The notes below the pieces were generated by a model. The model did no database searches. It was given only the letters and a program-made list of their open reading frames with translations, and was not told the DNA's origin. A stretch of DNA of 64,000 nt. Source: Fimbriimonadaceae bacterium (GTDB lineage: Bacteria; Armatimonadota; Fimbriimonadia; Fimbriimonadales; Fimbriimonadaceae). Where the stretch lies: NCBI GenBank assembly GCA_026129685.1, contig JAHCHO010000001.1, forward strand, positions 62,001 to 126,000, given 5' to 3'. A program made the translations under genes and the position numbers. Of this stretch, positions 1 through 64,000 are shown one piece after another (the stretch's first letter is position 1; each line of letters starts with the position of its first letter).

Positions 1-217
1 CCGACCTCGATCCTTGATCTGGTGCGCGGTTTCGCGGTGGCCGCAGGGCGAACCCCCGAGGTCCAACACGGTCCGCCGAGGGTCGGGGACGTGAGGCACT
101 CGTGCGCGGACGCCGGCCGCGCGATGGCTTCCGGCTGGCGAGCAGAGGTTCCGCTTGCGGAAGGACTGTCCCGTGTGCTCTCCTGGCAGAGGGCGCAGGG
201 CTAGCCCAAGAAACGGT

Positions 218-243
218 CAAGCCCGCGCACGGGCACGGGCTTG
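218..243 (-). terminator. Possible terminator hairpin
   Basis: Perfect 8-bp inverted repeat, CAAGCCCG (218-225) and CGGGCTTG (236-243), lying just past the stop of the small gene on the minus strand. No clear U-tract follows, so a terminator role is only suggested by position. The rest of 1-217 holds no ORF or RNA that I can support. Confidence 0.22.
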
Positions 244-269
244 GTCCGGACAAACCGGGGGGCGGAAGG

Positions 270-467
270 CTACTTCGCCTCGGGGGCGCTGGAGGCCTTG
301 AAGGCGGCCTCGTTCACGAACTTGAAGAGCTTGCTCCCTTCGTATTCGGCGGTCATGGCATAGCGGACCTGCACGCCCGACTTGGTCTGGCGCTCCATCT
401 TCATCTTTTTGACCTGGCTGTCCGGCACGTCGACGTGAGATCGAGTCTTCAGATTGTAAAACTGCAT
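270..467 (-). CDS. Small conserved-looking protein of unknown function (65 aa)
   Basis: I do not recognise the family. The product starts MQFYNLKTRSH and is rich in Lys, Val and Glu, with no signal peptide or membrane segment. The start is chosen because AAGGAG sits about 10 nt before the ATG; longer readings through the same frame run antisense to the Fur gene and look non-coding. It is divergent from the Fur-family gene, with about 170 bp between them. The presence of a clean Shine-Dalgarno and a TGCTATGCT extended -10 upstream argues that it is real. The name should stay hypothetical. Confidence 0.6.
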   Translation of the reverse strand: MQFYNLKTRSHVDVPDSQVKKMKMERQTKSGVQVRYAMTAEYEGSKLFKFVNEAAFKASSAPEAK

Positions 468-527
468 CTTCGCGATTCTCCTTCGGGAAGAACCTAAGCC
501 CTTCCGGGATCGGGTGATTCGGAGTTG

Positions 528-533
528 AGCATA
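528..533 (-). promoter_or_regulatory. Candidate extended -10 promoter of the 65-aa gene
   Basis: Reading leftwards, TGC-TATGCT forms an extended -10 box about 60 nt before the ATG at 467. The -35 region is poor, as is usual for extended -10 promoters. Confidence 0.3.
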
Positions 534-635
534 GCACAAAGATTTGAACTTGAGAAGGGGGTTTCTGCGAGAACCGTCAAGGTTCCGAACAGGGTCGGGC
601 GCATGGCGGCTGACGTAGAATGGGGATGTAGGCCG

Positions 636-1103
636 ATGAGAACCGACGAAGCCCTTCCGACAGGCCCCTCCGAGGGGTTCGAGAGCCACGCCTTGGCTGT
701 CCTGAAGGCGCGCGGGTTCCGCATCACCACGCCCCGAGTCTTGGTGATCCGGGCGCTGGCGGCGTCCAGCAGGTCGCTGACCGCGTACGCGATCCACGAC
801 GAGATCACCCAGGCGGGCGGCAAGATCGACGTGGTGAGCGTCTACCGAATTCTGACGACTCTTGGGGAGTCGGGACTGGTCCATCGGATCGGGGTGACGG
901 ACGGCTTTGCCGCGTGCCGTCAGACGCACGAGCACCACGGGACGGTCCAGCACCTGGTGTGCAGCGAGTGCGGGACGGTGACGGAATTGGAGCTGGGGGA
1001 GCGGCTGCGCGACGAGACGCTCGACCACGCACGGGAAACCGGTTTCGAGGCGCGCGAAATGCACGTCGAGGTTCTGGGGCGTTGCCGTTCGTGCGTATCA
1101 TGA
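636..1103 (+). CDS. Fur-family metal-responsive transcriptional repressor
   Basis: A 155-aa DNA-binding regulator of metal homeostasis (Fur/Zur/PerR superfamily). The N-terminal winged helix includes RGFRITTPRVLVIRAL and the VYRILTTL recognition region. The dimerisation half carries the histidine-rich metal site THEHHGTVQH, then two structural-zinc CxxC pairs, CSEC and CRSC near the C-terminus. Which metal it senses cannot be read from the sequence. The ATG at 636 gives the usual Fur length; an in-frame ATG at 603 and a GTG/TTG at 525 would add an N-terminal extension with no family counterpart. It lies 56 bp upstream of enolase in the same direction, but a functional link is doubtful. Confidence 0.88.
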   Translation: MRTDEALPTGPSEGFESHALAVLKARGFRITTPRVLVIRALAASSRSLTAYAIHDEITQAGGKIDVVSVYRILTTLGESGLVHRIGVTDGFAACRQTHEHHGTVQHLVCSECGTVTELELGERLRDETLDHARETGFEAREMHVEVLGRCRSCVS

Positions 1104-1147
1104 CGCTTCCCGGGACCTGGTGGCGGCGCGGCATTCCGGGCAGATAA

Positions 1148-2458
<1,311 letters not shown>

Positions 2459-2520
2459 CTCCCGTCACCGCTGGCATCGTGCGGAACGAAGGATTTCGGA
2501 TGGGCTACCCAGGCGATTCG

Positions 2521-2546
2521 GGGTTCTTCACAGGCTCGGAATGACA
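2521..2546. repeat. Possible dispersed intergenic repeat fragment
   Basis: The gap between enolase and the next gene contains GGTTCTTCACAGGCTCGG followed by AATGACA. This resembles the GTCATTCnGAGC...GAAGAAnC family of short dispersed repeats seen between genes in many bacterial phyla. Only one copy is visible here, so repeat status is inferred from resemblance alone. Nothing else is seen in the 163-bp gap. Confidence 0.2.
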
Positions 2547-2621
2547 GGCCAAGGTGCGGTCCTCCCGGGCGCGTCGACGGGGCGCCCAGTGGGCCCGCCA
2601 CCCGGCAGGGGGGCAATACGC

Positions 2622-5123
2622 CTAAACCGAGCCCTGAATGAGTTCGATCTTCCGGGCGTAGGTGCTAACCAGGCGGGCACTCTCGGCGGGATCGCTGGAT
2701 TCGGCGTAGACGTGAAACACGGGGTCGACCGCGTCGGGCAAGATCAGCACCCAGTTGCCGTTCTGGAAGATCTTGATGCCATCCAGCAACTCGACGTGAC
2801 CGTCCTCCGGCGTTTCCTCGCTCAGAACGCGCATCACCGCGCCCTTGGCCTCCCACGGGCAACGAACGGTTTCCGAAGCCTGGTGGAAGGCGGGCAAGGC
2901 GGCCAGTAGCTCGCTGAGATTGGTCTTGGTCTGGCGCAGGAGCGTGATGAGCTTGCAGAAGGCGAACATCGCGTCGAACCCGGGGTGGAGAACCGGGAAG
3001 AGGAATCCGCCACGGTCGTCGCCGCCGAAATGGACGGACTGCTCGGAGGAGGCGTCCATCAAGGATCGGGTGTCGGCTTTGGTGCGGACGACGTCGGCTT
3101 GTTCACGCACGAGAAGATCCTCGAGGGTGGACGGCGCGGTGACGCTCATCGAGATGCGCGCGTGCGGCGTGGCCTGGGCCACGAGCATCGCGAGGGCCCC
3201 GAAGAGAGCGTTCCCCTGGATGAGATGACCCTGGTCGTCCACCGCGATCATCCGTTCGCCCTCCTCGACGAAGAGCACGCCGAGGTCGTAGCCCAAGGTG
3301 CCGACAATGTGCCTCAGGTTCTCAAGATAGGCGTCGATCTCGTCGGGGGTTCGCGGGGCGCGCTTGGCGTCGTGGTAGGCGTTGAGGCTGATGGACTCGA
3401 CCCCGAGTTCGCTGAGCATGGACGGGAAGATCGCCGCCAGCGGTCCGAACCCGTAATCGCAAACCGCGCGGAGCGGGGGCAGGCCCTGGGGTGCGGCCAG
3501 GTGCCGGAAGAAGTCGAGTTTGTACTCGTCCACCGCTCGGCTCGCGAACTCGATGATGCCGAGATCGTCCGGGTCGGTGCGCTTGAAGTCTTCGCGGAAA
3601 AAGACGGACTCGACCTTCTTCTCCAGGTTCTTCGAGATGTACGCACCCTCCGAGTTGAGCATTTCGACGAGGCTGACCCGAGTGTTGCCGGGCAGTTTGC
3701 GCACGTTGATCGCCCCGGCCGCTCCGCTCGCTTTGATGAAGTGTCGCGTGATGGGAACGGCGCTCGATCGCAGATCCAGCACGTCGCACCCGACGCTGAG
3801 AAGCGAGGCGATCATCGCGCGCTTGACCATTCGCGAACTGCGGGTGCTGTCTCGTGAGGTGACGACCTTCGCGCCTTTGGGAAGGCACGACCCGAAAGCC
3901 GAGCCAAGCCGGGTGGCGAAATCGGGGGTGATCTCGATGTTGGAGAGTCCGGCGACCCCGAGGTCGCGGAACAGCTGGCCGCGCCACTTGTTGCCCCATA
4001 CGAGCGACATCGTGACGATGGAGCCCCGCTCGATGATCTTGTCCGGCCAAAGCTTGATGCGGGGCCGGATGGTGCTCCCGGCGTCGAGCAGGCAACGGTC
4101 GCCCACGACGGCGTCCTCGCGCACGACCGCGTCGAGTTTCACGGTGACCCGAGACCCGAGGATGGCGGAGTGAATGCCCGCGTTGACCCCGATGTAGGCT
4201 CCGTCCCAGACGACGGAGCGCTCGACGGTGGCGTTCTCCATCACGAGGGAGTTGTCGCCGATGGCGGTGAAGGGGCCGACGGTGGCGCGAGCCTTGACCT
4301 TGCTGGCGCGACCGATCACGATGGGTGCGATCAGGTTCGCGTCGTCCTCGATCACCGTGTTCGCGCCGACCCAGACGCCGGGCCGCACCTCGCTTCCGGG
4401 CATCGGGAGGTTCACCTTGCCGCCCAGCATGTCCTCCTGCGCCTCGCGGTACTGGGTGAGGGAGCCGACGTCGCACCAGTACTCGTCCATCACGTAGCCG
4501 AACATCGGCTTGCCCTCGTGGAGGATTTGCGGGAAGATGTCCTTGGACCAGTCGTAGTTCTTGCCCGGCTCCATGTAGTCGAACACTTCGGGCTCGAGGA
4601 TGTACATGCCGGTGTTGACGGTGTCGCTGAAGACCTCGGACCAACTCGGCTTCTCGAGGAACCGGACGATTCGGCCGTCGTCGTCGGTGATCACGACTCC
4701 GAAGTCGAGTGGGTTGGGCACCCGGTAGAGGATGAGGGTGGCCAGGCTCTTCTTCTGCCGGTGGAAGGCGAGCGCCTTGGTGATGTCGCAGTCGGTGAGA
4801 GCGTCGCCGGAGACGATGAGGAACGTGCCCTCCTTCAGGCCGTCCTCCGCCTTCTTGACGCTGCCCGCGGTGCCGAGGGGGGTGTCCTCGACGCTGTAGC
4901 TCATCGCGACGTCGAAGTCGGAACCGTCGCCGAAATAGCCCTGAATCTCGTCGCCCAGGTAGTAGAGGGTGCTGACGACGTCCGTCACCCCGTGCCGCTT
5001 GAGGAGGACGAGAATATGCTCCATGATCGGCCGGTTGCAGATCGGCACGAGCGGTTTGGGGAGGTTCGCGGTGATGGGGCGGAGTCGGGACCCCTCGCCC
5101 CCGGCCATAACGACGGCTTTCAT
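2622..5123 (-). CDS. Sugar nucleotidyltransferase / left-handed beta-helix / degenerate phosphomannomutase fusion
   Basis: An 833-aa three-part protein. Residues 1 to about 230 form a nucleotidyltransferase: MKAVVMAGGEGSRLRPIT with the activator loop, then PKPLVPI. This half would make an NDP-sugar, most likely GDP-mannose or a related hexose, for surface polysaccharide. Residues about 250-365 are hexapeptide beta-helix repeats. The rest is homologous to phosphomannomutase/phosphoglucomutase (TSRDSTRSSRMVKRAM), but the catalytic serine loop TASHNP is replaced by INVRKLPGN and the metal loop DGDxDR by VEEGERM. That half is therefore probably not a mutase and may be regulatory. The start is placed at the family-typical MKAVVMAGG; an upstream ATG at 5153 would add ten residues. 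No clear Shine-Dalgarno. Confidence 0.85.
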   Translation of the reverse strand: MKAVVMAGGEGSRLRPITANLPKPLVPICNRPIMEHILVLLKRHGVTDVVSTLYYLGDEIQGYFGDGSDFDVAMSYSVEDTPLGTAGSVKKAEDGLKEGTFLIVSGDALTDCDITKALAFHRQKKSLATLILYRVPNPLDFGVVITDDDGRIVRFLEKPSWSEVFSDTVNTGMYILEPEVFDYMEPGKNYDWSKDIFPQILHEGKPMFGYVMDEYWCDVGSLTQYREAQEDMLGGKVNLPMPGSEVRPGVWVGANTVIEDDANLIAPIVIGRASKVKARATVGPFTAIGDNSLVMENATVERSVVWDGAYIGVNAGIHSAILGSRVTVKLDAVVREDAVVGDRCLLDAGSTIRPRIKLWPDKIIERGSIVTMSLVWGNKWRGQLFRDLGVAGLSNIEITPDFATRLGSAFGSCLPKGAKVVTSRDSTRSSRMVKRAMIASLLSVGCDVLDLRSSAVPITRHFIKASGAAGAINVRKLPGNTRVSLVEMLNSEGAYISKNLEKKVESVFFREDFKRTDPDDLGIIEFASRAVDEYKLDFFRHLAAPQGLPPLRAVCDYGFGPLAAIFPSMLSELGVESISLNAYHDAKRAPRTPDEIDAYLENLRHIVGTLGYDLGVLFVEEGERMIAVDDQGHLIQGNALFGALAMLVAQATPHARISMSVTAPSTLEDLLVREQADVVRTKADTRSLMDASSEQSVHFGGDDRGGFLFPVLHPGFDAMFAFCKLITLLRQTKTNLSELLAALPAFHQASETVRCPWEAKGAVMRVLSEETPEDGHVELLDGIKIFQNGNWVLILPDAVDPVFHVYAESSDPAESARLVSTYARKIELIQGSV

Positions 5124-5156
5124 CGGGTTCGTACCTACGGGCGTCTTGGGCACGCC

Positions 5157-5231
5157 CTAGGAGAACGTTCGCCAGTGGCTGCGCAGTTCCTTGACGAAAC
5201 GCAACGGTTCCTGAGCGACGCGTAGGATCAT
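5157..5231 (-). CDS. Possible 24-aa leader-like ORF
   Basis: A short ATG-to-TAG reading frame directly upstream of the nucleotidyltransferase gene, beginning MILRVAQEPLRF and ending RSHWRTFS. Its amino-acid make-up is protein-like, but it has no convincing ribosome-binding site. It may be a small protein, a leader peptide, or chance. Confidence 0.22.
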   Translation of the reverse strand: MILRVAQEPLRFVKELRSHWRTFS

Positions 5232-5271
5232 GGTCCCAGGTCACCATTTGTTTGATGCGATCGCGAGGCGC

Positions 5272-5289
5272 CCGACCGCTTTCGGTCGG
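5272..5289. terminator. Short GC-rich hairpin
   Basis: Perfect 7-bp stem CCGACCG / CGGTCGG with a four-base loop, in the gap between two divergent genes. There is no U-run on either side. It may be an operator or RNA leader structure; its role is unknown. Confidence 0.25.
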
Positions 5290-5356
5290 ACTCCACGCGA
5301 GAGAGAGCGACCCCGCGTCTTAGCTGCTGGAACGAATTGCCGAACGGGAGACTGGC

Positions 5357-6354
5357 GTGAGACCGAAACGCGCGCTCGCATTGCTCGCACTAGCCCTTGT
5401 CGGTTGCGGAGGTAGTTCGGAACTGGGCGGGTTCCCGAGCCCTGAGCCGATCGAGGTGTTCGCTCTTGACGCTTTGGCGGCCAACAACGGCCTGGCAATG
5501 GACGTGTCCGGAGACGGTCGCGTTATTCCAGCGATCGGCGATACCCCGGTAGGAAGGATGCAGCAATCGTGGACGGCGTCCTGGTCAGCTACGATGTTCC
5601 AACTCTCGATCCGATGCCTTCCAGTGGGTTCTTGCTGGTGAGTCCCAACGGCCGATACCTTGCCGGGACGGGGAGCACATCCGAGGTCCATCCTAGGCGG
5701 TACGTGTTCTACCTCGATCTGCAGGAGGGCGTCGTGAAAGCGGTCTTCGGCTCGCAAGCCAGGAGCGTGACTCTCACGAAGATTCGGGACGATGGCACGC
5801 TTACGGGCTGGTACGAAGTAGACAGATTCCCCTTTGATTCTACGACCTACTACTTCACCTTCCGCCCCCCGGGTCGTTTCGAGGAAACGACGCAGCCGCC
5901 CGATCCGCCGAGCATCCCCACGCCCGCGCCGTCCGGATATGGCGAACCCCGTGTGTTCGTCTATTCGCACAATGAGCGCTTCGCTGGTGGTTGGGTGGTG
6001 GAGGTCACGACCGGGAGGACGTTTGGGTGCGTTTGGGACGCTTCCGGTCGGGCGACCTTGTTGCCCAGGATCGAAGGCGTGACCGCGGGGGAAGGCGTCG
6101 GTTGGGTGTCCGACGACGGCACTCGGGCCTTGTACGACGGACATCACGACGTTCGCGACGAGGGCCTCCAGGCCCTCTGGGTCAGGGGCCGGACGCCGAT
6201 TCTCACAGAGACGTTTCCCCAGATGGCAGGCGGTCCCGCAAGACCGTTCTTCGGAAGGTGGTTCGCTCGGGCAAAAGCGGCGAATGGACGCTACCTTTCG
6301 GTGGACGCCGGTCATGATTCGGGAGCACAGGTGTACTTGGTCCACGTCCCATAG
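5357..6354 (+). pseudogene. Frameshifted lipoprotein, probably a beta-propeller type
   Basis: The first reading frame starts MRPKRALALLALALVGCGG, a clear lipoprotein signal with lipobox LVGC. At about 5550-5557 coding sense jumps from frame 2 to frame 1: GDTPVGR continues naturally as DAAIVDGVLVSYD only if one base is restored in the AAGGAT run. The downstream frame (from about 5557 to 6354) has short repeated strands such as SPNGRYLAG and VSDDGTRALYDG, like HAF/WD40-like secreted propellers. A GTG at 5569 could start a separate 261-aa product, but it would lack a signal peptide. Either the gene is decayed or there is a one-base sequencing error. Confidence 0.6.
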
Positions 6355-6363
6355 GTGGCGAGG

Positions 6364-6390
6364 ACCGCGAGACGCCTTCGAGCGGTTTTT
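6364..6390 (+). terminator. Weak terminator candidate
   Basis: ACCGC (6364-6368) pairs with GCGGT (6382-6386) and is followed directly by TTTT. It lies 9 bp after the stop of the lipoprotein gene. The stem is only 5 bp. Confidence 0.35.
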
Positions 6391-6452
6391 ATAGTGTGCA
6401 GGCGCAGAGGAGTGGCCCAGGCGAGCGAGGGGAGCAAATCCGGTTGCCTGTC

Positions 6453-7256
6453 CTAGGGGACCAGCGTCAGGAGCGAGACCTCCGGTGGGCAGTTGAAGCG
6501 GGAGGGAGGGCCGGTCGTGCCCACGCCCCGGCTCACGTACAGCGGGGTCGGCGCGTCCGGGTAGAAGCCCTCGACGTACTTCGCCCCGAGCCGCGTGTGC
6601 ATCGGCGCGAATCCGCCCGGAAAGCGGAACTGCCCCCCGTGGCTGTGTCCGCTAAGCATGAGGCGAGCCCCGGGGGGCAACTCGTCCACCATATCCGGCT
6701 CGTGCCAAAGGGCGACGATGGGATCGCCCAATGCCCGCGCTTGCGCCATCGTATCCTGGGGCCGGCCCCGCCCGATCTTCCCGGACCCGATCCCCGCCCA
6801 GGTGACCCCCGCCAGACGCGCCGCACGGTTGACGAGATAGGGAAAACCGAGATCGCGATAGACGGGCGCGATGTCCTCCGCCTTGAACTCGTGGTTGCCC
6901 TCGATCGCGACCACCCGTCCGGGCATCGTGCGAAGCGGACCAAGGGCGTCCGCCACATAGCGGGGCCCGTCCGGGAATCCGCGTGAGACGATGTCGCCCG
7001 CGAGGACCACGAAGTCGGGTTCCTCCGAAAGGGCGAGCGCGACCGCGCGGCACGCCTGCACGTGGCTGTACGCGTGCCCGATGTGGGTGTCGGCGATCAG
7101 CGCGATGCGAAATCCGTCCCGATCGGCGGGCCAGCCCTTTAGGCGAAGGGTTCGTCGTTCAAGGACCAGACGCTTGGACTCGGCCAGGCAACCGTAGGTC
7201 AACATGGCGGTCCCGACGGCGGTACCCAGGATGGCGAGGAGGTCGCGCGAGCGCAA
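6453..7256 (-). CDS. Membrane-anchored metallophosphoesterase (YkuE-like)
   Basis: Calcineurin-like phosphoesterase of about 267 aa. All five metal and catalytic blocks are present in order: ADTHIGH, AGDIVSRG, EGNHEF, LWHEPD and SGHSHGGQF. The N-terminus LLAILGTAVGTAMLTYG is a membrane segment or uncleaved signal, followed by the YGxxxE region typical of this group. Relatives act on UDP-diacylglucosamine-like lipids or have no known substrate, so the substrate is left open. Start: TTG at 7256 keeps the membrane segment; an ATG at 7205 would remove most of it. It is divergent from the GH10 gene, with 84 bp between the starts. Confidence 0.85.
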   Translation of the reverse strand: MRSRDLLAILGTAVGTAMLTYGCLAESKRLVLERRTLRLKGWPADRDGFRIALIADTHIGHAYSHVQACRAVALALSEEPDFVVLAGDIVSRGFPDGPRYVADALGPLRTMPGRVVAIEGNHEFKAEDIAPVYRDLGFPYLVNRAARLAGVTWAGIGSGKIGRGRPQDTMAQARALGDPIVALWHEPDMVDELPPGARLMLSGHSHGGQFRFPGGFAPMHTRLGAKYVEGFYPDAPTPLYVSRGVGTTGPPSRFNCPPEVSLLTLVP

Positions 7257-7340
7257 AGTGGCCCAAGGTACCCGTCCTTCGTGGCCGATGGACCCGGGCA
7301 GGCAGGAGTCTTCCGTCGGTTGGCAAAGGGAGAGTTCGGT

Positions 7341-9065
7341 ATGTTGATCGCCGCGGTCATCGCATTGGGAGTTCAGGCTTCGAGCCTCCTTGGACAGGGT
7401 TTCCTGGCGGCCTCGAGTTTCAAAGTCGTCCCAGGGGTGGCGATCGGCAGGACGCAGGAGGGATTCCGCGTCGTCGTGGACCGGGTGCCGGAAGGGGCGC
7501 CCTACGCGTCGCAGATTCGCATTCCTTTGGGAGCGCCGATCGCCAAGGACGATCTTGCCGTTCTTTCGTTCGAGGCTCGGTGCCTCGACAAACGTATCGC
7601 GCGTTTCGAACCCATCTTTGAGGTCGATCGCGAACCGTGGACGAAGTCGTTGCAGGCCTCGCTTTCGCTGGACGCCTCTAAGTGGACGCGATTCAGCCTT
7701 CCCTTTCGGGCGGCGGAGGGCTATGGCGCGCCCGACGCGGCACTGAAGGTCAATGTGAACTACGGACCGCAGCGGTTCGAGATTCGGTCCATCCGCCTGG
7801 TGAACCATGGGGCCAAGAAGGACCTGACGGGCATCGAGACGATCCAGCCCTACGCGGGCGAGGCGCCGGACGCCCCCTGGCGGGCGGAGGCGGCGGCGCG
7901 AATCGAGAAGTACCGGAAAGCGCCGTTGACGGTCCGGGTCGTGGACGGCAAGGGGCGACCGGTGGCGGGGGCGAACGTGCAGATACAGCAAACGCGGTCG
8001 GCGTTCGACTGGGGAACGGCGGTCAGCGGTTGGGCGCTCAAGGATGGCGCCCAGGATGTGGACCGGTACCGGAGGGAACTGCTCGCCAACTTCGACGTGG
8101 CCGTGCTGGAGAACCACCACAAGTGGGAGATCTGGGAGCGTCATCGTGAAGAGGCGCTCTGGGCGACCGATTGGTTGGCGAAGAACGGCCTGCCGATTCG
8201 TGGCCACAACCTCGTATGGGCCGGCCCGCAGTACCTGCCAAAGGACGTGTTCGGCCTAGAGGGCGACGCGCTTCGTCGGCGGATTCGGGCTCATTTCGAG
8301 GACGTTCTCGGCGCGCTCAAGGGCAAGTGCTACGAGTGGGACGTGCTGAACGAACCGTACGACAACCACCTGCTCCAAGGTCGCATCGCGGTTCCCGGCG
8401 TTCCGCCGGCACAAGGCAAACTTAATCCGGCGGAGATGGTGACCTGGTTCCGGTGGGCCAAGGAACTCGATCCCAGAGCGAAGCGCTGGCTGAACGACTA
8501 TGCCCTCTGGCAGGGCGACGACGAGGTCTTCAAGCGGTACAGCGTGGCGGTCACCCGATGGCTGTTGGAGCAAGGGGCGCCGCTCGACGGGTACGGAATC
8601 CAGGCCCACTTCTCCTCGCCCAAAGGCATCCCCGGTTTGCTCGACGACCTCCGTCGGCTGGACGGCCTCCCCATCAAACTGAAGGTCACGGAGTACGACT
8701 TCAAGACCCTGGACGAGGCCCTTCAGGCGCGCTACCTGCGAGACGCGATGACGGTCGCCTTCGCCGATCCCCGCTTTGACGGCTTCTTCCTTTGGGGTTT
8801 CTGGGACGGCGCCCACTGGATGCCCAACGGCGGTCTCTTCCGGCGAGATTGGTCGGCCCGCCCCTCGCTGGCGGTATGGCGCGACCTGACGAAGAAGGCG
8901 TGGCGAACCCGGGTTTCCGCCCGTAGCGCCAGGGACGGCACCGTGAAGACCCGCGGGTACCTCGGCGCCTATCGCGTGTCGGTGAAGGCGGGGGGATTCG
9001 AGAAAGAGGCCACGATCGCGCTCGACGCGAAGGGCGCGGCGGCGACGGTTCGGCTCGGCCGCTGA
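7341..9065 (+). CDS. Secreted GH10 endo-beta-1,4-xylanase
   Basis: A 574-aa enzyme for hydrolysing xylan outside the cytoplasm. Signal peptide MLIAAVIALGVQASSLLGQG, a jelly-roll-like N-terminal region to about residue 150, a short beta-domain near LTVRVVDGKGRPVAGANV, then the GH10 barrel. The acid/base Glu is in WDVLNEPYD (about residue 338) and the nucleophile Glu in LKVTEYDF (about 451). RGHNLVWAGPQ is the family substrate-binding motif. ATG at 7341 is preferred over 7281 because GGGAG lies just before it and it begins the signal peptide. Transcribed alone. Confidence 0.9.
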   Translation: MLIAAVIALGVQASSLLGQGFLAASSFKVVPGVAIGRTQEGFRVVVDRVPEGAPYASQIRIPLGAPIAKDDLAVLSFEARCLDKRIARFEPIFEVDREPWTKSLQASLSLDASKWTRFSLPFRAAEGYGAPDAALKVNVNYGPQRFEIRSIRLVNHGAKKDLTGIETIQPYAGEAPDAPWRAEAAARIEKYRKAPLTVRVVDGKGRPVAGANVQIQQTRSAFDWGTAVSGWALKDGAQDVDRYRRELLANFDVAVLENHHKWEIWERHREEALWATDWLAKNGLPIRGHNLVWAGPQYLPKDVFGLEGDALRRRIRAHFEDVLGALKGKCYEWDVLNEPYDNHLLQGRIAVPGVPPAQGKLNPAEMVTWFRWAKELDPRAKRWLNDYALWQGDDEVFKRYSVAVTRWLLEQGAPLDGYGIQAHFSSPKGIPGLLDDLRRLDGLPIKLKVTEYDFKTLDEALQARYLRDAMTVAFADPRFDGFFLWGFWDGAHWMPNGGLFRRDWSARPSLAVWRDLTKKAWRTRVSARSARDGTVKTRGYLGAYRVSVKAGGFEKEATIALDAKGAAATVRLGR

Positions 9066-9150
9066 TCGGGACTTTTGGACTATCGACAGGGGTCGCCGGG
9101 CGGGAATCGGGGGTCGCTCAAAACCGATCCAAGATTTCGGTAGATTCGCA

Positions 9151-9180
9151 TTGACAGCGGACCCATGCATCCCTTAGACT
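9151..9180 (+). promoter_or_regulatory. Strong housekeeping-type promoter of sigH
   Basis: Perfect -35 TTGACA (9151-9156), 18-bp spacer, -10 TAGACT (9175-9180), about 70 bp before the sigH start. It is the best sigma-70 match noted in the window. Confidence 0.65.
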
Positions 9181-9250
9181 AGGGCCATCAGCCCCGGTCT
9201 TTGCGGGGTCTGACCGCTGAACCGCAGGGTTGCGAGGTCAGGAGGATAAG

Positions 9251-9886
9251 TTGGCCGGTCTGGGCGAAAACCCTCATTGCAACAGCTTTGTTTTCATGCG
9301 CGACGAGGAGGTCGTCACTCGAGCCAAGGCGGGAGACAACCACGCGGCGGAGTTCCTCATCGGTCGTTACCGGCCTCTCGTGGAGAACAAGGCGAAGGCC
9401 TATTTCCTGATGGGGGCGGACCACGAGGACGTGGTCCAGGAAGGCATGATCGGCCTCTACAAGGCGATCCGGGACTTTCGCAGCGATCGCCTGAGCAAAT
9501 TCCGGCCGTTCGCCGAGTTGTGCGTCACCCGTCAGATCATCACCGCCGTCAAGACGGCGACTCGCCAGAAGCACGTGCCGTTGAACGCCTACGTTTCGCT
9601 CAACCGGTCGCTTACGGGCGAGCCGAGCGACGGGACCCTGATCGATCTGTTGCCCGACCAAGGAACGGAAAGCCCGGAGTCGGCTTTGATGGAGCGCAAA
9701 TTGCCGCAGAACCTGCACGAGGTGGTGAAGCACGTTCTGAGCGACCTCGAAAACTGCGTGTTGCGGTGTTACATGGAAGGCATGTCGTATCGCGAGATGA
9801 GCAAGGAGCTGAATTGCCACACCAAGTCGATCGACAACGCCCTCCAGCGCGTGAAGCGGAAGATCGGCCTGTTGCTCAAGGACTGA
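9251..9886 (+). CDS. sigH: RNA polymerase sigma factor of the SigH (sporulation/stationary) type
   Basis: A 211-aa sigma-70 family factor closely resembling Bacillus SigH. Region 2 reads YFLMGADHEDVVQEGMIGL, followed by CVTRQIITAVKTATRQKHVP. Region 4 ends NCHTKSIDNALQRVKRKI. It directs RNA polymerase to a promoter set that cannot be deduced here. The start is the TTG at 9251, five bases after AGGAGG; the earlier TTG at 9230 has no such site. It is followed 13 bp later by a LuxR-type gene and then cdsA, so the three probably share a transcript. The usual Bacillus neighbours and sporulation genes are not seen. Confidence 0.92.
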   Translation: MAGLGENPHCNSFVFMRDEEVVTRAKAGDNHAAEFLIGRYRPLVENKAKAYFLMGADHEDVVQEGMIGLYKAIRDFRSDRLSKFRPFAELCVTRQIITAVKTATRQKHVPLNAYVSLNRSLTGEPSDGTLIDLLPDQGTESPESALMERKLPQNLHEVVKHVLSDLENCVLRCYMEGMSYREMSKELNCHTKSIDNALQRVKRKIGLLLKD

Positions 9887-9899
9887 TGCGAGGGGCTCT

Positions 9900-10493
9900 T
9901 TGACCGGCATGGTGCTGCTGGTCCTCCGTGAACGACTCTTCGCCGGTGCGCTCGCGTCGTTGCTTCGCACGTCGGGGTTCTCCGAGGTCCGGTTGGCGGG
10001 TCCCGACGTGGCGGCATCGATGCGCGAATCGACGGGCATCGTGATCGTCGACCTGACCGAAGCCAAAGAGCCCCGGGTCGTCTCGGCGATCCGCGAAGGG
10101 CGAGCGACCGGGCGGTTTCGGGTCGTCGTTCTGGCGGCGGACGCGAGCGACGCCCAGGACGTCGGCTACTCGGCCGACGCGGTCTGCCTTCGCACGGAAA
10201 CCCCAGAGCGGCTGCTCGCCGCCGTCGGTTCCGTCTCCGAGCGCGCCCCGGCGTCGGTAGCGGAGTCCGTTGGACGCTACCGGGCGGAAAAGCCGCTGAC
10301 GGAGCGCGAGTCCGATATCGTCCGCCTGGTACGCCGGGGGTACAAGAACCGGGAGATCGCCCTTGAGTGGGGCATCCGCGAACAGACGGTCAAGAATATT
10401 CTCAGCAAAGCGATGCGCGATCGTGGGCTTCGGAACCGAGTGGACGTGTTGCGGTGGCTCGAAGGCGCGCAACCGGGTCGGGTCGGGCCGTGA
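9900..10493 (+). CDS. LuxR-type regulator with degenerate receiver domain
   Basis: A 197-aa protein. The C-terminal LuxR helix-turn-helix is clear: LTERESDIVRLVRRGYKNREIA, then REQTVKNILSKAM. The N-terminal 120 residues have the length and hydrophobic pattern of a response-regulator receiver (VLLVLRERLFAGALASLL), but the acidic pair that binds magnesium is missing, and the switch lysine is Arg in CLRTETPERLL. An Asp is kept in VIVDLTE. It is likely not controlled by ordinary phosphorylation. TTG at 9900 follows GAGGGG; an ATG at 9909 is the alternative. It overlaps cdsA by four bases. Confidence 0.8.
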   Translation: MTGMVLLVLRERLFAGALASLLRTSGFSEVRLAGPDVAASMRESTGIVIVDLTEAKEPRVVSAIREGRATGRFRVVVLAADASDAQDVGYSADAVCLRTETPERLLAAVGSVSERAPASVAESVGRYRAEKPLTERESDIVRLVRRGYKNREIALEWGIREQTVKNILSKAMRDRGLRNRVDVLRWLEGAQPGRVGP

Positions 10494-11305
10494 AGCAACG
10501 CGTCGCGACGATGCTGATGCTCTTGCCACCGGTGCTTCTGTGCCTGCTGGCTTCCTCGCCTTGGCCGCTCTTCGCCCTTGTTTCGGTGGTCTTGGTCCTG
10601 GCCTCCCGCGAGTTGGCGAAGCTGGTGGGAGACCGATCGTACTGGATTCTCGCTTGGGGCGCGCCCGCGTTCCTGTTACTGGCGGGCTGGCTGACGGGCG
10701 TACGGTCGCTGTCTCGGCTGGAACTCGGCGGCTTTCTCTGGATTTGCCAGGGCTTGACCTTCGTGGGAGTGTCGGCGGCGTTCCTCTGGGCGCGGAAGCG
10801 CGATGCGCGGTACCTACCGATCGGACTCTGGTTGGCGGCGCCCCTGGCGAGCGTGGTCGCCCTCCACGGTCTGAAGCCGTCGGACGACCCGTTCTGGTAC
10901 CCGAACACTCCGGTGCTGCTGATCGCGTTGCCCATTTGGTGCGGCGACACAGCGGCGTACCTTGTCGGACGGCGGTTCGGCAAGCGGCCCCTCGCCCCGG
11001 CGATCAGCCCGAACAAGACGGTGGAGGGGGCAGTCGGGAACTTGGCGGTCGCGCTGTTGGTCGCCGCCGGGGTGGGCACGGCGATCGGATTGCCCCTCAC
11101 CCCGTCCATGCTGGCGGGGCTCGTCGCGGGAACTCTCGGTCAGGCGGGCGACCTGTTCGAAAGCTGGGTGAAGCGCACCGCCGGTCGAAAGGACAGCGGC
11201 ACGCTGCTTCCCGGCCACGGCGGGTTTCTGGATCGGATCGACTCGGCCTTGTTGACCGCGCCCACGGTGGCGCTGATCGTGGACGCCTGGTTGCCCCACC
11301 GGTAG
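10490..11305 (+). CDS. cdsA: Phosphatidate cytidylyltransferase
   Basis: Integral membrane enzyme making CDP-diacylglycerol from CTP and phosphatidate, the branch point of phospholipid synthesis. The 271-aa product has several hydrophobic helices from the N-terminus on. The family signature is complete near the C-terminus: SWVKRTAGRKDSG followed by PGHGGFLDRIDS; SPNKTVEGAVGN is also typical. The GTG start overlaps the previous stop as GTGA, indicating translational coupling. An ATG at 10511 is a possible alternative. Its place behind sigH and the LuxR gene is unusual. Confidence 0.92.
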   Translation: MKQRVATMLMLLPPVLLCLLASSPWPLFALVSVVLVLASRELAKLVGDRSYWILAWGAPAFLLLAGWLTGVRSLSRLELGGFLWICQGLTFVGVSAAFLWARKRDARYLPIGLWLAAPLASVVALHGLKPSDDPFWYPNTPVLLIALPIWCGDTAAYLVGRRFGKRPLAPAISPNKTVEGAVGNLAVALLVAAGVGTAIGLPLTPSMLAGLVAGTLGQAGDLFESWVKRTAGRKDSGTLLPGHGGFLDRIDSALLTAPTVALIVDAWLPHR

Positions 11306-11315
11306 AATCGGCACG

Positions 11316-12320
11316 GTGCCCGCGATCGAAACCGAGAATCTGACGAAGACGTACACGACGGTGCGCAAGCAGCCGGGCGTGTGGGGTTCGGTGCGTTCGC
11401 TGTTCCGCCCGGATCGAGTGCCGGTCGAAGCGGTGAAGGACGTGACCTTCTCCGTCGAGCAGGGGGAGATCGTCGGCTTTCTGGGGCCGAACGGGGCGGG
11501 GAAGACGACAACCCTCAAGATGCTGACGGGCATCCTCTACGAGACCTCCGGACGCGCCTCGGTCTTGGGCTTTCGGCCGACGGAGCGCAAGCCGGACATG
11601 TTGCGTCAGATCGCGCTCGTCATGGGCAACAAGATGTCGCTCTGGTGGGATTTGCCCGCTTGGGACAGTTTCCTGGTCCTGAAAGAGTTGTACGACGTGG
11701 ACGAAAGGCGATTCAAGGATCGGACCGAGCGGCTGGTCGAGGCGCTGGAACTGACCGACAAGGTGCGCACGCAAGTTCGCAAGCTCAGCCTGGGCGAGCG
11801 CATGAAGTGCGAACTGGTGGCGGCGTTGCTGCACTCGCCTCGGGTCATCTTCCTGGACGAGCCGACGCTTGGGCTGGACGTCGTAAGCCAGCAGAAGATC
11901 CGGGATTTCCTGAAACATCTGCACCGCGACGAGGGTTGCACCATTGTGCTCACGTCGCACTACATGCAGGACGTCGAGGAGCTCTGCAAGCGGGTGCTCG
12001 TGATCGACCACGGGGCGAAGGTGTTCGACGGGCAGTTGGACGACCTCTCCGCCCGCTTCCAACGAACCAAGCGGTTGCGTCTCACCTTCTCGGAGCCGGT
12101 CTCCGACCAAACGTTGGCGGAGTTCGGGCGCGTGGAGACAATCGAAGGCACCACGGCGGTGGTGGAGGTGCCCAAGGAAGCGGTGCCCAGCACGACCGCC
12201 GCCGTCTTGGCGGCGTTGCCCGTGGTGGACATCGCCATCGACGACATCGCCATCGAAGAAGTGATCCGGCAGTTGTTCCGCGAGGGCAAGGATGGACGAT
12301 CCGCTCTGCAGTTACCTTGA
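11316..12320 (+). CDS. ABC-2 type transporter ATP-binding protein
   Basis: A 334-aa ATPase powering export or lipid/antibiotic movement with an ABC-2 permease. Walker A GPNGAGKTTT, Q-loop region ALVMGNKMSLWWDLP, signature LSLGERMKCELV, Walker B VIFLDEPTLGLD, and H-loop TSHYM are all present. The C-terminal 90 residues form an accessory domain as in NatA/Uup-like long ATPases. GTG start 11 bp after cdsA. No permease gene follows; instead it overlaps a DUF2087 gene by 29 bp, so the partner must lie elsewhere. Confidence 0.9.
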   Translation: MPAIETENLTKTYTTVRKQPGVWGSVRSLFRPDRVPVEAVKDVTFSVEQGEIVGFLGPNGAGKTTTLKMLTGILYETSGRASVLGFRPTERKPDMLRQIALVMGNKMSLWWDLPAWDSFLVLKELYDVDERRFKDRTERLVEALELTDKVRTQVRKLSLGERMKCELVAALLHSPRVIFLDEPTLGLDVVSQQKIRDFLKHLHRDEGCTIVLTSHYMQDVEELCKRVLVIDHGAKVFDGQLDDLSARFQRTKRLRLTFSEPVSDQTLAEFGRVETIEGTTAVVEVPKEAVPSTTAAVLAALPVVDIAIDDIAIEEVIRQLFREGKDGRSALQLP

Positions 12321-12567
12321 CGCGGAGGGGCGGTTGGTCTCTTGGCCTTCCCGTCGGAACGGACGGAGGCTCCAGCGTTTGGCCCTTGAGCGGATGGCAC
12401 AGGCGTTCGAGCGCGGGCGAACGTACACGGAGCGCGAAGCGAACGAGATTCTCAGGACCCGGCACACCTTCGGCGATTGGGCCATGTTGCGGCGCGAACT
12501 TGTCGAGGGAGGGTTGCTCGGTCGAACGTCCGACGGATCGTCCTATTGGCGGATCGCTAACCCGTAG
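12292..12567 (+). CDS. DUF2087 family protein
   Basis: A 91-aa protein with the characteristic block GRTYTEREANEIL...TFGDWAMLRRELVEGGLLGR and DGSSYW. DUF2087 is often fused to ArsR- or GNAT-like proteins and is thought to be a winged-helix-like regulatory module; its activity is unknown. It starts inside the end of the ABC ATPase gene in another frame, so translation is probably coupled. Its end overlaps the convergent LAGLIDADG-like gene by 11 bp. Confidence 0.8.
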   Translation: MDDPLCSYLDAEGRLVSWPSRRNGRRLQRLALERMAQAFERGRTYTEREANEILRTRHTFGDWAMLRRELVEGGLLGRTSDGSSYWRIANP

Positions 12568-12952
12568 ATTCGCGCTCGCCGAAAAGGTCGTGCTTCGGAT
12601 ATCGAGCCGCCATCTCCTTGGCGCGGGCGTGGCTGTGGGGATCGATCCGCTCCCAGTCGGTTTGACGAAGGAGAGCGAGCAGATCTCGAAGCGCGGGTCC
12701 CCGAAACATCAGTTGGTAGAAGTGCCGACCCGCGTGCGTGTATGGCCCGTAGAGGCGTGCCTCGGGAAACCTCGCCAGCATCCACAGAAGGAGCGGCTCG
12801 CGTCGGACGTGCATCTTGAGCGTGCAGTGAGGCTGTCGTCCGTCGCCACCGAAGTGACCTTCTCCCATAAGGACGCCCAGCAGCAGCCCGACCTCGAACG
12901 GCGGCAGGCTTGATGTTTCACCGGGCGTTTCCACGTGAAACTTGTACCCCAT
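12557..12952 (-). CDS. LAGLIDADG-like endonuclease-fold protein, free-standing
   Basis: A 131-aa protein with one LAGLIDADG-type helix, VGLLLGVLMGEGHFGG, followed by the alternating strand pattern CTLKMHVRREPLLLWML. Such single-motif proteins act as homodimers when they are nucleases. No host gene is interrupted and no intron is evident, so it may be a domesticated DNA-binding protein. The ATG at 12952 is preferred; a TTG at 12997 would abut the valS start region. Confidence 0.6.
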   Translation of the reverse strand: MGYKFHVETPGETSSLPPFEVGLLLGVLMGEGHFGGDGRQPHCTLKMHVRREPLLLWMLARFPEARLYGPYTHAGRHFYQLMFRGPALRDLLALLRQTDWERIDPHSHARAKEMAARYPKHDLFGERESTG

Positions 12953-13001
12953 CGGGTAGGATTCGGGTTCGACTTTTCGCGACAGGAAAGGTGACAATCG
13001 A

Positions 13002-15614
13002 ATGACCGAACCCGCACTCTCTTCGCGTTACGACGCGTCGCTCGTGGAGTCCAAGTGGTATCAGGCCTGGGAGAAGGCTGGGCTGTTCCAGCCGGACCCG
13101 GACGAATCGAAGCCGGCTTACTGCGTCACGATCCCCCCGCCCAACATCACCGGATCGTTGCACATGGGGCACGCCCTCTGCTATCCGATTCAGGACCTGC
13201 TGGGCCGGTACCGGCGGCTTCGCGGAGACCGGGTGCTGATCTTGCCGGGGCAGGATCACGCCGGCATCGCCACGCAAGGAGTCGTCACCAGGCAGCTGAA
13301 GAAGGAGGGAAGCAGTCCCTCGGCGATCGGTCGCGACAAGTTCGTCGAGCGCGTGTGGCAATGGCGCCAGGAATCGGGCGACACGATCCTCCGTCAGTTC
13401 CGCTCTTTGGGGTGCGCGTTCGATTGGTCGCGAAGCCGTTTTACGCTCGACGACGCCTACCACGATGCGGTGCTGAAGGTGTTCGTGGACTGGTTCGAGA
13501 AGGGGCTCATCTACCGAGGGAAGCGGGTGGTGAACTGGGACCCCGCTTTGCGGACCAGCGTAAGCGACATCGAAGTCGAGCGCAAGACGGTGCGCGGCAA
13601 GCTCTACCATATTCGCTACCCGCTCGAGGACGGTTCGGGAGACGTGACGATCGCGACGACGCGCCCGGAAACGATGCTTGCCGACGTGGCGGTGGCCGTC
13701 CATCCGGACGACGCGCGGTACCGGCATCTGGTGGGCAGGGCGCTTATGTTGCCCCTGGTCGGTCGGGCAATACCGATCATTGCCGACCCTTACCCGGACC
13801 CCGAGTTCGGCACGGGCGCGGTGAAGATCACCCCCGCCCATGACGCGAACGACTTCGAGGTGGGTGCAAGGCACGGCCTGCCGATGCCCGTCCTCATCGA
13901 CGAAGACGCCAAGATCACCGCCGAAGGAGGCGTGTACGCGGGCCTTGATCGATACGAGGCGCGCAAGCGGGTGGTCGCCGACCTCGACGCGCAGGGCTTC
14001 TTGGTGCGCGTGGACGACTACGACATCCCGATCCAGATCTCCGAGCGCAGCGGGGAAGTGATCGAACCGCTTCTGTCCGAGCAGTGGTTCGTGCGCCAAT
14101 CCGAATTGGCAAAGCCCGGGATCGAGGCGGTGAGAGCCGGCGAAATCCGGTTCTTTCCCGAACGCTACGCCGACGTGTACCGCGACTGGATGGAAAACAT
14201 CCGAGATTGGTGCGTGAGTCGCCAGCTCTGGTGGGGCCACCGGGTTCCGGTCTACTACGCCGAGGACGGCACGGCCTTCGCCGGACTGAACTGGGAAGAC
14301 GCCCAGGCGAAAGCGGGGGGAAAACGGATCGTTCGGCAGGACGAGGACGTCCTCGACACCTGGTTCAGCAGCGGGCTGTGGCCGTTCGCCACATTAGGAT
14401 GGCCTGAGACGACCGACGATCTCCGCCGCTTCTATCCGACGAGCGCATTGGTGACGGATCGAAACATCATCTATCTCTGGGTGGCGCGGATGATCATGAT
14501 GGGGCTGCACTTTCTGGGCGAAGTGCCTTTTCGGGAGGTGTATATCTACGCCACCGTCCTGACCGAGGACGGACGGCGGATGAGCAAGAGCCTCGGCACC
14601 GGGGTCGACCCGATGGGCATTATCGAGACGAAGGGCGCGGACGCGTTGCGATTCACTCTTGTCGGTCAGGCGGGCTACAACCAGGACATCCGCTACAGCG
14701 ACCGCAGAACGGACGATGCTCGGAACTTCTGCAACAAGATGTGGAACGCGACGCGCTTCGTCCTTATGAACGCCGAGGGAGGCGCCCCTCAGACCCCCGG
14801 CGAACTTGAACCGGCGGACAGGTGGCTCCTGAGCCGGCTCGCCGGAACCGAAAAGACGGTTCGCGAAGCCTACGATCGCTACGACATGCAGGAGTCCGCT
14901 CAGACTCTCCAGCGGTTCTTCTGGTCCGAAGTGTGCGACTGGTACGTCGAGATCGCTAAGTCGCGTCTGACCGATCCCGAACGTCGCCATGCGCCGCTTT
15001 GGACGTTGCTGACGGTGTTCGAGGCGTACCTCGCGATGCTCCATCCGATCATGCCTCACATCACCGAGGAGCTGTACCATCACTTGCCGCTGGCGAACAA
15101 GGCGCCCTTCCTCATGGCGGCCACTTGGCCAGATGGGGTGTCGCGATTCGCGGACGATGCCGCCGAGACGCGATTCGAGCGGTATCTGGAGATCACGCGC
15201 GCTCTCCGAGCGTTGCGCGCCGAACTCGGATTGTCGCCGATCAAGCTCGCCCCCGTCGCCTACTATGAAGGCGATCTCGAAGGAGGGGCAGACGTGGTAC
15301 GGACCCAAGCCTGGTTCGAACGGCTGGAGGCGGGCGCGTGCCCGGATAAGGCCATCTCCGCGACCGTGGCGGGGGTGGACCTGCACGTGCCGATCGCCGG
15401 TCTGATCGATGAAGAGCGTGAACTTGCCCGGCTGACCAAGGACGAAGAGAAAACTCGCGCCGAAGTGGAGAAGGTCGAAGGCCGGCTCGCCAACCCGGAG
15501 TTTGCCCAGCGCGCGAAGCCGGAAGTCGTCGAGCGCGAACGCGGCAACCTCCTCGAACTAAGAGCCAAGCTCGAGAAGATCGTCGAACGACGTCGCCTGT
15601 TCGGCGGTTCGTAG
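13002..15614 (+). CDS. valS: Valyl-tRNA synthetase
   Basis: Class Ia aminoacyl-tRNA synthetase charging tRNA-Val. The 870-aa length is normal. The ATP-binding signatures appear as PNITGSLHMGHAL (about residues 45-58) and RRMSKS (about 525). The editing domain carries TTRPETMLADVAVAVHPDD. The C-terminal coiled-coil arm ends in KLEKIVERRR. It starts 50 bp from the divergent LAGLIDADG-like gene. Its last 57 bp overlap the end of mtlD on the other strand, where both frames stay open. Confidence 0.97.
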   Translation: MTEPALSSRYDASLVESKWYQAWEKAGLFQPDPDESKPAYCVTIPPPNITGSLHMGHALCYPIQDLLGRYRRLRGDRVLILPGQDHAGIATQGVVTRQLKKEGSSPSAIGRDKFVERVWQWRQESGDTILRQFRSLGCAFDWSRSRFTLDDAYHDAVLKVFVDWFEKGLIYRGKRVVNWDPALRTSVSDIEVERKTVRGKLYHIRYPLEDGSGDVTIATTRPETMLADVAVAVHPDDARYRHLVGRALMLPLVGRAIPIIADPYPDPEFGTGAVKITPAHDANDFEVGARHGLPMPVLIDEDAKITAEGGVYAGLDRYEARKRVVADLDAQGFLVRVDDYDIPIQISERSGEVIEPLLSEQWFVRQSELAKPGIEAVRAGEIRFFPERYADVYRDWMENIRDWCVSRQLWWGHRVPVYYAEDGTAFAGLNWEDAQAKAGGKRIVRQDEDVLDTWFSSGLWPFATLGWPETTDDLRRFYPTSALVTDRNIIYLWVARMIMMGLHFLGEVPFREVYIYATVLTEDGRRMSKSLGTGVDPMGIIETKGADALRFTLVGQAGYNQDIRYSDRRTDDARNFCNKMWNATRFVLMNAEGGAPQTPGELEPADRWLLSRLAGTEKTVREAYDRYDMQESAQTLQRFFWSEVCDWYVEIAKSRLTDPERRHAPLWTLLTVFEAYLAMLHPIMPHITEELYHHLPLANKAPFLMAATWPDGVSRFADDAAETRFERYLEITRALRALRAELGLSPIKLAPVAYYEGDLEGGADVVRTQAWFERLEAGACPDKAISATVAGVDLHVPIAGLIDEERELARLTKDEEKTRAEVEKVEGRLANPEFAQRAKPEVVERERGNLLELRAKLEKIVERRRLFGGS

Positions 15615-16772
15615 GCGTTTGTCCGCTTCCGCGACCGCATCGGAGATCGGCGCATCGGCCGCGACGTTCCCGAAGGCGGCCAGGACCGCTCGCGGTCCCT
15701 CGCGTTCGTACAGAGTCCGGACTTCGTCCGCCGTCGGGTCGCCCGCAGCGAAGAATCGCATCGCCGCCGCCGTGGCCAAGGCGATGGCGTCGTACGGCAC
15801 GCCCTGTTCGGCACACATGCGCATGGCCCCGACGAGCCGGTCGTCGTGCCCCAACTTCCGTCTCGGATCAGCGCCGATCCTGGCGATCTGGTCGTTCAGC
15901 GCCCGGTTGCCAAATCGTCGACGCAGATCTTCGGCATGGAGCGTCAGCTCGTCGAGCGGCAATCCTCTGCGCCGATGGAGAGCTAAGCAGGTCGCGGCCA
16001 TCGCCCGCTCCGTCAGGACGCGCACCCAAGGGACGTCCATCGCTTCCCAGACGTAGGTCAGGCCGAGCCAGTGCCCGAGGAAGGCGGCCGTCGCGTGGCC
16101 GCAATTGTGGACGTAGAGTTTGCGCTCGACGTAAGCGACGAAGTTTCGCTCCGGTTTGAGGTTTGCGATCGATGGGATAGTCCCGCGAAAGGCGGCCGCG
16201 TCCACCGGAAGTTCGCAGTACGCCTCGACGCACACGAGCAAGGGATGAGCCTGCTTCTGTTCGTCCGTCATGATCGGCACCATGCGACCGATGCTGGCTT
16301 CCACGAATCCGATTCGGGCGTCAAAGTCCGCGCGCAGGGCGGCGGGAAGCCGGGGCCGAATCGCTTTCCGCAGGGTTTGCTCCGCGTGCAACAGGTTCTC
16401 GCAAACGATGAAGTCCAAGGGCTGGTCGGTCGCCAGAAGTCGATGCTCGATGGAGGCGGCAAGGACGGGCACAAGTCGCTCCAGGGCATTGACCCCGACG
16501 GCGATGGAGGCGATTTGGGCCTCGCGGACGGCACGCGCCACCCGTAACGAGTCGGTCGCGGGGATCGCGTCGACGTGCCGCACCAAAACGGTCCGCGTTT
16601 CGGCCTCGGCGATTCGGATCGGATACTCGCCCAGGCGATGGAGCGCATCGATCACGCTTGGGTTTACGTCCACGAACGTCGTCTGGTAGCCCGATTCGAA
16701 GTACAACTGCCCGAGGAAGCCGCGACCGATGTTGCCGGCACCAATGTGAACGGCCCTTGGCATGGGTGCCAT
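15558..16772 (-). CDS. mtlD: Mannitol-1-phosphate 5-dehydrogenase
   Basis: NAD-dependent polyol-phosphate dehydrogenase interconverting mannitol-1-phosphate and fructose-6-phosphate. The 404-aa product has the N-terminal dinucleotide fold VHIGAGNIGRGFLGQ, the VGVNALERLVP region, FIVCENLLHAE, and the catalytic helix around KLYVHNCGHATAAFLGH. It begins three bases after the stop of kdsD, so it is the last gene of the leftward polyol cluster. Two in-frame ATGs lie at 16772 and 16763; either is possible. The C-terminus overlaps valS. Confidence 0.9.
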   Translation of the reverse strand: MAPMPRAVHIGAGNIGRGFLGQLYFESGYQTTFVDVNPSVIDALHRLGEYPIRIAEAETRTVLVRHVDAIPATDSLRVARAVREAQIASIAVGVNALERLVPVLAASIEHRLLATDQPLDFIVCENLLHAEQTLRKAIRPRLPAALRADFDARIGFVEASIGRMVPIMTDEQKQAHPLLVCVEAYCELPVDAAAFRGTIPSIANLKPERNFVAYVERKLYVHNCGHATAAFLGHWLGLTYVWEAMDVPWVRVLTERAMAATCLALHRRRGLPLDELTLHAEDLRRRFGNRALNDQIARIGADPRRKLGHDDRLVGAMRMCAEQGVPYDAIALATAAAMRFFAAGDPTADEVRTLYEREGPRAVLAAFGNVAADAPISDAVAEADKRLRTAEQATSFDDLLELGS

Positions 16773-16775
16773 GGC

Positions 16776-17753
16776 CTAAGTAATCCCGGCCCGGGTTATG
16801 TCGTGGAGGTGGATCATCCCCACTGGACGATGTCGCTCGTCGCACACCGGGAGTTCGATGATCTTGTACTGACGCAGGATTTCCAGGGCTTTGGCCGCCA
16901 TCATGTCCGGCCAAGCGTGCTTGGGGTTCTGGGTCATCAGGAGGGCGATCGGCACGTCGAGATTCACCTCGCCCCCCATGAGATAGCGGCGAAGATCGCC
17001 GTCGGTGAAGAACCCGACGAGGTTCCCCTCGGAGTCCACGACCGACGTGGCGGCGAGTTTGGATCGCGTCATCACCAGGATGGCTTCGCGCAACGCGGCA
17101 TCCTCGCGCACAACCGGGTTGTCGTCGCCGGTGTGCATGATGTCGCCCACCTTGGTCAGCAAGCGGCGTCCCAACGAGCCGCCCGGGTGCCGCAACGCAT
17201 AGTCCTCCGGTCCGAAGCCGCGCGCCTCGAGCAGCGTAATGGCGATGGCGTCGCCGAGTGCCAGCATGGCGGTCGTTGAAGACGTGGGAGCCAGGTTCAT
17301 GGGGCAGGCCTCTTCCTTCACGTCCAGGAGAAGCGCGACGTCCGCCGATTTGGCCAGTTCGGAGTCCGGATTCGACGTGATGGCGACCAGAGACGTCTGA
17401 AAATGCTTCAGGTAGGGGATGATGCGGAGCACCTCTTCGGTTTGGCCGCGATGCGAGAGGGCCACAACGACGTCGTCACCGGTGATCATTCCCAGATCGC
17501 CATGGACTCCCTCGCCCGGATGCATGAAGAAGGACGGGGTGCCGGTACTCGCCAGGGTCGCCGCGATCTTGCGCGCGATGAGGCCCGCCTTCCCCATCCC
17601 GCTTGTGATCACCCGGCCCCGGCAGTTCAGGAGCAGTTCGATCGTTTGCAGGAACCGGTCGTCAAGCACGTTCGCCACCCCGGCGACGGCCTCCGCTTCG
17701 AGCGCGAGCACGCGACGTGCGCACGAGATCAACGCGTCGGCATCCTTAGACAT
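16776..17753 (-). CDS. kdsD: Arabinose-5-phosphate isomerase (KdsD/GutQ type)
   Basis: SIS-domain sugar isomerase plus two CBS domains, 325 aa. It converts ribulose-5-phosphate to arabinose-5-phosphate. SIS landmarks: GRVITSGMGKAGLIARK, PSFFMHPGEGVHGDLGMI, VVALSHRGQTEE and LAPTSSTTAMLALGDA. CBS repeats start at about residue 205 (VGDIMHTGDDNP). AAGGAG lies 12 nt before the ATG. E. coli has two such enzymes: KdsD for Kdo, and GutQ in the glucitol operon. Here the neighbours are polyol dehydrogenases and a DeoR regulator, so a GutQ-like role is as likely as lipopolysaccharide synthesis. Confidence 0.9.
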   Translation of the reverse strand: MSKDADALISCARRVLALEAEAVAGVANVLDDRFLQTIELLLNCRGRVITSGMGKAGLIARKIAATLASTGTPSFFMHPGEGVHGDLGMITGDDVVVALSHRGQTEEVLRIIPYLKHFQTSLVAITSNPDSELAKSADVALLLDVKEEACPMNLAPTSSTTAMLALGDAIAITLLEARGFGPEDYALRHPGGSLGRRLLTKVGDIMHTGDDNPVVREDAALREAILVMTRSKLAATSVVDSEGNLVGFFTDGDLRRYLMGGEVNLDVPIALLMTQNPKHAWPDMMAAKALEILRQYKIIELPVCDERHRPVGMIHLHDITRAGIT

Positions 17754-17758
17754 ATCGC

Positions 17759-19372
17759 CTATTGTGCTCCTTGGCTCGCCACGCGCAACAACTCGGACTC
17801 TGCCTCCTGGGTCCAGGACCCGTCGCGGAGGAGGGCCGCGACCTGTGGCAGGCGGTCTCGAAGTTCGGACAGAGGCGTCAACGGGAGATCGAGCAACGAG
17901 GGATACACGACGATCTTGCCATCGAGGGACCGATCTTCGACGGCACGCAGTCCGTCGATCGATCCCGCCATACCCGAGACGGCGGCGACGGAAAGATCGG
18001 TCCGCAACCTCCCGTCCATGACCTTGGCCAGCACAAGGCGCATGTCGCGCGGTTCCGAACCGCTCGTTCCGAAGAGGAAGACGCGCCGTTCCAGAATCGT
18101 CTGCAGATCGAGGGGCACCACGGTGCCAGGGGGAATTCCTGCGAACAGGTTGATCCTTGCCCCCTGCCGACTTCGGTGGACCGCTTCGTGGACGAGGGCG
18201 GGAACGGGGGCCATGATCGCGATGTAGTCGAACGTCTCGTCCGTGGCGAGTTCGGTCGCCAAGGCCGAACGGTACGCCGCGCGATGCCCGCTCACGAGCG
18301 GCGCGACCTTGCGATCCAGCTCGTCCAACCGGGCGCGCGATGTGTCGGTGGCGACGACGTGAGCGTGCGGGAACCCGAGGAGCGTGCGAATCACGTGCAT
18401 CTGCCCCATGGGTCCACCCGCACCGATCACCAGCACCCGGTCGCCGTCCCGAATCTCTCCGGTTGGCGGAAGCATCGCGAGCGCGTCGGCCAAGTCGTGA
18501 GTGAACGTGCCGACGAGGCGGATCGCGGAGTAGTGCACGCGTCCGATGTCGACCGGTACGGGGGCATTCAGGCGTGCTCCGTCCAGTACCAGGGAGAGGA
18601 GCCCGCCCTTGCCGAGTCGACCGGCAAGGTCCGCGATGAGGACCGGGTCCGGTACCGAGCATACGATGTCGTCGTAAACGTCGTCGGGGGGAATGGGCTG
18701 TCCCGGTAGCCTAAGGAGGAGCGTCCCGGACTCCCAGTCGCCGGCGAGGCGGGCGATGTCGTCGGCGTCGCGGCCCACGATCAGCCGTCGCCCGCGAGGC
18801 AGGATCGTCTCCCTCTCGGCGGTGACATAGGAGTTCTCAACGCAGGCCCATGGCTCGACGAGCGCCAGAGACGACGCCCCCAGATTTTCCGGCACCGGGA
18901 TGAGATAGCCGTGCTCACTTTCCGGATTCCCCACGACCCTCTCGTCGAACAACACGTATTCTTGAAGGCCGCCCTCGAAGTTGTAGCCGAACGCGCTGTT
19001 CGAGCCCGCCGTCTTGAGGGTTCGGTAGTCGGCTTGGACGATGAGCCGGTCTCCCACACGATGGTGGCGCACCGAAGGGCCGGTCTTGACGACCCGGCAG
19101 ACGACCTCATGACCCGGCACCGTGGGTTGCTCGCCCGGTACGTATTGCGGCATCTCGGCCAGGACCTCGGCGGGAAGTCCCTCGGTGACGGGTGCCTTGC
19201 GGGCATGGCCGGCGAACTGCTTGAGCAACTTGAGGTCGCTGAAGCACAGGCCGACCGCCTCGACTCGGACCAGGAACTGGTGCGGCCCCGGATCGAACAC
19301 CGGCTTGGAGTCCGTGAGGCGCAGTTCGCCGGGGCCGGCGAGTTGGACGGCGTGTTGGGTGTTGGGGATCAC
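17759..19372 (-). CDS. Zinc-dependent alcohol dehydrogenase, SorE-like (large)
   Basis: Medium-chain dehydrogenase of 537 aa, much longer than the usual 340-410. The N-terminal catalytic domain has the zinc region GLCFSDLKLL, the GHE motif in VPGHEVVCRV and the Glu of EPWACVENSY. A Rossmann fold follows late, near residue 315 (RVLVIGAGGPMGQMHV), after an inserted segment of about 110 residues. It resembles L-sorbose-1-phosphate reductases. The GTG start overlaps the SDR stop by four bases (GTGA), showing coupling. It is probably a sugar- or polyol-phosphate oxidoreductase; the substrate is not known. Confidence 0.78.
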   Translation of the reverse strand: MIPNTQHAVQLAGPGELRLTDSKPVFDPGPHQFLVRVEAVGLCFSDLKLLKQFAGHARKAPVTEGLPAEVLAEMPQYVPGEQPTVPGHEVVCRVVKTGPSVRHHRVGDRLIVQADYRTLKTAGSNSAFGYNFEGGLQEYVLFDERVVGNPESEHGYLIPVPENLGASSLALVEPWACVENSYVTAERETILPRGRRLIVGRDADDIARLAGDWESGTLLLRLPGQPIPPDDVYDDIVCSVPDPVLIADLAGRLGKGGLLSLVLDGARLNAPVPVDIGRVHYSAIRLVGTFTHDLADALAMLPPTGEIRDGDRVLVIGAGGPMGQMHVIRTLLGFPHAHVVATDTSRARLDELDRKVAPLVSGHRAAYRSALATELATDETFDYIAIMAPVPALVHEAVHRSRQGARINLFAGIPPGTVVPLDLQTILERRVFLFGTSGSEPRDMRLVLAKVMDGRLRTDLSVAAVSGMAGSIDGLRAVEDRSLDGKIVVYPSLLDLPLTPLSELRDRLPQVAALLRDGSWTQEAESELLRVASQGAQ

Positions 19373-20397
19373 CGGAGCATCACCTGGCCCCCGGTCACGG
19401 GCAGGGCCTGGCCCGTCTCGTAGTTCTGTTCGATCAGGTAGAAGAGGGCGCGCATCACATCGTCCACCGTACACCCGCGCCCCATTGGCACTTTGGATTC
19501 GTAGAAGCGGCGCACGTCGGCGATGCATTGCGCTCCGGGGACCTTGCCCGTGCGAAGATACTGCGCGAACAGGCCGTCCTCGGGGTCCGACCAAAGCGGA
19601 CCCTCGAAGTAATTACCGGGGCAGATCGCGTTGACTTTGATGCCATCGGAGACGAGTTCCATTGCGAACGACTGGGTCAGCCCGATCCCGCCGAACTTGC
19701 TTCCCGCGTAGGCGGCGTTTCGGTTCGAGCCCTGCAACCCTGACTTCGAGTTGATCTGCACGATATCGAACCAGCGACCCGGTGCGACGGCGTGCTGCGC
19801 GGCCATGATCGGTGCAACGCGTTTGACGACGTGGAAGAACCCCTGGTAGTTCACCCGCGTGACGAGGTCGAACTCGTTCTCGTCCTGCTCGTAGACGCTT
19901 CCCGCCCGCAACACTCCCGCGTTCGAGACAAGTAAGTCGATGCCGCCGAATCGGGCCACGACCTCGTCGACCGCCCGCTCGACCGAGGCGGGATCGGTCA
20001 CGTCCATTTCGATCCCCACCGCCCGTCCGTCTCGATGGCGGGCGCAGATGGTCGCCGCCGTCGCTGCTGCGCCCGCAAGGTTCCGATCGGCCAGCGTTAC
20101 CCAGGCGCCGGATTCGGCCAAACGTTCCGCGATGCCTTGCCCAAAACCCTGGGCCGCGCCCGTCACGACCGCCACTATGCCCGTCATCCGTCCGCCCAGG
20201 GGCGATCCCTTGCGAAACGACCCGATCCCTGGCACGGTCAGGGATTTGGCACGAAGCAGTTCGTCGGTCGGTGGTTCGGTACGGTCCTCTGGCACCACCA
20301 AACCGCCATCGTTCGGGGATGACTCCAGGGTCGGCCAGGGACCCACGCCACCAAGCCACGCCCGCACCGACGGGACGACCGTCCGCGCTTCAACCAT
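19369..20397 (-). CDS. SrlD-like short-chain dehydrogenase with N-terminal extension
   Basis: A 342-aa oxidoreductase. The SDR core starts near residue 72 (VAVVTGAAQGFGQGIAE); it keeps NAG in VSNAGVL, the catalytic Ser in QINSKSGLQG, and YxxxK in YAGSKFGG. It ends TGGQVMLR as in sorbitol-6-phosphate 2-dehydrogenases, its closest recognisable relatives. About 70 Pro- and Ser-rich residues precede the core. That extension is supported by a strong GGAGGT four bases before the ATG at 20397 and an eight-base overlap with the PHP gene. It likely reduces or oxidises a ketose-phosphate. Confidence 0.82.
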   Translation of the reverse strand: MVEARTVVPSVRAWLGGVGPWPTLESSPNDGGLVVPEDRTEPPTDELLRAKSLTVPGIGSFRKGSPLGGRMTGIVAVVTGAAQGFGQGIAERLAESGAWVTLADRNLAGAAATAATICARHRDGRAVGIEMDVTDPASVERAVDEVVARFGGIDLLVSNAGVLRAGSVYEQDENEFDLVTRVNYQGFFHVVKRVAPIMAAQHAVAPGRWFDIVQINSKSGLQGSNRNAAYAGSKFGGIGLTQSFAMELVSDGIKVNAICPGNYFEGPLWSDPEDGLFAQYLRTGKVPGAQCIADVRRFYESKVPMGRGCTVDDVMRALFYLIEQNYETGQALPVTGGQVMLR

Positions 20398-21523
20398 GGA
20401 CACCTCCTGAGAGAATCCGTTCACCCTCATCGCGAAGGGTCGAAAGGACGCACGATCCAAGTCCGTGCTCGCCACGTAGGGCCCGGACCTGGTGGGCGGC
20501 GACGACGCACGCCCCTTCCCAAAACGCCTCCTCGGCACACGCGGGCAGCGGCTGACCGTCTCGACATCGTGGAACGAGCGGTTGGTGTCCAAGCGTGTTG
20601 TGCTCGGTTCCCGCCGTGACGACCAGGCCGGCTCTGCGGCAGGTTTCGACGTAGGCGGCGAGTTCGCGCGGACCGTTTCGGCTGGGGATGAACTCCACGG
20701 CCTGGATGTTCAGGGTCGCCAGGTTGCCGACGAGGATTTCGGGTGTCGCCTCGAATTCACCGATCGGTTCGGCTCCGTCGGCGACGACCGGATAGGCAGG
20801 GAACCCACCCAACTCCACGACCAAGCCGATCGCTTCGTCGAGGCCGACGAACGGTTCCGGCGCATAGGCGGGGCATCCGACCTTCATGAGTCGCGACCGA
20901 ATCTCGGCTTGCACGGCGCCCGCATCTTCGGGACTCGACGCGAGGGGTTGCCCGAAGATCCGTTCGAGGAGGGTGGTTCGATCTGGCACCGGGACCCGTT
21001 CGAAGAGCCGTTCCTGAAAAGCGCGGGCGAGGTGGCGTTCCTGTAGCGTGACGGCGGCTTCGGAGACGTCGCCTCGATCGGCCTCCCGAGCGCGAATGTC
21101 CGCCACGGTGAGGTCGAGTGTCAGGCCCGCTTCTAGGAAGAGGCATGTCAGAGCCTCGGCGATCTCCGCCATCCGCGCGTCGTCGGCCTCCCGAATCCGA
21201 CGTAGCATGCCGTCGGCGGGCGGCGGAATCGGGTCCAGGTGTGCGATTCCCTTCCCGCAGAGGTAGGTCTTGCCCGGGTTCACCGGATCGTTGAGACGTT
21301 TACCGGTCCGGCGGAAGGGCTCGTGCATCGCGAGGATTTCGGTACCGAGGAGCGGGATGATTCCCCGGTCGAGGCAGGCCTCGCCCGCGGTCGCGTAGAC
21401 GGTGAAGTCGTAGTAGTTGCTGAAGCCGAGGGCGACGAGGCCCTCCTCATGCGCCTGGTCCACCGCGTCCGCCGCTCGAACGAAGGCCGAGAAGTTGGGC
21501 GGAAGATGGACGTGCGCGTTCAC
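20390..21523 (-). CDS. PHP-domain metal-dependent hydrolase-like protein
   Basis: About 377 aa. The N-terminus NAHVHLPPNFSAF gives the HxH metal motif of the PHP superfamily; FSNYYDFTVY and the later GTEHNTLG supply further ligands. PHP proteins are phosphatases or phosphoesterases acting on small phosphates or DNA. In this cluster a sugar- or polyol-phosphate phosphatase fits, but this is inferred. The start is uncertain: the GTG at 21523 falls close to the HxH motif, and the frame stays open upstream with only CTG codons before the E2 stop. Confidence 0.7.
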   Translation of the reverse strand: MNAHVHLPPNFSAFVRAADAVDQAHEEGLVALGFSNYYDFTVYATAGEACLDRGIIPLLGTEILAMHEPFRRTGKRLNDPVNPGKTYLCGKGIAHLDPIPPPADGMLRRIREADDARMAEIAEALTCLFLEAGLTLDLTVADIRAREADRGDVSEAAVTLQERHLARAFQERLFERVPVPDRTTLLERIFGQPLASSPEDAGAVQAEIRSRLMKVGCPAYAPEPFVGLDEAIGLVVELGGFPAYPVVADGAEPIGEFEATPEILVGNLATLNIQAVEFIPSRNGPRELAAYVETCRRAGLVVTAGTEHNTLGHQPLVPRCRDGQPLPACAEEAFWEGACVVAAHQVRALRGEHGLGSCVLSTLRDEGERILSGGVHG

Positions 21524-21585
21524 GGCCCCAATCTTCGTCGGAGAGCCCGGGACAAGGGCCGCCAGACGGGAGAGCCAAGCGACGA

Positions 21586-22782
21586 TCAGGCGCCTCCCAT
21601 CAGAGACTCCGGATGCTCAAGAATCTCCTTCAGCCGAGCCATAAACTTGGCCGCCACGACGCCGTCGATCAGCCGGTGATCCGAGCTAAGGATCATGGTC
21701 ATGACTTTGCCGGGCCGCATCGCCCCGTTCTCCACGAGGACCGTTTCCCGAACGGCGCCGACCGCCAATATCGCCGCTTCCGGTGGGTTGATGATCGCGG
21801 CAAACTCCTCGACGCCGAACATGCCGAGGTTGGAGATGGTCAGAGTGCTCTCTCCCATTCCCTCGACCTTGCCGGTGCGAGCGGCCTCGGCGATTCGACG
21901 CGTTCCACGGGCGACCTCCTCCAAGGCCGCACGATCGACGTTGCGCAGCGTCGGCACGACCAACCCCTCTTCGAGGGCGACGGCGAGCCCAATATGGGCG
22001 GCCCCAAACTCGATCACATCGTCGCCATCGATCCGACTCCGAAAGGCCGGGAAGTCCTTCATGGCGCGTCCGCACGCCGCCACCACGACGTCGTTGACCG
22101 AGCAGCGATAGCGGACTCGTTCGCGCGCCACCAAGTCCAGAAGCGGGCCAGCGTCGGTGGTCGCCCTAAGGTAGAAGTGGGGAATCGTCTGCTTCGAAAG
22201 GGTGAGGTTGCGGCCGATCGCGCGGCGCATCTTGTTCATCGGTCGTCGGATGGCGCCGGTCGTCGGATCGCCACCGGCTTCGCTCGCTTGAATCACGTCT
22301 TCGTGCAGGATCCGTCCGTCGGGTCCGCTTCCCCAAGCGATGCTGGAAAGCGGTACCCCCAGCGCGGCGGCGGCCTTCCGCGCCACGGGAGACGCCTTCA
22401 CCCGACCCGTCTCGGATACGTGCCTCTGGGCGTTCTTGGGCGACACGGCCGATGGGGGAGCGCTCGGTGGCCCCGCGCCCACGGGCGCCACGGGTGCCGG
22501 CGCGTCGACGAGGTCTACGTCGCCGTCCGACAAGTAGGCGACCACCGACTTGACGGGGGCGGTCTGACCCGGTGCGACGACGATGCGCGCCACCCGGCCC
22601 TCCGCCTCCGCCTCCACCTCGATGGTGGCCTTGTCCGTCTCAAGATCGAACAGAACGTCCCCCGGTTTCACCCGGTCGCCCACCTTCACCCGCCAGGCCA
22701 GCACGGTCCCTTCCTCCATCGAGTTGCCCGCCTGGGGCAACAGGATCGGAACGACGGTACCGGAAGGCGTGCCCGTACTCAT
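21586..22782 (-). CDS. Dihydrolipoyl acyltransferase, E2 of a 2-oxoacid dehydrogenase
   Basis: A 398-aa E2. A single lipoyl domain with modification lysine in DLETDKATIEVEA (about residue 45), a peripheral-subunit-binding domain near KASPVARKAAAALGVPL, and the catalytic core with the active-site SSDHRLIDGV. It passes an acyl group from a TPP-dependent E1 to coenzyme A. The E1 partner is the fused gene divergently encoded at 23670. No E3 (lipoamide dehydrogenase) is in the window. GGGGAG precedes the ATG at 22782; longer frames into the regulatory gap are not needed. First gene of the leftward cluster. Confidence 0.9.
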   Translation of the reverse strand: MSTGTPSGTVVPILLPQAGNSMEEGTVLAWRVKVGDRVKPGDVLFDLETDKATIEVEAEAEGRVARIVVAPGQTAPVKSVVAYLSDGDVDLVDAPAPVAPVGAGPPSAPPSAVSPKNAQRHVSETGRVKASPVARKAAAALGVPLSSIAWGSGPDGRILHEDVIQASEAGGDPTTGAIRRPMNKMRRAIGRNLTLSKQTIPHFYLRATTDAGPLLDLVARERVRYRCSVNDVVVAACGRAMKDFPAFRSRIDGDDVIEFGAAHIGLAVALEEGLVVPTLRNVDRAALEEVARGTRRIAEAARTGKVEGMGESTLTISNLGMFGVEEFAAIINPPEAAILAVGAVRETVLVENGAMRPGKVMTMILSSDHRLIDGVVAAKFMARLKEILEHPESLMGGA

Positions 22783-22816
22783 AGCGTCTCCCCTACTATG
22801 CCACAAGGAGTCCGGT

Positions 22817-23662
22817 GTGCGCGACTTTGTTGTCCATTCTCGGACATACTTATGCACGTTTGTGAACAACGGCGCGACCAACGAACCCGCTCGGAACGGG
22901 ACGCAGCGGCGTCGCGAGGCGATCTTGGAGCAACTGCTGGCCCAGGGTCACGTTCTTGTCCGCGACCTCTCCGCGAGGCTGGGCGTTTCCGAAGCGACCG
23001 TTCGCCGGGATCTTCGCGCCCTTGCCCCCCGGCATCGCCTCGAACTCGTTTACGGCGGGGCGACCCTCCCGCAGGCGGGCAGCTACTCGATCGAAGCCCG
23101 GGCCCACCGCAACATCGAAGCCAAACGGATCATCGGCAAGCTCGCCGCCGACCTCGTCAAAGATGGGGACATGCTGTTCGTGGACGCGGGCACGACGAGC
23201 TTCGAGATGCGCCACCGGCTCGCCCAGAAGCGTGGGCTGACGGTCGTCGTGAACTCGACTCGTCTTGCCACCGCCCTGGCGGGCTCGTCCGATTCGAGCG
23301 TGGTCCTGCTCGGCGGCCACTTTCGACCGGAGCGGATGGACCCGTGCGGTCCGCTGGCGGTGGACGCGATCGATCGTTTGCGCGGCTATCTCGCGTTCAT
23401 TGGGGCGGACGGTCTCAGCCGCGACTTCGGGGTTTCGGCGGTGGATCTGGAGACCGCCGACCTCTATCGCCGCGTCATGGGGCACGCTCGCGAGACGATC
23501 TTGCTCGCGGACCACACGAAGTTTGACCGCCCATCCTTGTATCGCATCGCGGATTTCGACGCTATCCGATGCGTCGTGACCGACCGTCCGCCCGCGCCGG
23601 AGTGGCGAGCGTTCTTCGCCGACGTTGGCATCGACGTGCGCTTCCCCGAAACCTCCAATTGA
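22817..23662 (+). CDS. DeoR-family transcriptional regulator
   Basis: A 281-aa repressor. Winged-helix residues read [22 protein letters not shown], followed by the sugar-phosphate-sensing DeoR C-terminal domain ([37 protein letters not shown]). It probably responds to a phosphorylated sugar or polyol and controls the divergent dehydrogenase cluster. The GTG at 22817 has AAGGAG six bases upstream; a GTG at 22862 would leave a longer control region. It ends seven bases before the E1 gene, so the two are co-transcribed. In E. coli a DeoR-type protein (SrlR) also governs the glucitol operon. Confidence 0.88.
22831..22869. promoter_or_regulatory. Two palindromes between E2 and the DeoR gene
   Basis: TGTCC-attctc-GGACA (22831-22846) and TTGT-ga-ACAA (22860-22869) lie in the short divergent control region. 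They are natural candidates for autoregulation by the DeoR protein and co-control of both arms. If the DeoR start is the earlier GTG at 22817 these sites are inside its coding start. Confidence 0.4.
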
Positions 23663-23669
23663 GCCCAAT

Positions 23670-26141
23670 ATGCCGAAGAGCGTCCCCATCCACCCCGAAG
23701 ACGTCCGCCGCGAGGCCATTCTCGAGATCGCGCCGATCCCGCTGAACCGGTACCGGAGAACAATATCGGAGGAGGCCGCGCTTCGCGGGCCCGAGGCGCT
23801 CGTTAGGGTTTTCCGCGATATGGTTGTGATCCGGGCCTTTGAGTCCATGCTGAACGACGTCAAGCTCAAGGGCGCGTACCAGGGGATCGAGTACAACCAT
23901 CGAGGCCCGGCGCACCTTTCCATCGGACAGGAGGCGTCGGCGGTCGGGCAAGCGTTCTCGCTGGGCGTGGACGACCACGTCTACGGAAGCCACCGAAGCC
24001 ACGGCGATATCCTTGCTAAAGGCCTCTCCGCGATTCACAAACTGTCCGACGGCGAACTGGAGCGGATCATGCGGGCCTACCTGGACGGCGCGACGCTCAA
24101 AGTGGTGGAAGACGGGTCCCACGTTTCGGTGAAGAGCCTGGCGATCGACTTCCTCCTCTACGGGACCCTTGGGGAGATCTTCGCCCGCGCCGCCGGGTTC
24201 AACCGGGGCATGGGCGGATCGATGCACGCTTTCTTCACCCCGTTCGGCGTGTACCCGAACAACGCGATCGTCGGCGGCTCCGCCGATATCTCGGTCGGCG
24301 CGGCCCTCTACAAGAAGGTCAATCGGAAGCCGGGGATCGTCGTGTGCAACATCGGCGACGCTTCCGCCGGGTGCGGACCAGTCTGGGAGGCCCTCTGCTT
24401 CGCGACGATGGACCAGTTCCGAGAGCTTTGGGACGAGCCTTACCGGGGTGGACTGCCCTTCGTGATGAACTTCGTCAACAACTTCTACGGCATGGGCGGC
24501 CAGCCCGTGGGGGAGACGATGGGCTTCAAGGTGCTCGCCCGCCTCGGGGCGGGTCTGAACCCCGAGAATATGCACGCCGAACGGGTGGACGGCTACAACC
24601 CCCTGGCCGTCGCGGACGCCTACGAGCGCAAGCGTGCGGTCCTGGAGCGTGGCGATGGGCCGGTGCTCCTCGACACCTTGACGTACCGGTACTCGGGTCA
24701 TTCGCCGTCCGACGCGGGGTCCTATCGCGAGCGCGCCGAGGTCGAGGAGTGGCAGCGTGTGGACTCGATCACGACCTATGCCGCTGACCTGGTCGCCGAA
24801 GGCGTGGCGAGCCAGAGCGACCTTGACGATATCCGTACGGACGTGGACGCACGGGTGCTTCGGGCCTTTCGGTCGGCGGTGGATTCGGAGCGATCTCCTC
24901 GCGAGGACCTGACCCCCTCCGGGTGCTTGCTCGACCGTACGATGTTCTCGAACGAGCGGGCGGAGAGCCTGGCGCCGGACCGTCAGCCCGAGATCGCCGC
25001 CGACTTGGCGGACAATCCCCGCGTCAAGGCCTTGGCCGGAAGGAGTCGATCCGGCCTGGACGCCGAAGGGAGACCGATCGCCAAGGGCAAATGCGTCGGG
25101 ATCCGAGACGCCCTCTTCGAGGCGATGCTCGACCGTTTCGGCAAAGACGCTTCGATGGTGGCCTATGGCGAAGAGAATCGCGACTGGGGCGGCGCGTTCG
25201 CGGTTTACCGGGGCCTCACCGAGGCGCTGCCTTACCATCGTTTGTTCAATTCGCCGATCTCCGAAGGGGCGATCGTCGGCACCGCCGTCGGCTACGGACT
25301 CGAAGGCGGGCGGGTCGTCGCGGAACTCATGTACTGCGACTTCATGGGCCGCGCGGGCGACGAAATCTTCAACCAGCTCTCCAAGTGGCAGGCGATGTCC
25401 GGCGGGATGCTGAGGATGCCGGTCGTGCTCCGGGTTTCCGTCGGCAGCAAGTACGGCGCCCAGCACAGCCAGGACTGGACGAGCGTCTGCGCCCACATCC
25501 CGGGCCTGAAGGTCGTGTTCCCGGCCACGCCCTACGATGCGAAGGGCCTGCTGAACGCCGCCCTCGTTGGAACCGACCCGGTCGTGTTTTTCGAGAGTCA
25601 GCGCATCTACGACCAGCCCGAGCTGTTCCACCCCGGCGGCGTACCGGAGGGGTTCTACGAAGTTCCGATCGGCGTGCCCGACGTGAAGAAGTCCGGCAGC
25701 GACCTGACCATTCTGACCATCGGTGCGACCCTTTACCGAGCCCTCGAGGCGGCTACGGTCCTTGAGGAGCGGTATGGCTGGTCCGTCGAGGTCATGGACG
25801 CTCGCTCGATCGTGCCGTTCGACTTTGGGCCGGTGATCGAGTCGGTGCGCAAGACCCGGCGCATCCTCCTCGCCTCGGACGCGTGCGAGCGGGGCAGCAT
25901 CCTCCACACCTTTGCCAACAGAATCGCCCAGACGGCCTTCGACGACCTCGACGCCCCGCCCGTGGTCGTCGGCGCGCGGAATTGGATCACCCCGCCCGAC
26001 GAACTGGAGGAGGCCTTCTTCCCCTTCCCGAGCGACATCCTGGACGCCGTGCACGCGTTCATCAAGCCCCTGCCCGGGTACGCGCCGGCGAGGGAGGTCG
26101 GCAAGGACGCGGTCTGGCGACGGAGCCGGGAGGGCGTTTAG
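23670..26141 (+). CDS. 2-oxoacid dehydrogenase E1, alpha and beta fused
   Basis: An 823-aa TPP-dependent decarboxylase component. The alpha half has the cofactor-binding GDASAGCG...NNFYGMGG and the regulatory-loop-like [15 protein letters not shown]. The beta half starts near residue 470 ([16 protein letters not shown]) with [25 protein letters not shown] and the C-terminal transketolase domain ([18 protein letters not shown]). Two separate genes are usual for this family of E1. With the E2 at 21586 it would oxidatively decarboxylate a 2-oxoacid or cleave acetoin; the substrate cannot be read. ATG at 23670 is chosen because longer frames overlap DeoR. Confidence 0.9.
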
Positions 26142-26815
26142 CCTTCTTCCCGAACCAAAACCTGCACGAAGCGACTGATTCGCCCGGTCTGCCTCCCCCG
26201 AACGCGGTACTCGACGCGGACGGGGATGCCGGCTGCCGGGTCCACGGTCATCGTCATGGGTCCGATCTGTTCGTGGCTCGACATCCGGATGTCCGTCAAC
26301 TCGAAGAGCGCCCTTCCCCGCTCCATGCCCCGGTAACGGTATCGCGCCGACGTGCATCCGCCCGTGGCGGTGGTCGAGCCGCTCCACGAATCGCCCGGGC
26401 GCACCGGGTTCGGCGGGAACTGGCAGAGGTAAATGCCCGCCTCGGCGAGGAACGGCGCGATCTCCGGATCGACGTGCCGGAGCGCGAAACCCCGGGCGTC
26501 GCCCGTGCGCACCGCGAGGGGCGTCCACTGGAGCATCGCGGAGGCGTTTCCTAGCACGGCCCGAAGGTCGCCCTACCGGTCCTGGCCGTCCAAGTGCATG
26601 GATGGGACGGTGAATTCGGTGGTGACCACGTCAGCGGTGACCTTTGGGACCCCCATCCGAATCCTCAGCGTGCCGACCGATCGGGGCCGTTCCCGTTCGA
26701 CGGAGAGGTCGAAGAGGTAGACCCGACCCTCCTTGGGTCGAAAACGGAAGATCGGATCGGGCGCGGCGCCCTGGCCGAGCGAGGCGATCAGGATGCCAAG
26801 AACGGCGACGATCAT
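26138..26815 (-). pseudogene. Secreted protein interrupted by an in-frame stop
   Basis: One open frame apart from a single TAG at 26573-26575. The first part begins [19 protein letters not shown], a signal peptide, and runs to HLDGQDR; the second continues in the same frame as GDLRAVLGNASAMLQWTPL and ends [11 protein letters not shown]. Both parts read as one beta-rich extracellular domain (about 225 aa). The family is not recognised. The 3' end overlaps the convergent E1 gene by four bases. It is either a nonsense-mutated gene or a base-call error; a GTG at 26557 could restart translation but without export signal. Confidence 0.6.
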
Positions 26816-26922
26816 GCAGGTTCATTCGTCGAGTCAGGTCGAGGCGGTTCCCGATCGCCCTGGCTTGCGGTGAATCGGAGAACTCGGCGTCGGGGTCCGT
26901 TCGCGGGATCGGGCGCGCGGAG

Positions 26923-26928
26923 TATAAT
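26923..26928 (+). promoter_or_regulatory. -10 box of the tRNA-Pro promoter
   Basis: Consensus TATAAT, 12 bp before the first tRNA base. The -35 region is not obvious. Confidence 0.6.
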
Positions 26929-26940
26929 GGTCTTTCGCGT

Positions 26941-27017
26941 CGGGGCGTGGCGCAGTTTGGTAGCGCGCTTCCATGGGGTGGAAGAGGTCGCACGTTCGAA
27001 TCGTGTCGCCCCGACCA
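26941..27017 (+). tRNA. tRNA-Pro (GGG anticodon)
   Basis: A complete cloverleaf: acceptor CGGGGCG/CGCCCCG, D-arm GCGC/GCGC, anticodon stem CTTCC/GGAAG around loop ATGGGGT (U33, anticodon GGG), T-arm GCACG-TTCGAAT-CGTGT with a terminal G-U pair, discriminator A and encoded CCA. Its 3' 49 bases are the attachment site of the adjoining island. The intact gene lies on the left boundary. Confidence 0.97.
26969..27017 (+). repeat. Left attachment site (attL)
   Basis: The 49-bp 3' half of the tRNA-Pro gene, starting TTCCATGGGG and ending CCCCGACCA. It is identical to 50625-50673. Sequence identity stops on both sides of the repeat, as expected for site-specific integration. Confidence 0.95.
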
Positions 27018-27020
27018 GGT

Positions 27021-27068
27021 TGAAATTGAATCTAGATCGGCAGAGGTGAGCGTCGGCGCTTCGCCGAC
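27021..27068. other. Left-end non-coding segment: possible arm site and hairpin
   Basis: 27018-27317 contains no convincing gene. It holds TGAAATTGAATCTAG (27021-27035), which resembles in inverted orientation the right-end sequence CTAGGTTCAGATTCG (50571-50585); 12 of 15 positions match. It also has a perfect 7-bp hairpin GTCGGCG-ctt-CGCCGAC at 27052-27068, which could end the tRNA transcript. Other bases show nothing further that I can support. Confidence 0.35.
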
Positions 27069-27317
27069 TAACATCTCCGATGGAAGCGCTGTAAGGGTAC
27101 CTCGCGCAACCAAGCTGCGCCACGCCCTCTTCCTGGGAATTCCGCCACGGGTGATTACTCCGTCACTGCATGTCGCGGTAGGGGATTTGCCGTGTGGGTG
27201 CCACGGAACCAGAAAGTGAAGCGGCGCTGATGCACACCTTGCCACGTTGCTCGGTTGAAAGGTGTCAAGGACCTGAGTTACGAACTCATCTTGGGTGATG
27301 CCCCTGAGGTGAGCTTC

Positions 27318-27551
27318 ATGAGAGACCAGGACCAAGACTTTGATCACGACCACGCCCGTTTGCGCCTGATCGAGCGCAAGCTCCGAAGCGCTATCGACGA
27401 CCTGAGCGACGCGAGGCTCTACTACGCTTCCGATCCATCGGATCGTAATTACCAACTCCTCTCCCGCGCCCGCTGGCGAGTTGCCGAGGCCCAAGAGGAG
27501 AAGGATGAGTTCTTGGAGACAGCGAGCGGAGATCATTGGCCGCCGTTCTGA
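27318..27551 (+). CDS. Small acidic protein, paralogue of the one at 30218
   Basis: A 77-aa protein of no known family. The core [19 protein letters not shown], then [13 protein letters not shown] and EKDEFLE, is closely matched by the second 77-aa protein upstream of the polymerase gene. It is probably an alpha-helical hairpin. The ATG at 27318 follows GAGGTGAG; the TTG at 27255 would add residues with no counterpart in the paralogue. It is followed by the SSB-tail protein. A role in replication control is only suggested by the location of both copies. Confidence 0.7.
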
Positions 27552-27686
27552 GGTTCGTTGCCAGAGCGCCACGAGGTTCGGAACTTAGCTCGCCTCGGCG
27601 AGTGCATTTCCACGCTGGTTCGCACGATAACGGCCTGTGCCCGTTGCCGCGCCTTCATCGGCTGGCGAGAGCAAAGGAACCGAACC

Positions 27687-28163
27687 ATGAGCGAAACAGA
27701 GAACGCCTCCGCAGGAGGAAGGAATTTCAAACAGTCAGATCGCACGCGGCTGCGGCGCAAGATCAAGTCGATGGTCAGCGCCAGCCCTGGCCTCATCGCG
27801 AGCAAGTACGTGAACCAGATCGTCGAGGAGACGGACGAGTTCGGCGATCAAAAGACGGTTCGTCGCGAGGTCGAGCTTATGATCCGCGAGGGTCTCTTGG
27901 AGCAGCGGTCGTTGACCAAGAGCGGCAAAACCTACGACAACCTTCACGTGCCTGAGTACCGCCTCAACGGGAAGCTCGTTTCCATAAGAGCGATGGTGGG
28001 TTCGAGGGAAAACGTCCACGGGCTCACGTTCGACGCGATCAGATATCGGCTCCTAGAGGGCCTGACGCCCTACGAGGCGCTGAAGATTCCGAAGACCGAG
28101 CCTGGAAAGTTGCGGTCCGCGACGGAGGACTGGCGCAGCGGCGACGACGACCTGCCGTTCTAG
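27687..28163 (+). CDS. Unknown protein with SSB-like C-terminal tip
   Basis: A 158-aa protein. Its middle part (VNQIVEETDEFGDQKTVRREVELMIREGLLEQ) has a winged-helix-like rhythm but no family is assigned. The striking feature is the C-terminus GDDDLPF. It closely matches the acidic tip of single-stranded DNA-binding proteins (DDIPF), which docks many replication and repair proteins. AAAGGA lies before the ATG at 27687. It stands immediately before the repeat-rich non-coding region and could act at a replication origin; there is no direct evidence for that. Confidence 0.65.
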   Translation: MSETENASAGGRNFKQSDRTRLRRKIKSMVSASPGLIASKYVNQIVEETDEFGDQKTVRREVELMIREGLLEQRSLTKSGKTYDNLHVPEYRLNGKLVSIRAMVGSRENVHGLTFDAIRYRLLEGLTPYEALKIPKTEPGKLRSATEDWRSGDDDLPF

Positions 28164-28181
28164 CACTCATTTCGGAGCGGC

Positions 28182-28287
28182 TGACCGCCTCCTGACCGAC
28201 GCCTGACCGAAGTGCGACCAATGATCTGACCGCCAGTTGACCGACTGGAGACTGAAGGCCGACCGATCTGAACGGTAGTTTTGACCG
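28182..28287 (+). repeat. TGACCG repeat array, about 11-bp periodic (iteron-like)
   Basis: TGACCG occurs at 28182, 28193, 28204, 28227, 28238 and 28282; CGACCA at 28215 and CGACCG at 28260 fill gaps in the pattern. Steps are 11, 11, 11, 12, 11, 22 and 22 bp, so copies lie on one face of the helix. The array begins right after the SSB-tail gene and is followed by an AT-rich stretch, the usual layout of iteron-controlled origins. Confidence 0.7.
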
Positions 28288-28340
28288 ACGGCATTTAGGT
28301 TCAACGACGTGCGGAGGCACCGAACCCGACCGACGCTGCT

Positions 28341-28532
28341 AACAAACCAGAGGCAAAATCAAAATCAGACCAGAGTATTTCTTGGCGCCTGCAGCGCCAT
28401 ATCTTCTCACCGACCCCTGTAGGCCAAGAGCCGAACGCCTGCGTTCGCTTCGCTCACTTGGCTTTTCGGCCAGCCCTTCCTCCCCGCAAGGAAGGCTTCG
28501 CAAGCTCAGACCCTCCTTGCGGGGAGGAAGGG
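28341..28532. other. AT-rich stretch plus hairpins: candidate replication or transfer origin
   Basis: The 561-bp region 28164-28724 has no supported gene. After the repeat array, 28341-28385 is locally AT-rich. It is followed by GGCGC-ctgca-GCGCC (28384-28398), by GCCAAG (28423-28428) pairing with CTTGGC (28457-28462) then TTTT, and by a perfect 19-bp inverted repeat, CCCTTCCTCC...GGA at 28474-28492 with its complement at 28514-28532 (21-base loop). Such clusters occur at replication, nicking and terminator sites. The remaining 28533-28724 shows nothing clear. Confidence 0.5.
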
Positions 28533-28724
28533 ACTAGTTCGTTCTTCACCTGCGAGAGATCGCTGAGTCTGTAGAGAGTATCGGCTCTCTTAGTTGTAAT
28601 GAATCACTTTCACGCTGAAGCCGTCCCCATCTCTACGTGTTTAGATCGAGTCGGCAGAGGTTGAAACTCATACTTCAGCCGTTCAAGTCGGAACTCTTCC
28701 GAAATCGGAATAATAACCTCGCGA

Positions 28725-29357
28725 ATGGCAAGGTGGATGTCTGTACCCGAAGCGGCGGCAAGGCTAGGGGTAAGCGACCGAAGGGTACGCGCCATGATCG
28801 CCAGCGGCAGGCTCCGCGCCCATCGGGTGGGCGGACGTTGGATGGTCGGCAAGAGCGATCTGAACGCTGTCGGACATCGAAAGCCTGGGAGACCAAGCGG
28901 CGCGGGAAAACCGAAGCAGAGCTACCATCGGCGGCAGGACTGGCGGACACCACGCCACCTCTTCGAGCAGCTACACCGTGAATTTCGATTTACGCTCGAC
29001 GCGGCGGCGAGCGAGGAGAACGCGCTCCTGCCCGTGTACTTCACCGAGCAGCGTGACGGCCTCTCCCAATCCTGGGCGGGCCACGTCGCGTTCTGCAACC
29101 CGCCGTTCCAGCACACAAGCCGCTGGGTTCGCAAAGCCCATCTTGAGGCCCAAAACGGAGTCACGACCGTGATGGTCCTGCCCGCCCGACCAGGCAACAA
29201 AATTTGGCAACAGATCATCTTGCCGTTCTACGAAGTTCGCTACCTACCAGGTCGGCTGCACTTCGACGGCGCTGAGTATCCCGCGCCGTTCGACACCGCC
29301 GTCGTCGTGTTCCGCCAGCGCACGGACGATGACCCACCACCAGCCGCGCCCAAGTGA
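28725..29357 (+). CDS. Excisionase-type HTH fused to phage Dam-like adenine methylase
   Basis: A 210-aa fusion. Residues 1-48 are a MerR/Xis-type helix-turn-helix (MSVPEAAARLGVSDRRVRAMI, then HRVGGRWMVGKSDL). Residues about 70-200 match phage DNA N6-adenine methyltransferases: DWRTPRHLFEQLHREF, LDAAASEENALLPVYFT, and the catalytic NPPF at the end of AGHVAFCNPPF. It could methylate element DNA at sites chosen partly by the HTH, or act as a regulator near the origin-like region. Weak ribosome-binding site. Confidence 0.85.
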   Translation: MARWMSVPEAAARLGVSDRRVRAMIASGRLRAHRVGGRWMVGKSDLNAVGHRKPGRPSGAGKPKQSYHRRQDWRTPRHLFEQLHREFRFTLDAAASEENALLPVYFTEQRDGLSQSWAGHVAFCNPPFQHTSRWVRKAHLEAQNGVTTVMVLPARPGNKIWQQIILPFYEVRYLPGRLHFDGAEYPAPFDTAVVVFRQRTDDDPPPAAPK

Positions 29358-29441
29358 GGGCGCGATTCTGGCGATGTCTGCGGCACAGTCACAACCATGG
29401 CCGCCGCCTTCCGATCCAGCGGCCAAGGTGACCTCAAACCC

Positions 29442-29834
29442 TTAGAGAATGTCGCCCGCGCAGCGCGGAGCGTCGGGCATTCGGCGCAACCCCACCATCT
29501 CGAATGAGCGGTCGTGCATAAGCTCGCTGGGATCATCGCGGTACTTGAACGCCAAGATCGCGACCATGATGCAGAATCGGGAGTCGAAGCAGAGGTCGGC
29601 CAGCTTCTCGATCAATGTAGCGCGTTCGTCCTGAGTGAGATCATGTTCGTCGCTGTCCTCGATAACGATTCGGAAGTAGTTCGGCAAGCTAGCCACTTCT
29701 CCTAGGGACAAGACGCTCGACCAACAGGTCTGGTAGATCGCCAGCCATTCCCGTTCGGAGAGGTCGCCGACCTGGAGGCGCTTGTCTGCCTCAACGACGT
29801 GGAGCCATGAAACTTGAAGGGTCTTCTTGTTCAT
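29442..29834 (-). CDS. Unknown island protein (130 aa)
   Basis: Starts MNKKTLQVSWLHVVEADKR with AAGGAAAA before the ATG; upstream in-frame residues are read from control sequence and left out. The protein is largely helical, with two short hydrophobic stretches (EWLAIYQTCWSSVL and CIMVAILAF) that are not strong membrane segments. No family is recognised. It is transcribed leftwards from the AAATTTCATAT promoter at 29876-29910, one of four in the island. Confidence 0.6.
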   Translation of the reverse strand: MNKKTLQVSWLHVVEADKRLQVGDLSEREWLAIYQTCWSSVLSLGEVASLPNYFRIVIEDSDEHDLTQDERATLIEKLADLCFDSRFCIMVAILAFKYRDDPSELMHDRSFEMVGLRRMPDAPRCAGDIL

Positions 29835-29875
29835 CTGTTTTCCTTGGGTCGAGCGCAGATCGCGCCGTCCCAAGG

Positions 29876-29910
29876 TAGATAGTCGACGGTTTCCGCAGAA
29901 TATGAAATTT
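29876..29910 (-). promoter_or_regulatory. Island promoter A (AAATTTCATAT ... TATCTA)
   Basis: On the minus strand AAATTTCATAT (29900-29910) is followed after 18 bp by TATCTA (29876-29881), 41 bp before the ATG at 29834. The flanks CG before and TC after the box are shared with other copies. Confidence 0.7.
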
Positions 29911-30135
29911 CGAGGGCTTCGACTCCTTCGCGCACTCGAAATAGCCCTTGAAAGGGTGGTGAGCCCCGTCCGATTTGCTCGCGAGAATCGCAAGTTCAGA
30001 CTGACCTAACATCCGACCTCCCATTGAAGGGAATGTAGGGGATCAACCCTCGCACGCAGAAGGCATCTAATGGGAGCGGTGCGATGTGAGCAAACGTCGG
30101 CGTCCCACCACTGGGAGTTACAGGCTAAGTTTGCG

Positions 30136-30213
30136 CGGACGATCAGCATCGTCCGTCACCGCAGGGCCGTGCGCGTTTTCCCAGGGTGCGGCGGCCCGTC
30201 TCCCAAAGGAGAC
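30136..30213 (+). promoter_or_regulatory. RNA leader hairpins hiding the ribosome-binding site
   Basis: Between 29911 and 30217 there is no supported gene. Two perfect hairpins precede the 77-aa gene: CGGACGAT-cagc-ATCGTCCG (30136-30155) and GTCTCC-caaa-GGAGAC (30198-30213). The second contains the GGAG of the Shine-Dalgarno sequence, so translation may be gated by folding or a bound protein. Confidence 0.5.
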
Positions 30214-30217
30214 AACT

Positions 30218-30451
30218 ATGAACCACCTGGATGACGACTCGACCCACGAGAGCTACAAGGCAGTCGAGAAGAGACTGCGGACGGCCATCGACGACCTGAA
30301 CGACGCGCGAATTTACTACGCGGAAGACCCGTCCGACCGTAACCTTCATCTGCTCAGAAAGGCGAAGGAGAAGGTCGCCCAAGCCGACAGCGAGAAGGCC
30401 GAGTTCCTCGAATCGCTCGACGAAGCCTCTAACGAATATCCTTGGGAATGA
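30218..30451 (+). CDS. Small acidic protein, paralogue of the one at 27318
   Basis: 77 aa, the same length as its paralogue. The shared core here reads RLRTAIDDLNDARIYYAED, then PSDRNLHLLRKAK and EKAEFLE. AAAGGAG sits seven bases before the ATG but is folded into a hairpin. The stop overlaps the polymerase start as ATGA, so the two are translationally coupled. This may be a regulator or accessory factor of the polymerase; no known family. Confidence 0.75.
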   Translation: MNHLDDDSTHESYKAVEKRLRTAIDDLNDARIYYAEDPSDRNLHLLRKAKEKVAQADSEKAEFLESLDEASNEYPWE

Positions 30452-32007
30452 TCCCGATGGACGTTCCTTATCAGCCCAAGCGCACATGCTCGCGACGGTT
30501 CAGGGAGGCGGTGGAGAACCTCTTCCCTGGGCTGGGGAACTCCTACGAGTATTGGCGACTGCTGGAGTGGCTCGTCTACTCACCCTGGCACGACGAGGAG
30601 ACGGGGCGGCTGGTGATGTCCTCCGACGTTCTCAGGCACCAAGTGGGCGCGGAGGATCGCGATCCGAAGGACTGGAGTCTCAATCGGCTGCTCGAACGTT
30701 TCGGCAACGATGTCTTCCAGGTTACGGTGGGGAATTTCGGCTACGGCAGGGTAAGGACCCTGCTGAGCGACATCCCGCCCGAGTTGGTCACCCTGATCGA
30801 CCAGGAGCTTGGAAGCGTGCTTCCGCGCGGCGAAGAGCGAGTCTGGTTCTGCAACGGCAACAAGGTCAGGAGACAGGATGCCGCCGACGAACTGAAGCGC
30901 CTGAGGGCAGACGCTCGCGAGCGTACGCGGAGAGTGTACGGCGATCCAACGGAGAACGGCGGGGCGGGCATCCACGCCGAGGCGAGGGCGGAAGGGATCG
31001 AGACGATCCAGAACCACGGCTGCCAGTTGGCCTTCGACCTGCTCAGCTACCTCAACGGACTGCCCTCCAATCGATTTGACCAGATAAGGAGCCGCCTCGA
31101 CGAGGCCCACGCGGTAGCGGACAAGGTTGACGTGGACTCCGTTCGCCAGCACCAGATTCTGAAGAGCATCGAGGACATCGCGCAGCCCTTCTACAAGCCC
31201 GTCGAGCCCGATCCCATCTTCGACGCGAAGGGGATGGAGATCGGCAGAGCGCCGAGGTCGGTGAGAATCTTCTCGCTGAACGACTCCCTCCTGCGCCTCA
31301 AGAGCGAGGTGAGGGACGTGCTCACCAAGGACTGGATGAAGCTCGACCTTCGTGCCGCCCAGCTAGCCATTGTCAGCGAGCTATGGAACGTCGGCTCGGT
31401 CAAGAAGTTCCTCTCAAACTCGCGCGAGAACGATCGCTCCATCTGGAGCGAGTTGATTGCGTGGATGGGCGTGGAAGGCGATCCTCTAGCCAAGCCGATG
31501 CTGAAGGATGCCGTCTACAGCCTCGTCTTCGGCATGGGCGAGAAGAAGATGAAGGCTCAGCTTGAGAGCTTCTTTCCCGATCTCGCTGACCCCTGGAAGC
31601 GCTTCGAGGACCACGCGATCATTGCCGCGCTGCTCAGAGCGAGGACGAAGGCGTTCAACGACATGCGGATGCAGGGCTTCGGGATCGATGCGTTTGGGCA
31701 AAGAATTCCGATTCTGAACAAGCCGCGCTCGGACGAGGGGTACCAACCCACAAACGTTCCATCCGCTGCCGCCATCATCGCGCAGTCGTACGAGCTTAAG
31801 CTGCTGGAGCCCGTGATCCGACTCGCCATCGAGCAGCAGGGCAAAACTGGAGGGTTCGTTATTACGTCATGGTTGCATGACGGATGCTGGATTCACGTGA
31901 CCGACTCCAGGAACCGAAAACGCTGGAAGAACAGGCTGAGCCTCGAAGTGGAACAAACGGCGAAGACACTCGGAATTCCCACCTGGCTCGAATGGGACGA
32001 GGACTGA
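30448..32007 (+). CDS. Divergent exonuclease-less family A DNA polymerase
   Basis: A 519-aa protein with the three palm/finger motifs of PolA-type polymerases. Motif A is DWMKLDLR (residues 295-302; the usual Glu is Asp). Motif B is KPMLKDAVYSLVFG (349-362); Tyr stands where E. coli Pol I has Phe762 and Phe where it has Tyr766. Motif C is LHDGCW, with catalytic Asp at about 478 and Gly replacing the neighbouring Glu. There is no recognisable 3'-5' or 5'-3' exonuclease region; the first 290 residues are not assigned. It likely replicates or repairs element DNA. The ATG at 30448 overlaps the previous stop. Confidence 0.78.
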   Translation: MIPMDVPYQPKRTCSRRFREAVENLFPGLGNSYEYWRLLEWLVYSPWHDEETGRLVMSSDVLRHQVGAEDRDPKDWSLNRLLERFGNDVFQVTVGNFGYGRVRTLLSDIPPELVTLIDQELGSVLPRGEERVWFCNGNKVRRQDAADELKRLRADARERTRRVYGDPTENGGAGIHAEARAEGIETIQNHGCQLAFDLLSYLNGLPSNRFDQIRSRLDEAHAVADKVDVDSVRQHQILKSIEDIAQPFYKPVEPDPIFDAKGMEIGRAPRSVRIFSLNDSLLRLKSEVRDVLTKDWMKLDLRAAQLAIVSELWNVGSVKKFLSNSRENDRSIWSELIAWMGVEGDPLAKPMLKDAVYSLVFGMGEKKMKAQLESFFPDLADPWKRFEDHAIIAALLRARTKAFNDMRMQGFGIDAFGQRIPILNKPRSDEGYQPTNVPSAAAIIAQSYELKLLEPVIRLAIEQQGKTGGFVITSWLHDGCWIHVTDSRNRKRWKNRLSLEVEQTAKTLGIPTWLEWDED

Positions 32008-32388
32008 TCAGGCGATCCAAGGAATAGCCCCTCCTTGACGTTTCCTTCCTTCCTTCTTCTCTTGTCCTTACTTCTCAGGCTCGGCTCTCCGAGTTCACCT
32101 TCGCGTACAAACCTTCGTAGATGAGCCTCATTCTCGCAGTGGAGGGTGATCGCTTACGTAGCGGACAACAGTCTTCTAACATGAAGCCGTACCCCTCAAC
32201 TAGTTTGCTCGCGGGACTCGGAAACTTCGATCCACGTCGTCGGTACACCTAACATCCCTAAAGAAAAACCACGGGGAGGGGGTTAGCCGCCCCAGGCGCA
32301 AGGAACATGGCGCAAGGGATGACCTTTCGGCGGCATGGCATTTGGAGTCGCACCGCCGCCGCGCCACCTTCCGCGCTAAAGTAGTGCA
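32008..32388. other. Non-coding gap before the defence operon
   Basis: 381 bp with no supported gene. A pyrimidine-rich stretch (32039-32077, TTTCC/TTCTT blocks) follows the polymerase stop. No strong promoter is seen, although transcription of the SNF2 operon must start here or upstream. Confidence 0.4.
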
Positions 32389-35226
32389 GTGTCCACCCCG
32401 TACCACGCGGCCTTTGCAGCGCATGCGCTGACGAGGCGCAGCCCGTCCGACGACTTCGCGAAGCTTGGCGCGTCGTTGATTAGCGCGACGGTGGACCTCA
32501 ATCCGCACCAGCTTGACGCGGCCCTCTTCGCCTTCAAGTCACCTCTTTCGCGAGGCGTGATCCTCGCCGATGAGGTCGGTCTCGGCAAGACGATCGAGGC
32601 TGGTCTGATTGCGAGCCAGCTATGGTCCGAGAGGCGACGGCGGATTCTCGTAATCTGTCCGACCATCCTGCGGAAGCAGTGGGCGCAGGAGTTGGCGGAT
32701 AAGTTCTTCCTTCCGTCCGTTGTCTTCGACTCAAAGGAGTACAACGCGGCCAGGCGCTCGGGCGACCTGTCGCCGCTCGATCAGAGAGACAAAATCGTGA
32801 TCTGTTCCTACCATTTCGCATGGGCCAAGTCGAGCGAAATTTCCAGGATCGGATGGGACCTTGTTGTCATCGACGAGGCCCACCGACTTCGGAACGTCTA
32901 CAGGTCGTCGAACAAGATCGCGAATGGGTTGAAGTCGGCCGTGTCGGGAAAGCCGATCGCGCTTCTCACGGCGACCCCGCTTCAGAACTCCTTGCTTGAA
33001 CTATTTGGCCTCGTCAGCTTCCTTGACGAGCATCTGTTTGGGAGCCTCGACGCATTTCGCGCACGTTATATGCGTGGGCCCGTGGAGGATCGACAACTTG
33101 CCGAACTGCGTCAGCGGCTCGCTCCGATCTGCCAGCGAACCCTGCGGAAGCAGGTGGTGGAGTTCATCAAATTCACCAATCGCATCCCGATCACGGTCGA
33201 GTTCGCTCCGAACGAGGATGAGCAGCGCCTTTACGAGAGCGTCTCAACCTATCTCCAGCGCGAGAAGCTCCACGCCCTTCCGTCTAGCCAGCGGAAGCTG
33301 ATGACGCTCATCCTTCGAAAGCTCCTGGCAAGCTCCACCTTCGCGATCGCAGGCACGTTGCGCAGCCTGGTCGAGAGACTACGTGACCAGACGGGGATGG
33401 CTGAAGATGTCCTCAGCGATGACTTCGAGTCCTACTCCGCGCTGGCCGAAGAGTGGGAATCGAACGGAGGCACGGCGGCCACAGGCGTCGATCCCGACGT
33501 GATCTCGGAATTGCGGGAGATCATGGACTACGCCCAGCTTGCCTCCTCTATCCAATACAACGCTAAGGGAGAGGCTTTGCTCAAGGGTCTGAGCCAAGGA
33601 TTCGACAAGCTGTCGGAGCTTGGGGCCAAGTGCAAGGCGGTCATCTTCACCGAGTCGAAGCGCACGCAGGGCTACCTTCGCGACGTCCTGGAGAGCAACG
33701 GCTACGCAGGCCGAGTTCTGACCATCAACGGAACCAACTCCGACGATCGGTCAGGGGAAATTTACAGAGCTTGGGTCCAGCGGCACCGTGGATCGCCGAT
33801 TGTATCGGGAAACAAGACGGTCGATCTTCGCGCAGCGCTTGTCGAGCACTTCCGCGACCACGCCGACATACTCATTGCGACCGAGGCGGCAGCCGAAGGA
33901 GTGAATCTCCAGTTCTGCTCCCTGGTCGTGAACTACGACCTACCTTGGAACCCCCAACGCGTGGAGCAGCGGATCGGGCGCTGCCACCGCTACGGGCAGA
34001 CCCACGATGTGGTGGTGATCAACTTCGTCAACTCGAAGAACGCGGCGGATCAGCGGGTCTTCGAGTTGCTCTCCGAAAAATTCCGCCTCTTCGACGGCGT
34101 GTTCGGCTCGTCGGACGAGGTGCTCGGCGCTGTCGAGGACGGGATCGACTTCGAGCGCAGGATCGCCGACATCTACCAATCCTGCCGAACGAAGGACGAG
34201 ATCGAAGCCGCGTTCCAAGAGTTGAGGGAGGAGCTAGACGAGCAGATCAAGGGCCGCCTCCTGAAGACGCGAGCCGACCTGTTCGAGCACTTCGACCAGG
34301 ATGTCCAGGAGAGGCTAAGGATCAGCCACGATGAGGGCCTACGGCAGATAGGGCGACTGGAGCAGCACATGTGGCTCCTGCTTAAGGCGTCGCTGGGGGA
34401 TCGATGCGCCTACGACGACGAGAAGCTCGCACTTCGGCTCGAACACACCCTTCAGGAGCCGACCATGGAGTCAGGTACCTACCGCCTGGTGACAAGGCGG
34501 GAAGGCGGGGACGAGGCGGTGCTCCATCTCGGACACCCACTGATCCAGAACCTCATCGAGAGGGCATCGAGCGCCACGCTTCCTGCTGGAACCGTCTGCT
34601 TCGACTACCATCGGCGTCACGCCCGCCACGGAATTCTGGAGCCCTACATCGGGAAAAGCGGTTGGATGTCGATGCGGGTGTTGACCGTCGAGTCGCTAGA
34701 CGACGAAGACCGCTGCCTATGTGCCGCCTTTACCGACGACGGCGAAGCTCTCCACGTTGAGGCGTGCGAGCGCCTCTTTCAAATTCCTGGGAGCCTCCTC
34801 GATCCTCAGGAACCGACTAGCTGGACACAAGCGTGCCTCCGCGAGGCCCTGGACGCTCAAGCTGCGCGAACGCTGGCCGAGATCGCGGACCGAAACGCGA
34901 AGTTCTTCGGCGAGGAGATGGAGAAGCTCGAACGGTGGGCGGACGACCTGAAGCATGGCCTGGAGACCGAGCTTAAGGACCTGGACGCGAGGATCAAGCA
35001 GGCTGACCGCGAGGCAAGGTCGTGCTCCCGCCTGGAGGAGAAGCTCGCACTCCATCGCGACAAGAAGGAGCTTGAGGGTGAGCGGTCGCGGAAGAGGAAA
35101 GCCCTGTATGAAGCACAAGACGAAATCGATCGACAGAAGGACGAGCTTCTTTCGGCGACCGAGGCGCGTTTGGCACAGAAAACTAGCAACCGTGACCTCT
35201 TGACGATTCGTTGGTCTCTCCGCTAG
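32389..35226 (+). CDS. SNF2-family helicase/translocase
   Basis: A 945-aa superfamily 2 ATPase that would move along double-stranded DNA. Motif I GLGKT (64-68), motif II DEAH (162-165), motif III TATP, and in the C-terminal helicase lobe TEAAAEGVNLQF and QRIGRCHRYGQ. About 200 residues after the core are a coiled coil (ending RQKDELLSATEARLAQK). Its size and type recall DrmD of DISARM and RapA/HepA-like proteins, but none of drmA, drmB or drmC is in the window. GTG start. First gene of a tight five-gene operon with gaps or overlaps of 12, -8, 21 and 3 bp. Confidence 0.9.
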   Translation: MSTPYHAAFAAHALTRRSPSDDFAKLGASLISATVDLNPHQLDAALFAFKSPLSRGVILADEVGLGKTIEAGLIASQLWSERRRRILVICPTILRKQWAQELADKFFLPSVVFDSKEYNAARRSGDLSPLDQRDKIVICSYHFAWAKSSEISRIGWDLVVIDEAHRLRNVYRSSNKIANGLKSAVSGKPIALLTATPLQNSLLELFGLVSFLDEHLFGSLDAFRARYMRGPVEDRQLAELRQRLAPICQRTLRKQVVEFIKFTNRIPITVEFAPNEDEQRLYESVSTYLQREKLHALPSSQRKLMTLILRKLLASSTFAIAGTLRSLVERLRDQTGMAEDVLSDDFESYSALAEEWESNGGTAATGVDPDVISELREIMDYAQLASSIQYNAKGEALLKGLSQGFDKLSELGAKCKAVIFTESKRTQGYLRDVLESNGYAGRVLTINGTNSDDRSGEIYRAWVQRHRGSPIVSGNKTVDLRAALVEHFRDHADILIATEAAAEGVNLQFCSLVVNYDLPWNPQRVEQRIGRCHRYGQTHDVVVINFVNSKNAADQRVFELLSEKFRLFDGVFGSSDEVLGAVEDGIDFERRIADIYQSCRTKDEIEAAFQELREELDEQIKGRLLKTRADLFEHFDQDVQERLRISHDEGLRQIGRLEQHMWLLLKASLGDRCAYDDEKLALRLEHTLQEPTMESGTYRLVTRREGGDEAVLHLGHPLIQNLIERASSATLPAGTVCFDYHRRHARHGILEPYIGKSGWMSMRVLTVESLDDEDRCLCAAFTDDGEALHVEACERLFQIPGSLLDPQEPTSWTQACLREALDAQAARTLAEIADRNAKFFGEEMEKLERWADDLKHGLETELKDLDARIKQADREARSCSRLEEKLALHRDKKELEGERSRKRKALYEAQDEIDRQKDELLSATEARLAQKTSNRDLLTIRWSLR

Positions 35227-35238
35227 CCTTAAGCCGCC

Positions 35239-35451
35239 GTGGAACATAGTACCAAGGACGGAACGCCTAGCAAGGGCTCGCCAAACGACGAGCTTGCCGC
35301 GAAGATCGCAAGCTTGCTCGCCGAGAGAGACTTGATCAGCGCAGGGGCGGTGGCCGAGGTAACACAGGGACTCGTCTCTGGGAAGGCGTCCGCTGAGGAC
35401 TGGAGAAGGTGGGTTGAGCAGCCGCTTGACGAGAAGGCGAACAATGCCTGA
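35239..35451 (+). CDS. Small linker-gene protein of the defence operon (70 aa)
   Basis: GTG start 12 bp after the SNF2 gene; its end overlaps the ATPase start by eight bases. The sequence (NDELAAKIASLLAERDLIS, then AGAVAEVTQGLVSGKAS) looks like a short helical adaptor. No family is recognised. Its preserved position between two large ATPase genes suggests a bridging or inhibitory subunit. Confidence 0.7.
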   Translation: MEHSTKDGTPSKGSPNDELAAKIASLLAERDLISAGAVAEVTQGLVSGKASAEDWRRWVEQPLDEKANNA

Positions 35452-37765
35452 TCGGATCAAGCAGATCGCCCTTTCGAATTTCCGTGGTGCGACGGGCAAA
35501 ACGACGCTTACGTTCAACACGGGAAAGCCGATCGTGCTGCTGTTCGGCGAGAACGGCACGGGCAAGTCAACTGTGCTCGACGCGATCGATCTGATTTGCA
35601 ACCAGTGCCACGGCTCGTTGCAGACGCGAAGCTCGACAAAGGTCAGCGACCTGCCCTCGGTGGGAACGAAGTCGAAGGACCTCAAGGTCGAGCTAGTCCT
35701 TGGGGAAAAGACCTGGACAGGCACGGTTTCGGGCCAGAAGATCACGGTCGATCAGCACCCGTCTCCGACCGCGTACGTTCTGCGACGGAGCCAACTCTCA
35801 ACGCTCGTTGAGAACAAACCCGAAGATCGGTACAAGCGGCTAGCGAAATTCATCGACGTTACGTGCGTTGAGAAGGCGGAGGACACCCTCAGGGCAGCGC
35901 ACCAGTCTGCCGAAGAAGCCTACGACAAGCTCTTTAACAGCCACGCCGATGCTCACACAGCGCTCACGAACCTGTGGGAAGCCGAAGGCAAGCCGAACGC
36001 GTCGGCGACCGATTGGGCGAAGGAGAAGGCGGAACAGGATCAGACCGAACTGGCCGCGCGTTTGGGGCACGCGCAGACCCTGAAAGATGCGCTAACAGCG
36101 GTCAAGCAGCCCAAATCGTCTGCCGCCGACAGCCGCGCCAAGGTCGCGGATCGGGAGCGTGAATTCGCTGCACTATTCGCAACATCGATCGATCCGATCG
36201 GCGGTAGTTCCGATTCGGGAGGATTGGTTGACCTCCTCAAAAGGGCGAAAGCCGCTCTTCCGTCGTTGACAGAACCGTCCAAATGCCCCGTCTGCGAGCA
36301 GGGAGTCGATCAGGAGGAACTCTCTCTGCAACTACAAGCGAGAATCGACGAACTCGCCGCCTTCGATGCGCACAACCTGGCTCTGTCGAACGCTCGCCAG
36401 GCCCTAGAAACGGCCAGAAGCACGGCGAGCACTCAGGAAACGACCTACCTTTCGCAGACCGAGGAGGTCGTGAATGGGTACTATTCGCTCTCACCTGAGA
36501 TGCAGACTAGCCTCGGAGCGGACGAGGCGTTGAGAGCGTTCGTACAGGATCGCCATACGGATCAAGCCTGGGCGAGGGCAGATGCATTGGTTGACGCGCT
36601 CGTCAACGCCAGTCAGGTGCTGGACGACGAAATCACGAGGCTCACTACAGACCAGAACCAGTTCAACGCCATCAAGGGCTACCACGACAATCTCACCCAG
36701 TCGCAGGAATTGCTTGATGAGGCCGAGCAAGTGAAGCAGCGCTTGGACGACGCGCTGAAGCTCGTCAGGGCGACGCGGATCGAGTTCACCCAGAAGATTC
36801 TCGACGAAATTTGCTCGGAGGTGAATGCGCTCTACGACCGCATCCATCCGCAGGAGCCACTCGGTCTGAAGTGCTTCCGTCTCGACCCGAAATTCAAGGG
36901 ATCGCTACACCAGGACGCTCACTTTGAAGGCGTCGAGGACATTGCTCCTCAGGCTTACTTCAGCGAATCTCACCTCGACACCCTTGGCTTCTGCATCTAC
37001 CTCGCGACGGTCAAGTGGGCGAACGACCCGAGCGCGATCCTCGTTCTCGACGACATCTTCACCTCGGTCGATGCGGTCCACATGACCCGCGTCATCGATC
37101 TCTTGACCGAAGAGTCGAAGCACTTCGCCCAGGTGTTCATCGCCACGCACTACCGCCAGTGGAGCGACCACTACCGTTTCTCTGCGGGTGCGGCGAATAA
37201 CGTGGATGTCATCGAACTTCACCACTGGTCGAAGGAGCACGGGATCAGGGTTAGGTCGCCGAAGTTGGCGACCGAGGAAATTCGCCACTATATCGAACCA
37301 GATAACTGGGATCGGCAGATTGTCGGATCGAAAGCGGGCATTTTGCTGGAGCACGCCCTCGACCACCTTACGTTGCTCTACGGTTGCTCGCTTCCACGAT
37401 CGGGTGAGGCGTACACCATCGGAGCCCTCCTCGACGGCTTCAAGAAGACGGGCGCTGTGCTGAAGGTGCACCACACGAGCCAGTCAGAGGCAGGCACGGA
37501 AACCACGGTCGTAGAAGTGAAGGACGTACTCCTGAAGCTTGGCAATATCGCCTTTATCCGCAACCGCGTGGGCTGTCACTTCAACAAGGACGGGCTCAAC
37601 GTTCCCGATCCTCAGGTCGAGGAATTCGCACAACTGACCCTCGACCTTGCCGACGCGCTCACGTGCAAGCATTGCGGCTCACTCCCCGCGCCGAACAAGA
37701 AGACAACTGACGCTTGGCAGTGCGTGTGCAAGAAGACGCTCACCCAACCGCTCGTCAGGCCCTGA
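35444..37765 (+). CDS. Rad50/SMC-like ATPase with zinc hook
   Basis: A 773-aa ABC-type DNA-associated ATPase. Walker A GENGTGKST (35-43); long coiled coils interrupted by a CPVC hook near residue 281; signature-like SESHLDTLG near 506; Walker B ILVLDDIFTSVD near 531; switch histidine in IATHYRQW. After about residue 600 comes a separate C-terminal domain ending in a zinc ribbon, CKHCG...CVCKK. It may sense DNA ends or unusual structures and license nuclease action. The partner nuclease would be Res, encoded two genes on. ATG at 35444 is used; the longer frame overlaps the 70-aa gene more. Confidence 0.85.
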   Translation: MPDRIKQIALSNFRGATGKTTLTFNTGKPIVLLFGENGTGKSTVLDAIDLICNQCHGSLQTRSSTKVSDLPSVGTKSKDLKVELVLGEKTWTGTVSGQKITVDQHPSPTAYVLRRSQLSTLVENKPEDRYKRLAKFIDVTCVEKAEDTLRAAHQSAEEAYDKLFNSHADAHTALTNLWEAEGKPNASATDWAKEKAEQDQTELAARLGHAQTLKDALTAVKQPKSSAADSRAKVADREREFAALFATSIDPIGGSSDSGGLVDLLKRAKAALPSLTEPSKCPVCEQGVDQEELSLQLQARIDELAAFDAHNLALSNARQALETARSTASTQETTYLSQTEEVVNGYYSLSPEMQTSLGADEALRAFVQDRHTDQAWARADALVDALVNASQVLDDEITRLTTDQNQFNAIKGYHDNLTQSQELLDEAEQVKQRLDDALKLVRATRIEFTQKILDEICSEVNALYDRIHPQEPLGLKCFRLDPKFKGSLHQDAHFEGVEDIAPQAYFSESHLDTLGFCIYLATVKWANDPSAILVLDDIFTSVDAVHMTRVIDLLTEESKHFAQVFIATHYRQWSDHYRFSAGAANNVDVIELHHWSKEHGIRVRSPKLATEEIRHYIEPDNWDRQIVGSKAGILLEHALDHLTLLYGCSLPRSGEAYTIGALLDGFKKTGAVLKVHHTSQSEAGTETTVVEVKDVLLKLGNIAFIRNRVGCHFNKDGLNVPDPQVEEFAQLTLDLADALTCKHCGSLPAPNKKTTDAWQCVCKKTLTQPLVRP

Positions 37766-37786
37766 ACGAATACACTGTTTCCGCCG

Positions 37787-39811
37787 ATGCCCGACGACGA
37801 CAAGATTCCGCTCACTTCCGCCGACGTTCACGCCGACCGAATTTCCGCGCTGCGATCCCTCTTCCCCGAGGTCTTCTCTGAGGGCAGGATCGACATCGAG
37901 GCGCTGAGGGAAGCGCTGGGCGAAGAGGTGACCGAATCGGACGAGCGCTTCGGGCTTTCTTGGGTCGGCAAGGCCGAGGCAAAACGCGCAATCCAGACGC
38001 TCAGCACGGGCACTCTCGTGCCCGATCCTGCGGCGTCGGTGGACTTCGAGACCACGGGCAACGTGATCATCGAGGGCGACAACCTTGAGGTGCTCAAGCT
38101 TCTCCAGCGGAGCTACCACGGCAAGGTCAAGCTGATCTTCATCGATCCTCCGTACAACACGGGAAAGGACTTCATCTACCCCGATAACTACCAGGAGGGC
38201 TTGCAGGACTATCTTCGCTTCTCCAATCAGGTCTCCGAAGAAGGGGTGAAGCTCCGCGCCAACGCTGAGACGGACGGCCGCTACCACTCACGGTGGCTGA
38301 GCATGATGCTTCCAAGGCTGTTCCTCGCGCGGAATTTACTGCGCCGCGACGGGGCGATCTTCATCACGATTGACGAGCACGAGTTGCAGAACCTCCTCGC
38401 CGTAATGGACGAGGTATTCGGGCCAGAAAACCGCCTAGGCACAGTTGTTTGGCAGAAGAAATACGCTACGTCGAATGACACAGTAGACCTTTCCTATACG
38501 CACGACTACGTGGTTGTTTATGGTCGGCAACGGGTCTTCAAATCGAAGGGAAAAGCCGAGGCAATCCTGGCGCGGATGCCGAGAACCGAGGCGATGAACA
38601 AGCCGTACAAGAATCCTGATAATGATTCGAGGGGTCGATGGAGACCCGACAACTATAAGTGCAACAAGACGGCGGCCGAGCGTCCCAATCTTTACTATGG
38701 CATCCAGCAGCCGAACACGAAGCGTTTGATTTGGCCGAAGAAGACAAGGGTATGGGCATACGATCAGGAGTCGCATGCGAGAAACGTTGCGGAAAGTCGA
38801 GTCTGGTGGGGCGCAGACGGACTCGGGGAGGTTCCCGCATTCAAGCGGTTTCTTTCCGAGGTAAGCGGACCTGTGGCGGCCACCATTTGGACATGGAGGG
38901 AGTGCGGTCATACCGACGAAGCTCGAAAGGAGCTAATCTCTTTATTCCCCGAATCCACACGTGGATTCGACACTCCTAAGCCCACTCGCCTTCTCCAACG
39001 TATTGTCTACCTAGCTTCGCCTCAGAAGCAACCGACGAATGAGCCCGAGATTATTCTTGACTTCTTTGCTGGCTCGGGAACAACGGGGCATGCGGTCCTG
39101 AAGCAGAACCTTGAAGACGGCGGCAATCGCCAGTACATCCTTGTTCAGCTACCTCAACCCATTGATCGGGCCAAACCCGAGGAAGATGATGAGGATGACG
39201 AGCTAGGCGAAGACATCGAGCAAGTTGGAGACTCGGCGGAAAGCCTGGAGGATGAGGAAGTTGAATCACCCTTCGAGGGCAAAACGTTTGTGCCGAGGAA
39301 CATCGCCGAAATTACGGTTGAGCGAATGCGCCGTGCTGCTCACGTGCTTAAGACCAAGGCTCAACCCAAGCTCACGTTTGAGCATGTGAGAGAAGCTGAC
39401 CTAGGCTTTCGTCTGTTCCGTCTAGCCCCAAGCAACTTCAAGGGCTGGGCTTCCCCAAGTGAAGGCGAGGCGGATAGGCTTTCCCAAGCCCTCCTCGATT
39501 ACACTGAGCACCTTGCGCCCGACGCAGACCCGAAGGCGATCCTGTTCGAAATTCTTCTGAAGTCAGGATTGCCGCTGTCCGCGCAAATCTCGGAAGCGGA
39601 AGTTCCTGGCGGCAAGGTGTTCTCCGTTTCGGGCGGCCTGTTAGCGGTTTCTCTGCAACCAAAAGTCGATCAGGATCATGTGTCCGCAGTGTTGGCGTTG
39701 GAGCCAGTCCGCGCGGTGTTCCTCGACTCCGCGTTCAGCGGGAACGACGCCCTGAAGACCAACGCCCGCTTGGAGGCGAGAGCGGCAGGCATCGAGTTTC
39801 GGACGATCTAG
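37787..39811 (+). CDS. Type III restriction-modification methyltransferase (Mod)
   Basis: A 674-aa beta-class DNA N6-adenine methyltransferase. The catalytic motif DPPYNTGKD lies near residue 120 and the AdoMet motif [12 protein letters not shown] near 426, in the order of type III Mod. The target-recognition region lies between them. A very acidic segment (about residues 465-495, rich in Asp and Glu) precedes a C-terminal domain that probably contacts Res. Modification protects host DNA and sets specificity for the complex. Three bases separate it from the Res gene. Confidence 0.93.
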
Positions 39812-39814
39812 GCC

Positions 39815-42451
39815 ATGAAGCTGAAATTCGAGCCGAACCAGCAGTACCAGCTTGACGCCATCAACGCGGTCGTCGATCTCTTTGAAGGGCAGCCTATGGC
39901 GGGCGGCTCGCTTGAGATTGGACTCAGCACCCCAGGCCAATTGCTCACCGACGTGGGGATCGCTAACTCGCTCAGCCTCGGCGAAGCGACCATCTTGCGG
40001 AACATGCAGGTCGTCCAGACCCGAAACGGCATCTATCCGCCGAACGAGTTATCGGGCTTTGACTTCAGCATCGAGATGGAGACGGGCACGGGCAAGACCT
40101 ACGTGTTCCTGAGAACCCTCTATGAGCTACGGGCTCGGTACGGCTGGAGCAAATTCATCGTCGTCGTCCCCAGCGTCGCGATCCGTGAGGGCGTGCTCAA
40201 GAGCATCGATCTTCTCAAGGGGCACTTCGACACGCTGTACGAGAACCCGCCCGTCGATGCCTGGTCCTATGCCTCGAAGGACGTGTCCAGCTTGAGGAGC
40301 TTCGCGACGAGCAACGCGATGCAGATTCTCGTCATCAACATCGACGCCTTCAACAAGGACACGAACATTATCCAGCAGGAGCGGGAGAGCGGCATCCGTC
40401 CGATCGAGTTCATCCGAAGCTCGAACCCGATCGTCGTCATCGACGAGGCCCACAACTTCACGAAGGAGAGCCGACGCGAGGCTCTGGCGCGGCTCAATCC
40501 CCTCTTCACCCTGCGGTACTCGGCGACTCTGAGCCAACAAGCGGGAGTAACGCCGAACATCCTCTATAAACTCGACCCCGTGAAGGCGTACGACCTCAAG
40601 CTGGTCAAGCGGATCGAGGTAGACAGCGTGCTTGAGGAGCCCGACTTCAACATTCCCCATATCGGGGTGAAGTCGATCAAGGCGACCAAGAAAGAGGTCA
40701 GCGCCAAGCTGGAGATCGATGTTCGGGCCGCTTCAGGCACCGCTCGACGCGAAGTGACTGTGCGCTACGGGAGCGACCTGTTCACGCTATCGAACGAGCG
40801 GGACATCTACCAAGGCTTCATCGTCGGTCAGATCGACGCCTCGAATCGAACCGTCGAGTTCGAGAACGGCAGCGTCCTCGAAGAGGGTCAGTCGATCGGT
40901 GTGCGAGGTGACAGCCTGATGCGCATCCAGATTCGCCAGACGGTCAAGGAGCACTTCGAGAAGGAGCTTAGGGTCTCCCGACTTCCAGAGGGACAGCGGA
41001 TGAAGGTGCTGTCGCTCTTCTTCATCGATCGGGTGGACAACTACGTCCAGGATGACGGGAAGATTAGGCAGTGGTTCATCGAGGCGTACAACGAGCATGC
41101 GGCGAAGGAACGATACGCGGCATTGCCGAAGCTCGCGGTAGAGCAGGTCCACGGCGGCTACTTCACGAAGAAGAAGAAGAGACCTGAGAAGGGAAAGCCT
41201 GCCGAAGAGGTGGCGCTCGACACGTCGGGGGCGACGGCGGACGACAACGAGACCTACCGCTTGATCATGCGGGACAAGGAGAGCCTGCTGGCGCTGGACA
41301 CTCCGCTCCGATTCATCTTCAGCCACACGGCCTTGCGTGAAGGCTGGGACAACCCCAACGTCTTCCAAATCTGCACGCTGAACGAGACCAAATCTGAAGT
41401 CAAGAAGCGCCAGGAGATCGGTCGTGGCCTACGCCTGCCCGTGAGGGAGAACGGTGAGCGGTGTTTCGATCCCTCCGTGAACCTTCTCACGGTAGTCGCG
41501 AACGAGAGCTACGATGACTTCGCGCGAAAGCTCCAGGACGAGATCGAGACGGACACGGGGACGAAATTCGAGGGCCGTGTCGCGAACAAGCGACTCCGAC
41601 AGGAGGCGAGACTCAAGAAGGGGTGGCGCATGGACCCTTACTTCGTCGAGCTTTGGGAGCGGATCAAGCACAAGACCCGCTACCGAGTCGAGTTCGACAG
41701 CGAAGACCTCATTCGCAAAGCCGCCGAAGAGTTCAAGAACACGCCCAAAATCGAGTCACCGAAATTCACGATCAGCAAAGGCGAGCTAAAGACGCAGCGC
41801 GAAGGCGTGGTCGCGGAAACGAAGAGCTTCTCGCAAGTAGCGGAGGAGTACTCGGCTCCGATCCCCGACCTCATCGGCTTCCTGCAACGGGAAACGGAGC
41901 TAACTCGCGGAACTCTTGCCCAAATTCTCATTCGGAGTGGTCGGCTGGCTGAGGTCCACAAGAATCCCCAGCAGTTCCTCGATCAGGCGCTTGGCTCGAT
42001 CCGCAAATCGATGAGCGAGCTTATGGTGAGCGGCATCAAGTACATCAAAATCGCTGGTGGCGAGTACGAGATGCGCGAGTTCGAGGAGCACGAGATCAGA
42101 GGCTATATCGATCGAATGCTAAAGGTCGATCGCTCGATCTACGACCACATCGAGTTCGACTCTCCCGTCGAGGAGGAATTCGCGAAGACTCTCGACGCGC
42201 GAGACGACATCAGGCTCTTCATCAAGATGCCGCCGTGGTTCAAGGTGGACACTCCCCTCGGCACCTACAACCCCGACTGGGCGATCGTCAAGGAGAACGA
42301 CGCGAAGCTCTATCTAGTGCGGGAGACGAAGGGAACGACCGACTGGTTCAGGCTGGACGAGCAAGAGCGCAGGAAGATCAAATGCGGCGAGGCTCACTTC
42401 GACGCGCTCGGCGTAGACTACGAGTGGGTGAAGTCGGCAGCGTCGGTCTAA
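39815..42451 (+). CDS. Type III restriction enzyme helicase-nuclease (Res)
   Basis: An 878-aa subunit. The superfamily 2 motor shows Walker A METGTGKTYV near residue 90, DEAH in VVIDEAHNF near 211, RYSATLS, and the late motif RQEIGRGLRLPV. The C-terminal PD-(D/E)xK nuclease is intact: YNPDWAIV near residue 818 and LVRETKG near 838. With Mod it would cleave DNA having unmethylated sites in the proper arrangement. It ends ten bases from the oppositely oriented DUF262 gene. Confidence 0.93.
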   Translation: MKLKFEPNQQYQLDAINAVVDLFEGQPMAGGSLEIGLSTPGQLLTDVGIANSLSLGEATILRNMQVVQTRNGIYPPNELSGFDFSIEMETGTGKTYVFLRTLYELRARYGWSKFIVVVPSVAIREGVLKSIDLLKGHFDTLYENPPVDAWSYASKDVSSLRSFATSNAMQILVINIDAFNKDTNIIQQERESGIRPIEFIRSSNPIVVIDEAHNFTKESRREALARLNPLFTLRYSATLSQQAGVTPNILYKLDPVKAYDLKLVKRIEVDSVLEEPDFNIPHIGVKSIKATKKEVSAKLEIDVRAASGTARREVTVRYGSDLFTLSNERDIYQGFIVGQIDASNRTVEFENGSVLEEGQSIGVRGDSLMRIQIRQTVKEHFEKELRVSRLPEGQRMKVLSLFFIDRVDNYVQDDGKIRQWFIEAYNEHAAKERYAALPKLAVEQVHGGYFTKKKKRPEKGKPAEEVALDTSGATADDNETYRLIMRDKESLLALDTPLRFIFSHTALREGWDNPNVFQICTLNETKSEVKKRQEIGRGLRLPVRENGERCFDPSVNLLTVVANESYDDFARKLQDEIETDTGTKFEGRVANKRLRQEARLKKGWRMDPYFVELWERIKHKTRYRVEFDSEDLIRKAAEEFKNTPKIESPKFTISKGELKTQREGVVAETKSFSQVAEEYSAPIPDLIGFLQRETELTRGTLAQILIRSGRLAEVHKNPQQFLDQALGSIRKSMSELMVSGIKYIKIAGGEYEMREFEEHEIRGYIDRMLKVDRSIYDHIEFDSPVEEEFAKTLDARDDIRLFIKMPPWFKVDTPLGTYNPDWAIVKENDAKLYLVRETKGTTDWFRLDEQERRKIKCGEAHFDALGVDYEWVKSAASV

Positions 42452-42460
42452 ACACGATTG

Positions 42461-44563
42461 CTAGCCGCCCTCGGCCTCGATTGCCTGGCGCTCGTATGCC
42501 TGTCGGATCAGGTGCATCGCGTCCTCGATCTCGGCGTGGCCGCTAATCGAGGCTTCCACATCACCATTGCCCCACTTCCCAATCCCGCTGATGTCGCGGC
42601 ACATACCTTTCGGATCGTCTACCTCGGTAAAGGGCATGTTGAGGATGAGCACGAGTCGCTTCTTCTGCGGGATCACGTCCACGAAATTCGTGTCGAGCTT
42701 GAAGGCGATGTATATCTTCCTGACCTCCATCCGCACGGAGGCGTCTAGGTTCATCACCCTCTTGCGTAGCTCTTCGAACAGTTCGAGCATCTCGCCATAC
42801 AGGTAGCCCGAGTGCCCCTCGACGGCGTATGACTCTCCGTGGTCAGAGGCGCTCTTGGTCTTCGCCTCGACCAGCATCGACGCGGGAAGCTCGGGCGCGG
42901 GCCAAACTGAGGCGGCCTTGTCCGACAGCCGACGTGCTCGCTTAACGATCTGCTCCTCGTCCCATCGGTCGAGTTGTCCGAGCCCCTCGTTCAGGCGCAG
43001 AGGGCTCTGGGCGAAGCCGCCCTCCATGTCCCGCTTCTCCTTGAACGGCCTGTCGCTGTACTCGCTGTTGTATCCCGTGAGGGTGAGGTTTCCGAGGGTG
43101 TGGAGCAGCCTGCCATGCGCCTCCTTCCAGTTCTCGCCGAGTGCCTCGCGCCACTCGGGACGCAGGTTCTCGTTCTGCGGCAGGATGTGCTCGATGGTGT
43201 AGGACTCGACGCTCGCCCTCTCCTTGCGGCCCTCGTTCTCCAGCTTGTCGAGCATGTAGTTGCGGACGCGGAAGTTGTACACGTCGCGGACCATGAGTGC
43301 CGACTTGAACTCCTCATCGCGAGGGAATCTTCTGAAGCCATCCTTGAGGGCGAGAGCGGCCTCAAGGCTCGGAAGGTAGCGCTCCTTGTCGATCTCCCTG
43401 ACGAGCCCCGCGAAGGTCTTGTTGAGCGAGTTGGTCGGGATTCCGCACACCGCCCTCCTGAACACGTAGCTCTCGACCAGGCGGAGGACGCGGAGGAAGT
43501 CGGCCCTCGACAGCCGTCCCGCCTCGTGGTCCTCGTACACCTCGATCAGGAACGGCGCGGCAACGTCCACGCGAAGGCGGTTGATGTCGTCGAAGGCCGC
43601 CTTCAGGTCAGTGTCAGGCTCCTTCCCGAGCACGACCCGCACGTACAGCCTTGAGAAGCCGTGGAGATCGGACGCGATGCTCTCCATGGCGTCCTCGCCC
43701 GAGACGGTCTGAGCGTGGGTCTTGAAGTCCGCGTAGATGTCGCGCAGGTTCGGAATTCGCCCCGTGCGGACGGTCAGGTAGTCGCGCATGAATGGGTCGA
43801 ACCGCTCCGCGTAGTCGGCCTGGCCGAACGCCTGCTCCATCGGGAACCAGTGGTCCTCGTACAGACGAGACTGCTCCTTCGGCTCAAGGCCCATGAACAC
43901 GTAGTTGCGGATGAGGTCGGCCTGGCTGAGCTTGAGGCCCGTGGCGTTGAGGCTCTCGAAGATGAGTTGCGGATTGTCGTGGTCGCGGTCGAGGGCGATG
44001 TCCACGATGATTAGCTTCTGGAGCCCTTCGTAAACGGTCTCCAGATCGGTGCTGGACTTCGCCAACTGTTCGGCAAAGAATCTGTGGTTCTCCACGATGC
44101 GGTGCGACGGCTTCTCGGGCAATTCGCGGTCCTCGACGATCCTCGTCAGCGTCTCTCGGTCCGATTGCGTCAGCAGGAGCTTGAACAGAAGGTCGCCGTC
44201 CTCCTCGGAGTTGAAGAGGAAGTAGTTCTCCAGCTTGCGCCGCGAAATTCCTGCGTCGGCGTTTCTGGTGTCGATGGCCCTCCCGAGCGCCGTCAACAGG
44301 AGCGTCAGTGTCGTGAGCCGCTGCTGGCCGTCGATCACCAGAAGCTGCGGCACGGACGATTGGTTGTAGAGGCCGCGAGCGATGTAGACGATGGAGCCGA
44401 CGAAGTGCCCCTTGGCGTTGCCGTCCCTGCCGACCGCAACGATGTCCCGCCACAGTTGCTGGCACTGGTCCAGCCTCCAGTCGTAGGTCCGCTGGTAGAT
44501 CGGGATCACGAACTGTTTGGGGTTCTGGAGGAACTTCAGTAGGTTGGCTTCGACGGCCTTCAT
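42461..44563 (-). CDS. GmrSD-like DUF262/DUF1524 restriction protein
   Basis: A 700-aa single-chain relative of the type IV modification-dependent system GmrSD. The DUF262 half has IPIYQRTYDW near residue 25 and VIDGQQRLTTLTLL near 95. The DUF1524 HNH-like half has YTIEHILPQN, LHTLGNLTLTGYNS and FKEKRDM. The last 110 residues (YLYGEMLELFEELR onward) look like DUF5655. It would act on phage DNA carrying modified or glucosylated bases. It is convergent with Res and under separate control. Confidence 0.9.
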   Translation of the reverse strand: MKAVEANLLKFLQNPKQFVIPIYQRTYDWRLDQCQQLWRDIVAVGRDGNAKGHFVGSIVYIARGLYNQSSVPQLLVIDGQQRLTTLTLLLTALGRAIDTRNADAGISRRKLENYFLFNSEEDGDLLFKLLLTQSDRETLTRIVEDRELPEKPSHRIVENHRFFAEQLAKSSTDLETVYEGLQKLIIVDIALDRDHDNPQLIFESLNATGLKLSQADLIRNYVFMGLEPKEQSRLYEDHWFPMEQAFGQADYAERFDPFMRDYLTVRTGRIPNLRDIYADFKTHAQTVSGEDAMESIASDLHGFSRLYVRVVLGKEPDTDLKAAFDDINRLRVDVAAPFLIEVYEDHEAGRLSRADFLRVLRLVESYVFRRAVCGIPTNSLNKTFAGLVREIDKERYLPSLEAALALKDGFRRFPRDEEFKSALMVRDVYNFRVRNYMLDKLENEGRKERASVESYTIEHILPQNENLRPEWREALGENWKEAHGRLLHTLGNLTLTGYNSEYSDRPFKEKRDMEGGFAQSPLRLNEGLGQLDRWDEEQIVKRARRLSDKAASVWPAPELPASMLVEAKTKSASDHGESYAVEGHSGYLYGEMLELFEELRKRVMNLDASVRMEVRKIYIAFKLDTNFVDVIPQKKRLVLILNMPFTEVDDPKGMCRDISGIGKWGNGDVEASISGHAEIEDAMHLIRQAYERQAIEAEGG

Positions 44564-44684
44564 CTTCGTCCCTGAGTCTATCGCCTCATGAACCTTCCGC
44601 TTAGGCTAAAGTCAAGATGATGCTAAGTGATGGAAGGCATTGCCTGTGCCGACAGGTAGCCGAAGTTCGGGAGAGGCGTCCCTG

Positions 44685-44963
44685 ATGGCTCACGTCGAGA
44701 TTCTGAGGGAGACACCGAACGAGCGCACGGAGGGGCAGTGGCAGCTTTGCTTCCAGTGGTGCCGCTACGTGTACGACGACGGCTCCACGCAGCAGGGTTA
44801 TCGCTTCATCTGGCGCAGGCCGAACGGAAACCTCCAGGCGGGCAGGGGCCAAGCGCGAATTCCGTCCATCGAGCAGGCCATGGCCCTGATGCGTATAGCT
44901 GAGGCCGAAGGCTGGGGCGGTTTCACGGGCGAAGGCGGCTCTCTCGCGGGAGACGAGGGCTAG
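44685..44963 (+). CDS. Unknown island protein (92 aa)
   Basis: Starts MAHVEILRETPNERTEGQ with GGGAGAGG upstream; the TTG at 44640 is less likely. Rich in aromatic residues (WQLCFQWCRYVYDD), beta-type pattern, resembling phage accessory proteins in size only. It abuts the following gene: stop TAG then ATG. Confidence 0.55.
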   Translation: MAHVEILRETPNERTEGQWQLCFQWCRYVYDDGSTQQGYRFIWRRPNGNLQAGRGQARIPSIEQAMALMRIAEAEGWGGFTGEGGSLAGDEG

Positions 44964-45263
44964 ATGCTCCGCACCGTTCCTTCCGTCGAGCAATTCCACA
45001 GCTTCGTGAAGGGGCTGGAGCGCCGCCCGCTCTCCACGATGAAGCAGGGCCTGCCGTTCACCGTCGAGGTGGTTGGCGACGCCATCGTCTACGTGCCCAG
45101 CACCACCAAGCGGCCCAGGTCGCAGCCTAGGTCCAGGACCCAGATGTGCCTCGATCATTACGAGAAGACTGGCTCGTTCAACACACGCGGGTATCAGAAG
45201 CTCACCGCCAACGCCAGCTACTTCCTCGCGACCCTGAGGGCATACTTCGAGGCGAGCGGCTAA
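44964..45263 (+). CDS. Unknown island protein (99 aa)
   Basis: The ATG follows the previous stop directly. The middle is basic (STTKRPRSQPRSRTQM) and could bind nucleic acid; the C-terminus is helical (YFLATLRAYFEASG). No family is recognised. Its stop codon TAA overlaps the next AAATTTCATAT promoter. Confidence 0.55.
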   Translation: MLRTVPSVEQFHSFVKGLERRPLSTMKQGLPFTVEVVGDAIVYVPSTTKRPRSQPRSRTQMCLDHYEKTGSFNTRGYQKLTANASYFLATLRAYFEASG

Positions 45264-45298
45264 ATTTCATATTCCGTGGACCGCTCGGCGATTATCTA
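45262..45298 (+). promoter_or_regulatory. Island promoter B (AAATTTCATAT ... TATCTA)
   Basis: Box at 45262-45272, 20-bp spacer, TATCTA at 45293-45298. The ATG at 45303 is only four bases further, so the mRNA is probably leaderless. Confidence 0.75.
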
Positions 45299-45302
45299 AG
45301 CC

Positions 45303-45689
45303 ATGCGGTTCCGCTCATTGAGCCCGCTGGACGACCTTATCGGAGGGCTCGCCGCCGACACGCGGCGCGAGATGCTGTCCAGCCACGATCCCTTGGCACT
45401 CAAGACCCCGTACGAGAGGCTTTTCCAGACTTCAGCAAACGCCCTCGCTCAAGAAATCGCACGGCCAGATTCGTTCCTCCCAGACTTCATCTGTCGTCGA
45501 ACCAACTTCGGCGAGCGCACGAAGCGAGCGCCGCACGAGAACTTCTGGGGCGTCCACCTGAGCGACGGCAAGTTGCGCACTCGTCTGCCTGTGGACGACG
45601 GCTACAACTGGGCACGCGCTTTGGGTTGGGCGCACGAGACGATCATCGAGTCGGTCGTGGCCGAATTTCGGGAGGAGGGCGTCCTGTGA
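45303..45689 (+). CDS. Unknown island protein (128 aa), leaderless
   Basis: Begins MRFRSLSPLDDLIGGLAAD. No Shine-Dalgarno can precede it because the -10-like box ends four bases upstream. The sequence has a single Cys and several Arg/Lys clusters; no family is recognised. The last codons contain GGAGGAGG, the ribosome-binding site of the overlapping Gp157-like gene. Confidence 0.6.
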   Translation: MRFRSLSPLDDLIGGLAADTRREMLSSHDPLALKTPYERLFQTSANALAQEIARPDSFLPDFICRRTNFGERTKRAPHENFWGVHLSDGKLRTRLPVDDGYNWARALGWAHETIIESVVAEFREEGVL

Positions 45690-46192
45690 AGCTGTGGGAG
45701 ATCGACGGGCGGATCGCCGAGCTTGAGCGGGCCATGGCGGACCTGGAGGGAGAGGACGAGTCGATCCTCCGAGCGTTCGAGCAAGAACTCGACCGCGCCG
45801 AAGAGCAGCTAACTTCAAAGATCGACTCCATCGCGGCGCTCATCTCGTCGCTCGAAGCGACGGCGAAGGCCAGAAAGGAAGAGGCGGATCGGCTGGCGAA
45901 GCTGGCTAAGTCCGACCTGAACCGCGCCCAGCGCGTGCGGGAGTTCCTCCTCGGCTACCTCCGCTCGCGCGGGGTGGATCGGATGGACACTCCGCGTTAC
46001 CGATTGTCGGTCGCAGCGAACGGTGGGCTCGCGCCGATCCGAATTTCTCTACCTGCCGACGAACTTCCCGAGGAGTATCGGCGGACGCAGTACACGGCTG
46101 ACCTCGACGCTATCCGCAATGCACTAGAGCGCGGAGAACAGCTTCAATGGGCGATGGTCGGCGAACGTGGAGTCTCTCTGCGAATCCGATGA
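45686..46192 (+). CDS. Siphovirus Gp157-like coiled-coil protein
   Basis: A 168-aa protein with the arrangement of phage Gp157 proteins: a helical N-terminus (LWEIDGRIAELERAMADL), a long coiled coil, then a beta-hairpin domain beginning RMDTPRYRLSVAANGG and PADELPEEYRR. In phages these sit in recombination/replication modules and have been linked to resistance or ssDNA handling. GTG start overlaps the previous stop (GTGA) and has GGAGGAGG upstream. Confidence 0.75.
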   Translation: MKLWEIDGRIAELERAMADLEGEDESILRAFEQELDRAEEQLTSKIDSIAALISSLEATAKARKEEADRLAKLAKSDLNRAQRVREFLLGYLRSRGVDRMDTPRYRLSVAANGGLAPIRISLPADELPEEYRRTQYTADLDAIRNALERGEQLQWAMVGERGVSLRIR

Positions 46193-46200
46193 TCAGATCG

Positions 46201-46236
46201 AAATTTCATATCGTTGCCCACTACGGCGACTATAGA
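46201..46236 (+). promoter_or_regulatory. Island promoter C (AAATTTCATAT ... TATAGA)
   Basis: Box 46201-46211, 19-bp spacer, TATAGA at 46231-46236. A seven-codon mini-ORF (ATG 46247 to TAA 46270) lies between it and the zinc-ribbon gene; its AGGAGG end doubles as that gene's ribosome-binding site. Confidence 0.65.
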
Positions 46237-46278
46237 ATCAGGCGCTATGAACGGAGCGCCGAGGAGGTAAAGGTGAGA

Positions 46279-46434
46279 ATGTATGAGTGCAGTGCGTGCG
46301 GCGAGAAGTTCTTGGACGCCCACGGTCTGATTATCTACATCGACGGAAAGGCTACGTCGGTTGACGAGGGAAAGCCCGCCGTCTGCGAGCTTTGCGGCGG
46401 CGATCTACGACCCGAACGAGAAACGCCCGACTAG
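46279..46434 (+). CDS. Small zinc-ribbon protein (51 aa)
   Basis: MYECSACGEKF and CELCGG supply two CxxC pairs for one zinc. The ATG at 46279 follows AGGTGAG; longer readings run into the promoter. Such mini-ribbons are common in phages as DNA- or RNA-binding or adaptor proteins. The function here is unknown. Confidence 0.65.
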   Translation: MYECSACGEKFLDAHGLIIYIDGKATSVDEGKPAVCELCGGDLRPERETPD

Positions 46435-46437
46435 CCG

Positions 46438-46474
46438 AAATTTCATATTCTTGTTCTGCTCCGCTGGCTATATA
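46438..46474 (+). promoter_or_regulatory. Island promoter D (AAATTTCATAT ... TATATA)
   Basis: Box 46438-46448, 20-bp spacer, TATATA at 46469-46474. The ATG of the ATPase gene is at 46478, so the transcript is probably leaderless. Confidence 0.75.
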
Positions 46475-46477
46475 GCT

Positions 46478-47377
46478 ATGAGCGAAAAGATCAGATTCGC
46501 GCCCGCCGCGAGAAGCATCTCCCACGTCAAGATCGCCGTCGCTGGCGTCTCGGGCTCGGGCAAGACCACCGCCGCGATCAAGCTCGCCCTCGGCATGGGC
46601 GGGCGCTGCTGCGTCATCGACACCGAGGGCGGCGCGTCCAACCTCCTCGCCGACCTCGGCCAGTTCGACGTGGCCGTCCTTGAGCCTCCGTTCACCGTGG
46701 GGAAGATTCTGGAGGCGGTGGAGGAGGCGATCCGCGAGGAGTACGCGACCGTCGTCATCGACAGCCTCTCTCCCGTCTGGACCCAGCTTCTCACGGAGAA
46801 GGCGGCGCTCGACGCGCGGCCAGGAAGCAACGGCTTCTCCAACTGGAAGCCGATCTCCTCCGAGTACGACTCGCTGGTGAACGGTCTCATGCGAGCGCCG
46901 ATCAACGTGGTCGCCACGCTCCGCTCCAAGACGGCCTACGTGCAGGTAGTCGAGGCGGGAAGAACGACCATCAAGCGCCTCGCCGAGCAGCCGATCATGC
47001 GGGACGGCTTCGAGTTCGAGTGCACGACCGTCCTCGAACTGGACCGCGACACCCACATCGTTTCCGCGACGAAGGACCGCACCAACCTCTTCTCGGATTG
47101 GCGCAAGCCTCTCGACGAGGAGGCGGGCAAGCTACTCGAATCGTGGCTTAAGGGAGCGGCAACGGGCATGACCAACAAGAGACTGTGCGTCGAGGGCCAG
47201 TGGCTCCGTGAGATCATTACCGCCGAGGAGATGGAGGAGTTCAAGCGAATCTGTTCCGAAGGCGGAACGGATTGGAAGCGGGCCGCTCGCGCCGCGATGA
47301 AGGCAGGGGCATGCGACTTCCAGACCCTCAAAGAGCACGCGCAGAGCGCTCGACCTGACTCGGCCCAAGGGCAGTGA
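46478..47377 (+). CDS. Phage-type RecA-fold ATPase (AAA_24 / Sak4-like)
   Basis: A 299-aa P-loop ATPase. Walker A AGVSGSGKTTAAIK (about residues 23-36), VIDTEGGASNL, Walker B ATVVIDSLSPVW, and the sensor region APINVVATLRSKTAY. This is the layout of phage nucleotide-binding proteins such as Sak4, single-strand annealing-associated recombinases usually encoded beside SSB and Gp157 proteins. The last 80 residues (KRLCVEGQWLREIITAEEM onward) are an added domain. Leaderless start from promoter D. Confidence 0.82.
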   Translation: MSEKIRFAPAARSISHVKIAVAGVSGSGKTTAAIKLALGMGGRCCVIDTEGGASNLLADLGQFDVAVLEPPFTVGKILEAVEEAIREEYATVVIDSLSPVWTQLLTEKAALDARPGSNGFSNWKPISSEYDSLVNGLMRAPINVVATLRSKTAYVQVVEAGRTTIKRLAEQPIMRDGFEFECTTVLELDRDTHIVSATKDRTNLFSDWRKPLDEEAGKLLESWLKGAATGMTNKRLCVEGQWLREIITAEEMEEFKRICSEGGTDWKRAARAAMKAGACDFQTLKEHAQSARPDSAQGQ

Positions 47378-47387
47378 TCTATCGGCA

Positions 47388-47393
47388 TATAAT
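47388..47393 (+). promoter_or_regulatory. Candidate -10 box upstream of the membrane protein pair
   Basis: Consensus TATAAT in GCATATAATGG, about 200 bp before the ATG at 47592. No good -35, and it lacks the AAATTTCATAT box. Nothing else is seen in 47378-47591. Confidence 0.3.
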
Positions 47394-47591
47394 GGCGTCA
47401 AGTCGCCGAAGCTCCATAGGAAAGCCCGAGTTCCTTCTGGGTCATGGCGTGCGGTCAAAGGTTCGCAGCGACCGAAAGCCAACTCGGGCAGCAGCAACGC
47501 CTGTTTGCATCGACATAAGCCTATCGACTTGGCATAGAGAACCTGCGAGCATGACGACTGACCGCCGAGGGACGACGATGGAGCGAGCAAG

Positions 47592-48410
47592 ATGATAAGG
47601 GACGGGTGCGGCTTGATCGGCGTCTGTGTCGCCACAAGCCTCGTAGCGCTTGTCCTGTCCCCTTGGCTCATCTTCGCCCCGCACCACGGCTGGTTCTTGT
47701 TCCTATTCTTCTTCCTTGGGCCGATGTTCGTGATCTGGTGCGTGGTAGGAACGGCCAAGGACGTGGCCGATGTCGCCGCGAGCTACCGACAACTCTCCCT
47801 CAACTCGATGAGGAGCAAGTACAACTCGAAGGGAGCGGGCGGAGCGTCCACGCCTTCCCAGAATGCCATTCCACTGGCGACGCCTTCGAGCCCCAGCTTT
47901 GGGGCATTTCCTTCAGCTTTTCAGACAACAGCGTCGGGATCATCGACTCCAACTCCGAACTTCCCCACGCCCTCGCTCGACGACGAAGAGAAGCAGATCG
48001 CCGACGCACTTACCGCCGCCATCGACCTCCTGAGAGCTTCGGGCGATCTTGTGGCGATGCACGCAGACACTATCGTTCGTTGCGCGAACGGACACAGCTA
48101 CAGAATGGGTGCCGTGGCAACGACTCCAGCGTCTTCGGTGGCTCGCCCGAAGCAGTCGGAGCCGAGACCCGAAATTCGCTGCCCCGCCTGCGGCATCGAT
48201 GTTATTAGCGCGGATGCCTCGGCGCTGTCGGACTACCAGCTATGCGCGTTCTCGACGAGAAGGTACGACCACGCCGTCTTCAGCGCCGCTCCTCCCCTGC
48301 ACGCCTTCCGCAGGAGCCTGGGGCGCTGTCCTCTCTGCCGAGACATGGAGTCTGCCGAGGCGACGCTCCGAGACCTCTTCGTCAGGCGGTTCTCGCCGTC
48401 CCCGCCTTGA
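47592..48410 (+). CDS. Membrane protein with cytoplasmic zinc ribbon
   Basis: A 272-aa protein. Two membrane segments at the N-terminus (about residues 8-24 and 31-52), a Ser/Pro/Thr-rich linker, then a metal-binding region: VRCANGHSYRMG, IRCPACGID and GRCPLCRD. The CxNGHxY knuckle is also found in the next gene, so the two are probably related and act together. GGAG precedes the ATG. No known family; a sensor or anchoring role at the membrane is possible. Confidence 0.65.
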   Translation: MIRDGCGLIGVCVATSLVALVLSPWLIFAPHHGWFLFLFFFLGPMFVIWCVVGTAKDVADVAASYRQLSLNSMRSKYNSKGAGGASTPSQNAIPLATPSSPSFGAFPSAFQTTASGSSTPTPNFPTPSLDDEEKQIADALTAAIDLLRASGDLVAMHADTIVRCANGHSYRMGAVATTPASSVARPKQSEPRPEIRCPACGIDVISADASALSDYQLCAFSTRRYDHAVFSAAPPLHAFRRSLGRCPLCRDMESAEATLRDLFVRRFSPSPP

Positions 48411-48465
48411 TCGGCCTCGGTTCCCCTTCCCCGTCTACGAATCCTTCTCTCCCCCACCGTCCAAA

Positions 48466-49245
48466 ATGTCGAACCAACCCCGTCAACCGAGCGGAGGAAC
48501 CCCGCGCCCCAATCAAGCGCAGGGCGGTCCGCCCACCGTCAATGATCCTATCGCTGGCTGGACCTCTTCCAGCGTAGCGCCTTCGACACCGACGAGCCCT
48601 CCGCCAGACCCGATGGCGGACTGGAACCAGCGGGTGGCGGCTCAGCAGAAGAGCCTCCAAGACCTCCTCGCGTCGGGCCTAGCGTTCCTTGAAATTCCTC
48701 CTGACGCGGCCATCGTCTGCGACAACGGCCACAAGTACCTCTACCGCGATTTCCGCTGCTCGACTGGCTACTACTACAGCGAGGAGGTGCAGTACTTCGA
48801 CACGGAGAGCATGGGCAGTTCGACAAGCGCCAGCGAGTCTTGGGGCTCCCACACGAACTTGGGTAGCAACACGGTTGGGGTCGGGACGTTCTCCACCAAC
48901 GGGGTCCAACCCGTGGCGGTGGGTCGCGGCGACACGACGTTTAGGTTTGGGTGCCCACTGTGCTTCACGTCGCGGTTCGCCTTGGAGGACCCAAACCTAA
49001 TGAAGTTCGTGAAGTGCCCCAACGGACATTATCACGATCCGCAGTTCTCGTCCTGCCCCGTCTGCCCGCTCCTCGTTCCGATCCCTCAACCGCAGCCCGC
49101 GTACAACCCGTACGGGGTCCAAGTGCAGGGAGGAGCCGCGCCGATCTACTACCCTCCGCCACCACGCCCTCCCCTGCTCAAGTCTTCGGGATGCCTAAGC
49201 GTGATTGGGTTTGTTCTCTTGGTCGTCCTGTACTTCATCATCTAG
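48466..49245 (+). CDS. Tail-anchored zinc-ribbon protein
   Basis: A 259-aa protein built in mirror order to its neighbour: disordered Pro/Ser-rich N-terminus, zinc knuckles (VCDNGHKYLY, FGCPLCF, KCPNGHYHD and SCPVCP), a Ser/Thr-rich stretch, a proline-rich linker, and a single C-terminal membrane helix CLSVIGFVLLVVLYFII. The CPNGHYxDxxxxxCPxC pattern is like zinc ribbons found in TerY-type stress and conflict modules; that link is only by resemblance. The start at 48466 is used; the long upstream frame overlaps the previous gene out of frame. Confidence 0.65.
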   Translation: MSNQPRQPSGGTPRPNQAQGGPPTVNDPIAGWTSSSVAPSTPTSPPPDPMADWNQRVAAQQKSLQDLLASGLAFLEIPPDAAIVCDNGHKYLYRDFRCSTGYYYSEEVQYFDTESMGSSTSASESWGSHTNLGSNTVGVGTFSTNGVQPVAVGRGDTTFRFGCPLCFTSRFALEDPNLMKFVKCPNGHYHDPQFSSCPVCPLLVPIPQPQPAYNPYGVQVQGGAAPIYYPPPPRPPLLKSSGCLSVIGFVLLVVLYFII

Positions 49246-49360
49246 CGAACCCGATCTGGCGCTTCCGTCCGAAAGCGGTAGACGGCTCTTGAAGCAAACT
49301 TGGAAAGCACTCGCCGCCAGGAGCAAGAGCCTGCCCAGAGACATGCGCACCAAGAACAAA

Positions 49361-49394
49361 GAAGGCCGAATGGAAATTATCCACCTCGGCCTTC
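49361..49394. terminator. Hairpin between convergent genes
   Basis: Perfect 9-bp stem GAAGGCCGA / TCGGCCTTC with a 16-base loop, in the 327-bp gap 49246-49572 that otherwise holds no gene. It is well placed to end the rightward transcript. Confidence 0.4.
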
Positions 49395-49572
49395 AACCTT
49401 GACTCGCCTCGCGTTGCCGTGCGATGACACGACATGCGATGCCGCGACTCGACCTGACGCGCCGCGTCATGGCCTGCCTCGCAGTCAGATTGTACCGCCA
49501 CTGCCAGTTACCAGCGGCGGAAGCGTTTGCCCAGTTCGTGGTGGCGGCTTGCGACCCAAACTCCTCGTTCCC

Positions 49573-50535
49573 TTAGCGGGATCGGGCGCGTTTCGTCAGG
49601 TGATCCACCACGCCACAACGCTTGTGGACCTCGGCAACGTCCTGCTCCGTTTGGGCCAAGTACTTCTTCAGAGTCGCCAAATCGGAGTGCCCCATAAGGT
49701 GCTGGAGCGAATAGATGTCTGCTCCATTTCTCAGCATCTGGAGGGCAGTCGTTCGGCGAGCGCGATGTGCGTGGACGTGCACGCCTGTTTCCTTGGAGAG
49801 CTTCTCGAACAAGCTACGAATGCCGTGCCGCGTCAATGCGCCCCGTTTTCCTATCCATAGAGGATCGTCGGCGTCTAGACCCGCCGCGCGGATGTATCGC
49901 ACAAGAGTGCACAGCGTGGTCGATCCGACCCGTGTAATCCGATCCTTTCGGCCCTTGCCCAAGCGGATCAACAATGCGCCCGTGTCCTGGTCGAGGTCGG
50001 AGACCTTCAAGCTCGCCGACTCTGCGAGCCGAATTCCCGAGTCGAGCATCGTGTAGACGAGGGCACGGTTACGGAGGCTCTCCAGATCGTTCCCCTGCAA
50101 CGCTCGGTCGAGTACAGCGATGTCGTTGGGTTCGAGAGCGGGCAGAAGGGCCTTGTCGAGACGTGGCGGGCTGAGCCGCTTCATCGGCGAGACTTCGATG
50201 TACTCCTCGCTCTCGCACCAGCGGAAGAAGGTTCGAAGCTTTACGAATATTGTGTGGACGGCCTGGACCTTCATTCTCTTGCCGTTGCGGGTCGGAGTGT
50301 CCTGGACTGTAGCTAAGAACGCCCGCATGTCGGAGGCGGCGATCTCCGCCAAGGGAGTCTCGGCACCGAGGAACGCGATGAGCTTCCCGACCGCATACTT
50401 GAACATGTAGCTCGTCTTCGGGTCGCTCCCCTTGCTCTTGTGGTGAAGAAGGAAATCCTGAAGGGCGTCGTCGAGGCTCGGCATGAGGGGCGTTTTCTGG
50501 CCCGAAATCCGCTTATGGAAGCGCTGAATCGGCAT
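49573..50535 (-). CDS. int: Tyrosine recombinase (element integrase)
   Basis: A 320-aa phage-type integrase. The N-terminal SAM-like core-binding domain spans residues to about 120. Catalytic residues are visible: Arg in SGIRLAES, Lys in LGKGRKDR, HxxR in HAHRARRTT, His in LMGHSDLATL, and the nucleophile Tyr in KKYLAQT. It would join the element at the tRNA-Pro 3' end and excise it. AGGAG precedes the ATG at 50535; the longer frame reads back through the attachment site and is not used. It lies 89 bp from attR and reads inward. Confidence 0.95.
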   Translation of the reverse strand: MPIQRFHKRISGQKTPLMPSLDDALQDFLLHHKSKGSDPKTSYMFKYAVGKLIAFLGAETPLAEIAASDMRAFLATVQDTPTRNGKRMKVQAVHTIFVKLRTFFRWCESEEYIEVSPMKRLSPPRLDKALLPALEPNDIAVLDRALQGNDLESLRNRALVYTMLDSGIRLAESASLKVSDLDQDTGALLIRLGKGRKDRITRVGSTTLCTLVRYIRAAGLDADDPLWIGKRGALTRHGIRSLFEKLSKETGVHVHAHRARRTTALQMLRNGADIYSLQHLMGHSDLATLKKYLAQTEQDVAEVHKRCGVVDHLTKRARSR

Positions 50536-50570
50536 GTCGTTCTCCTGGCTTCCATCCGATTGCCGCCTCT

Positions 50571-50585
50571 CTAGGTTCAGATTCG
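50571..50585. repeat. Possible integrase arm-binding site
   Basis: CTAGGTTCAGATTCG, similar to the inverted sequence at 27021-27035 just inside the left end (12 of 15 positions). Only two imperfect copies are seen, so this is tentative. Confidence 0.25.
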
Positions 50586-50624
50586 CCTCTTCCATGAGAA
50601 CGGTCGAGGCGGTCACCTCGGTCA

Positions 50625-50673
50625 TTCCATGGGGTGGAAGAGGTCGCACGTTCGAATCGTGTCGCCCCGACCA
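50625..50673 (+). repeat. Right attachment site (attR)
   Basis: Exact 49-bp copy of the 3' part of tRNA-Pro, without the 5' half of the tRNA. It marks the right boundary. The next 251 bp up to the GH5 gene hold no supported gene. Confidence 0.95.
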
Positions 50674-50924
50674 ATTCGCGGCCGCGGGTCCGCTCCGCCT
50701 CCAGTTGAGCGATTTCGAGCGGCTCCGGCCCACGTTCCCTTAGTCGTCCCGAGGACCGCTACGGCGATGCAATGACCTGTCGTTGCCGTATCACAGTCGA
50801 TCATCGCGGTGTCGGCATGGTCGCGCGCGACGAACTTGCCGGTGCACGCAAGTCCGCATCGCATCGCTCGAGCGCCCAGTTTCCACGGATGCCCGTGGCG
50901 GAACGCACCGCGCCGCGCACCTCA

Positions 50925-52025
50925 CTATTGTGCCGACTCGACGATGATCTTGATCATCTCCGAATCCTGCGGCGCCCCCGACGTGCGGTTGAAGAGGCCG
51001 GACGCATAGCCCACGTCCCAGTACATTGGCACCAGGCCATGCTTGAACGCCGAGCGCGTGACGTGCCGATTCCAGTCGCTTTGAAACGGCCTCATGCCGG
51101 GGAAGCGCGCCTTGAGGCCGGCGCAGTATTCGCCCAGAAGGACCGGCACCCCCTTGTCCACGAACGCTTCCTTCATCATGCGGAACTGCGCATCGGCGTA
51201 GGCCTCGTTGGCCCAAGTCTCCGTGGCCTTGGGATCGGTCGCCTTCGCGCCCCACTGCCAGATCTCGCTCTTGTCGTTCAGGGTGAAGTTGTAGGGCGAG
51301 TAGTAGTGGACCTCCATCATGAGGCGACCCTTGACGACGTCTCGAGGCATGGTCGCGTTGTACTTGACCGCGTCCTCGATGTTCGTGTTGTAGCCTTGGA
51401 CCACGAGCCACCGGCTCCCGTTCTTGCCGCCCGTCGCCCGGACGGCGTCGACAAAAGTCTGGTTGAAGCCGTTCTGGACCTCGGCGTTCTCGGGCGTCGG
51501 CGGACCGTACACGCCTTCGACGCCGATTTCGTTCGTCCCTGCGAACAGCAACTTCTCGTCGAAATCTTTGAAGTGCGTGGCGATCTGGGTCCAGAACGCG
51601 GTCAGTTTGGCGTTTACGGCGTCCCGTTTGGCGTAGGTCGCCTGAATCCAGCCGCCGTCCCAGTGGACGTTGATCAAGGCGTAGAGGCCCGCCCGGTTCG
51701 CCATGCGAACCACGTCGGTCACGTGAGCCATCCACTCGGAACCGATTCGGTGGTTCTTGTCGGCGTACTGCGACCATGCCACCGGAATGCGAACGCTTTT
51801 GAAGCCGGCCTTCCGGACCGCCTGGAAGTAGGCGAAGGTCGGCTTGGGGTTGCCCCAGGAGGTCGCGGTCGGGATCGCCTCGAGCGTGTTGCCCAGGTTG
51901 ATCCCGGGTGACAGACGTTGGAGGTAGTTGTTTGCGGTGAGGGGTTCCTCGGCGCCCGCCTGGGTCCATGCCAGGAGGACGGCCAATGCGAGGCAAGTTC
52001 GGGGTATCGCTGCGAGCCGTGTCAT
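50925..52025 (-). CDS. Secreted GH5 glycosidase (endoglucanase-like)
   Basis: A 366-aa enzyme. Signal peptide MTRLAAIPRTCLALAVLLAW up to AGA, then a GH5 barrel: NLGNTLEAIPTATSWGNP, VRIPVAWSQYA, INVHWDGGW, acid/base Glu in GTNEIGV (about residue 166), and nucleophile Glu in VLLGEYCAG (about 299). It likely cuts beta-1,4-glucan or mixed-linkage glucan; exact specificity is not visible. ATG at 52025 begins the signal peptide; ATGs at 52061 and 52049 are alternatives. It is divergent from the GH43 gene. Confidence 0.9.
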   Translation of the reverse strand: MTRLAAIPRTCLALAVLLAWTQAGAEEPLTANNYLQRLSPGINLGNTLEAIPTATSWGNPKPTFAYFQAVRKAGFKSVRIPVAWSQYADKNHRIGSEWMAHVTDVVRMANRAGLYALINVHWDGGWIQATYAKRDAVNAKLTAFWTQIATHFKDFDEKLLFAGTNEIGVEGVYGPPTPENAEVQNGFNQTFVDAVRATGGKNGSRWLVVQGYNTNIEDAVKYNATMPRDVVKGRLMMEVHYYSPYNFTLNDKSEIWQWGAKATDPKATETWANEAYADAQFRMMKEAFVDKGVPVLLGEYCAGLKARFPGMRPFQSDWNRHVTRSAFKHGLVPMYWDVGYASGLFNRTSGAPQDSEMIKIIVESAQ

Positions 52026-52135
52026 CGGAATCCGGACCAGTCTCCCCATCGTACTCGGCACGGAATGGCCGGTTGGCGGGACGGTCCCCCTACTTCGTTT
52101 TCCAGACCCCAGAACGGGTAAGCCGGTAGACGTCC

Positions 52136-53164
52136 ATGATTTGCGCCTTGCTCGGTCTATCGCTTGCGACGGTCGGCGAATCGCCCGGGACTTACCGAAA
52201 CCCGGTCTGGGAGCGGGATTTTCCGGATCCTTTCCTCGTGCGCGACGGACGCGACTTCTACGCTTACGCGACCCACAACGGTCCGGAGGGGTTCCAACTC
52301 ATGACTTCCCGCGACCTCGTGCGTTGGACGCACCTCGGTGGGATCGGCAAGCCGGATTGGTCGGACGGCCAACTCTGGGCGCCCGAGGTTGTTCACTGGC
52401 GCGGCAAGTGGTACCTCTTCTTCTCAGCCCGGGACCGCGAGACGGGCAAGCGCGACCTGGCGGTCTCGGTCGGCGAGAGTCCTCGCGGTCCTTTCCGCCC
52501 CCACGCAAAGCTGGTGACGGGACGATCTGAGAACCCCGGCGATGATGACAACGGCGCGATCGATCCGGACGTCTTCATCGACAACGGGCGTCCGTACCTG
52601 CTCTACGTTCGGGAGTCGCCGCCACGCGCGATCAAGATCGTCTCCCTGGGTTCGGACATGCGTCGAACCGAGGGGGAAGCCCGAACGATTCTCCTGGCCG
52701 ACCGGCCGGAGGAAAAGGGAATCCTCGATGCCCCGACGCTCGTTCGCCGGGGCCGGACGTATTGGCTGTTCTATTCGAGCGGATGGTTCCAGTCAAGCAA
52801 GGAGGACGCCTGCTACCGGGTCTGGGCGGCACGTTCGTCGAGGCTGTTCGGCCCCTATGCAAAGCCCGTTGCCCCTTTGCTGGAGACGCGGCCAGGCGAA
52901 ACCTACTCTCCTGGCCACCAAGCCGTTCTGGAACTGCCCAGCGGCGAGTGGTGGATCGCCTACCACGGCTGGAATACGGAAGGCGATCCGATGTACGGCC
53001 ACAATCCCGTCGGCCGAACCCTGCGGTTGGACCGCCTCGCCTGGACGAAGGGCGGCCCACGCACTCCCGGCCCGACCCTCTCCGCTCAGCCGTTGCCCCG
53101 GATCGAATGGCAGGGCTCGGCTCACGGTGAACGCGCTCCTGGGGCAAGGTCGGCGGCTCGTTGA
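52136..53164 (+). CDS. Secreted GH43 glycosidase with altered general acid
   Basis: A 342-aa five-bladed propeller enzyme of the arabinanase/xylosidase family. Short signal MICALLGLSLATVG, general base Asp in DFPDPFLVRDG, pKa-modulating Asp in GAIDPDVF. The place of the general-acid Glu (usually xEGP or xEAP) reads GILDAPTLV, giving Asp. PGHQAVLE and WIAYHGWN are typical late motifs. Activity may be changed or lost; otherwise it removes arabinose or xylose side groups. Ends at a strong bidirectional terminator. Confidence 0.85.
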   Translation: MICALLGLSLATVGESPGTYRNPVWERDFPDPFLVRDGRDFYAYATHNGPEGFQLMTSRDLVRWTHLGGIGKPDWSDGQLWAPEVVHWRGKWYLFFSARDRETGKRDLAVSVGESPRGPFRPHAKLVTGRSENPGDDDNGAIDPDVFIDNGRPYLLYVRESPPRAIKIVSLGSDMRRTEGEARTILLADRPEEKGILDAPTLVRRGRTYWLFYSSGWFQSSKEDACYRVWAARSSRLFGPYAKPVAPLLETRPGETYSPGHQAVLELPSGEWWIAYHGWNTEGDPMYGHNPVGRTLRLDRLAWTKGGPRTPGPTLSAQPLPRIEWQGSAHGERAPGARSAAR

Positions 53165-53211
53165 GCGGATCAGCGTCCGTCTGTCCTCGTTCGTCCTTCG
53201 CATGCCGAGAG

Positions 53212-53241
53212 GCGTGACGCCCGCTGCGTCGGGCGTCACGC
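53212..53241. terminator. Strong bidirectional hairpin
   Basis: Perfect 12-bp stem GCGTGACGCCCG / CGGGCGTCACGC with a six-base loop, between convergent stops at 53164 and 53252. No T-run, but its position and stability fit shared termination. Confidence 0.65.
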
Positions 53242-53251
53242 GGGGAAGGGG

Positions 53252-54034
53252 TTAGCCGCCGCCCTGGTTGTGGCAAGCCTCGAGGCACGCCGCGTGGGCA
53301 TTGGACGCGAGGTTCAGCGCGGAGTCGCGGATGGTGTTGCAGACGCCCGCTCCGCCCACCGGCGGGTTGAGGACGCAGAGGCCGTACGCGACGGTGATCG
53401 CACCGACGGCGGCGTAGTAGGCCGCGTCGCACAAGTTGGTGCACAGGCTACGGGTCGGGACCTGGGTGGCCAGGTAGTGCGTGAGCATAAACGCCTGGAT
53501 CGGCGAGAGTCGGGTGTCCGTCGCCAGGGTGGGCGCAACGAAGGGCATTTCGCCGGGCCGTGAGGAGAGCAGGACCAGCACGGCGTTGGCAGGCTCGTTC
53601 GGGTGCGCGTAGGCGGCCGGGAGAAGCGCGTTGATCCGGGCGACCAACTGGTCGGCGGTCAGCGCGAACCGGATTCCGGCGAGGAGCGGGTGGTCGTTCA
53701 CCGTCCGGTACGCCTCCGCCAAGGTCGGGTAGGCGCCCTCCTGCGCGCGAAGTTGGGCGGTCTCGAGTTGCGCGCGCACCTCGGGCGGGGTTTGCGCCCC
53801 ATAGGGGAAGAAGGGCGAGATCGCCCGATCGGACTGGGTGATGCGGAACGCGCCGGTGAAGGCGTCGCTCATCTGCCGGTCGGTGGTCGCGGCGGCGAGC
53901 GCGTCGCTGACGTTGCGGGTCGTGAGGCCGGTCTGGTCGTCGTTCCCACCACAGGCGAGGGCGAGAAACAGGCCCTGAAGCACGAGGCATCCGACGGCGA
54001 CCGCCGTGAACGCTCGGTACGGACGGCAAATCAA
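53252..54034 (-). CDS. Secreted or lipid-anchored protein of unknown function
   Basis: A 260-aa protein. The N-terminus AVAVGCLVLQGLFLALACGGN looks like a lipoprotein signal, with lipobox-like ALAC. No family is recognised. The second half is Ala-rich and helical and has several Cys (SLCTNLCDAAYY, YGLCVLN, AGVCNT, AACLEACH), suggesting disulfides or metal binding. TTG start chosen because GGAGGTG lies six bases upstream. Monocistronic. Confidence 0.6.
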   Translation of the reverse strand: MICRPYRAFTAVAVGCLVLQGLFLALACGGNDDQTGLTTRNVSDALAAATTDRQMSDAFTGAFRITQSDRAISPFFPYGAQTPPEVRAQLETAQLRAQEGAYPTLAEAYRTVNDHPLLAGIRFALTADQLVARINALLPAAYAHPNEPANAVLVLLSSRPGEMPFVAPTLATDTRLSPIQAFMLTHYLATQVPTRSLCTNLCDAAYYAAVGAITVAYGLCVLNPPVGGAGVCNTIRDSALNLASNAHAACLEACHNQGGG

Positions 54035-54112
54035 CGCACACCTCCATTGGTCTGCGTGGGACCGGTGTCATTGTAAGGCAGGTCGTCCGAATTCGGAAGC
54101 CTTCGGCGGGAC

Positions 54113-54598
54113 CTAACCGAGTTCTTCGTTCATCGCCGCCACCTTGTCCTGGAGCGACTCTGCGTAGGTATCCAGCGAGGCGGAAAGGGCGGGGTCCGAG
54201 GCACTCAGAATCCGCACCGCCAAAAGGCCCGCGTTCAGCGCGTTGCCGATCGCCACCGTCGCGACCGGAATGCCTCCGGGCATCTGGACGATCGAGTAGA
54301 GCGAGTCCAACCCGCCCAGCGCCTTCGTCGGCACCGGGACTCCGATCACCGGTAGGGTCGTCAGCGAGGCGGTCATCCCGGGGAGGTGAGCCGCCCCGCC
54401 CGCTCCGGCGATGATCACCCGCAGCCCCCTCGCCCGCGCCGTCCTCGCGTATTCCACCATCGCCTCCGGAGTTCGATGGGCGCTGACCACCCGCATCTCG
54501 AACGGCACGCCGAACTCCTCCAGAATCTGGGCGGCGGGAGCCATCGTGTCTCGGTCGGACAGGCTGCCCATGATGATGCCGACGAGGGGGGTCGTCAT
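54113..54598 (-). CDS. purE: 5-(carboxyamino)imidazole ribonucleotide mutase
   Basis: Class I PurE of purine synthesis, 161 aa. Motifs [35 protein letters not shown] and [17 protein letters not shown] are all present. It starts ten bases after the recN stop, so they are co-transcribed. No purK is seen in the window. Confidence 0.97.
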
Positions 54599-54608
54599 AT
54601 CCGGAAGG

Positions 54609-56309
54609 TTACTCCGCCCATCGATCCGCGAGCCGCGCGCCCGGGTCGGGATCGGCGTCTTCCAGCAGGTCGCGGGCGTTCTGCAGGGCCGACTCGGTCA
54701 GGCGATCGCCGACCAGCATGCGGGCGACCTCCTCGATGCGCTCTCGCGGGCCGAGCAGGCGGACGTCGGTCACCACCCGACCCCCCTGCTCCCGTTTCTC
54801 GATTCGAAAGTGGGTGGAGGCCCGGGCGGCGATCGGGGGCAAGTGGCTGATGACGACGACCTGATAGTGCCGTGACAGCTCCTCCAGTTTCCGCGCGACT
54901 TTGGCGGCCGCCCGTCCTCCGAGGCCGGTGTCCACCTCGTCGAACACGAGGGTCGGCACGCCTGCCCGGCCCGCCATCGCCGACTTGATCGCGAGCATGA
55001 CGCGGGAGAGTTCGCCGCCAGAGGCGATCTTTCCCAGGGGCTTGGGCTCCTCACCAAGGTTCGCGCTGAACAGGAACTCGACCCGATCCGCGCCCGTCGC
55101 CTCGGGCTCGCGCGGGAGGACGGCGACCTCAAAGCGGGCACGCTCCATATCGAGGTCCTTGAGTTGATGCTCCACGTGGGTCGCGAACTCGGCCGCCCGT
55201 TCCCGACGCATTTCCGTCAGGCGCCGGCAGACATCTTGGAGAATGCGTTGCGCCTCATCGAGTTGAGCGGCGAGGGTCTCGGTGGTGCTTTCGCCGTCTT
55301 CCAGCTCGGCCGCTTCCTGGCGCGCCCGCTCAAGGTGCTCGAGGACGGCGTTTTCATCGTCGCCGTATTTCCGGCACAGGCGTCTGAGCGAGTCGATCCT
55401 CCCGGCCACCGTCTCCAGACGTTCAGGGTCGCCCTCGAGGCGTTCCAGATAGGCACCGAGGGCGCGGTCGCCGTCTTCCAGCGAATAGAGGGCGGTGCGC
55501 AGGGGATCGAGGACCTCGGCCAAGGCGGGGTCGAGCCGCTCGGCTTCCTCGAGGGAGCGCACGGATTCGCCGAGGAGGTCGCGGGCGTTGGTTTCGCCCG
55601 AGGCGAGGCGCTCGCTCGCGGAGGCGCCCAGTGCCGTCAGGCGCTCAAAGTTGCGGAGACGCCCAAGTTCCGATTCGAGGGTCGCGAGTTCGCCGGATTG
55701 GGGGGCGATCGCCTCGATCTCTTCGACCTGGTAGCGCAAGGTGTCCAGCCGTTGCTCCCGATCCCGCAGGTGCGCCTTGAGGTTGCGGAGACGACGGTCC
55801 AAGTCGTTGCGGCGGGCGAACACCTCGGCGGTCTCTTCGAGAAGCGCGGCGGCAGGCTCGCCGATCCAATCATCGAGGAGCCCCAAGTGACGTTCGGGGT
55901 CGAGCAGGCTTTGGTGGTCGTGTTGGCCGTGGAGGTCCACCAACCACTTGCCGATCCCCCGGAGGGTCGCCACGGGAACGCTTTGGCCGTTCGCTCGGCA
56001 CAGGGAACGCCCGGAGGCGAGCACCTCTCGCTGGAGGGTGAGTCGGGCGTTCGGGGCCTCGATGCCGGCGTCGCCGAGTTTCGCCCTTACAGCGGAGTCG
56101 ATCTCGACCACGACGCGCACGATGGCCCGGTCCGCGCCCGTTCGGATCAACTCCGTGTCCGCCCGTTCGCCGAGGGCAAGCTGGATGGCGTCCACGAGGA
56201 GCGACTTTCCGGCGCCCGTTTCGCCGGTCAGGACGGTGAAACCGCCGCCGAGGCGTATCTCGGCTCGATCGATGATCGCCACGTTCTCGACGGTCAGTTC
56301 CAGCACCAT
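54609..56309 (-). CDS. recN: DNA repair protein RecN
   Basis: SMC-like ATPase of double-strand break repair, 566 aa. Walker [16 protein letters not shown] near residue 30, [12 protein letters not shown], central coiled coils, signature [15 protein letters not shown], Walker [14 protein letters not shown] and switch [11 protein letters not shown]. The start at [12 protein letters not shown] is family-typical. It is complete and lies upstream of purE in one transcript. Confidence 0.96.
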
Positions 56310-56355
56310 GTCGTCATTCTTCCAGACGGAAGGGTGCGCCGACCCGGTGCGCGAG

Positions 56356-58731
56356 TCAGCCGCGGGGGATTCGTACGTCCACGCGAACCGTCGCTCCGTC
56401 GCCGGGGCCTTGAATCGGTCCGGCGACCCGCCTCTCGTCGATCCAGATTCCGTGGTCGGCGTCCGTCCGCTCAAAGGCGATAGCGTACGCGTCGCCACGA
56501 AAAGCCCTTCGAACCCGGGCTCGTGTCCACGCGGTGGGCAGGGAGGGCTGGATGTGGAGTCCGGAGCGGCCGGCGCGCACCCCCAAGATCCACTCGTGCG
56601 CCATGCGGCGCATCCAGGCAGAAGATCCGGTGTACCAGGTCCATCCCGCTCGACCCTCATAGGGAGAGTCCGGCCCGTCGGCGTTGCCGGGCATGACGTA
56701 GGGTTCGGCGGCGTAGAGGTCGGCGTCGGCCTGGGCGCGAAGGGCCGGGTTCATTCCCTGATAGATCGCGAAAGCGGTTTCCGGGTCGCCGTGCATCACG
56801 AACGCTTGGACGGCCCAAGTGGAGGCGTGGCTGTAGACGCCGCCGTTTTCGCGCAGCGCGGGGGCGTAACGGGAGATGTAGCCGATGTAAGGGTCCACCT
56901 CGCGGTACGCCGGGTCGAGAAGCACGGCCCCGTACGGCTTGACGAGGCGATCCTTTGCCGACGCCATCGCGCTGCGGTCGCGCTCGGCGTCGCCGATCCC
57001 GCTGATGACGGCCCAGGTCTGGGGGTTCAGGTAGATGGACCCGTACCGGCACGACCGGCTCCCAAAGGGGGCGCCGTCGTCGCGGGTTCCCGCGATGAAC
57101 CAGTCGCCGTCCCACGCATGCCGGTGTACCGCGTCGCGCAACTCCTGGGCCGCACGGTCGAACTCCGCCTCGACGTCGCCCAAACCGAGTTCGCCCAGGT
57201 ATGGCCGCCATCGAGCGAGGACGTCGTAGAGAAACATCGCCAGCCAAACCGATTCGCCTCTGCCGTCGATCCCGACGTGGCTGAGGCCGTCGTTCCAGTC
57301 GCCGCCCCCGATCAGGGGCAGCCCCCGTTCCGAACGGCGGTCGAGGGCGCGTCGCACGCCGCGAAGGGCATGCTCCAGCAGGGTGCCGACGGTGCCGGGC
57401 GTGTTCGTCTCGCGGCTGACAAACCGATAGGACATCGCAAGCGAACCGAGGTCGGCGGTCTCGTCGAGGTACGCGAGCAGGCCATGGGCCAGCCAAACCG
57501 AGGTGTCGCTATGGTGGCTGGCGACGGCGATGTCCGTGTTCGGGTGCCACCAGTGCCGGACCCCGCCGTCCTCGAACATCGCTTCCGCGTGTCGGCCGAG
57601 TTGCCTAAGGGTCGTCTCCGGTTCGCTGGGGAGCAGGGCGAGACTGTCCTGAAGTTGGTCGCGAAACCCGAACGCTCCTCCCTGTTGGTAGTAGGCGCAT
57701 TTGGCGAGCAGACGACCGGCGATCGTCTGGTACGGCAACCATCCGTTGTTCATCAGGTCGAACGCGGGGTCGGGCGTCTCACAGGAGAGTGCTCCGCACC
57801 GATTCCTCCAAGCGGTGCGGGTTGCATCGAGCGAGGCGCGTGCCTCAGCGACCTCGAACCGCGCGGCAAGGGTGCGGGCGGACGTTGGGTCGTCCGAGGC
57901 CCCGATCACGACGGTGAACGTCTGTGTCTCGCCCGGCCCGAGCGACAAGGACGCGAGTCCGCCCGCTACGGGATCGTCCCAACGCGGGGTGGCCGACGCT
58001 TCCCGATGGTCCCACAGGGCTTCCGGCCTCGCGGTCGTCCCGATTCGCCCTAGAAAGGCGGACTTGTCGGTGATCCACCGCACCGGGCCGACGCCGTGGA
58101 CGGCGAGGAACGCTCGGATGTTGCCCCCCACGACTTCACGACGTCCTTCGGGGAGGGCGGCGTGCTTCCAAGCGAACAGCGCGTCGCCCGACGCCTCGGA
58201 TTCCATGAACAGCCGGTGGAACTCCCGGTGCCACTCACCGGGACCACCAAGGTGCCACTCGAGGTACGTCCCAAGACCGAGACGTTTGGGTTCAGGGGTA
58301 CGATTCTCGATCGTGACGATCCAGACCTCGCAGGTCCCATCGATCGGCACGAACACCGTCTGCTCAAGGGACAACTCCGGGTAAGCGCGCCGAAAGGTCG
58401 TATAGCCCAGGCCGTGCTCGATCTCGTCGATCGTAGCGAGGCGACGGGTCGGCTGAAAAGTCGTGGAATAGAGTTCGTCGCCGTCCTGTACGTAGAGGAA
58501 CCGCCCATAGGCGTCCGTCACGAGGTCCTGTTCCCATCGATTGAGGCGGAGGAGCTGGCAGTTGTCCAGCCAGGAGAACCCTCCTCCCGCCTGGCTCAGG
58601 ACGAGTCCGTACCGCTCGTTCGCAAGCACGTTGACCCAGGGCCGCGGTGTGCGAGGATCGGTCACCACGAAGGCGGATGTGGCCGGGTCGAAGCGGCCGT
58701 ACGGGTTGGGAAGGAGGGGTTCGGAGGTCAT
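56356..58731 (-). CDS. GH94 glycoside phosphorylase
   Basis: A 791-aa inverting phosphorylase that splits a beta-glucoside with phosphate to give alpha-glucose-1-phosphate. Family landmarks: NPYGRFDPATSAFVV, GTYLEWHLG, the (alpha/alpha)6 barrel block GAFGFRDQLQDSLAL, HSDTSVWLA, and the general-acid Asp in IGGGDWNDGL. No signal peptide, so cytoplasmic. Its ATG overlaps the GH144 stop as ATGA. That pairing points to 1,2-beta-oligoglucan or another beta-glucan dimer/oligomer rather than cellobiose, but specificity is inferred. Confidence 0.87.
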   Translation of the reverse strand: MTSEPLLPNPYGRFDPATSAFVVTDPRTPRPWVNVLANERYGLVLSQAGGGFSWLDNCQLLRLNRWEQDLVTDAYGRFLYVQDGDELYSTTFQPTRRLATIDEIEHGLGYTTFRRAYPELSLEQTVFVPIDGTCEVWIVTIENRTPEPKRLGLGTYLEWHLGGPGEWHREFHRLFMESEASGDALFAWKHAALPEGRREVVGGNIRAFLAVHGVGPVRWITDKSAFLGRIGTTARPEALWDHREASATPRWDDPVAGGLASLSLGPGETQTFTVVIGASDDPTSARTLAARFEVAEARASLDATRTAWRNRCGALSCETPDPAFDLMNNGWLPYQTIAGRLLAKCAYYQQGGAFGFRDQLQDSLALLPSEPETTLRQLGRHAEAMFEDGGVRHWWHPNTDIAVASHHSDTSVWLAHGLLAYLDETADLGSLAMSYRFVSRETNTPGTVGTLLEHALRGVRRALDRRSERGLPLIGGGDWNDGLSHVGIDGRGESVWLAMFLYDVLARWRPYLGELGLGDVEAEFDRAAQELRDAVHRHAWDGDWFIAGTRDDGAPFGSRSCRYGSIYLNPQTWAVISGIGDAERDRSAMASAKDRLVKPYGAVLLDPAYREVDPYIGYISRYAPALRENGGVYSHASTWAVQAFVMHGDPETAFAIYQGMNPALRAQADADLYAAEPYVMPGNADGPDSPYEGRAGWTWYTGSSAWMRRMAHEWILGVRAGRSGLHIQPSLPTAWTRARVRRAFRGDAYAIAFERTDADHGIWIDERRVAGPIQGPGDGATVRVDVRIPRG

Positions 58732-60005
58732 GGTTGGACCCGGAGGCTCCGGCCTTCGCTGGCTCCTTCGGCGGTCTTACGGAACCCCGCGCGCTCCATG
58801 CCTCGCTTGTTCACCGGGTGCGAGAGGGCGAGGCGTTGGGGCAACCCGTCGCGGTAGTTCTCGATCGCGAGCATCATCTGCCCGAGGTCGATGCCGATCA
58901 CGTCGGGAGACTGCCACTTGCGGGTGGGATTGAAACCGGTCGTGAAGCCGTACCGCCCGAGGGTCTCCGGGTACTTGCGCCTGAACGCGAGCGCCGCTTC
59001 GGTGCTTTCTTTGGGTGTGAAGGGAACGCTGGCCACCGCCGCCGCGGGCGCGAGGGTCCCGTTGTCGGAAATCCAGTTCGGGGCGCCAAAGGCGTTGTAG
59101 CCGTCCGGCCCGTCGCAGGCGGAGAGCCCCCAAATGTTCGGCCCATAGCCCTCGAACTTCTGAGGATTGTCGATGCAATACCGCCGGTTGGCGAGGGTCG
59201 CGTTGCGCGAGGCCACCCAGTAGTCGTAGCCAAGGACGTCACGCTTGTCCTTGAAGTCGTAGAACCCGTGGGACATCTGATGGAGGAACAGGGGGCCGCC
59301 CGTGAGGAGGCGGATTCCCGCGTATTCGACCTCGGGCCGCTTGAACGCTTTCCACGTTGCCGTTGGCACCTTTTCGGACGCGCCGAGGGCGATGATGTAG
59401 AGCAGCATCTGCTCGACGTAGCCGTCCCAGCGGGCGCCGATGAATCCGCTCTCCGGGTGCCAGCCCATGGTGAAGGTCAGCGAGTCCTTCTTCGCGCCGC
59501 CGTCGGTCAGCATCCAGTTCCAGTCGATTTCCTTCACGATGCGGTTCGTACCGGAGGTGATCTCGGCGTCCTTGAATCCCCGCTCCGCGAGCAGCAGCCC
59601 GGCGAACAAGATGCCGGAATCGATGGTGGACGTCTCGCTTTTCCACAGCCGTTCGCCCGTCTCCCAGTCGACGAAATGGACGTACCACCCACGGTTCCGG
59701 AGGGGAAGGTCGAGCAGGGCGCGAACGGTCGAACGCGCACGGACGAGCGCCTTCCGCCGTTCGATCCAGCCTCGCTCCGCCCCGATCGCCAACGCGGCGA
59801 GCGAGAAGCCGGTCGCCGCGATGCTCGCGACGTGATCCGCGCGGGGGACTTCCTTCGTATTGTTCGCCCGATCGAGGGTGAGGCCGGTTCTGGGGTTCGA
59901 CTGTTCCCAGAAGTAGCGGAAGGCCCGTTTGGAGAGGTCGTCCAAGAAGGGGTCGAGACTCGGCTTCGGGGCGAGCGTAACGGCGAGGACGAGGGCGGTC
60001 AACAT
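58728..60005 (-). CDS. GH144-type glucanase (endo-beta-1,2-glucanase-like)
   Basis: A 425-aa protein of the glucoamylase-like (alpha/alpha)6 family now containing GH144. Short signal MLTALVLAVTLAP, then LSKRAFRYFWEQSNPRTGL, AATGFSLAALAIGAERGW, SSTID-type segment ETSTIDSGILFAGLL, NWMLTDGG, WDGYVEQMLLYIIALG and APAAAVASVPF. It would cut beta-1,2-glucan outside the cytoplasm into sophoro-oligosaccharides for the coupled GH94. ATG at 60005 begins the signal; the longer frame reads into the lipA promoter region. Confidence 0.83.
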   Translation of the reverse strand: MLTALVLAVTLAPKPSLDPFLDDLSKRAFRYFWEQSNPRTGLTLDRANNTKEVPRADHVASIAATGFSLAALAIGAERGWIERRKALVRARSTVRALLDLPLRNRGWYVHFVDWETGERLWKSETSTIDSGILFAGLLLAERGFKDAEITSGTNRIVKEIDWNWMLTDGGAKKDSLTFTMGWHPESGFIGARWDGYVEQMLLYIIALGASEKVPTATWKAFKRPEVEYAGIRLLTGGPLFLHQMSHGFYDFKDKRDVLGYDYWVASRNATLANRRYCIDNPQKFEGYGPNIWGLSACDGPDGYNAFGAPNWISDNGTLAPAAAVASVPFTPKESTEAALAFRRKYPETLGRYGFTTGFNPTRKWQSPDVIGIDLGQMMLAIENYRDGLPQRLALSHPVNKRGMERAGFRKTAEGASEGRSLRVQP

Positions 60006-60150
60006 AGACGGGTTACGGACGATCCGTGTCGTTCGTCCGAGCCTCCTGATCGTAGTAAACCCGGTTTGGGAGGCGGTTTCGACGCGTTCGGGACGTTGCT
60101 GAAACGATTCAGGTGGAGCCGGGCCCGGTGGGTGCGTTGGGCGAGTCCTG

Positions 60151-60156
60151 TATACT
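60151..60156 (+). promoter_or_regulatory. -10 box of lipA, probably leaderless
   Basis: TATACT preceded directly by TG, ending nine bases before the lipA ATG. No Shine-Dalgarno lies between, so the mRNA leader is a few bases at most. Confidence 0.5.
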
Positions 60157-60165
60157 TCGGAATTC

Positions 60166-61047
60166 ATGACCCAGCGGTTGCCGGAATGGCTGAAGATTCG
60201 GCTCCCTCGACCAGAGATCATCACCGAGGTCGAGACGATGATGCGGCAGAAGAACCTGCACACCGTCTGCGAGAGCGCGCGGTGCCCCAACCTGCCCGAG
60301 TGTTGGAGCAAGAAGACCGCCACCTTCATGATCCTGGGTGACACCTGCACCCGGTCGTGCGGCTTCTGCGCGATCAAGGTGGGGCGTGGCCTTCAGGTGA
60401 ACGCGGAAGAACCGACCGACGTCGCCCGAGTTTCGAAGGACCTGGGCCTCAAGCACGTTGTCGTGACGAGCGTGGCGCGGGACGACTTACCGGACCAAGG
60501 CGCCACCCAGTTCGCCAGGACGATCGAAGCGCTCCACGCGGAGAACCCGTTGACGATCGTCGAAGTGCTGACACCCGACTTTCAGGGTCGACGGCATTTG
60601 ATCAAGACCGTCACCGACGCGCACCCCGAGATATTCAACCATAACATCGAGACCATCGAGCGGCTGCACACGATCGTACGGCCGCAGGCGCGGTACGCGC
60701 GGACGCTCAAGGTCCTCGAAACGGTCAAAGAACTCGACCCGACGATCCATACGAAGTCCGGCATGATGCTCGGACTGGGCGAGACGCAGGACGAGGTGGT
60801 CGCCACCTTGCGCGCCCTGCGCGAGGTGGGAGTCGACGCCGTCACGATCGGCCAGTACCTCCGTCCCACGATGAAGCATCTGCCGGTGAGCGAGTACGTC
60901 ACGCCGGAGGCCTTCGCGGAGTACGAGCGGATCGGTAACGAACTTGGGTTCGCCTTCGTCGCAAGCGGGCCGTTCATCCGAAGTTCGTACAATGCGATCG
61001 AGTTCAGCAAGAAGGTCATGGCCGAACGGCTTGCCGCCATCACCTAG
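60166..61047 (+). CDS. lipA: Lipoyl synthase
   Basis: Radical SAM enzyme inserting sulfur into octanoyl groups to form lipoyl cofactor, needed by the E2 at 21586. The 293-aa length is normal. The auxiliary cluster cysteines are in CESARCPNLPEC and the radical SAM cluster in CTRSCGFCAIK. The C-terminal RSSYNA serine motif is present. ATG at 60166 is family-typical. No lipB or lplA in the window. Confidence 0.97.
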   Translation: MTQRLPEWLKIRLPRPEIITEVETMMRQKNLHTVCESARCPNLPECWSKKTATFMILGDTCTRSCGFCAIKVGRGLQVNAEEPTDVARVSKDLGLKHVVVTSVARDDLPDQGATQFARTIEALHAENPLTIVEVLTPDFQGRRHLIKTVTDAHPEIFNHNIETIERLHTIVRPQARYARTLKVLETVKELDPTIHTKSGMMLGLGETQDEVVATLRALREVGVDAVTIGQYLRPTMKHLPVSEYVTPEAFAEYERIGNELGFAFVASGPFIRSSYNAIEFSKKVMAERLAAIT

Positions 61048-61086
61048 AATCGAGGGCCGGTCGGCCGTCGTTTGAGGAAAAGCAGG

Positions 61087-62343
61087 ATGGGTGTTCCATA
61101 TCGCAGTTCCGGCGGCAAAGCGGTCGGGGGAGTCCTCGCCGTTCTCGCCGTGATTGGCCTGGCGACCCCGATCGCCGCCCAGAGCGTGGAACTTCGCTTC
61201 CCGGTCCAGGGAGCCCGGGCCGCTTGGATCGCCGAGTCCCTCGGGGACGCGATTCCCGAAACGACCATCGAGTTCACCGGCCCGTCGTTCAAGTTCCCCC
61301 TAAGCGGAGCGGGTGACAAGGCGCGGCTCTTCGTCTGGGACAAGACGACCGGCAACATCGCCCAGCGGCCGACAAAGGGTCTGAGCGGACGGTGGGAGGT
61401 GAAGCCTGAAGAAGCCACTCACCTTGCGCAGGTCAAGGTGAAGGTCGAGCACGAGGGCAAGCCCGTCGGGGCGGCAAGCATCGTGTTGGCCGACCCTAAG
61501 CGCAAGGCGACCGTGATCCTCGACCCCTCCATGCAAGGCACCGGGACGTTCGTTGCCGTCGCGCCCGGACCGGCCAGGGTGACCGTCACGTACACGAGCG
61601 AGGGCAGGACCAAGACCACGCCCGCCCAGGTGTTCGAACTCGCCCTCAAACGAAGCGATCCCGTACCCACCCTCTCGGTTTCGATCCCCGATCCCGTCTC
61701 GACCGCCACCCCGGTCGCCAAGGAGGAGGGGAGTCCGAAGGTGGAAGCACCCAAAGGCGCGTCCACCCCTTGGTTCGCCAACGTCCTCGGGTACCTGATG
61801 GCGCTCGCGGCGGCGGGAGGGGCGGGGTACCTGATCCTTCTTTACGTGAAGCGCAACCCGGAGCGAGTCGCCCAACAACTGGGCAAAGTCGGGGTCAAGA
61901 TTCCGACGTCCGACGACCCGCTCGTTCTCACCGCCGAGGAACCCGACGCGCCGTCCCCGACTTTTGCGAAGCCCGAACCCCCCCAGCCGATCCTCCTCGA
62001 CGACGCCAAGCCCACGCCACTTGCAGCGACCCCCGCTCCCATCGCGTCCGTTCCGACGCCGGTTCAGCATCGGCTCATCCTGCCGAGCGGCCACCCGTTC
62101 GTGCTCGAGGAGGGCACGACGACCGTCGGCCGCGAGTTTGCGAGCACGCTCGCATTCGGCGACGAGTCGAGCGTCTCGCGACGCCATGCCCAACTCGTTC
62201 GGTCGGCTGGCCTCGTGACGGTTCGCGATCTGGGCAGCCGCAACGGGACGTTCGTGAACGGCGTCAAGGTGGATGGCGACATCCCTCTCCGGCCGGGCGA
62301 CTTCCTGCAGTTCGGCACGGTTCGGTGTCGTTATGAGGTTTGA
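61087..62343 (+). CDS. Membrane FHA-domain protein
   Basis: A 418-aa protein. An N-terminal signal or anchor (GGVLAVLAVIGLATPIAA), an extracytoplasmic beta-rich region, a membrane helix near residue 240 (VLGYLMALAAAGGAGYLILL), a Pro-rich linker, and a cytoplasmic FHA domain (VGREFASTLAF, SSVSRRHAQL, DLGSRNGTFVNG). FHA domains bind phosphothreonine. GAGGAAA precedes the ATG at 61087. The next gene follows after three bases and also carries FHA domains. Confidence 0.85.
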   Translation: MGVPYRSSGGKAVGGVLAVLAVIGLATPIAAQSVELRFPVQGARAAWIAESLGDAIPETTIEFTGPSFKFPLSGAGDKARLFVWDKTTGNIAQRPTKGLSGRWEVKPEEATHLAQVKVKVEHEGKPVGAASIVLADPKRKATVILDPSMQGTGTFVAVAPGPARVTVTYTSEGRTKTTPAQVFELALKRSDPVPTLSVSIPDPVSTATPVAKEEGSPKVEAPKGASTPWFANVLGYLMALAAAGGAGYLILLYVKRNPERVAQQLGKVGVKIPTSDDPLVLTAEEPDAPSPTFAKPEPPQPILLDDAKPTPLAATPAPIASVPTPVQHRLILPSGHPFVLEEGTTTVGREFASTLAFGDESSVSRRHAQLVRSAGLVTVRDLGSRNGTFVNGVKVDGDIPLRPGDFLQFGTVRCRYEV

Positions 62344-62346
62344 TTC

Positions 62347-63702
62347 ATGACGGCGGTGCTCTTCTTGGCGTTTGCGGGAGGCTTGGCCGGCTTGGTCGCG
62401 TGGATGATCATGGAGCCGTCCGCGCCCGCCCACTTTGCCGATCCTCGCTGGGTGCAGTGGAGCGGGATGTTCACGCTTCTCCTCGGTGCGTTGGTGGGCG
62501 CAAGCATTGGAGCGGCGTACGGCAAAATGCTCGGGAGCCGGCGGCACCTCCTCAACGGCCTTGGGGGAGGCGTCGTGCTAGGGGCGATCGGTGGTTCGCT
62601 CGGCTACCAGATCGGCGGGGCGATCGTAAAGGCCCTGATGCCGATGGCCCTGCAACCCAGTTCTCCGTTGCCGCTGAACGTTCTCGCGAGAACGATCGCC
62701 TTCGCCCCCCTGGGCGCGCTCATCGGCGTGGTCATTGGCATCCCCTCGCGATCCAAGGTGCGCGCGGTGCAGGGGCTGATCGGCGGCGCGATCGGCGGCG
62801 CGATCGCCGGGGCGACCTTCGACATCGTCAGCATCGTCGTCTCGGCGCCGCGTCTGGCGATGGCGGCCGGCGAAGGAACCGTCGAAATCGGCGGGCCGGG
62901 ACGAGCGGTGACGAGCGTGATCATCGGTGCGGCGATCGGCCTGTGCGCGGCGATCTTCGAGCGTCTCGGACGCAAGGCGTGGATTCGGCTCGTGCTCGGG
63001 CGCAACGAGGGCAAGGAGTGGGTCGTGGACACGGGCCAGGCCTACCTCGGTTCGAGCGAGACCGCCCACGTCCCGCTCTTCGGCGACCCGAACGTCATCC
63101 CCTACCACGCGTGCGTCGTGCGGCAAGGCGGCGGCTATTCGCTGGTGGACGGCGGATCGCCCGCCGGGACCTACGTCAACGGACAGCGGGTCGCCCAAGT
63201 GGCCCTCGCGGGCGGCGAGCAGATCCAGATCGGCGGCTTCCTGCTTCAGTTTCTGCTCCGTTCGGGGACGGCCCCCGCCCGTGCGGCAGAGGGTCGGACC
63301 GCACCCATACCGATGTCCCAACCCGTTCAACTCGCCGCGATGGCGCCGACTCCGATCGGGCCTCCGACGACGAGTGCCACGATCTCGGCCTCGGGGATGA
63401 CGGCGGCCACTCCGTCGATGGGAACGCCGACGCTCGTCGCGCTGGACGGTCCCCTCGCCGGCCAGCGATTCCCGGTGTTCGCGATGCTCGAGATGGGGCG
63501 GGAGAGCCGGGCGGTTCCCCTGGGCTTCGACAGCATGGCCTCGCGCCGACACGCGAGTTTTGGCCCGGCTTCCGGTGGTCTTCAGGTTCAGGACCTGGGC
63601 TCGACAAATGGCACTTTCCTGAACGGCCAGCGGGTGACGACCGCCCTCGCGAGGGCCGGGGACGTCGTCCGGGTCGGCGCAACCAGCTTTCGGGTCGAGT
63701 GA
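62347..63702 (+). CDS. Polytopic membrane protein with two FHA domains
   Basis: A 451-aa protein. About five glycine-rich membrane helices fill the first 210 residues (for example LLGALVGASIGAAYG and GLIGGAIGGAIAGATF). The first FHA domain (about 220-310) is degenerate: SSETAHVPL lacks the RRH core but keeps GTYVNG. The second (about 360-450) is complete: MGRESRAV, MASRRHASF and DLGSTNGTFLNG. It is co-transcribed with the preceding FHA gene. The two may scaffold phosphorylated partners at the membrane; no kinase is nearby. Confidence 0.83.
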   Translation: MTAVLFLAFAGGLAGLVAWMIMEPSAPAHFADPRWVQWSGMFTLLLGALVGASIGAAYGKMLGSRRHLLNGLGGGVVLGAIGGSLGYQIGGAIVKALMPMALQPSSPLPLNVLARTIAFAPLGALIGVVIGIPSRSKVRAVQGLIGGAIGGAIAGATFDIVSIVVSAPRLAMAAGEGTVEIGGPGRAVTSVIIGAAIGLCAAIFERLGRKAWIRLVLGRNEGKEWVVDTGQAYLGSSETAHVPLFGDPNVIPYHACVVRQGGGYSLVDGGSPAGTYVNGQRVAQVALAGGEQIQIGGFLLQFLLRSGTAPARAAEGRTAPIPMSQPVQLAAMAPTPIGPPTTSATISASGMTAATPSMGTPTLVALDGPLAGQRFPVFAMLEMGRESRAVPLGFDSMASRRHASFGPASGGLQVQDLGSTNGTFLNGQRVTTALARAGDVVRVGATSFRVE

Positions 63703-63750
63703 CCCGGCCCGCGACGCGCAGGTTCGTAAGGGCTATCCTGGGTTCGAACC

Positions 63751-64000
63751 ATGGGAACGATGCTGACCCTCTCCTTGGCGTTCACCCTCCTGGGGCCGAA
63801 TCTCGCGCCGACCAAGCCCCTGATGCGCGACTTCATTGGGCTGAACGTGCACACCGTTCTGTTCAAGCCCGACCTCTACGCACCGGTCGCCCGCGTACTC
63901 CGGAACTACCACCCTGTCGAGTGGGACCTCGGTCAAGATCCTGGCCAACCCACCACGTTCCCGATGGCGCGCAACGGCGTGGATTGGGCCTCCCTCTATG
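63751..64000 (+). CDS. Secreted protein, N-terminal part only (cut by window end)
   Basis: ATG at 63751 opens a frame running off the window: signal-like MGTMLTLSLAFTLLGP, then LMRDFIGLNVHTVLF and YHPVEWDLG. This opening is like those of secreted glycoside hydrolase or carbohydrate-binding proteins of the barrel type. 83 residues are visible, too few for a family. Confidence 0.6.
   Translation, partial: MGTMLTLSLAFTLLGPNLAPTKPLMRDFIGLNVHTVLFKPDLYAPVARVLRNYHPVEWDLGQDPGQPTTFPMARNGVDWASLY

Follow-up and report, generated by a model that had tools for sequence, protein, structure and literature searches.

The five-gene cassette studied here raises the question of whether an SNF2 helicase, a 70-aa protein, a Rad50-like ATPase and the Mod and Res subunits of a type III restriction-modification (RM) enzyme form one machine, or are separable parts that share an operon. 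The cassette lies in a 64,000-nucleotide stretch of Fimbriimonadaceae DNA, referred to below as the window. It is genuine, beyond chance: the five-gene order, with homologous genes, is found again in several phyla. It is best read as three genes plus two, a core of SNF2, Mod and Res and a pair made up of the 70-aa protein and the ATPase.

The operon and the island that carries it

The ORFs of the cassette and their junctions were all verified, and are as follows.

32389..35226, + strand: SNF2 helicase/translocase, DrmD/RapA-like, core gene 1; GTG start, 945 aa; Pfam SNF2-rel_dom and Helicase_C
35239..35451, + strand: 70-aa protein, partner of the ATPase; GTG start; a homologue lies upstream of most full-length ATPases
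35444..37765, + strand: ABC/Rad50-like ATPase with zinc hook; ATG start, 773 aa; SMC_N/AAA_23
37202..37762, + strand: C-terminal domain of the ATPase, a probable HEPN RNase, followed by a zinc-ribbon tail; RNRVGCH, with R706, N707, G710 and H712
37787..39811, + strand: type III Mod, adenine methyltransferase of the beta class, core gene 2; 674 aa; N6_N4_Mtase; PADLOC MTase_III, 599 bits
39815..42451, + strand: type III Res, SF2 helicase and PD-ExK endonuclease, core gene 3; 878 aa; ResIII and RE_endonuc (121 bits); PADLOC REase_III, 881 bits

All five ORFs are intact, and the junctions between them measure, in order, +12, -8, +21 and +3 bp. The ATG of the ATPase at 35444 sits within the end of the 70-aa gene, the overlap being ATGCCTGA; start/stop overlaps of this type are common among translationally coupled genes. 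We took this ATG as the start of the ATPase; the ORF list begins it at a TTG, 35414, which is a mechanical start only. An earlier note on this DNA had placed the five genes at these positions in a single operon, which we judge to be right, and the motifs of all four enzymes that it named are intact. SNF2 carries GLGKT, DEAH, TATPLQN and QRIGRCHRYGQ. The ATPase carries GENGTGKS, the hook CPVC (residues 281-284), SESHLDTL, LDD (535-537) and a CKHC...CVC tail. In Mod, DPPY (120) precedes FAGSGT (427), and Res has TGTGKT, DEAH and PD...ETK (820).

An integrative island at tRNA-Pro, satellite-like and about 23.7 kb long, most likely carries the cassette as cargo, since 49-bp repeats bracket the stretch, which also holds an integrase and phage-type genes:

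26969..27017, + strand: left attachment repeat, at the 3' end of tRNA-Pro; 49-bp exact direct repeat
50625..50673, + strand: right attachment repeat, an exact copy; 49-bp exact direct repeat
49573..50733, - strand: tyrosine integrase of the island; Phage_integrase, 89 bits

The tRNA-Pro(ggg) gene occupies 26941-27017, and GC content dips from about 0.65 to about 0.60 across 28 to 52 kb. The integrase adjoins the distal repeat copy, and the phage-type genes of the island include Dam with an HTH, a Gp157/Gam-like gene and a Sak4-like gene; none of the island genes checked was a capsid or tail gene. Immediately beyond Res, and convergent with it at a distance of 9 bp, lies a GmrSD type IV restriction gene (42461-44563; GmrSD_N, GmrSD_C and DUF5655; PADLOC Orf5/HEC-06). 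Two genomes of the same genus have the tRNA-Pro and lack SNF2; an empty integration site was not established in them, because the flanks of the one inspected were not syntenic.

The ATPase and its C-terminal domain

A full-length AlphaFold2 model of the ATPase (pLDDT 82.7) gave Rad50, SMC and the Lamassu protein LmuB as its best Foldseek matches, and the CPxC hook is invariant among its relatives. The 187 C-terminal residues end in a CxxC...CxC ribbon, which is missing from one subclade. The earlier description of a zinc-hook, SMC-like ATPase with a zinc ribbon thus holds for the motifs and is incomplete, the protein having in addition a probable HEPN RNase tail.

This domain has no match to any HEPN family in Pfam, and sequence searches of Pfam and the PDB gave nothing convincing. 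Its AlphaFold2 model (pLDDT 86.7) yielded nothing significant in Foldseek, the best HEPN match having an E value of 0.62 and a probability of 0.60. Upon realignment with VIA-align, about 20 of the top 28 matches were HEPN/HepT toxins, Csm6 or Abi proteins; the best, to the HEPN protein 2hsb, reached Z 9.7 over 126 residues at 3.7 A, where Z of about 10 can be reached by unrelated helical bundles. The motif R-N-x-x-G-x-H is invariant in 13 of 13 aligned C-terminal domains although the remainder varies (31-44% identity). In all 13, RNRVGCH and its counterparts conform to the pattern Rx4-6H with a polar residue after the R, the signature of most HEPN RNases (PMC3710099). Together, motif and model point to a probable HEPN RNase. 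That the domain instead binds nucleic acid or mediates dimerisation, leaving the pair as a DNA sensor or loader only, seems to us unlikely: the fold evidence is moderate, non-catalytic HEPN domains exist (PMC3710099) and two relatives lack the domain, but such a role sits poorly with four residues held invariant in so variable a sequence.

Searches of Pfam, NCBIfam, PADLOC and PHROGs assigned the 70-aa protein to no family. A homologue lies directly upstream of 20 of the 24 full-length ATPases; the other four are the most distant, and the small ORF upstream of them is unrelated. The pair is found without SNF2 or Mod-Res on Hymenobacter and Fibrella plasmids, and likewise outside the core in L018 and L033. 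In the latter two loci the ATPase relatives (L018, 7616-5802; L033, 9201-11246) have a small partner and no HEPN-type C-terminal domain. On two Hymenobacter plasmids (L027, 14386-17748; L028, 14419-17793) the pair is followed by an uncharacterised protein of about 640 aa and then by one of about 475 aa, which in L027 has an MBL fold. No match to the ATPase was found in phage records.

A constant core with exchangeable cargo

Relatives of SNF2 were collected by a plasmid search, which gave 50 records (E 1e-60), and by a genome search with an alignment of the SNF2 C-terminus, which gave at least 564 matches, of which 80 were kept. ORFs were called in all loci and labelled by profiles grown from the window proteins. 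A genome-wide scan based on one ATPase sequence alone returned zero matches, its peptide patterns being too specific.

Among the 61 SNF2-family loci with at least 8 kb of downstream sequence, Mod is present in 60 and Mod together with Res in 59, fractions that are estimates, as the set was picked by SNF2 similarity and includes a few near-copies. In one exception, L039, the next annotated gene after SNF2 is a DEAD/DEAH helicase, incomplete at the edge of the sequence examined. In the other, L045 (G127, L017/L045), SNF2 and the pair are followed by an HD-domain gene, with no Mod-Res. The HD-domain protein and a 188-aa protein stand there in place of Mod-Res (L017/L045, 6088-8005), a possible alternative core. 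Two more loci from the window's own family have SNF2, a slot, Mod, a further slot, and then either Res or a protein of similar size. The SNF2-family loci span at least 14 phyla: Armatimonadota, Planctomycetota, Pseudomonadota, Bacillota, Elusimicrobiota, Spirochaetota, Nitrospirota, Thermodesulfobacteriota, Verrucomicrobiota, Chloroflexota, Acidobacteriota, Peregrinibacteriota, Ignavibacteriota and Bacteroidota. Since their Mod-Res partners belong to at least three type III lineages (PADLOC 03634/03647, 03636/03648 and 03646/03654), several lineages share a single SNF2 family. Relatives of the window Res also exist without SNF2, and 266 plasmid records match Res (E 1e-30) as against 50 for SNF2 (E 1e-60).

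SNF2 and Mod are separated by a slot. Depending on which set is counted, 13 to 17 loci lack any gene of at least 120 aa there. Elsewhere its cargo is AIPR/AbiU, AAA_21 with DUF4276 (PADLOC HEC-01, PARIS-like), Schlafen AlbA_2, SIR2 with HerA, Abi_2, GmrSD, DUF2130, BRO-N, or AAA with a subtilase. Many of the cargo genes other than the ATPase belong to defence or toxin families. Another slot lies between Mod and Res and contains RhuM, YhcG/DUF1016 PDDEXK, AAA with HNH, and others. The ATPase occupies the SNF2/Mod slot in 15 loci including the window, nearly always accompanied by the 70-aa partner, in seven phyla (Armatimonadota, Pseudomonadota, Nitrospirota, Thermodesulfobacteriota, Chloroflexota, Ignavibacteriota and Elusimicrobiota). 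In 11 of the 15, Mod and Res follow on the same contig. On a Rhizobium plasmid, just after SNF2-Mod-DUF262-Res and convergent with it, there is a more distant ABC ATPase preceded by a 74-aa ORF of its own (L036, 19190-21912).

Cargo in the SNF2/Mod slot is freely exchanged, and the evidence for this is direct. Loci L105 and L120 share 92% DNA identity to the end of SNF2, and again from the 3' part of Mod through Res; between the matching parts one has AIPR and the other the 70-aa protein and ATPase. The middle of Mod differs too, and is presumably the target-recognition region. In three pairs of loci (L112/L114, L105/L120 and L077/L097), SNF2 and Res are near-identical and Mod is divergent, an apparent swap of that region. 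Mapped onto the SNF2 tree, the ATPase cargo calls for 10 changes for 11 rows, 7 of them forced by well-supported branches. With shuffled labels the mean is 10.5 changes, and 212 of 500 shuffles were as low; because the count on the tree is close to the shuffled mean, the ATPase cargo is scattered as if at random.

The arrangement could also reflect co-residence alone, a free-standing Lamassu-like or Rad50-like pair having come to rest beside an ordinary type III RM system in a defence island. The best PADLOC matches of the ATPase are indeed to LmuB (77 bits), the pair does occur alone, and the island bears a GmrSD gene as well. We nevertheless find this account improbable, as the pair recurs in the same operon slot in at least seven phyla, above the expectation from proximity within islands, and neither LmuA nor LmuC adjoins it. 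As to membership in Lamassu itself, the SMC-like ATPase is a point of likeness, but the probable effector of the cassette is fused to the ATPase, and neither the LmuA nuclease nor LmuC found a match among the neighbouring genes.

The earlier note had proposed an extended type III system of five parts, and had named separate occurrence of the parts as what would speak against it. The order that it described, SNF2-small protein-ATPase-Mod-Res, is conserved and recurs across phyla, being exact in the window, L046, L079 and L120 and nearly so in L067 and L117. The parts are not equal: SNF2-Mod-Res is constant (59/61), whereas the pair is exchangeable. Separate occurrence is half borne out, Mod-Res being found without SNF2 and the pair without either. 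A single five-component machine, in which the ATPase would sense DNA ends and gate Res and the 70-aa protein would bridge the two, is accordingly very improbable: despite the tight packing, with its -8 bp overlap, and the repeated order, most SNF2-Mod-Res loci lack the pair, AIPR replaces it in near-identical cores, it exists without the core, and it carries its own probable effector domain. The suggestion that DNA-end sensing controls Res is thus unsupported, the pair being swappable and having a probable HEPN RNase tail of its own.

Known systems and a proposed mechanism

Mod and Res have the families, order and catalytic motifs of type III RM (EcoP15I-like), with a beta-class Mod (DPPY before FxGxG) adjoining a Res that has SF2 helicase and PD-ExK parts. 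By sequence the cassette is a type III RM system, with SNF2 as a constant upstream gene and a slot for inserts in addition. With class 1 DISARM it shares a DrmD-like SNF2 and an adenine methylase in one operon. DISARM loci are defined by drmA, drmB and drmC, none of which was found among the ten genes scanned in and around the cassette; Res, by contrast, is present. The window SNF2 scores 680 bits against DISARM_DrmD_b (cut-off 950) and 282 bits against DrmD (cut-off 610). Across the SNF2 family the DrmD_b scores are 648-722 bits against the same cut-off of 950, and the last 270 or so residues are unmatched by the model. The earlier characterisation of a DrmD-like SNF2 without drmA/B/C is thus borne out, and with SNF2 under the cut-off and drmABC absent the cassette falls outside DISARM. 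BREX resembles it in that its operons combine a modification core with embedded backup effectors (PARIS, HEPN, Schlafen, HNH or GmrSD) that are interchangeable (PMC12839542), but the core here is type III Mod-Res with SNF2, and the preferred slots are SNF2/Mod or Mod/Res. The literature searched gave no description of SNF2-Mod-Res as a system, and an earlier account of the ATPase pair may exist; one paper lists an SNF2 helicase alongside a type III RM system in a Cronobacter element (PMC12757443).

The closest functional parallels to the pair are RloC and PrrC, Rad50-like ABC ATPases with a C-terminal HEPN RNase (PMC3710099, PMC2610378, PMC3874168). PrrC is silenced by its linked RM enzyme (PMC2610378, PMC3710099, PMC3874168) and acts as a backup within type I loci (PMC3710099); RloC is activated by DNA breaks, and its zinc hook is regulatory (PMC2610378, PMC3874168). 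The cassette ATPase shares with them the Rad50-like ABC ATPase, the zinc hook (of RloC), the predicted C-terminal HEPN-type domain and the link to an RM locus (PMC2610378, PMC3710099). It differs in having a 70-aa partner, and an Rx5H motif in place of a spaced R-E-H triad. The anticodon-nuclease triad of RloC is R-x3-E...H (R692, E696 and H737; PMC2610378). That spacing is absent here, where R706, N707, G710 and H712 are invariant, and the match to AAA_13 is weak (18.7 bits against a cut-off of 36); by these tests the ATPase lies outside RloC, though the pair would work like it. By analogy with PrrC and RloC, the pair would most likely be a second-line RNase, for which BREX (PMC12839542) and PrrC in type I loci (PMC3710099) offer precedents of backups housed in a modification operon.

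We therefore regard the cassette as probably a two-layer defence operon on a tRNA-Pro island, comprising a restricting core and an RloC-like backup RNase pair. In the first layer, Mod would methylate self DNA, and unmethylated invading DNA would be recognised and cut by Mod-Res. SNF2, a dsDNA motor, may aid the movement of the complex along DNA or its clearance and recycling; this role in translocation or recycling of Mod-Res is suggested by family and gene order only. In the second layer, the SNF2/Mod cargo, the zinc-hook ABC ATPase and its 70-aa partner would form a sensor complex, and the HEPN domain would stay inactive as long as infection neither damages DNA nor disables the core. Once triggered, the domain would cut RNA of the host (tRNA, if it acts as RloC does) and halt the cell. 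The RNase activity, its trigger and the abortive outcome are all put forward here as predictions.

A broader reading is possible, and we advance it tentatively, with some doubt: SNF2-Mod-Res would form a class of type III restriction in its own right, unnamed and very widespread, with preferred operon slots for interchangeable suicide modules. The 70-aa/ABC-HEPN pair would then be a new module of toxin type, its small protein informing a Rad50-like RNase of the state of the core. If this is true, many of the systems annotated as plain type III RM would be three-gene systems that include a motor of unexplained use and have a second line of defence built in. Near-identical cores that differ in cargo (for example Aestuariivirga against Methylobacterium and Bosea) amount to natural swap experiments, and such swaps would address the question raised by PrrC, whether restriction complexes guard linked suicide modules.
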